Source: Gammaproteobacteria bacterium
GTDB taxonomy: Bacteria; Pseudomonadota; Gammaproteobacteria; SG8-11
Reading direction: 5' to 3'
DNA: 35,271 nt
Assembly (NCBI GenBank): GCA_024641505.1
Contig: JAHECY010000038.1
Location: 1-35,271, forward strand
A program made the translations under genes and the position numbers. Positions 1 through 35,271 of this stretch are shown here, piece after piece. Each line of letters opens with the position of its first letter. Position 1 is the stretch's first letter. The notes beneath the pieces were generated by a model. That model was given only the letters and a program-made list of their open reading frames with translations. It did not search any database and was not told the DNA's origin.

Positions 1-162
1 CCTAAAAACTTGATCACCACGCTGAGGTATGTGCCACCCAGTACGGTGTCTCAACACGCGTACAACTTCGCCGCCTATCTTTAGATGAATGTTTTAAGCA
101 CTTTATAAGCTGATGCGACTATAAGCTTGGGTAGTATTCTAAAAAAAGCCCAAGGGGGAGAT

Positions 163-813
163 ATGCTCAGTAGCTGGTTGTCGTTTACTAAGCTCTTTGG
201 TGGTAATGGCGCTAACGGCAAACGGGAAAATAGCGTGCTTTACGCACCCGGTACCCAGATCGCATTCGATACCAAGCTGGTAACTCGCCTCAAACGTGAT
301 CATCAGGAACTGGTACGCATTTATCTTATGGTTACCCGCCAGGTTCAGGACAGGCAATTCCAGAAAATCAAGCCCACCATGGAGTCTTTTGTTCACGAAT
401 TCAACGCGCATGTCTTGATGGAGTACACTAAACTGTACGTTTTCCTGGATTACAGTTTCAAGAACGATGACTCCACCCATGATCTCATCGTGCAGTTTCG
501 TAAAGAAATGAATCTGATCGGGAAAGCGGTACGTAATTTTTATGGCAAATGGAAAGAAACGAATCTGGGGCTTGATAATATCGAACCCTTCACAGCTGAA
601 CTACAAGCTATCGGTGAGGTACTGGTTAAACGTATCAAAACTGAAGAGGAAAATCTTTACGAAATTTACCAAAGTGCGCCTGGATTGTTAATGATTAACG
701 GCCATAAGACAGGAGCGGTTGATGCGAACTTGGAAGCCCCGCTTTTTGAATTTGGTCGCCAGAATAATCCTCAATCCTTGAAATCACTCCGCAAACCGCG
801 CTATAGCAGCTAA
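163..813 (+). CDS. Hemerythrin-like HHE-domain protein
   Basis: A 216-residue, mostly helical protein whose central part (about residues 36-170) resembles bacterial hemerythrin/HHE cation-binding domains. Visible candidate ligands are H47 in a DHQEL segment, H78, H83 and E87 (an HxxxE pair), H106 and a late RIKTEEENLY segment that matches the family's closing helix. Family members bind a di-iron centre and sense or carry O2, NO or iron, usually in the cytoplasm; the exact ligand is not predictable here. No signal peptide is seen. The ATG at 163 is preferred over the upstream TTG at 127 because an AAGGGGG Shine-Dalgarno stretch lies four bases before it. The gene stands alone, 172 bases upstream of a substrate-binding protein gene. 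The HHE family is fairly sure; the biological role is not. Confidence 0.75.
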   Translation: MLSSWLSFTKLFGGNGANGKRENSVLYAPGTQIAFDTKLVTRLKRDHQELVRIYLMVTRQVQDRQFQKIKPTMESFVHEFNAHVLMEYTKLYVFLDYSFKNDDSTHDLIVQFRKEMNLIGKAVRNFYGKWKETNLGLDNIEPFTAELQAIGEVLVKRIKTEEENLYEIYQSAPGLLMINGHKTGAVDANLEAPLFEFGRQNNPQSLKSLRKPRYSS

Positions 814-985
814 CACCCCTTCGCCTGACCGGCCATTGCTCTATCTAACTCCTAGGGAAATGGTCGGGAAATACCTCCTCTAAAGCCTGGCAATTTTTCG
901 ACGATAACCTCCTGGCGAGGCGCTATGGCTGCGCGCCATCTACCATGCTTTCACTACGTGATAATGCTACGCGAGGAGATCGGAA

Positions 986-1813
986 ATGAGATTTACACGA
1001 ATTGCAGTGACTTTTACTGTGTTACTAGCGGCCTTAGCCAGTTTTCCTGTATTCGCGGACTTGGTGTTGACCGCCCCGCCCCGGGAATCAGCCGAAGAGG
1101 GTATGGCCATTTATGGTCCAATTGCGAAATATCTTAGTGAACAATTGGGGCAAAACGTCGTTTATAAGCACCCCGTGGACTGGTCGACGTACGCCGTGGA
1201 TATGCGCAATGATAGCTTCGATATAGTGTTCGATGGCCCCCACTTCGCGGCGTGGCGCATGAAACACCTGCAGCATACCCCTTTGATCACGATACCGGGC
1301 GATCTGGGCTTTGTTGTGGTCGTCAATGCAGATGATAATAAAATCAAACAACTGCGGAACTTGAAGACAAAGAAGACCTGCGGGATGGCATCACCAAATC
1401 TCAGCATGCTGACATATCTCTCTCAATTTCATGATGATTCCCTGTTGCCACCGGTGGTAGAAGTTAAAGGTGGTATTCCGGAAGTATATAAGGCCTTTCT
1501 AGGTGGACAGTGTAGTGCCGCTATCCTGCGCAACCATTTTTATGAAAGTAAGATCAGCGATCAGGACAAGAAGAAGTTAAGGGTAATCTTCACCAGCAAA
1601 CCCTTGCCCAATCAGACGATTACGGTGTCCCGCCGGTTGCAGGGCAAGTCGCAGGAGATTGTCAGAACCAGTTTGTTATCGGTTACTGGCCGCCAGTCTG
1701 CGATGAAGCTGTTGGAACGTTTTAGCAAATCAAAACCCACCTTTGCCCAGGCGGAAGTTGAGCGTTATGCCGGCGCCGAAAACCTGTTGGAAGGAATAGT
1801 CTGGGGCTGGTAG
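986..1813 (+). CDS. PhnD/SsuA-type periplasmic substrate-binding protein
   Basis: A 275-residue protein with a clear signal peptide (charged start MRFTR, hydrophobic core, cleavage likely after PVFA near residue 24). The mature part begins LVLTAPPRESAEEGMAIYGP and continues like the PhnD/phosphonate-binding family: a YGPIAKYLSEQLG segment, DIVFDGPHFAAWR, then the hinge-like KTCGMASPN region and a VKGGIPEVYKAFLGGQCSAAIL stretch. Family members bind phosphonates, phosphite or other small oxyanions and normally feed an ABC transporter, but no permease or ATPase gene is nearby, so this is an orphan binding protein, possibly a sensory partner or scavenger. GAGGAG lies a few bases before the ATG. 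A stable hairpin follows the stop codon. The fold class is solid; the ligand is unknown. Confidence 0.8.
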   Translation: MRFTRIAVTFTVLLAALASFPVFADLVLTAPPRESAEEGMAIYGPIAKYLSEQLGQNVVYKHPVDWSTYAVDMRNDSFDIVFDGPHFAAWRMKHLQHTPLITIPGDLGFVVVVNADDNKIKQLRNLKTKKTCGMASPNLSMLTYLSQFHDDSLLPPVVEVKGGIPEVYKAFLGGQCSAAILRNHFYESKISDQDKKKLRVIFTSKPLPNQTITVSRRLQGKSQEIVRTSLLSVTGRQSAMKLLERFSKSKPTFAQAEVERYAGAENLLEGIVWGW

Positions 1814-1826
1814 TCAGACCCGTTGC

Positions 1827-1850
1827 TCCCCCATGGATTACCATGGGGGA
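1827..1850 (+). terminator. Hairpin after the PhnD-like gene
   Basis: TCCCCCATGG and CCATGGGGGA form a perfect 10-bp stem with a 4-base loop (ATTA), starting 14 bases after the stop codon. The sequence after it (AACTCCTTAT) is only weakly T-rich, so it may be a weak intrinsic terminator or an mRNA-stabilising 3' hairpin. Confidence 0.55.
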
Positions 1851-1964
1851 AACTCCTTATAATTAGCTCGGTTCTAGATCTGCTTTCCGCTGTGTTGGTC
1901 AAATATCCTACATAAAAATGCCCCATTAACGCCTAGATATCACTGATTCTCACTGCAAACATAG

Positions 1965-1993
1965 AATATTTTACCCCTGACCGATAAAATATT
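1965..1993. repeat. 9-bp perfect inverted repeat, AT-rich
   Basis: AATATTTTA (1965-1973) and TAAAATATT (1985-1993) are exact reverse complements separated by 11 bases. It lies about 130 bases upstream of the gene at 2123 and could be a regulator-binding site or a hairpin. The regulator is not identifiable from sequence. Confidence 0.5.
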
Positions 1994-2041
1994 GTTATTG
2001 GTCGCGGGGTTTCCTGGCCCGTTCAAAACACCCCAATAAAT

Positions 2042-2070
2042 TTGCAATGCAGCTATAAAATAGATAGATT
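2042..2070 (+). promoter_or_regulatory. Candidate sigma70-type promoter
   Basis: TTGCAA (2042-2047) and TAGATT (2065-2070) are separated by 17 bases and each matches the -35/-10 consensus at four of six positions. The position fits transcription of the gene starting at 2123. It lies between the two halves of the AAAACACC/GGTGTTTT inverted pair. This is a pattern match only. Confidence 0.3.
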
Positions 2071-2122
2071 AGTGGTGTTTTTTATAGGGTGTTGGTCTTG
2101 ATAATGGCAACGAAGGAATAGG

Positions 2123-2635
2123 ATGAGCTTTTTTACCAAGAAACTCAGCGAAATGATTCCAAATAAGAATTCACTCGACCTTCCTAAAACGTCAAGTGAT
2201 AATAGTCCGTCAAACTCTGATCATGGAAAATATCAACCAATGAAATACAGTATCGATCAAGCCGTTGAGCTGGTGAGTTCTCTTAAAAATCATAATGTTA
2301 GCGCGAGGGTCATCGCTGGCGTAATGAAACAGACACTGGAATCTGTCGATATCCACTTCTCCGATATTATCGCTGATGCAAAACGTAAAGAATCAGCAAT
2401 ACACGGCGAAACCAACAAGAAAGATGAAATGATCAGAGACTTGAGCCGCAAAGTTGAGGCGCTACAGCAAGAAAAGGTCCGAATTCAGAAAGATTTGAAC
2501 AAGATCGTGTATGTGCGTGAATTCTTACAACAGGCGCTGGCGGATTCAAAAGCTGAAGATATGTCACAGTCCCCGTTACCGAACCCCAGCCAACGACAAG
2601 CTGAAACGGGTTTACACGCGGACGTTACCAGTTAA
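2123..2635 (+). CDS. Unrecognised coiled-coil protein, 170 aa
   Basis: Not recognised. The first 40 residues are Ser/Asn/Pro-rich and probably disordered. Residues about 42-75 (YSIDQAVELVSSLKNHNVSA onward) look like a compact helical domain, and residues about 80-140 are rich in Lys, Glu and Gln with heptad-like spacing (KDEMIRDLSRKVEALQQEKV), suggesting a coiled coil. The tail is Pro/Ser-rich. There is no signal peptide or membrane segment, so it is probably cytoplasmic and possibly oligomeric. AAGGAATAGG lies just before the ATG. It is followed on the same strand, after 232 bases that hold two perfect palindromes, by another unrecognised protein; a functional link between them is only an inference. 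Confidence 0.6.
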   Translation: MSFFTKKLSEMIPNKNSLDLPKTSSDNSPSNSDHGKYQPMKYSIDQAVELVSSLKNHNVSARVIAGVMKQTLESVDIHFSDIIADAKRKESAIHGETNKKDEMIRDLSRKVEALQQEKVRIQKDLNKIVYVREFLQQALADSKAEDMSQSPLPNPSQRQAETGLHADVTS

Positions 2636-2644
2636 TCACGATTT

Positions 2645-2661
2645 TTGCCATAATATGGCAA
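2645..2661. repeat. 17-bp perfect palindrome
   Basis: TTGCCATAATATGGCAA reads the same on both strands around a central A, with 8-bp arms. It starts 10 bases after the stop codon of the coiled-coil gene. There is no T-tract, so an operator site or mRNA end-protecting hairpin is as likely as a terminator. Confidence 0.6.
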
Positions 2662-2748
2662 GTTGCGGCTGTGCTGGATGACCCTGGAACGATTCCAGAA
2701 AATAACAATCAGGTATACGAGAGCATTCGACTCCGATACCGTTGGCCG

Positions 2749-2763
2749 GTGACACCGTGTCAC
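2749..2763. repeat. 15-bp perfect palindrome
   Basis: GTGACACCGTGTCAC has 7-bp perfect arms around a central C. It lies 105 bases upstream of the GTG start at 2868, a sensible position for an operator controlling that gene. The regulator is unknown. Confidence 0.55.
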
Positions 2764-2867
2764 GCCGCAATCTATAGCTAAGACAGATTCGCGAAAAAAC
2801 AAAATAAGAAAGCGATGTCCGTGGTGACTTAAACGAAGAGTCGGCGGAGAAGTCGGAAGGGAATAAC

Positions 2868-4238
2868 GTGGAAACAGGCAACCAAACTGATGTTTTAACT
2901 GCCAATAGCACCCCAGCGCACAGCGCTGGGGTGCTGGCAAAGTTGGATACCAAGCAATTCACGCTTGCTGTTTTATGTTGCGTGAATTCCCCGGGCGTGA
3001 TCCTCACCAAAGCCTACACACCGTTATTTGCGCGGACCACTAAGTATCAGATGACCGCCGCGCTTGATTACAAGCGTGTATTGTCCGATTCCGATGTTTT
3101 GTTGCTCGACCGTTTTGGCGTGGGTCTGGACGATGATCACGTCTTTTACGATTTTATTGCCCAAAATAACATACCCTATGTGATCTGCAATTCTTCCGAT
3201 TGTGCATTGGAGGATCGGTTACAGCGCAATAAATGGCTGAATGAAATTCTGGGGAAGCTCTGTGATGCCTTGCAGTCAATCCGGCCAACTTTCGATATAG
3301 ACGCCGAGTACCAGCGGGGATTGGAAAATCTCGGCCACCAATTCGGCAAGCGTCTGGTCGAAGAAGTTCTGGCGAATAGAGGCGATCTGCCTCTTTACAT
3401 GCCCGAAATGGAGGCCGAGCCGGACCTCGTGCAGTCCGCGCCAGCAATGGAAAGCCATAGTGACCCGGAAGCTACCGTACTGAAACCGTCCTACGATGAA
3501 GTTGATGAAGTAGACCTGTCGACTTTCGCCCTTGACGTCGACAGCCCAGCGGAATTCAAATCAGAAACCTATGAAGCTGAAGAAGCCGGTAGCATCGAGT
3601 CGCCGGTCGCGGCGAGCTATGAGCAACGCGCCGCGCCGATGGCGAACGACTTCGAACAACCAATCGTCGATGCGGTGTTTGATGATCCGGAACCGGCCGA
3701 GTCACTGGATACCGTGGCGCCCGCTCAGACCGACCACCGCGCCAGGCACCGGGCGCCGTCGCCCTCCTCTGCACCGCTGAGCTATGGGGAAACCTCGGCC
3801 ACGCCGCCGCCGGTCAGTAAACCCAGTTCGTCGGACAAACTCGCGGATATATTCTCTGAGATCAGATCGTACACGGAAGACAAGCGCATTGCGGCAATTC
3901 TCGAGAAACTGCCCATGCAGGATTACAATGAGAGCCAGAATGACAAGCCGATTGTGACCGCAAATGAGTTTACCTTCGACTATTCCAGCATGGAAGCCTA
4001 CGCGCAGGAAAGAGCGCGTATTATGCAAGCTAGCCAGGACTCTATATCGGCTGATGGCGCCGCCGGTACCACCAATCGGCAGTCTGATCGACGTCAAGGT
4101 CGCCCCGAGTTTCAAATCCATGCCAAACAGGCGCAGGAAGACTTGGCCCAGCTATTCACCAAGGGCGAATTAGCCAACGGTAATCTGAAATCATGGCTTA
4201 ACAATGTCGTGGCCAATAAGAAAAGGAAGAAGAAGTAG
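2868..4238 (+). CDS. Unrecognised 456-aa protein with disordered acidic middle
   Basis: Not recognised. Residues about 25-130 form a compact alpha/beta-like domain (FTLAVLCCVNSPGVILTKAY, DSDVLLLDRFG, NNIPYVICNSSD) with the flavour of a Rossmann or receiver-like fold. Residues about 175-330 are very rich in Glu, Asp, Pro, Ser and Ala and look intrinsically disordered. Residues about 330-456 are again helix-prone, and the protein ends in the strongly basic tail NKKRKKK, which could contact nucleic acid or membrane. There is no signal peptide. The start is a GTG with GGAAGGGA eight or so bases upstream. A very strong hairpin lies inside codons 14-23. Its only same-strand neighbour is the coiled-coil gene upstream; downstream genes are convergent. 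Confidence 0.6.
   Translation: METGNQTDVLTANSTPAHSAGVLAKLDTKQFTLAVLCCVNSPGVILTKAYTPLFARTTKYQMTAALDYKRVLSDSDVLLLDRFGVGLDDDHVFYDFIAQNNIPYVICNSSDCALEDRLQRNKWLNEILGKLCDALQSIRPTFDIDAEYQRGLENLGHQFGKRLVEEVLANRGDLPLYMPEMEAEPDLVQSAPAMESHSDPEATVLKPSYDEVDEVDLSTFALDVDSPAEFKSETYEAEEAGSIESPVAASYEQRAAPMANDFEQPIVDAVFDDPEPAESLDTVAPAQTDHRARHRAPSPSSAPLSYGETSATPPPVSKPSSSDKLADIFSEIRSYTEDKRIAAILEKLPMQDYNESQNDKPIVTANEFTFDYSSMEAYAQERARIMQASQDSISADGAAGTTNRQSDRRQGRPEFQIHAKQAQEDLAQLFTKGELANGNLKSWLNNVVANKKRKKK
2907..2935 (+). repeat. 13-bp perfect hairpin inside the start of a gene
   Basis: AGCACCCCAGCGC (2907-2919) and GCGCTGGGGTGCT (2923-2935) pair perfectly around the 3-base loop ACA. It falls in codons 14-23 of the gene that starts at 2868. 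Such a stable structure so near a start codon would be expected to affect transcription elongation or translation. Confidence 0.65.
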
Positions 4239-4311
4239 CAACCGCAAATTCGCCCGTGAGACAGGCCATATTGGCCGATCTCGCGAGTAACGCCAACGGC
4301 TGACTGTGGAC

Positions 4312-4329
4312 CCCCGCCGCCCTGCGGGG
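4312..4329. terminator. Weak hairpin between convergent genes
   Basis: CCCCGC and GCGGGG pair across a 6-base loop in the 137-base gap between the convergent genes ending at 4238 (+) and 4376 (-). There is no T-tract on either side. It may help termination, but the match is modest. Confidence 0.3.
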
Positions 4330-4375
4330 CGCAGTCCGGTGACCCTGTATTCAATCAAGCTCTCTGAAGGTGATG

Positions 4376-4885
4376 TTATTTGATTTTATCGGATTTCCGA
4401 GCGATCACCTTCAGCAATCCATCGAAGGTATCGCGCATCGCCCACGCTTTCTCGCTGTAGGTGGGAAGCGATTCCGCACGATGCAGGCCGGCATCAAGGG
4501 CTTTGCGTACACCCCTGCAGGTTTTGGGGTTTGATTCGAGGTCGCTGGCGGTGCGTTCATAGATGACGTAACAAGTGGCATGCTCGCCGCGATTAAAAAC
4601 CGGAGCCCCGACGGAAATCGCGTCGCGTATTGTATAATAATTCTTCTCAATATCGATAATATCGCAGCCATTCAATAATGTAATATCATGCTCGGGTATC
4701 TGGCGTATGATCTGCGGCAGATGCTCGACCGCTTCTTTTGCCGGTTCAGCGCTGTTGGCCGGTGGTGTCAGGGCATGCAGTTCCAGTTGATTTGTGAGCG
4801 CAGTGGTATCGTGAGCCATCGTGAGTCCGCTATACAGATAAACGACAATGACCAGCGTAAGCCGCATAATAGGCAAAGATTCCAT
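4376..4885 (-). CDS. Secreted protein of unknown function, 169 aa
   Basis: Not recognised. With the start at 4885 the protein begins MESLPIMRLTLVIVVYLYSG and has a plausible signal peptide ending near GLTMA-HD; GGGGAA lies six or so bases upstream of this ATG. A longer reading frame reaches 4975 but would bury the signal sequence. The mature part is 140-odd residues, hydrophilic, with three cysteines (LLNGCDIID, HATCYVIYE, PKTCRGVR); disulfides in the periplasm are possible. The middle motif ISVGAPVFNRGEHATCYVIY recalls small periplasmic proteins of unknown function. It is convergent with the gene ending at 4238 and is followed upstream by a membrane protein on the same strand. Confidence 0.6.
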   Translation of the reverse strand: MESLPIMRLTLVIVVYLYSGLTMAHDTTALTNQLELHALTPPANSAEPAKEAVEHLPQIIRQIPEHDITLLNGCDIIDIEKNYYTIRDAISVGAPVFNRGEHATCYVIYERTASDLESNPKTCRGVRKALDAGLHRAESLPTYSEKAWAMRDTFDGLLKVIARKSDKIK

Positions 4886-5121
4886 TGGTTCCCCGGTTTT
4901 TCCCATCAGTCTTTTTAACATAAATTCGCGAATATCCGTGTCATGAATATTTTCCCTGACAGAGGCAGCAATCACGACTTTTGTTACAAAGAATATGTTG
5001 ACCCTGATACGCTAACACAATTTAATTCTTTGCCCCAGCATCGTTACTGGAGAAAATTCAGAAATATGACATAGCTGCTTTGGCGGTGCCCGCCGTATCC
5101 CGGCCTAGATACAAGGATAAA

Positions 5122-5748
5122 TCAGGAGATACCTAGAATTATCTGTTTGACGGACTCGTATTTGTTTTGGGGAATGACGCCCTGCTCTGCTAGGCGCCTC
5201 AAAGTACGCAATTCTCCTGCTTTCTGGTTGCCATCTGCGACTTTCATTTTACGTTTGCAATAGTCGATGCTTTTTCCTAAAGCTTCCGTAAAATTCACGA
5301 CTTGTTTTCTGCTGTCTTTTGATGCCAGCAATTTCGCCCTGACTTCCACCAGCGCAATGCCACCGTGTAAACTATAGAATTCTGTCACCGTGAGTGAAGT
5401 GATGACAAACTGCATGATCCCTGCGACACAAAGTATGAACGTTGCCACTGCGATGATCAGATCCGTCACCGCGCCGGTAGCGCCGAGGTTTATGACATTC
5501 AGCAGGAAGTATCCACCAACGATTGCCGGTATCAGGCTGAGCGCCAGCCAATGCCAGCCCAGGCAGTAGCGTTTGGTGCAACCTGGCGCCAGAGAAAGCA
5601 GATCCAATTTGTAATTGAGCTTTTTGCGACGATTGGCGATATTCACCGTGAGATAACGTTCGTTATAAAGGGTGTAACTGATTTTCTGATTCTTGCCGCG
5701 AACCAGATCGAGGTGGGCGGACACTTTTCTCTCGCTGGTAGAGTCCAT
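5122..5748 (-). CDS. Membrane protein with SHOCT-like C-terminus
   Basis: A 208-residue protein starting MDSTSERKVSAHLDLV. The ATG at 5748 has AAGG eight bases upstream and is preferred over an in-frame start 24 codons earlier that adds no recognisable sequence. Residues about 65-125 hold two hydrophobic helices (LALSLIPAIVGGYFLLNVI and LIIAVATFILCVAGIMQFVI) separated by a short loop, so it is an inner-membrane protein. The last 30 residues (LRRLAEQGVIPQNKYESVKQ) match the pattern of the short SHOCT domain, often found at the C-terminus of membrane proteins and thought to mediate oligomerisation. The N-terminal hydrophilic part is not recognised. No function can be assigned. Confidence 0.6.
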   Translation of the reverse strand: MDSTSERKVSAHLDLVRGKNQKISYTLYNERYLTVNIANRRKKLNYKLDLLSLAPGCTKRYCLGWHWLALSLIPAIVGGYFLLNVINLGATGAVTDLIIAVATFILCVAGIMQFVITSLTVTEFYSLHGGIALVEVRAKLLASKDSRKQVVNFTEALGKSIDYCKRKMKVADGNQKAGELRTLRRLAEQGVIPQNKYESVKQIILGIS

Positions 5749-6143
5749 AGGGGTAACCTTATTCAGGATTTCTCGGACGAACGGCAACCGGAGTATAGTA
5801 CCGGTAGAACCATATATCATCTGTGATGCCTATCCCGGAACACGCTATAAGAAATTGCGATATCGATGTACTAAAAACGTTGTACTGCGGGAAAATACCT
5901 GCCTCGAATTCGGAAATGTATCGAAATTACGAGGAGTTACGATCTTGCTCGAGAGGTGGATAACGATCTCCGGCCGGACCACGAATTGGGTGAACCTGCT
6001 GGCTGGTTTGGCCACGGCATTCGTCCGATCACGATTTGAAGTATCACGAACTCGTGACACGGACCGCTCCGCGCGATGACATGTGCTTCGCCCCGAGAGC
6101 CTGGCATATGATGCGCACATCAGGTCCGGTAGTAAGTCCCTGC
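5749..6143. other. Intergenic region without a supported gene
   Basis: Several open frames exist on both strands, but they are Arg/Ser/Thr-rich, lack Shine-Dalgarno sequences and resemble no family. A short inverted repeat TGATG-CGCA-CATCA lies at 6109-6122, 21 bases past the stop of the S24-like gene. Nothing else stands out. Confidence 0.5.
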
Positions 6144-6476
6144 TCAGGCCGCTGGGTATTCGTAATGTTTGATGTCCTTGCGTCGGCCGGTGGCGCGTTG
6201 AGTGACGACGCCCTTCACCTCATAACTCGTGTGCAGTAATACCGATTGATGCGCCGGGTTTAGATAGTGCAGCCATTGTTGTTCGCCCTCCCGACGATAC
6301 TGACCGAACAGTAGTTCCCCGTTATACTCGAGCACAGCGAACACACCATGACGGAGATTCAGTCCGGGATCGACCAGGATGATATGGCCGTCCGTGAATT
6401 CGGGTAACATGCTGTCACCCATGACACGCAATGCAAACGGTTCCGAATCTTCAGCGCTACAACCTGACGTTTGCAT
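6144..6476 (-). CDS. S24/LexA-type peptidase-fold protein without HTH
   Basis: A 110-residue protein beginning MQTSGCSAED, with the LexA/CI C-terminal (S24) signature around FALRVMGDSMLPEFTDGHII; S22 in GDSM is the expected nucleophile. In LexA the general-base lysine lies about 37 residues later; here that place is occupied by Gly/Gln (ELLFGQYRREG), so the autopeptidase dyad seems incomplete. There is no helix-turn-helix. A group of short stand-alone S24 proteins of this form is known from proteobacteria, with unclear function. The ATG at 6476 is chosen because GGAG lies five bases upstream; a longer frame starts at 6521. It lies downstream of the lon-like gene on the same strand, separated by 160 bases. 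Confidence 0.7.
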   Translation of the reverse strand: MQTSGCSAEDSEPFALRVMGDSMLPEFTDGHIILVDPGLNLRHGVFAVLEYNGELLFGQYRREGEQQWLHYLNPAHQSVLLHTSYEVKGVVTQRATGRRKDIKHYEYPAA

Positions 6477-6541
6477 AATTACTCCGTTCCGATACCCTTT
6501 TGCCAGCGCCAATGGTAGCACAACAGATTACGCAGTATCGA

Positions 6542-6593
6542 CTTTACCCGTAGCGCCCTGGCATCCGTCGGGCAGCCCCGCTTTACCGCGGAG
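6542..6593 (-). promoter_or_regulatory. Possible structured leader between lon-like and S24-like genes
   Basis: Read on the minus strand, the gap contains GGTAAAG twice (complement at 6542-6548 and 6581-6587) and two short stems: CCGC/GCGG around 6578-6591 and GCCC/GGGC at 6555-6574. It could be the lon terminator, a leader of the S24-like gene, or chance. It does not match a riboswitch consensus that I can recall. Confidence 0.2.
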
Positions 6594-6636
6594 GGTTCGT
6601 AAGTTTTTGAATATCTTCTCAGTAATGGCATATGAC

Positions 6637-9030
6637 TTATACGAAAATCTTGCTATAGACGTCCTTGTAATGACTCGCATAATGAATGGTAAAACCCTCC
6701 TGAAGGTAGTCCGGCAATTCTTCAAAGTCTCGCCGATTACCCTCGGGCAATATCAGTTCCATAATTTTGCTGCGTCTGGCGGCGATGATTTTCTCACGAA
6801 TGCCACCCACCGGCAGTACCTGCCCCGTCAATGTCAACTCGCCGGTCATGGCCAGCCGCCGCTTGATCGGCTGGTTACGCGCCAGGGATAACAGGGCGGT
6901 TGCCATGGTAATGCCGGCGCTGGGACCGTCCTTGGGTGTGGCGCCCTCCGGTACATGGAGATGTACATAGGCTTCATCAAAAAATTCAGTATCGGCGTGA
7001 AATGCCTTGAGGTGAGAGGAAACATAACTGTAGGCAATTTCGGCAGACTCACGCATCACTTCACCCAGCATGCCGGTCAATTTGAATCCGCGATTTTTGG
7101 TGTGTACTTCCGATGCCTCGACCGGCAGCGTGGCGCCCCCCATGGCGGTCCAGGCCAGACCCATGGCCACACCAACGCCTCCGAGTAATTTTTCCGGGCG
7201 GAATAATGGTTGACCGAGATACTCCTCCAGTTCCTGCACGCCGACATGGATGGGTGCCTGGGTGCCAGCCAGAAACTTGATCACTGTCTTGCGCACGATG
7301 CGGTTCAACTGTTGTTCCAAACCACGCACGCCCGCCTCACGGGCATAGCCTTCAATTAAACGGCGCAACGCGATATCAGAAATTTTCAGTTGTCCTGCTT
7401 TGACGCCCGCGCGCTGCAACTGCCGTGGCCAGAGGTGATGTCGGGCAATCGCGAGTTTTTCCGCGGTGATGTAGCCGGCCAAACGGATCACTTCCATACG
7501 ATCCAGTAGCGGTCGGGGTATGGTGTCCAGTTGGTTGGCGGTGCATACGAACAGGATCTTGGACAAATCAAAGCGCACGTCCAGGAAGTGGTCGAGAAAA
7601 TCATGGTTCTGTTCCGGATCCAGTACTTCGAGCAACGCCGACGCCGGATCACCATGATATGAATCGCCGATTTTATCCACCTCATCCAACATAATCACCG
7701 GATTAGCGACCCCCGATTCTTTGATGGCCTGCACAAATTTGCCTGGCATGGCGCCGATGTAGGTACGGCGGTGTCCCTTGATCTCCGCTTCATCGCGCAT
7801 GCCGCCGACACTGAAACGATAAAATTTTCGCCCCAAGGCATCGGCAATGGAGCGCCCAATGGAGGTCTTCCCCACTCCTGGGGGGCCCACCAACAGGAGA
7901 ATCGAGCCGGCGATTTCGCCCTTGAACACACCGACGCCAAGAAACTCGATGATCCTGTCCTTCACATCCTCCAAACCGTCATGGTCACGGTCCAATATTT
8001 TGCGTGACCGTTCCAGGTCAAGTACGTCACGGGAATATTTCCCCCAGGGTAATGAAGTCATGGCGTCCAGGTAATTACGGGTGACCGCATATTCCGGCGA
8101 TCCGGTTTCCAATATCGACAATTTCTGCATTTCCTCGGTTATGCGCCGTGCCGCTTCATCGGTGAGATGCAAGGCGGCAATGCGTCCCTGGAAGCGCTCG
8201 ACATCGGCAGTACGATCATCTTTGGCCAGCCCCAACTCCTTCTGGATCTCCTTGAGTTGCTCACGCAGAAAGAATTTGCGCTGTTGATCGGTCATGCGTT
8301 CTTCGACTTTCGCGCGGATCTGAGCTTGCAGTCTCGCGACGTCCACTTCCTTCTTGATCAACACCAGTACTTTTTCCATGCGCCGCAACAGGGGTACCGT
8401 CTCCAATACGTCCTGAAGTTCTTCCTTGCGCGCCGATGTCATGCCAGCGGCGAAATCCGCGAGCAAGGAAGGTTGGTTTGGACTGAAGCGACCCAGAAAA
8501 GCCTTGAGTTCCTCGCTGTACAGCGGGTTCAAAGGAATCAGTTCCTTGATGGTATTGATTAACGCCAGTGCATAGGCGCGTAATTCTTCCGTTGGTTCTT
8601 TCGGCGGTGCTTCGGGGTATTCCACCCGCACCATAAAGGGCGGTTTGCGTGACAACCATTCGACGATTCGAAACCGTTGCTGACCTTCCGCGATGAACTG
8701 GATCTTGTTGTCCACGATACCGGGTTGATACATGCGCACCACGGTCCCCATGTCGTGGAAGTTTGACGGCGATGCCGAATCAATATCATCGGTGCGCAGC
8801 AGACACAAACCGGCAAGATGGTGCGTGGTTTCCCCAATTTTCTTGACGGTGTCAAGCCACTGTTCACTGCTGAGCACCACAGGCATGACCTGCGCCGGGA
8901 AAAAAGGACGGCCCAGAATAGGCAACAGATGAATAGAGGTGGGCAGCACCTCTCCAGGTACCACAAGGTCCGCGACAGGATCTTTATTCTCCTCGCGCGT
9001 AACTGTATTTGCGTCGACGAAATTTCCCAT
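6637..9030 (-). CDS. ATP-dependent Lon-type protease (second Lon / AsrA-like)
   Basis: A 797-residue Lon protease, full length for the family. The N-terminal substrate-binding domain spans about residues 30-230 and a coiled segment follows. The AAA+ module has Walker A GPPGVGKT at 382-389 and Walker B PVIMLDE at 444-450. The peptidase domain holds catalytic S704 in PKDGPSAG and K747 in GGIREK, the Ser-Lys dyad of Lon. Lon degrades misfolded and regulatory proteins in the cytoplasm. The opening (VLPTSIHLLPILGRPFFPAQ) resembles the Lon paralogue called AsrA in Pseudomonas rather than classical E. coli Lon, so the host may carry another lon. The ATG at 9030 has GAGG about eight bases upstream. 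It is divergent from the ytfJ-like gene; heat-shock control is usual for Lon but is not evident here. Confidence 0.95.
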   Translation of the reverse strand: MGNFVDANTVTREENKDPVADLVVPGEVLPTSIHLLPILGRPFFPAQVMPVVLSSEQWLDTVKKIGETTHHLAGLCLLRTDDIDSASPSNFHDMGTVVRMYQPGIVDNKIQFIAEGQQRFRIVEWLSRKPPFMVRVEYPEAPPKEPTEELRAYALALINTIKELIPLNPLYSEELKAFLGRFSPNQPSLLADFAAGMTSARKEELQDVLETVPLLRRMEKVLVLIKKEVDVARLQAQIRAKVEERMTDQQRKFFLREQLKEIQKELGLAKDDRTADVERFQGRIAALHLTDEAARRITEEMQKLSILETGSPEYAVTRNYLDAMTSLPWGKYSRDVLDLERSRKILDRDHDGLEDVKDRIIEFLGVGVFKGEIAGSILLLVGPPGVGKTSIGRSIADALGRKFYRFSVGGMRDEAEIKGHRRTYIGAMPGKFVQAIKESGVANPVIMLDEVDKIGDSYHGDPASALLEVLDPEQNHDFLDHFLDVRFDLSKILFVCTANQLDTIPRPLLDRMEVIRLAGYITAEKLAIARHHLWPRQLQRAGVKAGQLKISDIALRRLIEGYAREAGVRGLEQQLNRIVRKTVIKFLAGTQAPIHVGVQELEEYLGQPLFRPEKLLGGVGVAMGLAWTAMGGATLPVEASEVHTKNRGFKLTGMLGEVMRESAEIAYSYVSSHLKAFHADTEFFDEAYVHLHVPEGATPKDGPSAGITMATALLSLARNQPIKRRLAMTGELTLTGQVLPVGGIREKIIAARRSKIMELILPEGNRRDFEELPDYLQEGFTIHYASHYKDVYSKIFV

Positions 9031-9220
9031 ACATTTTCCTCACATAGATCATTCTAGCAAATCGTGTTGGATCGCACCCCCGCAATTTCCCGCATGTACG
9101 GTGCCGGACTGATCATCCGTGAATTAGCATACTTGAAGTACTATTTAAGTATATTTACTGATTAATATTGTTTACCAATCACGTTATAAATCAAGTCTCG
9201 GAATCAAGAGGACATGGATC

Positions 9221-9577
9221 ATGCAGAATGTCGACATCTTGTTTAAAACTACGGTTGATGAGATCGAGCGCATGCTAAACGGTAAAACCGTGGTGGGAGA
9301 TTCTGTGACGATTGAAGGCAACACCATCATTCCACTGGTTAGCGTCGGATTCGGTTTTGCTGCCGGCAGTGGAGGCGGTAAAGAACAGAATAAAGCAGAG
9401 GGCAGCGGGGTCGGCACCGGTGGTGGCGGTGGAGTCAAACCCGTGGCCATACTCATCATCAATAAGGACGGAGTACGTTTGGAATCCGTGAAATCGGGTA
9501 CTGCTTCGGTTATTGAAAAGGTGGCGGAAGCAATCGCTAAAACGACAAAAAAGACAGAAGCTGAAGTTACCGTCTGA
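9221..9577 (+). CDS. ytfJ: GerW/YtfJ-family protein
   Basis: A 118-residue protein matching the YtfJ/GerW (sporulation protein YtfJ) family: an N-terminal helix (MQNVDILFKTTVDEIERMLN), the strand segment GKTVVGDSVTIEGNTIIPLV, the typical VSVGFGFAAGSGGG motif, a Gly-rich linker (about residues 50-72) and VKPVAILIINKDGVRLE. In Bacillus, YtfJ is a spore protein, yet homologues are common in bacteria that do not make endospores, where the role is unknown; it is probably cytoplasmic or membrane-associated. GAGG precedes the ATG by nine bases. The next gene starts eight bases after its stop and encodes a YtfI-like protein, reproducing the gene pairing seen in Firmicutes. Confidence 0.85.
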   Translation: MQNVDILFKTTVDEIERMLNGKTVVGDSVTIEGNTIIPLVSVGFGFAAGSGGGKEQNKAEGSGVGTGGGGGVKPVAILIINKDGVRLESVKSGTASVIEKVAEAIAKTTKKTEAEVTV

Positions 9578-9585
9578 TACCGGCA

Positions 9586-10188
9586 ATGTATCTACTGCTA
9601 ATCACGCTGCTCGGGGTTTTGCTGTGTATGCTTGCGGTACCGGTGGTGATTGACTTCAGTGTCCGTAAGGATGCGGCGTTTTCCGGCACCATGGAAATTC
9701 ATTGGCTATTTGGATTGATACGGGTTGCCGTACCCATCGAAACGGCACCACGGTCCGCGACAAAAACACCATCGGCCATTTCGCAAACGCACAAGGCGCG
9801 GCGTGTGCCCGACCGCAAATCCCGCCTCCGCGAACGTGGTTCCCTGACCAAGGCGCTGGGTAGCCGGCATTTCCGCTATCGCGTGTATCGACTGGCCAGG
9901 ACTCTGCTGCATGCGGTACAGGTTTCGCGATTCTTGCTGCGTCTTGAACTGGGTCTGGATGATCCAGCGGATACCGGGCGTCTGTGGGCGTTGCTGGGGC
10001 CTGTGGCTGGCGTTCTCGGCACACTGCGTCGGGTAACCGTGCGCTTGGCACCGAATTTCACGGGTGCGATATTTACCCTTGAGAGTCGTGGCCAGGTTCG
10101 GTTCATGCCCTTGCAACTGGTTTATGTGATCGTTGGTTTCTTGCTTTCTCCCGTTACACTACGCGCTATATTTAACATGGGCAGATGA
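9586..10188 (+). CDS. DUF2953 (YtfI-like) membrane-anchored protein
   Basis: A 200-residue protein with an N-terminal membrane helix (MYLLLITLLGVLLCMLAVPV) followed by a strand-rich part resembling the DUF2953/YtfI family (SGTMEIHWLFGLIRVAVP), a basic variable linker (residues about 55-95), and a conserved C-terminal half with LRLELGLDDPADTGRLWALL and RLAPNFTGAIFTLESRGQVR, ending in a second hydrophobic stretch (LQLVYVIVGFLLSPVTL). The ELGLDDPADTG motif is the strongest family mark. It lies eight bases after the ytfJ-like gene, as in Bacillus where ytfI and ytfJ are adjacent, so the two products likely act together at the membrane. Their molecular function is not known. Confidence 0.75.
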   Translation: MYLLLITLLGVLLCMLAVPVVIDFSVRKDAAFSGTMEIHWLFGLIRVAVPIETAPRSATKTPSAISQTHKARRVPDRKSRLRERGSLTKALGSRHFRYRVYRLARTLLHAVQVSRFLLRLELGLDDPADTGRLWALLGPVAGVLGTLRRVTVRLAPNFTGAIFTLESRGQVRFMPLQLVYVIVGFLLSPVTLRAIFNMGR

Positions 10189-10196
10189 GGTGGCGG

Positions 10197-10451
10197 ATGT
10201 CTGGTATATCCATAAATAAACCGGTGCGCATTGGTGAAGTCACCATTATCGCGATTGATCGCTGCACAACGTTCAGCAATCAAACGGAAAAACATGCCTG
10301 GTGGTACCTCAGCAAAGAACCCGTTGCCGTCGTTGCGTGTGACCGCCACGGGGTGCATGCATTCCTGGTACCACAGGGGGAAATCGCTTGGGAACAATTG
10401 CAGCAAATAACCCCTGGAATTGCCGACATCGTCAGGGGATGTAGTGATTGA
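10197..10451 (+). CDS. Small conserved-looking protein, third gene of the ytfJ operon
   Basis: An 84-residue protein starting MSGISINKPVRIGEVTIIAI. This ATG has GAGG six bases upstream; an alternative ATG at 10185 would overlap the preceding stop codon as ATGA and add four residues. The product is compact, with strands predicted in GEVTIIAID and EPVAVVACDRHGVHAFLVPQ and two aromatic Trp in AWWYLSKEP; three cysteines are present without a clear metal motif. There is no signal peptide. The family is not recognised. Its close position suggests co-expression with the ytfJ/ytfI-like pair. A hairpin-forming pair ACAAAC/GTTTGT lies about 10 bases after the stop. Confidence 0.6.
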   Translation: MSGISINKPVRIGEVTIIAIDRCTTFSNQTEKHAWWYLSKEPVAVVACDRHGVHAFLVPQGEIAWEQLQQITPGIADIVRGCSD

Positions 10452-10532
10452 TGTCGATTACAAACCTGCATTTTTAAACATTGTTTGTGGCAACCACCCA
10501 TTAGTGTCCGCCCGCCGGGTGTTTGCTTCCTG

Positions 10533-11090
10533 TCACCGGCCCTTGGCCCCGGCTTTCAGACGCGCCACCGGCTCGACCTGTACGGAATCCCGCGCATCCG
10601 CCAGCCAGATCAAGTCTTCCTGGATGGTACATTGCAATTGCATGGTGCGTTGCGCCAGTTTGGCCAGGGCTTGACTCTGGGCATAGGGAATAGCGTAGAT
10701 GGTGAGATTGTCGAGCACCTTCAGCTTTTCCCCCGCTTGGCGCCACCAGATGTCGGCAACCGAGCCGCCATAATTGTAAATTATCACTTGCCGGGCACGT
10801 CCGCAGGCTTTGCGTATCCGTTTTTCGTCGGGCTGTCCGAGCTCGAGCCACAGGTCAATAGTGCCGGTCAGGTCTTTTTGCCATAGATCAGGTTCTTCCG
10901 TGTCACTGATGCCTTTGCAAAGCTGCAATTCTTCATTGGCATGCCGGGCAAATGCCAGGATCCGCAACATCATGCGTTCGTCGGTCTCTGACGGATGGCG
11001 CGCCAGGGTCAAGGCATGATTTTGGTAATAATTGCGGTCCATGTCCGCGATTTGAATATCCGCTTTGAATATCGTTGCTTTCAATGCCAC
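10533..11090 (-). CDS. yaeQ: YaeQ family protein
   Basis: A 185-residue protein, about the size of E. coli YaeQ (181), and similar along its length: MALKATIFKADIQIADMDRN at the start, LTLARHPSETDERMMLRILA, the EPDLWQKDLTGTIDLWLELG core, then KRIRKACGRARQVIIYNYGG. YaeQ has the fold of PD-(D/E)XK nucleases; the LWLELG segment and nearby lysines fit that core, but no activity is established for the family, which was once linked to RfaH-like suppression. The start is GTG, with AAAGGAA about nine bases upstream. It lies 24 bases downstream of an AraC-type regulator gene on the same strand. Confidence 0.9.
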   Translation of the reverse strand: MALKATIFKADIQIADMDRNYYQNHALTLARHPSETDERMMLRILAFARHANEELQLCKGISDTEEPDLWQKDLTGTIDLWLELGQPDEKRIRKACGRARQVIIYNYGGSVADIWWRQAGEKLKVLDNLTIYAIPYAQSQALAKLAQRTMQLQCTIQEDLIWLADARDSVQVEPVARLKAGAKGR

Positions 11091-11114
11091 GGGATTCAGG
11101 TTCCTTTTGTCAAA

Positions 11115-12062
11115 CTAGGAAATCGAGGGGTGGGACAAATGCATCATATCCTCGGCTATGACCGGCTGATCCTGTTCGCGATTGCGCCGTGCTTGTCCAG
11201 GCCCATAGCCAAAGTGCTTTTTAAAGGCTTTAGCGAAAGCAACTTCCGATTGATAGCCACATGCTTGCGCCACGTGCGCGACGGAGCTCGTTGTCGAATG
11301 AAACATTTCATGCGCCTGGGTCATGCGCCAATGGCTGAGGTATTGCATCGGTGCCATTCGCACCAAACGGCTGAAGCGCTCGGAGAATGCCGACCGGGAC
11401 ATGCCTGCCGCCAGCGCCAGACGGTCCACCGTCCAATGGGCGGCCGGCTGGTCGTGGATTTCGCTCAATGCCTTGCCAAGCTGCGGGTCCGCCAGCGCCG
11501 CGATAAAGCCGTGTTGCCGGCACGCTTCCATGTAGCTGCGCACCACATGAATAAACAGGATCTCGGACAGTTTATTGATGAGCAGTTCACTGCCGGCTTG
11601 GCCGGATTCCACCTCATAATAAAGAAACCGCCCAAGGGTATCCATCAATGGTACGCTGGCAGACGCTTCATGACGGATCAGCATCATCTCCGGCATTGCT
11701 TCCAGCAGCGGATTCCAGCGATGACGGTCCAAAGCGAAATAGCCGCAGATTAGCGTCACCGCCGGACCACTGGCTGGAGAATTCGGTACTTGATTGCGCG
11801 GCAGGTCGGTGGGTGGAGGCTGGGCGTTGTTGCTCAGGGTATGTCGTGCGTCATGGGGAAACACTACCAAATCACCGCTCGCCAACGCCAAGGGTTCTGC
11901 GTTCCCGGGTCGGTGCAACCAACAATCACCTCGTGCCACCATGTGGAAAGTCGCGCGCTGCTCCCCGGAAGTATCCACCGCCCAGTTACCACGAAAACAG
12001 GCATGTAAAAACACTTCCGCCCTCAGGTGCAAGGTTCGTAAAATATCGCTGAGTACGTCCAT
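11115..12062 (-). CDS. AraC-family transcriptional regulator with cupin N-terminus
   Basis: A 315-residue regulator. Residues about 10-200 form a cupin-type sensor domain of the kind fused to AraC regulators (FHMVARGDCWLHRPG, LASGDLVVFPHDARHTL). The C-terminal 100 residues carry the double helix-turn-helix of AraC: WTVDRLALAAGMSRSAFSER and VAHVAQACGYQSEVAFAKAF, ending with the usual FKKHFGYGPGQARR. It binds DNA in the cytoplasm; the effector is unknown. It is divergent from a rhodanese gene with about 120 bases between starts, so the rhodanese is the natural candidate target. yaeQ follows on the same strand. Confidence 0.9.
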   Translation of the reverse strand: MDVLSDILRTLHLRAEVFLHACFRGNWAVDTSGEQRATFHMVARGDCWLHRPGNAEPLALASGDLVVFPHDARHTLSNNAQPPPTDLPRNQVPNSPASGPAVTLICGYFALDRHRWNPLLEAMPEMMLIRHEASASVPLMDTLGRFLYYEVESGQAGSELLINKLSEILFIHVVRSYMEACRQHGFIAALADPQLGKALSEIHDQPAAHWTVDRLALAAGMSRSAFSERFSRLVRMAPMQYLSHWRMTQAHEMFHSTTSSVAHVAQACGYQSEVAFAKAFKKHFGYGPGQARRNREQDQPVIAEDMMHLSHPSIS

Positions 12063-12182
12063 GCTGCGGATTATAGCCCTTGGTCTGGACGATTGGCTAT
12101 AAAATTAAGATCATCACGCATAGATCATCCATGGCCGGCGCCGGATAATCAGGTCTCGTTCAATCAACGCAAGGATACGACC

Positions 12183-12530
12183 ATGACGCAATCCATCACT
12201 CGTGACCAAATTCTGGCCCGCCTGCAGGCTAATGAACCCTTGGTTCTCGTGGAAGCGCTGCCCCCTCAGTACTTCAATAAGGAACATCTTCCCGGTGCCA
12301 TCAATATCAATCACGACCAGATTGCCGCGTTGGCGCCCACCCTGCTTCCGGACAAGAACGCTTTCATTGTCACCTATTGTTCCAACCCCCAGTGCAATAA
12401 CTCAACGCTTGCCGCTCATCAGTTGGCTCAACTTGGATATCGGAATGTGTTCAAATATGCAGGTGGCAAACAGGATTGGCTTGACGCCGGTTTACTTTTG
12501 GAACGTGCTGATTCAGCGGTCGCTGTATAG
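12183..12530 (+). CDS. Cytoplasmic single-domain rhodanese
   Basis: A 115-residue rhodanese-like protein with no signal peptide. The conserved parts are all visible: VLVEALPPQYFNKEHLPGAI (the E-HLPGA strand-turn), the catalytic loop YCSNPQCNNS with C66 as the expected persulfide cysteine and C71 nearby, and GYRNVFKYAGGKQDWLDAGL at the end. Such enzymes move sulfane sulfur between thiosulfate, glutathione persulfide or protein carriers. The ATG at 12183 has AAGGA seven bases upstream; the upstream extension of the frame to 12093 lies in the promoter region. Divergent from an AraC-type regulator and convergent with sqr, it probably handles sulfane sulfur made by the sulfide:quinone oxidoreductase; that link is inferred from proximity. 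Confidence 0.85.
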   Translation: MTQSITRDQILARLQANEPLVLVEALPPQYFNKEHLPGAININHDQIAALAPTLLPDKNAFIVTYCSNPQCNNSTLAAHQLAQLGYRNVFKYAGGKQDWLDAGLLLERADSAVAV

Positions 12531-12582
12531 CACGCCAGTGTTGGAGAGGGGGTACGGCAGTGCCGTGCCCCCCTGATAAAGG

Positions 12583-13872
12583 CTATTTGTTAACAATCTT
12601 GCTCTTGAGCTTCACGATACCCAGGGCCTTGAGTATGTACTTCTCGTAAGCAGGCTCGGACTTGCCCTTTTTCATCTTACGGATAAAGTACCACTCGTAT
12701 AACACCTTGGCCAAATGCACCCACTTGCCTTTCTTCATCCAGGCGGTGTTGCGCGGCGGGATCTGCGGCATTGCGACGAAAGCCGCGCCGGTATCCCCCA
12801 TGTCGGCCAGGCAAATGGCATTCCAGGTGGCACGATGATCCGGCGCGTAGCCCATAATGTCATGCTTGATGTTGAATTTCACCGCTTCCACCATGGATTC
12901 GATCATGTAGCCGGTCTTGGGTGCGCCGGTGGGTACCGGCGTTGCTTCTACGGGTGGAATGGCGATGCAGACGCCCAGCGAATAAATATTTTTCCATTTG
13001 GGATTACGCTGAAACTCATCTACCTTGACGAAGCCACGAGGATTGACCAGGTCCTCGCCTACCTGGCTCACTACGTCTACGCCTTTGAAAGCCGGGAGAA
13101 TCATGGAAAACTTATGAGCGACTTCGTGCTGTTTAACCACTTCGCCCCGATCATTGTATTCATCCACAAATATTTTTCCGGGTTCGCATTTGGTGATCTT
13201 CGCGTTGGTGATCCATTTGATGTCGTGGTTACGCAGCTCCGATTCCAGCAAACCTTTGGAATCGCCCACTCCACCCAGACCCAGGTGTCCGATGTAGGGT
13301 TCAGAGGTGATAAACGTCATCGGTACCTTATCGCGAATCTTGCGGCGCCGCAGATCGGTATCCATGATAAAAGCAAACTCGTAAGCAGGGCCAAAGCATG
13401 AAGCAAACGGGGCGGCGCCCACCACGATGGGACCCGGGGCTTTGACAAAGGCTTGCCAATCCTCATGGGCTTTCTCGGCGTGGTCGAGCGTGCAGATGGA
13501 GTGGGTATGACCCTGGGGTCCCAGTCCCGTCACCTCGTCAAAGGCCAGCTTGGGTCCGGTGGCGATGACCAGATAGTCATAATTAATCACCTGGCCATCG
13601 GCCAGCACGATCTGATTTTCATTAGGCTTGAGAGTTTGTGCCGCCTGGCCAATAAAATTGATTTTCTTACGCTTAAGACGCGGTGCCAGGGGAAAACTGG
13701 TGTCCTTGCGGTTGCGCCAGCCAACGGCCACCCAAGGATTGGAGGGCACAAAGTGAAAAGTCTCGGTATTGGAAATCACCGTTACCTCATGTTTCTTACC
13801 CAGCACTTCTTTTATTTCATAGGCAGCGGGTAAACCGCCGGTACTGGCGCCGATAATAACGATATGAGACAT
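12583..13872 (-). CDS. sqr: Sulfide:quinone oxidoreductase, A. ferrooxidans-like
   Basis: A 429-residue flavoprotein of the disulfide oxidoreductase family. The FAD-binding motif IVIIGASTGGLPAAYE is at residues 4-19, followed by FHFVPSNPWVAVGWR, and TGAPKTGYMIESMVEAV near residue 315 closes the flavin site. The three cysteines needed in the Acidithiobacillus ferrooxidans enzyme (128, 160, 356) align with C127 (SICTLDH), C159 (ASCFGPAYE) and C354 (NAICLADMGD). The C-terminal WVHLAKVLYEWYFIRKMKKG is the amphipathic membrane anchor region of the family. The enzyme oxidises sulfide to sulfane sulfur or polysulfide at the membrane and reduces quinone. GAGGAG precedes the ATG. It converges with the rhodanese gene and is divergent from selO. 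Confidence 0.9.
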   Translation of the reverse strand: MSHIVIIGASTGGLPAAYEIKEVLGKKHEVTVISNTETFHFVPSNPWVAVGWRNRKDTSFPLAPRLKRKKINFIGQAAQTLKPNENQIVLADGQVINYDYLVIATGPKLAFDEVTGLGPQGHTHSICTLDHAEKAHEDWQAFVKAPGPIVVGAAPFASCFGPAYEFAFIMDTDLRRRKIRDKVPMTFITSEPYIGHLGLGGVGDSKGLLESELRNHDIKWITNAKITKCEPGKIFVDEYNDRGEVVKQHEVAHKFSMILPAFKGVDVVSQVGEDLVNPRGFVKVDEFQRNPKWKNIYSLGVCIAIPPVEATPVPTGAPKTGYMIESMVEAVKFNIKHDIMGYAPDHRATWNAICLADMGDTGAAFVAMPQIPPRNTAWMKKGKWVHLAKVLYEWYFIRKMKKGKSEPAYEKYILKALGIVKLKSKIVNK

Positions 13873-13974
13873 GTCGTTCTCCTCTTATTTAATTGTTATT
13901 TGAGATACCAACGGAAATCAGTCGTGACTGGAAACGCAGCATTTTCCATACCGCGCGGGGTTAAAATGCCTGGC

Positions 13975-14003
13975 TTGGTTTTAATGGCCAATAACTATAC
14001 AAT
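13975..14003 (+). promoter_or_regulatory. Candidate promoter of selO
   Basis: TTGGTT (13975-13980) and TACAAT (13998-14003) are 17 bases apart; the -10 matches five of six consensus positions, the -35 only three. It lies about 30 bases upstream of the selO ATG. Confidence 0.35.
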
Positions 14004-14032
14004 GCATTTAAATAAATACAGAGTAATTTAGT

Positions 14033-15529
14033 ATGACACTTTTGAATTGGTCTAACTCCTTTGCCAAGCTTCCCGACGCGTTTTATTCCCGCGTAAAACC
14101 AACGGCATTTCACTCGCCGGTACGCTTGATCCATTTCAATGCGGCGGCGGCTGGCCTCCTGGGACTGACTGATGATGCAGAGCGTATTGGTAAATCCCCG
14201 TGGCTGGAATGGTTGAGCGGTCGCGCGCTTCCCGAAAACGCAGATCCACTGGCGATGATTTATGCCGGGCACCAATTTGGCCATTTCGTACCGCAATTGG
14301 GTGATGGCCGAGCCATTATGCTGGGCGAGATTACCCATCCCGAGCATGGTAAATGGGAGCTGCAACTCAAAGGCAGCGGTCTGACGCCCTACTCTCGTGC
14401 CGGCGACGGACGGGCGGTATTGCGTTCCACGATACGGGAATACCTGTGCTCAGAAGCCATGCATGGCCTGGGCATTCCGACGACGCGGGCGCTGGCCATG
14501 ATCGGCAGTGATGATGATGTTTATCGGGAACGCATTGAACCTGGCGCCATGCTGACACGCATGGCGCCATCCCACGTGCGTTTTGGCTCGTTTGAAGTGT
14601 TTTTCTACCGGGATCAATACGGGCACATTCGCACATTGGCCGATTATGTGCTCCAGCATCACTATCCGGCGTTAGTGCATAGCCCGCATCGTTATCTGGC
14701 TCTGTTTTCCGAAGTCATGAAGCGCACGGCGCGCTTGATTGCCCAGTGGCAGGCCGTCGGTTTCTCCCATGGCGTGATGAATTCCGACAATATGTCGATC
14801 CTGGGGCTAACCCTGGACTATGGTCCTTTCGGTTTCATGGAGGCTTACCAACCCGGCTTTATCTGTAATCATTCCGATCACGCCGGACGTTACGCTTTTG
14901 ACAAACAACCCGAGATTGGACTGTTTAATTTAAGCTGTTTGGCCCAGGCCCTGTTGCCCCTGTTCGATCTGACCGATGGGGAAAATATCGATCTGGCAGT
15001 AGCGGCGGCGCGGGACGTGCTTGGGCAATACCAGGCGGTGTATCTCGAGGAGTATGCGGCGCTGATGCGCGCCAAGCTGGGATTCCAGGAATCAATGCCT
15101 GAAGACCAGGATCTGGTGCAGGATTTGCTGAATCTGATGGCGGCGGATCAGGTGGACTATACGATAGTGTTCCGTGCGCTGGGCGATTTCCGCAGCCACC
15201 AGCATGCGACCGGTGGCGTCCGAGATTTGTTCATGAATCGCCCGGCTTTCGACGAATGGGCGCGACGCTATGGCGCACGTTTGCGACAGGAACACTCCGA
15301 TGACGTCACACGCCGGCTGCGCATGCACAAGGTGAATCCGAAATATATTCTGCGGAATTATTTGGCGGAGATTGCGATTCGCAAAGCGGAAGACGAGCAG
15401 GATTACCGGGAAATCGATACCCTGTTTCGCATCCTGCAAGACCCTTGCGCCGAATGGCCAGAATACGCCAACTATGCCGGACACCCACCGGAATGGGCCG
15501 GACAAATCGCCGTAAGTTGTTCTTCGTGA
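14033..15529 (+). CDS. selO: Protein adenylyltransferase SelO (YdiU family)
   Basis: A 498-residue pseudokinase-fold AMP transferase, close to the usual length. Visible family motifs are MIYAGHQFGHFVPQLGDGRA, the nucleotide-binding ELQLKGSGLTPYSRAGDGRA with K113, STIREYLCSEAMHGLGIPTT, and the metal-binding pair NSDN (D252) and LDYGPFGFMEAY (D262). SelO transfers AMP to Ser/Thr/Tyr of target proteins and takes part in redox homeostasis. The C-terminus ends AVSCSS, the Cys form of the site that is selenocysteine in animal SelO; no UGA codon is used. Upstream ribosome-binding sequence is weak. The gene is divergent from sqr and ends at a strong terminator shared with the convergent csp gene. Confidence 0.95.
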   Translation: MTLLNWSNSFAKLPDAFYSRVKPTAFHSPVRLIHFNAAAAGLLGLTDDAERIGKSPWLEWLSGRALPENADPLAMIYAGHQFGHFVPQLGDGRAIMLGEITHPEHGKWELQLKGSGLTPYSRAGDGRAVLRSTIREYLCSEAMHGLGIPTTRALAMIGSDDDVYRERIEPGAMLTRMAPSHVRFGSFEVFFYRDQYGHIRTLADYVLQHHYPALVHSPHRYLALFSEVMKRTARLIAQWQAVGFSHGVMNSDNMSILGLTLDYGPFGFMEAYQPGFICNHSDHAGRYAFDKQPEIGLFNLSCLAQALLPLFDLTDGENIDLAVAAARDVLGQYQAVYLEEYAALMRAKLGFQESMPEDQDLVQDLLNLMAADQVDYTIVFRALGDFRSHQHATGGVRDLFMNRPAFDEWARRYGARLRQEHSDDVTRRLRMHKVNPKYILRNYLAEIAIRKAEDEQDYREIDTLFRILQDPCAEWPEYANYAGHPPEWAGQIAVSCSS

Positions 15530-15552
15530 AGGGTCGCTAGACCGGCGCAAAA

Positions 15553-15584
15553 AGAAAACCCCACGATCTCTCGCGGGGTTTTCT
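15553..15584. terminator. Bidirectional terminator between selO and csp
   Basis: AGAAAACCCC (15553-15562) and GGGGTTTTCT (15575-15584) form a perfect 10-bp stem, extended inside by CGA/TCG after one mismatch. On the minus strand the stem is followed by a T-run (TTTTCTTTTT), giving a good intrinsic terminator for csp; on the plus strand it ends selO. Confidence 0.85.
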
Positions 15585-15607
15585 GAAGTCAGCTAACTCG
15601 AGATCGA

Positions 15608-15808
15608 CTAGATCCTGATGTTAGTTGCTTGCGGGCCTTTGGGACCGTTTTCCACATCGTAGGTCACCTGCTGGCCTTCGGCCAGCGTACGGAAACCTTC
15701 GCTTACGATCGCGGAAAAGTGCGCAAATACGTCTTTACTGCCATCGGAAGGCGTAATAAAGCCGAAACCCTTGGATTCGTTAAACCATTTAACGGTTCCT
15801 GTTGCCAT
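15608..15808 (-). CDS. csp: Cold shock protein, CspA family
   Basis: A 66-residue single cold-shock domain, the standard length. RNP1 is KGFGFI (in [14 protein letters not shown]) and RNP2 is VFAHFS; the ending [11 protein letters not shown] is typical. These proteins bind single-stranded RNA and DNA and melt RNA structure, often during cold adaptation. The ATG at 15808 has GAGG eight bases upstream; an in-frame extension to 15901 lies in what is better read as the 5' leader. About 150 or more AT-rich bases precede the gene, compatible with the long leaders of cold-shock mRNAs, but no cold box is recognised. It converges with selO. Confidence 0.95.
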
Positions 15809-16154
15809 GGTAATTACCTCATTAAATAATAAATAAATTTCATATGTTACAAATCTTACAAGGTTACTAACAGGAGAAAGCATATAGAGAACTTCTGACA
15901 AGAACCAGGATAGAATGTAGCGCTAGTAAGTGTACCTGTTTTTAAAAGAAAAACACCAATTATTTCTATCAATAACCAATTAAATTAGTCGATTCATGGC
16001 ATTAACTTTGCTTTGAATCCTCGAATCCGACAAGAATAGCGTGACATCGGTTTGCTTTGCCGCAAACCCGGTGTTGGAAACCAGCCTTTTAGTGCATTTT
16101 CGGGTATGATGCATCTTCAAGTGCCGGCCTCAATTCCGCGGCGCCATCGGCAAT
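15809..16154. other. Divergent intergenic region, csp leader and promoters
   Basis: No gene is supported. The csp side is AT-rich and probably contains its promoter and a long 5' untranslated leader. The methyltransferase side (16020-16154) is more GC-rich and has no clear promoter. No strong repeats are seen. Confidence 0.45.
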
Positions 16155-16925
16155 GTGCCATTCCTTCCTGATTCATCTTACATACCCCCAAACAAGTCCA
16201 GTTCAAGCGTCGCCCCTGACCTGCGCCGTGAGTACCGTGAACTGATGTTGATTCTTGCGCTCAGGCAATGCATGCAAAATTATCTGGTTAAAAACGAGAC
16301 AATCACCGTCAATAAGATTGACTACCGCATTCGTTCTCTCAAAGACCGGCAGCAATTTAGTGATGATGGGCAGCACGCCGCGGCATTGGGAATATCCTCC
16401 GCCACGTGGCCGCTGTTCGGTGTGGTGTGGCCGGCTGCCAGGATTCTGGCAGATACGGTGTGCCTCTTTGAATTAGCGGGCAAACGTGTCCTGGAAATCG
16501 GTTGTGGTATCGCCCTGTCCAGTATCGTGCTCCATAAAATGGGCGTTGATATCACCGCCAGCGATTATCATCCCCTGGCCAAGGAATTTCTCGATGAAAA
16601 TATTCAGATCAACAATCTGCCTCGGATTAAGTTTCTAACGGGCAATTGGGAAACGCCGAATCCATTGCTCGGTCTATTCGACCTGATTATCGGCAGTGAC
16701 GTTCTCTATGAACCGGCACATGCCGGGATGGTATCCCGGTTCATTGACTGTCATTCCAGTAAGGACGTGGAAGTGACTATCGTGGACCCTGACCGGGGAA
16801 ATCGCGCGAGTTTCACCAAGAAAATGCTCGCCTTGGGGTATAGCCACAGTTTCGATCGTTTCAGCGCGCCTGCTACCGCGGTTGACGCCCGATGCAAAGG
16901 CCGGATATTGCATTTCCGCAGGTAG
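16155..16925 (+). CDS. SAM-dependent methyltransferase, METTL21/Nnt1-like
   Basis: A 256-residue class I methyltransferase. Motif I is RVLEIGCGIALSSIVLHKMG (about 111-130), with the acidic ribose-binding residue D137 in ITASDYHP, and the post-motif DLIIGSDVLYEP at 176-187. The DVLYEP segment and the WP-rich LFGVVWPAARILA stretch before motif I resemble the METTL21 / nicotinamide N-methyltransferase-like group that includes protein-lysine methyltransferases; the substrate cannot be told. The start is uncertain: GTG at 16155 has no good ribosome-binding site, and an internal ATG at 16245 would remove a conserved-looking REYRELMLILALRQ segment. It stands alone on its strand and is divergent from csp. 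Confidence 0.75.
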   Translation: MPFLPDSSYIPPNKSSSSVAPDLRREYRELMLILALRQCMQNYLVKNETITVNKIDYRIRSLKDRQQFSDDGQHAAALGISSATWPLFGVVWPAARILADTVCLFELAGKRVLEIGCGIALSSIVLHKMGVDITASDYHPLAKEFLDENIQINNLPRIKFLTGNWETPNPLLGLFDLIIGSDVLYEPAHAGMVSRFIDCHSSKDVEVTIVDPDRGNRASFTKKMLALGYSHSFDRFSAPATAVDARCKGRILHFRR

Positions 16926-17142
16926 AAATCATCTCGCATCCCGGCGATAAGGGCGATATCGGAACTGGTGATGTCAAGCTCATGTCGAACATCGTACGTG
17001 TCCCGGTCATCATCTCTGGCATACCCCAGGGCGGTGTTTACGCCAGTGAAATATCACCAGCGCGGGAATAATTTCGAACACCGCCACCGATGTGCCCGCA
17101 AGCTGATAGCGCAAGGTTTTGGTGAAACTGTGCGTCCAAGTC

Positions 17143-19434
17143 CTAACCGGATTTGTCCTGTAGTGGCGCCGCGGGCGGCGGCGCGTCACGTTTGAGCTCC
17201 AATACGCGCAGAAAGTCCGCGTCATGCCAATAGTTGGTAAAATCCGTGTCCGTCATGAATTTATCGGCGGTCTTGCCGTGGGCGAGCGCTTGATGCATGG
17301 CGGTGAGCAACGAATCCTTGTCGCCATGCAGGGAGTAATAACAGGCCAAATTAAACAGCAAAGTGGCGTTTTCAAGGGTGGTCATATCGAAGCCGGGACC
17401 CAGCAACTTGGCCAAAATCTCTTCGACCAAGGCTTCGTTATGCGTTCGAGTGGCGACCGCCAGGCTATTGCTGGCGATAATCTCAAGGTTACGCGCGAAC
17501 TCTACGTTTTGGTCGGGGCCACCGGTGTGCGGGAGAATGCGATCGATAAAATAACGTACGATTGATTCAGCGGTTTGATAGTCTTCCTGCGCAGCGCGCT
17601 GGTTCAAAAGATCGTTGGCATAAGCAAGAATGATGTTGGCATAATCCCTGGCATACATGCTCGTTGCCGCGATCTCGGCCGAAAGCTTGATGAAGTCCGG
17701 CAGCAATGTCGTATCTTGCAGCGCGCTCTCGTGCGCTATCGCCAGTTTAGCTTTTTCAAAGCGTCGGGTGACGGCAGGCAGGTCTTCGTCGCTACCGTAA
17801 TGCGGTGACGCCGCCACATAGGAGCTGCGCGTGAGCGCCACGCTTTTCTCGTTGTGACGCAGACGTAGGCTCAGGCGTGCGCCGACTTTTTCCAATTGTT
17901 CCAGGTCTATTTCCAACTGCAATGGTTGTTGCTTGCCGTTGAAATGCCGGAAGGCGGCGGCTACTTCCGCCGCATTAAAAATGATCTCAAGAGACAGTTT
18001 AGGATCATCCCGGCGCAGATTAAACCAGGCATGATCGTTGCCGTTCAGGTACAACTTGAACGCGGACCTGTCATTCTTGCCTTCCCAGTTAAACGTCAAT
18101 TTCGTTGGCATGGCATGGAGGGTCACGGGTACCGATGCCGCGTCCAGCAGATAATGGTGGGGAACGTCCGTGCCGTTGTCGAGGTTTACGTCACCCCAAA
18201 CCGAGTGATATGATTTCATGCCCGTGAATACCGGTTGCCATGCGATTGCAGGGCGGCGCGGTGTTTGCGGCACGGCGCCGGGCTTTTTCCGAATCACATA
18301 CAAGCCCACATCTTTCTCGTGATGCTTGACAAGGTTCTCTTGGCGGTCGAGGTAATTGTATTCGCCACCACGGTAGCTTATTTCAATTAACGCGATGTCT
18401 TTGTTGCCGGCGAAAATCCCGCTTTGCAAGCCATAAAGCGCCAGGTTCTTAAAATTAATGCCGTCCTTTTCCTGCGACACGAACGCTTTGAATTTCAGCG
18501 GCTCGGATCGATACCGTAATTGGAAATAGCCGGTTCCATACCAGTACGACTCCGGCAAACTGCCCGGAATACCGCGCGACTTCAGATATTTACCAAGCGT
18601 CTTGCCCAGCACCCAATTCCCGAATCCCTCTTCGTAATAATAAAAATCTCTGGAAAAATTTACGATGTGAATCGGCAGGCTGTTATCGTTCCAGTCAGGA
18701 CTGAAGGGTAACTCGTCCGTCAACGGCGCCAACCGGGCTGGATATTTGCGGGTGTAACCTTCCAGGCAGGTTTCCTGCCAGATTTCCTTGTTGCGACGAT
18801 TATATTCCCCGCAACTCTCATCGCTTTCACCCAGCCGGTTGGTAATGTCCAATAGCGTCCAGCGATTATTTGATTTCAGCAGGGCCACGTTACGCGTGTT
18901 CTGTTCATCCTGACGGAACGAGAAAAATTCCACGATTTCCGCCTGGTCCAAGCGCGCGACCAGTTCACTGTCGGACATCGCGTCGGTGCTGACGATGTCC
19001 TGCAGCGTTTGCTCCACCCGGTTCCCGGTATCGATCCAATCGACAAGTCGCTTATACCAGAAATGTTCACCGGAATCGTAACTCCAGGAATCCGTCCACA
19101 ACTGCACTCCTGAATTCAGCAAGCCGCTGCTCCCGCGCAGGGTGTCGATCACCCGACCTTGGTCATTGATTTTCCATAAGTAGCCTGCCGCTTGCACCAG
19201 TACCGTATCCGTATCTTTGGCATAAAATATTGCCGCTATTTCACCGTTGATAAGTTTCCTGATCTCATAGCTATCGGATACCACCAAGTCCTCCGACAGA
19301 TAGTGGTAGTCATCAAAAGACTTCGACAACGCAAACTTCGGCAGTAAGCTCATGATAATCGTAACTCCCAAGACGGCCAGCGCGGCAAGTATCCCTCCCC
19401 GGCCGAGGCGCCCTTGAAACGCGTCACAGGTCAA
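17143..19434 (-). CDS. Large exported or membrane-anchored unknown protein, 763 aa
   Basis: Not recognised as a whole. A hydrophobic segment at residues about 13-35 (ILAALAVLGVTIIMSLLP) acts as signal peptide or anchor. Residues about 40-200 are strand-rich, with IAAIFYAKDTDTVLVQAAGY and LWKINDQGRVIDTLRG reminiscent of a beta-propeller blade. A middle part is Trp/Tyr-rich (SYHSVWGDVNLDNGTDVPHH). Residues about 590-750 are helical, and NLACYYSLHGDKDSLLTAMH followed by a Phe-rich end looks like a TPR-type end-of-group repeat. The only upstream starts in frame are TTG codons: a stop lies two codons before the TTG at 19434, so that one was used, and an internal ATG 28 codons on is possible. A small signal-peptide ORF overlaps its start. 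Confidence 0.65.
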   Translation of the reverse strand: MTCDAFQGRLGRGGILAALAVLGVTIIMSLLPKFALSKSFDDYHYLSEDLVVSDSYEIRKLINGEIAAIFYAKDTDTVLVQAAGYLWKINDQGRVIDTLRGSSGLLNSGVQLWTDSWSYDSGEHFWYKRLVDWIDTGNRVEQTLQDIVSTDAMSDSELVARLDQAEIVEFFSFRQDEQNTRNVALLKSNNRWTLLDITNRLGESDESCGEYNRRNKEIWQETCLEGYTRKYPARLAPLTDELPFSPDWNDNSLPIHIVNFSRDFYYYEEGFGNWVLGKTLGKYLKSRGIPGSLPESYWYGTGYFQLRYRSEPLKFKAFVSQEKDGINFKNLALYGLQSGIFAGNKDIALIEISYRGGEYNYLDRQENLVKHHEKDVGLYVIRKKPGAVPQTPRRPAIAWQPVFTGMKSYHSVWGDVNLDNGTDVPHHYLLDAASVPVTLHAMPTKLTFNWEGKNDRSAFKLYLNGNDHAWFNLRRDDPKLSLEIIFNAAEVAAAFRHFNGKQQPLQLEIDLEQLEKVGARLSLRLRHNEKSVALTRSSYVAASPHYGSDEDLPAVTRRFEKAKLAIAHESALQDTTLLPDFIKLSAEIAATSMYARDYANIILAYANDLLNQRAAQEDYQTAESIVRYFIDRILPHTGGPDQNVEFARNLEIIASNSLAVATRTHNEALVEEILAKLLGPGFDMTTLENATLLFNLACYYSLHGDKDSLLTAMHQALAHGKTADKFMTDTDFTNYWHDADFLRVLELKRDAPPPAAPLQDKSG

Positions 19435-19476
19435 GATTCACCACGGGATTTTCAGCCCCTTTCCAAAGCTGGTCGG

Positions 19477-19623
19477 TCAACACCATATATTGCACGTAAG
19501 CCGGTTGTTACTGAGTATATCCGAGACAATATGCGTAAAAACCTGCTGCAAGGTGATGGGTTGCGCACACACAATCGTCGATGTGAATAAACTCCCAATA
19601 ATACACAAGTTATGACATTTCAT
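19477..19623 (-). CDS. Small signal-peptide ORF, possibly frameshifted
   Basis: A 48-codon frame starting MKCHNLCIIGSLFTSTIVCA, a convincing short signal peptide, with GGGGAG eight bases before the ATG. After about 40 residues the frame continues poorly (RLTCNIWC, stop at 19477). In the -1 frame a protein-like sequence opens exactly there (PAYVQYMVLTDQLWKGAENP, then VVNLDL) and runs to a stop at 19424-19426, overlapping the TTG start of the 763-residue gene. Joined, the two parts would give an exported protein of about 67 residues made just before the large protein. This suggests a recent one-base deletion or a sequence error near 19504-19509. No slippery heptamer is visible. The family is unknown. 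Confidence 0.4.
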   Translation of the reverse strand: MKCHNLCIIGSLFTSTIVCAQPITLQQVFTHIVSDILSNNRLTCNIWC

Positions 19624-19919
19624 TTTTACAGCTCCCCTTGCCTTTGATCCTTACGGCTGGTCATTGAATTCTATTCGCAGACCCTGCGGCATCATAACAC
19701 GGACGATATCCGCCACCTATCCAGCAGGTGTGTGAGCGCGCAGTGGGATAACGGCGGAATAGAAACTGTATGGCAGGGTCATTATGTCAATTAATATAAA
19801 CAATAGATCAAACTAATAGTCGAGCCCTTTGGTGTAGTTATTTCGCTAGCGGCCGCTAACATCAGATATAGGGTGTAGTAACAATCCATCCCTTTCTCAG
19901 GAAAGAAGGAGGCTATGTT
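19624..19919. other. Divergent control region upstream of the Cyc2-like gene
   Basis: The 485 bases between the two long genes (19435-19919) hold the small minus-strand ORF and this control region, which has no gene. It contains an AT-rich patch (19785-19820) and the palindrome at 19847-19858; an AAGGAGG Shine-Dalgarno sits at 19906-19912. No clear -35/-10 pair was chosen. Confidence 0.45.
19847..19858. repeat. 12-bp palindrome upstream of the Cyc2-like gene
   Basis: TAGCGGCCGCTA is a perfect palindrome about 60 bases before the ATG at 19920. It might be an operator; a chance occurrence is also possible at this length. Confidence 0.35.
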
Positions 19920-21173
19920 ATGCATTGTCACATCCGAATGCTTAAATCGATCCGGGGCTATGTGCTACCGATGATTGTCATGCTGTGGCTACCATCGTAC
20001 AGCGCCGCAATACCTGCTTTTGCCAGACAGGCGAATGCCGAATGCGCCGCTTGTCACTATCAACACTTTCCAAAACTAAATAACTTTGGCCGCTATTTTA
20101 AAGCAAACGGCTATTCCTTGATGACGGATGAACCGCTGGCGGGTGACGATCTCAGTTTACCACCGAATCTTAACTTTACCTTTTTCATGCGTACACGCTA
20201 TGTCGGTAGCAGCGATGCCAACGGCAGTTGGCAAGTACCCGATGAAGCGGCGATTCTTGTCGGCGGTCGTCTGGCGGAAGGTGCGGGGGGAATGGTTGAA
20301 TGGGGCGGTCCTCTGCTCAGCGCCAAGGCATCTTTTACCCGCGACATATCCGGCATTAACCTCGGCACCACGGTATTTACCACCGATGGCCTTGGTGCCG
20401 GTTATGGTTTTGAATTGATGAACACCGGTGTCGTCAGAAATCTGCGTGGTTTTGAACGCTCCGCCAATTCACTCACGGGTAACAACAGCCGCCTTGAAGT
20501 GGCGGGTGCCGCTACCGGTCTGGCCGTACATCTCGCGACCTCGAAATGGTTCAGCGCGCTCACCCTGTTCGTGCCTGACAGTAACGAGGCGGGTATTTCA
20601 GAAATGGATGCCGGCGGCACCATGTCGTACTATGTGCGCGCGGCGTGGACGCCGCAATTCACCGGTAATGACACCGGTCTGGGTTTCGGTAAATATGGCG
20701 GTCAGAGTAAAGTTACCACGGTCGATGATGGCAGTGGCGCGGATGCGTTCGGAAACACACCCGGTTCCTATAAACTCGCGACCAACGCCGCCTTTGTTGA
20801 TGCCCAGTTCCAGGGTTACCTTGGCAGTCATTCCCTGGCGGTATATTTAATGTATGCCATCGGTGATAAATCCGCGGCCGGCACCGACTCCGTCAAACTC
20901 TGGGCCGGTACCGATAACCGACCCTCGGCATGGGGCCTGGATCTGGAATATGAAATGAGCAAGGGCTTCAATCTGTTGGCGACCAGCGGTAGTTTTAACG
21001 ATGGCAGCGCGGGTCTCAGCGCAAAATCGCTCTATGGATTAGGCTTCTATTGGAAGATCCACCAGAACGTCACTTTGCAACCGATGATTGAATATTTCAA
21101 TGGGGACCAGGGTGTGGACGCCAACGGCGACGCTATTATCCGCTACACGATGACTCTGGAAACGGTATTTTAA
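19920..21173 (+). CDS. Cyc2-like monohaem cytochrome-porin fusion
   Basis: A 417-residue exported protein with a signal peptide (core VLPMIVMLWLP, cleavage near SAA) followed at once by AIPAFARQANAECAACH: a single CXXCH haem site (C42, C45, H46). Then comes HFPKLNNFGRYFKANGY. This FARQ-CxxCH-P-LN-FGR-FK-GY order is the mark of Cyc2, the outer-membrane iron oxidase of Acidithiobacillus and neutrophilic iron oxidisers. Residues about 80-417 are alternating strands rich in Gly, aromatic and Ser/Thr residues and end in Phe (MTLETVF), as expected of a beta-barrel; length matches Cyc2 (about 400-480). It would pass electrons from an extracellular donor across the outer membrane. A perfect AAGGAGG lies seven bases before the ATG. 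Not all relatives have proven iron oxidase activity. Confidence 0.75.
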   Translation: MHCHIRMLKSIRGYVLPMIVMLWLPSYSAAIPAFARQANAECAACHYQHFPKLNNFGRYFKANGYSLMTDEPLAGDDLSLPPNLNFTFFMRTRYVGSSDANGSWQVPDEAAILVGGRLAEGAGGMVEWGGPLLSAKASFTRDISGINLGTTVFTTDGLGAGYGFELMNTGVVRNLRGFERSANSLTGNNSRLEVAGAATGLAVHLATSKWFSALTLFVPDSNEAGISEMDAGGTMSYYVRAAWTPQFTGNDTGLGFGKYGGQSKVTTVDDGSGADAFGNTPGSYKLATNAAFVDAQFQGYLGSHSLAVYLMYAIGDKSAAGTDSVKLWAGTDNRPSAWGLDLEYEMSKGFNLLATSGSFNDGSAGLSAKSLYGLGFYWKIHQNVTLQPMIEYFNGDQGVDANGDAIIRYTMTLETVF

Positions 21174-21401
21174 AATAGAGATGGCGGCGACTCGCAGCGC
21201 GGATCGCTTGCACGCCGGTTGGCGAAAACGATGCCTGGCTTGGAACAACCGGTGGCAGCAACCCTGCCGGAACTGCCGCGGTCTCCGCAACGGTACTCAC
21301 TTGCTTCGCCCATACGTCCAGCATGCGCTTTAACCGCTAGTGGTCCATGCGTATAATTAGGTAACAACCGGTATACGCTTGGTAGCGCCGGTTCGGCTAA
21401 T

Positions 21402-21418
21402 GGTGCGTAAAACGCACC
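21402..21418. repeat. REP-like short palindrome
   Basis: GGTGCGT and ACGCACC are perfect complements around an AAA loop, followed by CTTACCGACCG. The form recalls the GGTGCG-AAA-CGCACC(C) interspersed palindromes of many proteobacteria. Only one copy was noticed in this window, so dispersal cannot be shown here. Confidence 0.4.
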
Positions 21419-21633
21419 CTTACCGACCGAATCTGTTCACTGCGCGCGGCACGTATGGGTGTCACCGTATTTTACGCATGGACCGCTGGCTATCCGGTTG
21501 TATCATTCACCACGAGCAATACATCAACAAAGACGTTATGACAAATACGTCACCCACTGGTGAGGCAATCTGGCGCTATTGAACGGCCCGGCCCGGCCCG
21601 GCATAGCACTGGAAACACAAACCCCCGCTTCCC

Positions 21634-21642
21634 TGGTAGAAT
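21634..21642 (+). promoter_or_regulatory. Candidate extended -10 promoter of jetA
   Basis: TGGTAGAAT contains a TGn extension and a TAGAAT hexamer (five of six consensus positions), ending 27 bases before the jetA ATG. There is no matching -35, as is usual for extended -10 promoters. Pattern match only. Confidence 0.4.
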
Positions 21643-21669
21643 GCGCATTTTACGCCAGCGACCGTACCC

Positions 21670-23091
21670 ATGATAGAAAAGGATCTGTTTGCCCAGTTAC
21701 CCGACGAGCTGTTCCGGCCACTGGCATCGCCGCGTCAGCGGCTGTATTGGCGGGTACTGGTGCGCCTGTACCAGACTCTGTTCGAGGAGGAGTATGGGGA
21801 TTCGGAGTACGGCCATGCGCGTACCCTGGTAATAAATACCATCGAAACAGTGCTGAATCAATATACCGGTCTGTGGGTGGATGATCCCGAGGATGAGGAC
21901 AGCGGTGGCGATATTCGCCTGCGCGCCAATCTGGTCTACAACAAGCTGCGTCAATGCGGCTGGATGGAGCAGGACCGGCGCGCCTACCACGATTATGTCA
22001 CGATGCCGCCCCGGGTCAGCCAATGCCTGGCGGCCCTGATCGAATTGTCCGAAGGCCGGGCCCTGGTGATGACCGGCGCCCTGAAAAACATGCGCGCTAC
22101 GATTCGCGAAATTCAGGCCAAGCCCGAGGGGCAAGCGGACCGTCTGGTGGAACTGGCCAAGGACGCGGCGCGCTTTTCCCGTCACCTCAACAGCATTCGC
22201 GGCGCCATCAAGGGTCTCTATGATCGCATTCGTGGCGATCTGCCGGCCCGGGACATCGTCAACGCGTTCTTCGACGATTTCCTGCGGGAGATCTTTGTCC
22301 GGGATTACACCACCATCAAGACCACCGATAATCCCCTGGCCATTCGCGATGAGCTGTTGGCGGTGCTGGCCGGACTGCGTTATCAACCGGATAAGCAGCA
22401 AGTCTTGCTCGCCGGTTACCAGGCCCTGTATCCCGGTGCCGCGGACCATGCCCGCGCGCACCTTGATCAGGACCTGTCCCGGCTGGAGCAGGTGTTCCTG
22501 AATATAGAGCGTCAGTTGGACGGCATCGACGCCATGAAAGTGCGCTATGAAAAGCGCGTGGACACGGTGATCGACTACGCCACGCGCACCACCCGCCCCA
22601 TTGGCAAGGATCTGGCTCGCGTCATCGACGCCCTGAGTTCCCGTGGATTGCAATTCCCGGATCTGCCGGTGCGGGTACCGTTGCAACATCCGGAAGGCGT
22701 GGGCGAGAGCCGTTTTCAGGCACCGCGCCGCTTTCGGCCGCCGCCCCAGCCCAGCGTACTGCGGGAGCGCGTGCTCAGCGCCGGGGTCAAGGAACGGCTG
22801 GCCCTGGAGCGCGCGGCGCGTCAGGCCATCCAAATCGATGATAAGGGCTTGCTGGCGTTTCTCGAGACTCAAATGGGACAGCGGCACTCGGTGCAGCTGC
22901 CGGACCTGATCATTCATTCGGTACGCGATTACTTCTGCGTGCTCAATGTACTGCGCGCCGCCCGGTTTCAGGCCGGCGCGCGCCGTTTGTTTCCCAAGTT
23001 CAGCCGGTATTACGATATCACCGGCACCGACCAATGGGTGGAAACCGACTATATCAAAGCCCGCAACATCGTTATCAGTAAACGGATCTGA
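21670..23091 (+). CDS. jetA: Wadjet protein JetA (kleisin-like subunit)
   Basis: A 473-residue protein resembling the JetA family of Wadjet systems: it opens DLFAQLPDELFRPLASPRQR and continues with YGHARTLVINTIETVLNQYT, then long helices (GALKNMRATIREIQAKPEG, RFSRHLNSIRGAIKGLYDRI) and a central stretch IRDELLAVLAGLRY. The C-terminal part (YFCVLNVLRAARFQAGARRL) is a small folded domain. In Wadjet complexes JetA plays the kleisin role of MukF, joining the SMC heads and holding JetB. It appears not to be the type I (DUF3375) form by recollection; type II is more likely. The ribosome-binding site is weak. It is the first gene of a four-gene operon; jetB starts two bases after its stop. GC is visibly higher than in flanking genes. 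Confidence 0.88.
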   Translation: MIEKDLFAQLPDELFRPLASPRQRLYWRVLVRLYQTLFEEEYGDSEYGHARTLVINTIETVLNQYTGLWVDDPEDEDSGGDIRLRANLVYNKLRQCGWMEQDRRAYHDYVTMPPRVSQCLAALIELSEGRALVMTGALKNMRATIREIQAKPEGQADRLVELAKDAARFSRHLNSIRGAIKGLYDRIRGDLPARDIVNAFFDDFLREIFVRDYTTIKTTDNPLAIRDELLAVLAGLRYQPDKQQVLLAGYQALYPGAADHARAHLDQDLSRLEQVFLNIERQLDGIDAMKVRYEKRVDTVIDYATRTTRPIGKDLARVIDALSSRGLQFPDLPVRVPLQHPEGVGESRFQAPRRFRPPPQPSVLRERVLSAGVKERLALERAARQAIQIDDKGLLAFLETQMGQRHSVQLPDLIIHSVRDYFCVLNVLRAARFQAGARRLFPKFSRYYDITGTDQWVETDYIKARNIVISKRI

Positions 23092-23093
23092 AT

Positions 23094-23705
23094 ATGCTCA
23101 GTGAATTGAAAAGCCTCCTGGCCCGCAATGAGGATGTGGAGGAAGAGACAGTGAAACAGGCGGCCTATGCGCTGCTCAGCCAGCAGTTTCTGCACCGCGG
23201 CCGGCCGCGCCAGCGCAAACACTATGAAACCGTGGTGCGTTTTCAGACCTATTTCGTCAATCTCATGGACGCCAACAACCAGCAATTGACCATCAACGAA
23301 ACCCACGGCTATGCGGGCGTGATACCCCAGGATTTCACGCGGCGCATGAAGTTGGAGGAAACGCTGTTGCTGCTCGCCCTGCGCTATATCTATGACGAGG
23401 AAATCAACGCTTTTCATGCCCGCGACGATGGCAGCGTGGATATCAGTATCGAGGATTTGCAGGTGCGCTACCAGCAATTGACCAAGCGCGACCTGCCCTT
23501 CCATAAGATGGAATTCGATGCCTTGACCCTGCCCCTGGAACAACAGGGTATCGTGGTCTCGGGTGCGGACCCGGAACAGCCGGAAATCAATCGCGTGAAA
23601 ATTTTGCCCAGCATCACCGCCTTGTTGACCGGCGATGCGTTACGCATGCTGGAGCTCTACGGTAAAGCCGATGCGGAAGCCTTGGCGTTCAAGGAAAGCT
23701 TATGA
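23094..23705 (+). CDS. jetB: Wadjet protein JetB (KITE-like, DUF4194)
   Basis: A 203-residue protein of the DUF4194/JetB family: AAYALLSQQFLHRGRPRQRK near the start, the paired winged-helix-like core (YFVNLMDANNQQLTINETHG, GVIPQDFTRRMKLEETLLLL) with the LRYIYDEEI segment, and a C-terminal PEINRVKILPSITALLTGDA. JetB is the MukE/KITE-like subunit that bridges the JetA kleisin and JetC heads. Size and order match known Wadjet operons. Its start is two bases after the jetA stop, and its stop codon overlaps the jetC start (ATGA at 23702), indicating translational coupling. Confidence 0.9.
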   Translation: MLSELKSLLARNEDVEEETVKQAAYALLSQQFLHRGRPRQRKHYETVVRFQTYFVNLMDANNQQLTINETHGYAGVIPQDFTRRMKLEETLLLLALRYIYDEEINAFHARDDGSVDISIEDLQVRYQQLTKRDLPFHKMEFDALTLPLEQQGIVVSGADPEQPEINRVKILPSITALLTGDALRMLELYGKADAEALAFKESL

Positions 23706-26700
23706 AACGTCTGACGCGCATTATATTCGTCAACTGGTATTTATTCGCCGCCAAACAATGGGAAGTCACCGGCCATGTGGCGTTGATCGGCAAGAACGGC
23801 TCCGGTAAATCCAGTTTTATCGATGCCATGCAGTACGTGCTGCTGGGCGGCCACAAAACCGACTGGCATCCTAACGCCAAGGCCTCGGAGACCCGCCGTA
23901 CCCGGGATGTGCGCAGTTATGTGCTGGGGCTGGTGAAGGACGAATCCGCGATCAGCGACGCCGGCAGCTCCTTTCAACCCCGGGAACAGGCCCTGTGCCG
24001 CCTGGTGCTGGTGTTCGAGGATGAAGACAGCGGCGAATTGACCTCCGTCGGCGCCGCCATCAGCGCCCGGCGTAACGATCCCAAGGAGGAAGTCGAAGGC
24101 TTCTTTATCTTGAAGGGATTGGGTTTGACCCTGGACGACGTCACCAGCCGCACCGAGCAGGGACGCATCGAAAAGTCCTACGCCATGATGACCGCGGATT
24201 TCCGCCGCCGGCTGCCGGACGAGCAGCGGTTTCTGTTCAAGCACGAACCCGGGCAATTCGTCGAGCAATTGCTGCGCAGCCTGGGCCCGGCCAATCGGCC
24301 CCCGGCGCTGGCCAAATACAAACGCTCATTCAAGCAGTCCATCAATCTCAGCGGCCTGGACGATTCCGTGTCCGAATTCGTGAAACATTCCATTCTCGAT
24401 GCTCAGCCCCTGAACCTGGAACAAATGCGCCAGAGTATCGCCTCCTACCGTAACAAACTGGATGCCGTAAAGCGCGCCCAGGACCAGGTCAAGGCTCTGG
24501 AGCAGATCCACGAGTCATTTCAGCGTGCCGTGAAAGCCGGCCAGCGGCGCGCCGGCTATCAATGGTGTGCCCAGGAGCTGCGTTTTCAGGGGCACCAGGA
24601 TCTGATCGACCGTTTAGAGCAAAATTTGGCGGATACCGTGCTCAAGTACCGCAAACTGCGTGAGGCACGGGGTGAATTACAACAGCAATTGCTACAACAA
24701 CGCGCGGCACTGGAAGAGCTGACCACCACCATCAACAATAACGATTCGGAAATCAATCTGAAACGCTTGCAGGAACGGGAGCAGATGGAGCAACAAAACC
24801 TGCAGCGCGGCGAGCAGCAATTGCAGGAATTGCGCCGGCAGTTGAGCATCGTGACGGAAGTGTTGCGTTATCGGGAAGTGCTGCCCGCGGCATCGCACCC
24901 GGCGCTGCAGCGACTGGCCGATGACACGCGCGACGGTCTTCTGGACTGGCCCATGGAACCGGCACCGTTCGATGCGCGTATCGACACCTTGCGTGAGCGC
25001 TTGCCCGACGACATCACGCAATTGGATGACCGGCACCACCATGAAAAACACGAGGCCGCGCAATCCCGCGACCGGCTCGGCGAGGTGCAGGAACGCCTGA
25101 CGCGCCTGCGTGACGGCCAGGCGGACCTGAGCCCCGCCACGCTCGGTTTGCAACAGGCCCTGGCCGAACACGGTATCGAAGCGACGCCGGTGTGTGACCT
25201 GGTGGAAGTCAGCGATAAGAACTGGCAACCGGCCATCGAAGCGTTTTTACGACAGAACACCGAGGCGCTGGTGGTGCCGCCGACCAAGGCCAAACAAGCC
25301 GTGGACATCTATCGCGGCATGCGTAAAAGCATCGCCTACGGCGCGGTGGTGATCAACACGCAACGGGTGCAGGACTGGCGCGATAAGCCCGAAGCCGGCA
25401 CCGCCGCCGCTTTGATTCGCGGCAGTGATCCTCTGGCCACCGCTTATGTGCAACGTTTGTTGAAGGGCATCCGCCTGGCGGAAGTCACCAGCGAGTTCAT
25501 GGGTCTGGAACGGGCCTTGACCCCGGACGGCATGTATATCCGGCAGGCGGGCATCAGCCGCCTGCGCTTACCCGAGGTGCCCAAACTGGGCCAGGGCGCG
25601 CGCGAGGAGCAGATTAAGGCCCTGGAACTGGAAACCTCCACCTTGATCACGCGGCTCACGGAATTGAACGCCAGCCACGGTAAACTGGAACGCGTCCTGA
25701 CCCAGTTACGCGATCTGCACCATGATGTGAAGAAGATGCCGGCTACCGCGCCGCTGATCAAGGAACGCGTCGGTCTGCGGCGCGTGATTCAAGACCTGCA
25801 GGCCAGCATCGCCGCCGTCGATACCCGCCATCTGGCGGACCTGAAAGTAAAACAGCAAACCTTGAAAACCGCCGTGCAGGATGCGGATCAACGCCTGGTG
25901 AAGTACGTGCGCGAGGAAGGCGGCGCGCGCACCGAGTTTCGCGGTAACAACCGCCAGCGTCACGTCCTCATGGCCCACACCCCAGAACTGGGTGCCGCCC
26001 GCACTCGGGCCGCAAAAGATGACGACTTTGAGGCCGGCCGCGCGTCCGAACTCCTGGAACAACTGGAAACCGAGGCGGCCGCCAAGGCGCAGCAAAGTTT
26101 CGAGGACATGATCAAGGTCGCGGATCACAAAGCTCACGATGCCGAAACGCACCAGAGCGCCGATAACACCCGCGCCCGGGAAGCGCTGGCGGAATACCGC
26201 GCCACCTACCAATCCGAAGGCTCGGCATTCGACGCCCACACCACCGCGGGGTTTCGCACCCTGGTTGCCGAAATGCTGCACGACATCCGCGATATCGGCC
26301 TGCACAAGCGGCAACAGGACGTGGCCGACGCCCTGCACCGGGTGCAACAGGTGGTGCGCCATGATCTGGCGATTCGCCTGCGCAGCCAGATCGAACAAAT
26401 GCGTCAGCGCTTGCATGAATTGAACACGGAGTTGAAAGCGCGGCCCTTCTCCGCCAATCAAATCTACCAGTTCAGTTATGAACAACTGAACGAGTTCCGG
26501 GAATTTCTCAGCTATGTCAACGTGGTCAACGATACCGTGGCCGCCAATACCGGCAGCTTGTTTGACGAACACGCGCATTTGAATCAGTACATCGAGGCAA
26601 TGTTATCGGAAAATGAAGGCGACCGGCTGGGCGACTATCGTAACTATTTTCGCTTCGACATCGCGATCAAGGACCCGGACGCGGGTATTACCGAGATGCT

Positions 26701-27097
26701 GTCCCGGCGCATGGGCGCCGCTTCCGGGGGCGAGCACAAAACGCCGTTTTATGTTGCCATGGGCGCGTCCCTGGCCAGCGCGTTTCGCATCGAGCGCCGT
26801 GGCGACGGCAGCCTGGATGGTGGCCTGTCCCTGTATCTGGCGGACGAGGCATTCGAGAAAATGGATCATGTCAACACCGTGCAGGCCGCTGGCTATCTCA
26901 AATCCATCGGGCTGCAACTGTTCGTAGCGGCTCCCGATGACGCGGAACCCAAGCTGCGCCAACTGGTGGATACCGTGTTGTACTTCATGCGCGAAGGCAA
27001 TACCGCGGAAGTGGAAGTGGACTATGTGACCGATGCCGCACGCCGGCTGCTGGAGCAGTCGGCGCGGCACCCGGACCTTGCCCCTGAGCTTGCGTGA
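23702..27097 (+). CDS. jetC: Wadjet protein JetC (SMC/MukB-like ATPase)
   Basis: A 1131-residue SMC-type ATPase. Walker A GKNGSGKS is at residues 30-37; long coiled coils rich in Gln, Glu and Arg run about 230-470 and 640-980 and enclose a hinge around 490-620 (LVVPPTKAKQAVDIYRGMRK). The C-terminal head has the ABC signature in GAASGGEHKTPFYVAMGA (about 1001-1018) and Walker B LSLYLADEAFEKMD (about 1041-1054). JetC dimers extrude DNA loops with ATP; in Wadjet this is how circular plasmids below a size limit are recognised. All catalytic motifs are intact, so the complex should be active. It overlaps jetB by ATGA and jetD by GTGA. High GC matches jetA and jetB. Confidence 0.93.
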   Translation: MKRLTRIIFVNWYLFAAKQWEVTGHVALIGKNGSGKSSFIDAMQYVLLGGHKTDWHPNAKASETRRTRDVRSYVLGLVKDESAISDAGSSFQPREQALCRLVLVFEDEDSGELTSVGAAISARRNDPKEEVEGFFILKGLGLTLDDVTSRTEQGRIEKSYAMMTADFRRRLPDEQRFLFKHEPGQFVEQLLRSLGPANRPPALAKYKRSFKQSINLSGLDDSVSEFVKHSILDAQPLNLEQMRQSIASYRNKLDAVKRAQDQVKALEQIHESFQRAVKAGQRRAGYQWCAQELRFQGHQDLIDRLEQNLADTVLKYRKLREARGELQQQLLQQRAALEELTTTINNNDSEINLKRLQEREQMEQQNLQRGEQQLQELRRQLSIVTEVLRYREVLPAASHPALQRLADDTRDGLLDWPMEPAPFDARIDTLRERLPDDITQLDDRHHHEKHEAAQSRDRLGEVQERLTRLRDGQADLSPATLGLQQALAEHGIEATPVCDLVEVSDKNWQPAIEAFLRQNTEALVVPPTKAKQAVDIYRGMRKSIAYGAVVINTQRVQDWRDKPEAGTAAALIRGSDPLATAYVQRLLKGIRLAEVTSEFMGLERALTPDGMYIRQAGISRLRLPEVPKLGQGAREEQIKALELETSTLITRLTELNASHGKLERVLTQLRDLHHDVKKMPATAPLIKERVGLRRVIQDLQASIAAVDTRHLADLKVKQQTLKTAVQDADQRLVKYVREEGGARTEFRGNNRQRHVLMAHTPELGAARTRAAKDDDFEAGRASELLEQLETEAAAKAQQSFEDMIKVADHKAHDAETHQSADNTRAREALAEYRATYQSEGSAFDAHTTAGFRTLVAEMLHDIRDIGLHKRQQDVADALHRVQQVVRHDLAIRLRSQIEQMRQRLHELNTELKARPFSANQIYQFSYEQLNEFREFLSYVNVVNDTVAANTGSLFDEHAHLNQYIEAMLSENEGDRLGDYRNYFRFDIAIKDPDAGITEMLSRRMGAASGGEHKTPFYVAMGASLASAFRIERRGDGSLDGGLSLYLADEAFEKMDHVNTVQAAGYLKSIGLQLFVAAPDDAEPKLRQLVDTVLYFMREGNTAEVEVDYVTDAARRLLEQSARHPDLAPELA

Positions 27098-28386
27098 AAC
27101 ACCCATCCGAATCTCAAGACCAGGCACCGAACCGGCCGGTGGTGGACGCTGCGGACCGCAGGCCGCGGGCGTCGACCCTCGAACCCGGGCCACAGGCGTT
27201 GCAGCGGCTGCTGGCCGGCGGTGAAACCCTGAAGGAACGCAGTCGCGATGTAACCCTGGCCGCCGGTAAAATACCAGGCTACCCGTTTGAAAACGCGCTG
27301 CAAATTCGAGAATTTCACGGATATTTGCAGCTGGCTGCCGATACCGGGGCCATCAAGCTGGAATGGCAGGCATATTATGAAAACCAGCAGCTGGCGCGCA
27401 TTCGTCTACTGGACGCGCGTGCGCTGGCGCATTTTCTCGACAGGGATTTTCTTCCAGACCGGATCGACGCGGTGTTCACGGCTCTTGATCGCGACCACTT
27501 GGCGCCCTGGTTGCAGGAAGCATTGGATCTGATGCGGAACAAGTGGCAGCAGGGTCAAATGGCTTTTGGTTTAGGCATCGAGGATGCGGATCGACTGCAT
27601 GACGTGCTGCGCGCCGCCAGTCAACTGAGCACTGGCTTGGCCGCGGGCGACACCCTGGATTACCGACAATTCGGCGCGCGCTATCTCGGTAATTCCAAGC
27701 GCACTAAAGAGTTGGTCAACAACCTCGCCGCCCTGCTCCGCTGGCATACAGGCTTAAAGGACCTCAAACCCCAGGACCTGTTGCGCCAGTTCAATCTGGT
27801 ACCCCTGCAGCAACCGGTGCTGCTGACCGGCCCGGTTCAACTGTCCGACGGCAAGCAGACGCTGTATATTGACGTTTATCCCTATATCGGAGTGCCTGAA
27901 TCCTTTCTCGGCAGCATCGAACCTGCGGCTGCCGCCACTTATATACTCACCATTGAAAACCAGTCCAGCTTCAACGAATATACCGCCAGTATCAGTGATG
28001 GCGGCATTGTGATCTACACCGGCGGCTTTCCCACTTCCCGCCTGCAACGATTCTATCGGCATCTTACGGACGCTATTGCCGCGCCCTGCTATCATTGGGG
28101 CGACACTGATGCTTATGGTTTCGAAATCCTGAAAACCTTGCAGCAAATCGCACCGGAACGCATAGTCACCCCCCATTTGATGAACCCCGGCAGCGGTACC
28201 GGCGCCCGTTACAGTCGTGAACAGCTGGCGCATTTGCAGCGCCTGTTGCCGGTCAATGCCGTCACGGACGGTGTCATCAGCAAGCTCCTGGCCCAGGGTG
28301 TGGGTCTGCAGGAGCAGGAATCTCAGGTTGCCCGGTCACCCCTGGACACGGGGGCGTCTGCCGCACTTAGCCCGGGTTCGGATTGA
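27094..28386 (+). CDS. jetD: Wadjet nuclease JetD (DUF3322/DUF2220, Toprim)
   Basis: A 430-residue protein with an N-terminal DUF3322-like part (AGKIPGYPFENALQIREFHG region onward; about residues 60-230) and a C-terminal DUF2220/Toprim-like nuclease part. Catalytic acids are visible as E288 in ILTIENQSSF and the DxD pair D337/D339 in YHWGDTDAYGFEIL, the usual Toprim triad. JetD is the endonuclease that cleaves plasmid DNA once JetABC has stalled on it. The first 50 residues are Pro/Arg/Asp-rich and probably disordered. The start is a GTG overlapping the jetC stop codon as GTGA. It ends the operon; a TetR-type gene follows after about 170 bases with its own promoter. Confidence 0.88.
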   Translation: MKHPSESQDQAPNRPVVDAADRRPRASTLEPGPQALQRLLAGGETLKERSRDVTLAAGKIPGYPFENALQIREFHGYLQLAADTGAIKLEWQAYYENQQLARIRLLDARALAHFLDRDFLPDRIDAVFTALDRDHLAPWLQEALDLMRNKWQQGQMAFGLGIEDADRLHDVLRAASQLSTGLAAGDTLDYRQFGARYLGNSKRTKELVNNLAALLRWHTGLKDLKPQDLLRQFNLVPLQQPVLLTGPVQLSDGKQTLYIDVYPYIGVPESFLGSIEPAAAATYILTIENQSSFNEYTASISDGGIVIYTGGFPTSRLQRFYRHLTDAIAAPCYHWGDTDAYGFEILKTLQQIAPERIVTPHLMNPGSGTGARYSREQLAHLQRLLPVNAVTDGVISKLLAQGVGLQEQESQVARSPLDTGASAALSPGSD

Positions 28387-28516
28387 TACTCGAAATCCGC
28401 CTTGATGATTTTCCTGGCCAACTTCGTGTTGGGAATCGTTAGTGACAACTATATTCATGTAAGTCAACAGCTCGCCGGAACGCATTGTTGCCATAAATCG
28501 GCCGCACGCCTGCCCC

Positions 28517-28545
28517 CTTCCAATCATACCTATCGGTATGATAAT
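28517..28545 (+). promoter_or_regulatory. Candidate TetR-gene promoter with embedded operator
   Basis: ATCATACC (28523-28530) and GGTATGAT (28535-28542) are exact reverse complements around TATC. The palindrome fills the space between a poor -35 (CTTCCA, 28517-28522) and a good -10 (GATAAT, 28540-28545) set 17 bases apart. Transcription would start only about ten bases before the ATG at 28561. The layout fits autorepression by the TetR-family product. Confidence 0.55.
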
Positions 28546-28560
28546 ATCCAACCCATTAGT

Positions 28561-29205
28561 ATGATCGCGAGTAAGCTGGTGCCAAAAGCTATTGATAATG
28601 CGAGAAAAAAAGGCAAGGACATTGTTCTGGCGGCGATCCAGTTGTTCCTCAACCAGGGGTATGCCGCGACCAGCATGGACCGTATTGCCGCGCATGCGGG
28701 AGTGACCAAGCAGACGGTATATCGTTATTTCCCATCCAAGGAAGAGTTGTTTGGCGCGGTGCTGACCCAGGTCCGGGATGCCTATGCAAATGCCTATGTT
28801 TTCGGGACCGGTCCTGTGGTTGATGAATTGACCGAATTCGGCCGGCAGTTACTTGCCTTCCACCTGCAACCGGAACCCCTGGGGCTGTATAAGCTGATGT
28901 TGACCGAGGGCGTCAGGGAAGATTTAAACCCGATCTTTATGAGCCTGGGACCACAGCGGGTAATGCAACCGTTGGTGGCCTTTCTGGAACGGCGTTGCGA
29001 CGCGCTGGAGGATAGTGCGTTTCATGCACAGATGTTTGCCACCATGATTCTGGCACCACGTACGCAATTGCTCATGGGCACTATCAACAACATTAACCGT
29101 ACGGCGCAAAAAGCGCATGTGGAAAAAGTTGTAGCATTGTTCCTAAAGGCTCTTGCACCTTATTTAGAATACCTGACACATAATGTCACACGGAGTAAAA
29201 AATGA
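28561..29205 (+). CDS. TetR/AcrR-family transcriptional regulator
   Basis: A 214-residue regulator. The N-terminal DNA-binding domain (about residues 17-66) contains the TetR helix-turn-helix: AIQLFLNQGYAATSMDRIAA and GVTKQTVYRYFPSKEELFGA. The C-terminal ligand/dimer domain (LGLYKLMLTEGVREDLNPIF, VMQPLVAFLERR) resembles the AefR-like type. A longer open frame starts at 28402, but the extra 53 residues cross the palindrome and promoter and look non-coding, so the ATG at 28561 was chosen; its ribosome-binding site is weak, and the mRNA leader would be very short. It overlaps the next gene, a methyltransferase, as ATGA. It probably represses its own operon; the ligand is unknown. Confidence 0.88.
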   Translation: MIASKLVPKAIDNARKKGKDIVLAAIQLFLNQGYAATSMDRIAAHAGVTKQTVYRYFPSKEELFGAVLTQVRDAYANAYVFGTGPVVDELTEFGRQLLAFHLQPEPLGLYKLMLTEGVREDLNPIFMSLGPQRVMQPLVAFLERRCDALEDSAFHAQMFATMILAPRTQLLMGTINNINRTAQKAHVEKVVALFLKALAPYLEYLTHNVTRSKK

Positions 29206-29807
29206 CCGATCTTTTCAATGATAAAGCCAAAGACTGGGACGCAAACGATATGGTCAAGGCCTTGTCTTCCGGTATTGGCGCCGCCATTCTCGAGCATGTC
29301 GCACTGAGTAGCGTAATGCACGTCATGGATTTTGGCGCCGGTACCGGTTTGATCACCTCCCAGGTGGCGCCTTACGTGGCCAAGATCACCGCCGTGGACA
29401 TTTCCCAATCCATGCTGGATCAATTGCTTGCCAAGCAAACCTTGCGCAACAAAGTTGAGACCTTATGCCGGGATATCACTGAGCAGCCGTTGGACACTCA
29501 CTTCGATCTCATCATGAGCGCCATGGCGATGCACCATGTAAAAGACACGGATCGTATGGTGCAGCGCTTTGCCGAACACCTCAAAGCCGGAGCCAAAGTG
29601 GCACTGGCGGATTTGGACAAGGAGGACGGCAGTTTTCACCCCGCGGATATTCAAGGCGTCTTTCACTCCGGATTCGACCGACATGCATTCCGGAAAAACC
29701 TGGAGAAACACGGCTTTACGGATATCAACTTTGTTACCGCGCATACCGTCAACAAGGAAAACAAAGAGTATCCTGTGTTTCTGGTGACGGCGACCAAAGC
29801 CGTGTAA
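29202..29807 (+). CDS. Class I SAM-dependent methyltransferase, UbiE-like group
   Basis: A 201-residue methyltransferase with motif I VMDFGAGTGLITSQVAPYVA (D43-FGAGTG), acidic residue D66 in ITAVDISQSML, motif II-like DLIMSAMAMHHVKDTDRMVQ and a final strand AKVALADLDKEDGSF. It is of the ubiquinone/menaquinone or small-molecule methyltransferase type; the substrate cannot be read from sequence. GGAG lies five bases before the ATG, which overlaps the TetR stop codon (ATGA), so the two are co-expressed and the methyltransferase is presumably under control of that regulator. A detoxification or resistance role is a possible inference. Confidence 0.85.
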   Translation: MTDLFNDKAKDWDANDMVKALSSGIGAAILEHVALSSVMHVMDFGAGTGLITSQVAPYVAKITAVDISQSMLDQLLAKQTLRNKVETLCRDITEQPLDTHFDLIMSAMAMHHVKDTDRMVQRFAEHLKAGAKVALADLDKEDGSFHPADIQGVFHSGFDRHAFRKNLEKHGFTDINFVTAHTVNKENKEYPVFLVTATKAV

Positions 29808-30036
29808 TCACAATTCCTGATTGCCGCCGCGGCGCAGTCAATGTGATACAAGCTTGAAGTGGAGTCGGATTTATTGCCGTGTTCCTGCATTTTTTGCATT
29901 CGAGGGTAGGGTCTGGTTTTGATCCGTGATAAAATTTTCACGCGACGTTCACGCCAGCATGACTGACTGTCGTTGTCTGTTATTGCGTGTGCGCCGCTGA
30001 ATTCATTATAACTGTCGAGTCGTCACGGAGGGAATT

Positions 30037-32349
30037 ATGACAATAGGTCATGTGTGGGGAGCAATTATCACAGCGCTTATGTTATCCGCATGCGTTGGTG
30101 GCGGCGCTGGCAGCGACAGTAATGGCAATCAAAAAGTGCCGACGACGCCGACGGTTGGCGTCGCCAATACCAGCGTTACTGAAGGTAACAGCGGCACCAC
30201 CGATCTGGTCTTCACGGTATCATCCAGCGCGATCGCGAGTGCCATAATCACCGTCGATTACACGATATCGGACGGCACCGCGCAGGCGGGTAGTGACTAT
30301 AGCGCGGCGAGCGGCACCGCCACGATTATCGCCGGCAGTACATCGACCACGGTGGCGGTAACGGTATTAGCTGATGTTGCCGTAGAGGGTGATGAGACGT
30401 TGACGCTGACTTTGGGTAATCCATCCGGTGCGACAATCGACTCGGCTGCTGCGACGGCTACCGGCACCATTATCGATGATGACGGCGCGCCGCCGCCTTC
30501 GGCCATACCCAATCTGAGCATGTCGAACACGAGCATCAATGAGGGTAACAGCGGCATCAGCAACCTGGTGTTCACGCTGACCCTTAACATCGCCAGCAGC
30601 AGCGATGTCACTGTCGACTACATCACCATGGGCAATACCGCCACTGAAGGCAGTGATTACGCCGCGACAAGCGGCACCGCCACGATTATCGCCGGCAGCA
30701 CATCGACCACGATCAATGTCAGTGTGGCGGGTGATACCGAAGTCGAACCCGATGAGATTTTCATGCTCCACTTGAGCAACGCCGCCGGTGCCAACTTGTT
30801 GACCATAGCGGCTAACGGTACCATCATCAATGACGACGCAGCGGTACCGGTCACCGGTGGTCCCTACTCCCTGTATCGTGACAACCAATCCCTGTACGCG
30901 GTGGATCTCAGTGATCCGACAAAAACATATTTCATCGGTCATCAGCCAGTTGACATCGAGAATTCCGAAATAGTCGTCACCGGCGATTTGGATTTGCCAA
31001 ACCTGGCATTGACCAATCTGCGGCCCGATCGTTTTGTCTATTTTGATCAACTCACCAGTAAGTTCTGGCGAATCGATCTTGGGATCGGTAGCAACCTGAC
31101 GCCGGTACAAATTTCTTCCGCCACAGCTACCGTCACGTGCCGAGTGGATGTGGTGGATAATCCTGTCGCGCCGGCGAATTCTTATGTCGTATTTGTCTCC
31201 GGCCTGGATCAGAATGATTGCCAGACCAATGGGCATGCATACGCCATGCGCGTGGGCGATGACAGCACCGTTGCACCTAAAAACATAGACGGCATTTTTG
31301 CGCTCCATGACACCATCAGAATGATGCAAACCGATGGCAACGCGGTCGGAGCCGTGACCGGATTTTTGATCACCAATGTGAAAGACGCCAAGGTTACGCG
31401 CTACGACGCGAATTTCGCCAATCCTACGACCATCATACCGGCCAGTTCATTCCTGGCTGACCGCGACGGCGGTGATATCACCATGGACATTACTTTTTTC
31501 CACGCGGACGGCGTGCTCTACGCTTATCCGCACAGTATGGCATCAACCGCTAAAGTCACAATGCACAATACCGTCGCCGGTCGCAGCTTTGATGACAGTC
31601 CCGAGAACGACTTTTTGTGCAATATCACTATTTGCTATTTTGTCGAGAAAAACACCGCTGGTATCCAAACGGTAGTTCGGGCGGCCATCGACGGCAGTGG
31701 ATCGATGGAAATTCAGACCTTCACCACGGAAAATGTGCTGCAGCTCGCGCTGACTGACGGCCGGCTCTACATCAATACGACGCTCAAAGCGGGCGGCGGC
31801 AATTCTCTGTATGCCATCAGTAACACCAGCCTGGCCGGCGACAAACCCATCACCGTCGACAGCGTGACCGGAATCAACAATTTCGTCGGGCTCTTTGGCA
31901 TCGGTGAGTATCTGTACTATACCGCCGTCGATGAATCCGTACACACGCTCACCGCAATCATCCGCCAGGATGACAATAACGTTATCGATACTATCAATAA
32001 CGCCAACTGGCTGGGTTTTCAGATTACGCACGTGCAGATGGGTACCGTATTTGCGCCATCGGTGTTGATATTGGGAAAAGTTGTCACCGCACCAGTGGCG
32101 GGATTGCAGCTGGTGGCCTACGACACCGCCACGGCGACGCAGGGTAACACACTGGGGTTGCTCGAAGGTGCGATACATGCCCAGGGTGTTTTTAATTTCA
32201 GCGCGGGAACGCAACTCCTGGGCAGGGCGGCGTTCGGCACTCCGCCTGCCGCTTATCAAATGGATATCTTTGTGGTCGATTCCGCCAGGGCGGATTCATT
32301 GCAACGCGTCACCAACAGCGCCAGCGTCAATGAGCAACCACTGTATTGA
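30037..32349 (+). CDS. Calx-beta-domain lipoprotein, 770 aa
   Basis: A large surface or periplasmic lipoprotein. The signal peptide ends in a lipobox (LMLSAC, lipidated C19), followed by a Gly/Ser linker. Two Calx-beta domains follow, about residues 38-150 and 158-270, each with VANTSVTEGNSGTTDLVFTV-type starts, a GSDY(S/A)A-SGTATI core and an end like GTIIDDDG; the acidic loops of such domains bind Ca2+. The remaining 490 residues are strand-rich with repeated YLYYTA / LYAIS-type blades, perhaps a beta-propeller, and contain four or so cysteines. Exact 360-base spacing between matching parts shows a recent domain duplication. GGAGGG lies before the ATG. It converges with the histidine kinase gene. 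Adhesion or surface binding is likely but unproven. Confidence 0.8.
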   Translation: MTIGHVWGAIITALMLSACVGGGAGSDSNGNQKVPTTPTVGVANTSVTEGNSGTTDLVFTVSSSAIASAIITVDYTISDGTAQAGSDYSAASGTATIIAGSTSTTVAVTVLADVAVEGDETLTLTLGNPSGATIDSAAATATGTIIDDDGAPPPSAIPNLSMSNTSINEGNSGISNLVFTLTLNIASSSDVTVDYITMGNTATEGSDYAATSGTATIIAGSTSTTINVSVAGDTEVEPDEIFMLHLSNAAGANLLTIAANGTIINDDAAVPVTGGPYSLYRDNQSLYAVDLSDPTKTYFIGHQPVDIENSEIVVTGDLDLPNLALTNLRPDRFVYFDQLTSKFWRIDLGIGSNLTPVQISSATATVTCRVDVVDNPVAPANSYVVFVSGLDQNDCQTNGHAYAMRVGDDSTVAPKNIDGIFALHDTIRMMQTDGNAVGAVTGFLITNVKDAKVTRYDANFANPTTIIPASSFLADRDGGDITMDITFFHADGVLYAYPHSMASTAKVTMHNTVAGRSFDDSPENDFLCNITICYFVEKNTAGIQTVVRAAIDGSGSMEIQTFTTENVLQLALTDGRLYINTTLKAGGGNSLYAISNTSLAGDKPITVDSVTGINNFVGLFGIGEYLYYTAVDESVHTLTAIIRQDDNNVIDTINNANWLGFQITHVQMGTVFAPSVLILGKVVTAPVAGLQLVAYDTATATQGNTLGLLEGAIHAQGVFNFSAGTQLLGRAAFGTPPAAYQMDIFVVDSARADSLQRVTNSASVNEQPLY
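30310..30711 (+). repeat. 42-base direct repeat within Calx-beta domains
   Basis: The 42 bases at 30310-30351 recur at 30670-30711 with a single change (T to C). Both copies begin AGCGGCACCGCC and sit at the same place in the two Calx-beta domains, 360 bases (120 codons) apart. A second shared stretch (GGTAACAGCGGCA near 30184 and 30544) has the same spacing. Confidence 0.9.
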
Positions 32350-32362
32350 GGGTGGATTGAAA

Positions 32363-32388
32363 ACCGGCGGGAGTGGCAACCTGCCGGT
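32363..32388. terminator. Hairpin between convergent lipoprotein and kinase genes
   Basis: ACCGGC (32363-32368) and GCCGGT (32383-32388) form a 6-bp stem, extended by GG/CC after a bulge, in the 38-base gap of the convergent pair. It touches the stop codon of the kinase gene. There is no clear T-run, so efficiency is uncertain. Confidence 0.4.
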
Positions 32389-33878
32389 CAGGCGCGACCA
32401 TGCGTCGTCGGGTCGGCGAGTATGTACGCGGTGAAGGCGGAACCACTGCCGGGAACGCTTTCGACAGTGATGTCACCTCCCAGGAGTTCACAGTAACGTT
32501 TGCTGATAACCAGCCCCAGACCGGTGCCTTCATAGTTGCCGGTGTTGCCGGCAGTTACCTGGCTGAAAGGTTTGAACAGCCTCGAAAGTTGTTCCGGGGT
32601 CATGCCGATACCGGAATCCTTGACCTGAAAATAGCAATAGGATTCTCCGTTGTGGTGATCAAGCCAGACATTAATCACAATCTGGCCGCCATCGGTGAAC
32701 TTATTGGCATTGCTGATCAGGTTGATCAGTATTTGCCTGATCTTGATCTCGTCAGTGGTAATATCGGTAATATTGTCACGCACCGAGACATCGATCTGGT
32801 TGCCTTTCTTGACAAGCAACGGGTTGACCGTCGCCAGCAGATCAGAGAGGAAGTCGTGAATCGGGACTGGCACCATATGTAAATCCATTTTTCCCGCTTC
32901 GACTTTCGATAAATCGAGCAAGTCATTGATCAGAGTAAGGAGGTATTTACCGGACGTATGGATATTGTCAGCATCGCCGACCATCTCCGTCTTGCCCGAT
33001 TCCCGGGCATCTTCCTTTATGATTTCGCTGTAACCCATGATCGCGTGCAATGGGGTACGTAATTCATGACTCATGTTGGCGAGAAAACCGCTTTTTGCAC
33101 GGTTGGCCAGGTCAGCCAATTCCTTTTTTTCGATCGCCTGGCGCAGCTCACGGGAAACATGCTCAATTTCATGAATCATTTCATTATAACCATTGTAGAG
33201 CACGCCAATTTCATTCCTGAATTGTGTAGTCACCTGTTGAAATCTGTTGTTCTTGACGTCGCTATTCACGATAGCGGCGGCTAAGCGGGTAAAAGGTTCG
33301 GTAAAATAGCGGCTTGTCCACCATGCCACCAACAGGCCGATTATTAACAACACCGGAAAGAACAATACCAGAGTGAATATCTTTTGCCGCAGTTGCGTCT
33401 TGTAGCGGCTCAGGTCAATGACATAGGCCATCGCGCCATATTGATATTTCTCCTCGGTCAGCGATTGGCGCAGCAACAGCAGGTCGCGGGTAAACCTTGG
33501 CTTGGAGTCGATCTCCTCGCTTCTTACTGCGTCCTCAGTGACACCCGGTCTGAGGTATTGATAAACAACGTCGTCTTGATGATTGAGTAAGTAGAACGCG
33601 GATACGGATTCGAATCCCGCAAGGCGAAACGCCAGGTCGGCGTAGGTCGCAGCCTGCGGATTCAGCAGCGCTTTGAGTAAATCCTGATTGAGCGCGCGGC
33701 TCAGCGTACCGACTTGTTCCACCGCGAGCGCGCGACGTTCCTTGATATCAGACCAGAAAGTGAATCCCAGAGTCAATACTTCGATAAAGGACAAGAGCAA
33801 TGCCAGTATCAGTATCAATTGAGAGCGTATCCTGAGCTTGTTCCAGGAAAAAAGATTCGACAAGACTGAGTGTGGCAT
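32388..33878 (-). CDS. Membrane sensor histidine kinase
   Basis: A 496-residue kinase. Transmembrane helices lie at about residues 20-42 and 167-188, enclosing a periplasmic sensor domain of some 120 residues (FESVSAFYLLNHQDDVVYQY, PAS/dCache-like flavour). A HAMP-like linker covers about 189-242. The H box FLANMSHELRTPLHAIMGYS places the phosphorylated histidine at H271. The ATP-binding domain has the N box LISNANKF, G1 DSGIGM and G2 GTGLGL. No receiver domain is fused and no response-regulator gene is nearby, so it is an orphan kinase here. Its start is 27 bases after the exported sulfurtransferase gene, suggesting one transcript and possibly a signal linked to sulfur species; the latter is only an inference. 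No good Shine-Dalgarno is seen. Confidence 0.92.
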   Translation of the reverse strand: MPHSVLSNLFSWNKLRIRSQLILILALLLSFIEVLTLGFTFWSDIKERRALAVEQVGTLSRALNQDLLKALLNPQAATYADLAFRLAGFESVSAFYLLNHQDDVVYQYLRPGVTEDAVRSEEIDSKPRFTRDLLLLRQSLTEEKYQYGAMAYVIDLSRYKTQLRQKIFTLVLFFPVLLIIGLLVAWWTSRYFTEPFTRLAAAIVNSDVKNNRFQQVTTQFRNEIGVLYNGYNEMIHEIEHVSRELRQAIEKKELADLANRAKSGFLANMSHELRTPLHAIMGYSEIIKEDARESGKTEMVGDADNIHTSGKYLLTLINDLLDLSKVEAGKMDLHMVPVPIHDFLSDLLATVNPLLVKKGNQIDVSVRDNITDITTDEIKIRQILINLISNANKFTDGGQIVINVWLDHHNGESYCYFQVKDSGIGMTPEQLSRLFKPFSQVTAGNTGNYEGTGLGLVISKRYCELLGGDITVESVPGSGSAFTAYILADPTTHGRA

Positions 33879-33905
33879 GAGTTAAATCATCACAGGTGAT
33901 TTAGG

Positions 33906-34769
33906 TCATTTTTCGATGGGCAAGCTATCATCGTTCCCCCACTCGCGCCAGGACCCATCATAGTTTGCCACATCATAGCCAAGCTCACGCAACACCAGGT
34001 AGTTGGCGGATGATGTGCGTCCAATTTCGCAATAGAGTACGATTTTCCTGTCCTTGGGCAGTGGCGCATAGATTTTTTCCAGCTCATCCTTGTCCTTTAA
34101 TACTACGGTTCCTCCCCGTTTTGAAAAATTCTGCCCAACAGGATAATTCAATGCGGATGGTATATGTCCGAAGCGTTTGGCGGTGGACGTATCTCCCTTG
34201 TAGGCCTCCATGTTGCGGGCATCCACCACCAACAGGTTGGGATTAACCGTCGCCAATTGAGTGCTGAACTTACTGGCGATGCGTTGTTGGTTGATCGTTG
34301 CAACATAGTGACTAAGTGCCGGGTCTGGAATTTCCTGTGCGCTTGGGTAATGATCCGCAATCCAGGCATCATAACCGGGACTGAGGATCTTTATTTCCGT
34401 CAAGCCATAGACTTCCAGTGTCCAGAACACTCGCGCCGCATCGATCAATTGTCCGCTGTCGTAAATAACCACCAATTTGCTTTTGTCGATGCCACGCTCG
34501 CGCAACAGGGTTTGCATGATATCCGGCTCGACGATTAGGCCCCCCTCGCTCTTTTGTTGGTACGTCAGTCTATCCGGCAGATTCAATGCACCGGGTATGT
34601 GAGCTCGCAGGTATTCCGCCTCGTGGCGAGTATCCAGTATCAAAAGTTGTGGATCATGCAAATGTGCCTGTAGCCACGCCGGCGTCACCCGAAGTGACGC
34701 CGCGTGTACGGATGGACCGAGCAGCGGCAGGAGCACGAGCAGCGTGGCGGCGAGAGATCGTTTGTTCAA
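33906..34769 (-). CDS. Exported two-domain sulfurtransferase (rhodanese)
   Basis: A 287-residue thiosulfate sulfurtransferase-type protein with two rhodanese domains and a signal peptide (MNKRSLAATLLVLLPLLGPS, cleavage after VHA). The N-terminal domain is inactive: the catalytic place reads IYDSGQLIDAARVFW without cysteine. The C-terminal domain has the active loop VLYCEIGRTSS with C247 as the persulfide cysteine and a closing GYDVANYDGSWREWG. Periplasmic enzymes of this form transfer sulfane sulfur from thiosulfate to thiols or cyanide. The TTG at 34769 is preferred to the frame start at 34853: AGGA lies eight bases upstream and it places the signal peptide at the N-terminus. A histidine kinase gene follows 27 bases downstream. 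Confidence 0.85.
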   Translation of the reverse strand: MNKRSLAATLLVLLPLLGPSVHAASLRVTPAWLQAHLHDPQLLILDTRHEAEYLRAHIPGALNLPDRLTYQQKSEGGLIVEPDIMQTLLRERGIDKSKLVVIYDSGQLIDAARVFWTLEVYGLTEIKILSPGYDAWIADHYPSAQEIPDPALSHYVATINQQRIASKFSTQLATVNPNLLVVDARNMEAYKGDTSTAKRFGHIPSALNYPVGQNFSKRGGTVVLKDKDELEKIYAPLPKDRKIVLYCEIGRTSSANYLVLRELGYDVANYDGSWREWGNDDSLPIEK

Positions 34770-35167
34770 AGCAATTTTCCTGCGTGTGGGTTTAAGGCTC
34801 GAAACGCGACCAGGTCTAAGTAATATCGGCTGTAATGGCAACTGCTGAACCATAAATCGATATGCAATCGTTTGTTTTTACGATCAAAAAGTAATATAGC
34901 CCAGTATCCACGCCGGGACCTGCCAGATGATTAAATCTTGAATTGCAGCGATGGTTGAGTAAAACACGCCATGTGTCGCGGCAATCAGGCCGTTTTTGGC
35001 TTTAAACGCACTGCGCCAAGATGCCAGGCCTGGCCGAGTCAATATTTCATTATTATATTGGAGGAAAAAAGGGGCGGTCGCTAATCACCAGGGGTAATCA
35101 CTGACAACCAACAGCAACATCACTGCCTCGGAACACGATGCGGTACTAGTGCTGACGCGAGGCGGAG
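34770..35167. other. Intergenic region upstream of the sulfurtransferase gene
   Basis: No gene is supported. The part nearest the sulfurtransferase gene is AT-rich and probably holds its promoter (a minus-strand TTGATC near 34885 is a possible -35). A run of As after GGAGG at about 35060-35070 stands out but starts no long frame. Confidence 0.4.
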
Positions 35168-35271
35168 TTAGTTCGTCGCGGCGGAAATATCCGTATTTTG
35201 AATAGTCTGAATAATGTCAGACCGGCGGGTCTCGAAGTAACTGACTTCTCCGGCTGATTCGATCACCACCA
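35168..35271 (-). CDS. Partial gene at the right edge (C-terminal 33 residues)
   Basis: On the minus strand one frame is open from the window edge to a TAA at 35168-35170 and gives a protein-like end (VVIESAGEVSYFETRRSDII, then QTIQNTDISAATN). The other frames at the edge close quickly. It is too short to assign a family. Confidence 0.4.
   Translation of the reverse strand, partial: VVIESAGEVSYFETRRSDIIQTIQNTDISAATN

Follow-up and report, generated by a model that had tools for sequence, protein, structure and literature searches.

The gene, its motif and the predicted barrel

The window (the whole stretch of 35,271 nucleotides that was analysed) carries on its forward strand a gene for a fused cytochrome and porin resembling Cyc2, whose reading frame runs from 19920 to 21173 exactly, as had been indicated before. 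The features on which the following argument depends are these:

19904–19912 (+): ribosome-binding site AGAAGGAGG, evident in the sequence itself, with 7 nt between it and the ATG
19920–21173 (+): Cyc2-like fused cytochrome-porin gene, 417 aa, ATG start
19920–20009 (+): Sec signal peptide, about residues 1–30, from the hydrophobic profile (helix 4–22 in the model)
20007–20030 (+): AIPAFARQ motif of the Cyc2 cytochrome region, residues 30–37, from the sequence and the family alignment
20043–20057 (+): CAACH haem c attachment site, residues 42–46, from the sequence and the family alignment
20070–20078 (+): PKL (PXL motif), residues 51–53, four residues past the CXXCH, from the sequence and the alignment
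20169–21170 (+): predicted 16-strand beta-barrel, residues 84–417, from the AlphaFold2 model

The hydrophobic segment of the signal peptide covers approximately residues 11–24, with AIPAFARQANAECAACHYQHFPKLNNFGRYFKANGY directly after it, and we infer a cleavage site near SYSAA/IPAF. The 417-residue protein has a single CXXCH, within AIPAFARQANAECAACHYQHFPKL, and ends in Phe; the position of this haem site directly after the signal peptide, one of the points of the original prediction, is borne out by both the sequence and the hydrophobic profile. Across its six frames the window has a single instance of the combined motif A-x-P-x-[FY]-A-R-[QK]-x4-CXXCH-x4-P-x-L, and 30 shuffles produced none, so that we reject a chance origin (CXXCH alone is found four times in the six frames, versus about 2.4 expected by chance). 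We likewise reject the idea of a pseudogene, since the frame is intact, a ribosome-binding site is present and the invariant residues of the family are retained.

Cyc2, as described by Keffer et al. 2021 (PMC8406198), has a signal peptide, a single CXXCH with AXPXFAR[Q/K][T/Y] shortly upstream and PXL four residues downstream, a length of at least 365 aa, and a barrel of 16 strands similar to those of OprO (4RJW) and OprP (2O4V). The window protein reads AIPAFARQ-ANAE-CAACH-YQHF-PKL, with the spacing of the published motif, and it agrees with the published description in signal peptide, motif spacing, length (at least 365 aa) and number of strands (16), in everything except one residue: the strict motif ends in T or Y, and residue 38 is A. 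This position is occupied by T in 66 of the 80 scored sequences and varies in the other 14, among them Gallionellaceae-type proteins with Q (L044, L058 and L078), which suggests that T/Y is a consensus and is seemingly not essential. The Cyc2 architecture proposed at the outset thus holds for motif, spacing, length and barrel, with a difference in the residue at the motif end; in view of this departure in the sequence, we do not claim strict Cyc2 membership for the protein.

The barrel was predicted with AlphaFold2 from 65 aligned sequences (mean pLDDT 79, pTM 0.79). The model has exactly 16 strands of at least seven residues, all lying between residues 84 and 416, which is the count that had been set beforehand as a test, and the strand-rich part does end in the C-terminal Phe. 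When compared with known structures by VIA-align, the model gave tied matches, with Z around 22, to OprB (4gey; Z 22.0 over 300 residues, 3.9 A), OprP (2o4v; Z 21.9 over 303 residues, 3.5 A) and OprO (4rjw; Z 21.7 over 304 residues, 3.6 A). A Gallionella homologue put through the same prediction as a control also gave 16 strands, in the same order and with the same top matches (OprP Z 23.1, OprO 22.8, OprB 21.9). Earlier work had likewise matched Cyc2PV-1 to OprO and OprP, or used these two as its structural templates (PMC8406198). The cytochrome part is poorly resolved in the model, with pLDDT below 50 at residues 24–51.

A search of the window protein against Pfam and NCBIfam gave no match, and phmmer and profile searches of the PDB sequences gave nothing meaningful; Pfam Porin_4 matches 24 of the 65 sequences of the family alignment weakly (best E 2.8e-6). 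Matches in plasmid records span only 10–25% of the protein, around the haem region, and scans for promoters and terminators returned no more than chance.

Relatives, tree and gene neighbourhood

Relatives were sought in one genome per species (84,980 species scanned), and the best 80 of 139 were kept. Among these best 80, the closest are proteins of two gammaproteobacterial MAGs, RBG_16_57_12 (L019) and X1_MaxBin.010 (L020), with about 45% identity over the full length. The next ones, mostly 30–38% identical, come from Gallionella (L063), Sideroxyarcus (L044), Chlorobiaceae (L089, L092) and Sulfurimonas (L072), together with Thiodiazotropha, tubeworm symbionts, Chromatiaceae, Nitrospirota and "Deltaproteobacteria", and the homologous family, defined by full-length homology, also takes in proteins of Nitrosomonadales. 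Of 369 genomes drawn from the class of the host, just 12 contain a protein that matches at E 1e-20 or better. Within these 12, the genome of L020 is the sole one other than the host whose match is of the same type; it belongs to a different family from the host. The one genome of the host's own genus that was examined, which is 79% complete, lacks the cyc2-like gene of the window.

L019 and L020 group with the window protein in a single clade (support 100/100), on a long branch of 1.43 changes per column. In the full tree this trio falls inside a group of 79 rows (90/97), at an unresolved fork; this group includes L004 but none of the remaining FAR-CXXCH porins of the class. After removal of the longest branches and rooting on seven members of the superfamily, a core of 52 rows forms one clade (99/97) with the trio as its sister. 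Nesting of the trio with gammaproteobacterial (p 0.25) or Muproteobacterial (p 0.24) members is not rejected by the AU test, and its basal position possibly reflects long-branch attraction to the outgroup. The published membership of Cyc2 Cluster 1 corresponds to the taxa of these relatives (PMC7029218; PMC12442345), and it is from these published taxa that we take the label "Cluster 1", because the tree is without an identified Zetaproteobacterial or biochemically characterised sequence. The sequences therefore suggest that the trio is either sister to the Cluster 1-type group or placed deep within it. In line with the original prediction, the protein does not fall among unrelated haem-porins. 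It lies next to or within the group that contains Gallionellaceae and Chlorobi, and adds a new, deep branch to the Cyc2-like cytochrome-porins.

With Cluster 1 (Mariprofundus ferrooxydans PV-1, Gallionellaceae, photoferrotrophic Chlorobi) the window protein shares the signal peptide, the order A-x-P-x-FAR-Q-x4-CXXCH-x4-PXL, a length of about 400 residues, a predicted 16-strand barrel near OprP/OprO and a C-terminal aromatic residue, and it is 31–35% identical to the members from Gallionellaceae and Chlorobiaceae. It differs from them in having a clade of its own, A in place of T/Y, changes in conserved columns and no adjoining redox gene. The changes are unevenly spread. R36, Q37, C42, C45, H46, Q48, P51, G57 and F60 are invariant, being common to the window protein and all 64 aligned homologues, whereas 98 columns show conservation of at least 85% among the 62 alignment sequences outside the trio, and of these 36 are changed in the trio and 26 in the window protein, nearly all of them in the barrel (P152, A188, N213, W250, Q257, P305 and G345 are among the positions altered). 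His204 is specific to the clade and present in all three proteins. Identity to the proteins of the iron-oxidiser groups is 51–56% in the cytochrome segment versus 30–34% in the barrel, so that the haem plug appears to have stayed constant while the pore drifted or was retuned.

The gene stands alone. Before it, across a gap of 485 nt, lies a divergent TPR gene (17143–19434, −), and on the 3' side a gap of about 500 nt, which holds a dispersed repeat, is followed by the Wadjet genes JetABCD (21670–28386). A redox operon with the direct neighbours is therefore rejected: no cytochrome gene adjoins the window gene at this locus, and the gene order of the Acidithiobacillus-type rus operon (cyc2-cyc1-cup-cox-rus) is absent around it. 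In the relatives (76 loci), dihaem cytochromes c are the commonest neighbours; such a gene, belonging to one of two families (25 and 6 loci), is the next one or the one after at about 30 of the 76, which fits a redox role. L019 and L020 likewise have no cytochrome gene directly downstream, so that the solitary state may be a trait of the clade.

Proteins that read like PEGA lipoproteins, a label given from sequence reading alone, also turn up repeatedly near the cyc2 homologues of several phyla (L023, L043, L052, L061 and L065 among others). They fall into two sequence clusters, of 21 and 22 loci, and we are not aware that a role alongside Cyc2 has been published for them.

Host gene content and the case for electron uptake

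The host genome (4.78 Mb in 222 contigs, 99.5% complete, 3.1% contamination) contains two RuBisCO large subunits, a cbb3-type oxidase, a NorC/NorB-like pair and many cytochromes c. The genes dsrA, dsrB and dsrE adjoin one another on one contig; we take DsrE to mark the oxidative Dsr pathway, and the set is thus presumably of the oxidative kind. At one locus (C209; L136, 324–6652) an OmcA/MtrC protein of 830 aa with 10 CXXCH is followed by a DmsE/MtrA decahaem cytochrome, MtrB and a dihaem protein, and at another (C222; L137, 8205–12089) a DmsE/MtrA decahaem cytochrome and MtrB occur with a dihaem gene. By their sequences, these loci encode two Mtr-type outer-membrane conduits in an autotroph that carries dsr genes. 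Contamination is disfavoured as their source, because the genome of the same genus also has MtrB; MtrB/PioB was not found in the genomes of L019 and L020, in contrast with the two loci of the host. Conduits of the MtoAB, PioAB and MtrCAB types serve the same task at the outer membrane as Cyc2, but they combine a separate, larger porin with separate decahaem cytochromes and belong to another sequence family.

The host has in addition a second FARQT-CXXCH-porin (C179; L002; L130, 2082–4271), which has two genes for monohaem cytochromes c behind it and is a candidate for a compact pathway of its own. This paralogue has the same architecture as the window protein, but its motif ends in T (FARQT) where that of the window protein ends in A, it sits in another branch of the superfamily, and no monohaem cytochromes follow the window gene. 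The combination found in this host is not unprecedented, since Gallionellaceae are known to combine Cyc2 with oxidative Dsr and with MtoAB, the latter either accompanied by MtrC or not (PMC10734462).

The original prediction also pointed to an sqr and two sulfurtransferases close by, which are the following:

12093–12530 (+): rhodanese, sulfurtransferase
12583–13872 (−): "sqr", an FAD-dependent oxidoreductase related to sulfide:quinone reductases
33906–34853 (−): double rhodanese, sulfurtransferase

Both sulfurtransferases are real, but the "sqr" falls far below the curated SQR cut-off (108 versus 525 bits). The rhodaneses and the "sqr" lie 6–13 kb from the cyc2-like gene and share no operon with it. 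The broader suggestion, that the host is equipped for sulphur oxidation together with extracellular electron transfer, agrees with the presence of dsrABE and of the two Mtr-type conduits.

With the gene, its motif, its family, the predicted barrel fold and the gene content of the host established, we think that the protein is probably (we would put it at about 0.58) a divergent, Cyc2-like cytochrome-porin of the outer membrane that takes up electrons from outside the cell, with Fe(II) as the likeliest donor. From the sequence and the model we infer that the protein is loaded with haem, where it sits, which way its electrons flow, what donates them and what receives them in the periplasm. An extracellular donor small enough for the pore, most likely dissolved Fe2+, would give one electron to the haem, which would hand it on to a soluble cytochrome c of the periplasm whose gene lies elsewhere in the genome; from there electrons would go to the cbb3-type oxidase or to nitrogen oxides, and in part uphill for the fixation of CO2, and the Fe(III) produced would remain outside the cell. 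We prefer Fe(II) as donor because it is used by those members of the wider family that have been tested, one per cluster. A potential of 208 mV is reported for Cyc2PV-1 (PMC8406198). What speaks against this reading is the branch of 1.43, the separate clade, the 26 changed columns out of 98, the A at the motif end, the want of an adjoining cytochrome gene, the low confidence of the model in its cytochrome part and the absence of the gene from the 79% complete genome of the same genus. With so long a branch, an altered barrel and a host that oxidises sulphur, a different donor is a serious possibility, and we regard iron oxidation by this protein as a sound hypothesis, rather than as a finding.

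The same architecture could indeed take up electrons from something else, whether reduced sulphur species, an organic or humic shuttle, partner cells or minerals, and the divergent barrel of the clade would then mirror a pore changed for that donor. Many relatives belong to sulphur oxidisers (Thiodiazotropha, tubeworm symbionts, Chromatiaceae, Sulfurimonas), the host has dsrABE, and the clade keeps the cytochrome motif while it alters conserved barrel columns and has its own His204; we nevertheless consider such a donor unlikely, if quite conceivable, given that, where members of the wider family have been tested biochemically, they oxidise Fe(II) (PMC8406198), and that no published case was found in the literature searched. 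In its most specific form, this idea would make the window clade a further functional branch of the Cyc2 superfamily, with an altered barrel that takes a donor other than Fe2+ in a reverse-Dsr sulphur oxidiser, in parallel to two Mtr-type conduits, and so precise a scenario seems to us rather improbable.

It is about as doubtful that the protein is an ordinary diffusion porin, with a haem used for assembly, sensing or defence against oxidants and no respiratory role. A solitary gene with no adjoining electron-transfer gene would suit such a porin, and so would the wide distribution of the FAR-x-CXXCH porin superfamily, many members of which are not known iron oxidisers (PMC8406198), but the cytochrome part is the most conserved region (51–68% identity versus 30–45% for the barrel), which would be odd for a dispensable haem, and the dihaem cytochromes c so common beside the relatives point the same way. 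The MtrCAB arrangement with OmcA/MtrC serves metal reduction in Shewanella, and the MtrCAB-like locus of the host, with its OmcA/MtrC decahaem protein, could hint that electrons flow outward here as well, for disposal to extracellular acceptors under anoxia. This we find very improbable for the window protein: one haem without an extracellular cytochrome domain would make a poor outward wire, Mtr complexes can work both ways, and MtrC co-occurs with Cyc2 in iron-oxidising Gallionellaceae (PMC10734462).

The gene touches on a question raised in the recent literature, namely iron oxidation by Cyc2 homologues in sulphur oxidisers; such oxidation by the Cyc2 of sulphur-oxidising gammaproteobacterial symbionts has not been shown (PMC12442345). 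The host unites dsrABE, two RuBisCOs, two Mtr-type conduits and two Cyc2-type porins, and the window protein, as a deep outlier of the neutrophilic group, offers a useful test of how far the rule that Cyc2 means iron oxidation can be extended. Its clade is also a possible outgroup for rooting Cluster 1.

Elsewhere in the host (C151; L129, 7406–12718), genes for cytochromes c with two, three and five haems lie clustered, and their products are possible periplasmic partners.

Other features of the window

The Wadjet anti-plasmid system at 21670–28386 is complete, with JetA, JetB (DUF4194), JetC (SMC-like) and JetD. Its G+C content is about 60%, versus about 52% for the cyc2-like gene, which resembles the rest of the window in this respect; a joint arrival of the cyc2-like gene and the Wadjet genes is thus unsupported by composition. 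Between the two, at 21336–21490, lies an imperfect palindromic element of about 155 bp with terminal inverted repeats close to CTAGTGGTCCATGCGTA, of which some ten more near-complete or partial copies (75–89% identity) occur in the same genome, and which looks like a MITE.

The first part of the window encodes a hemerythrin-domain protein (127–813). Between a SelO gene and a methyltransferase gene, at 15551–15980 (−), there is a match over the full model length to the Rfam cspA cold-shock thermoregulator leader (90.6 bits versus a gathering score of 78).
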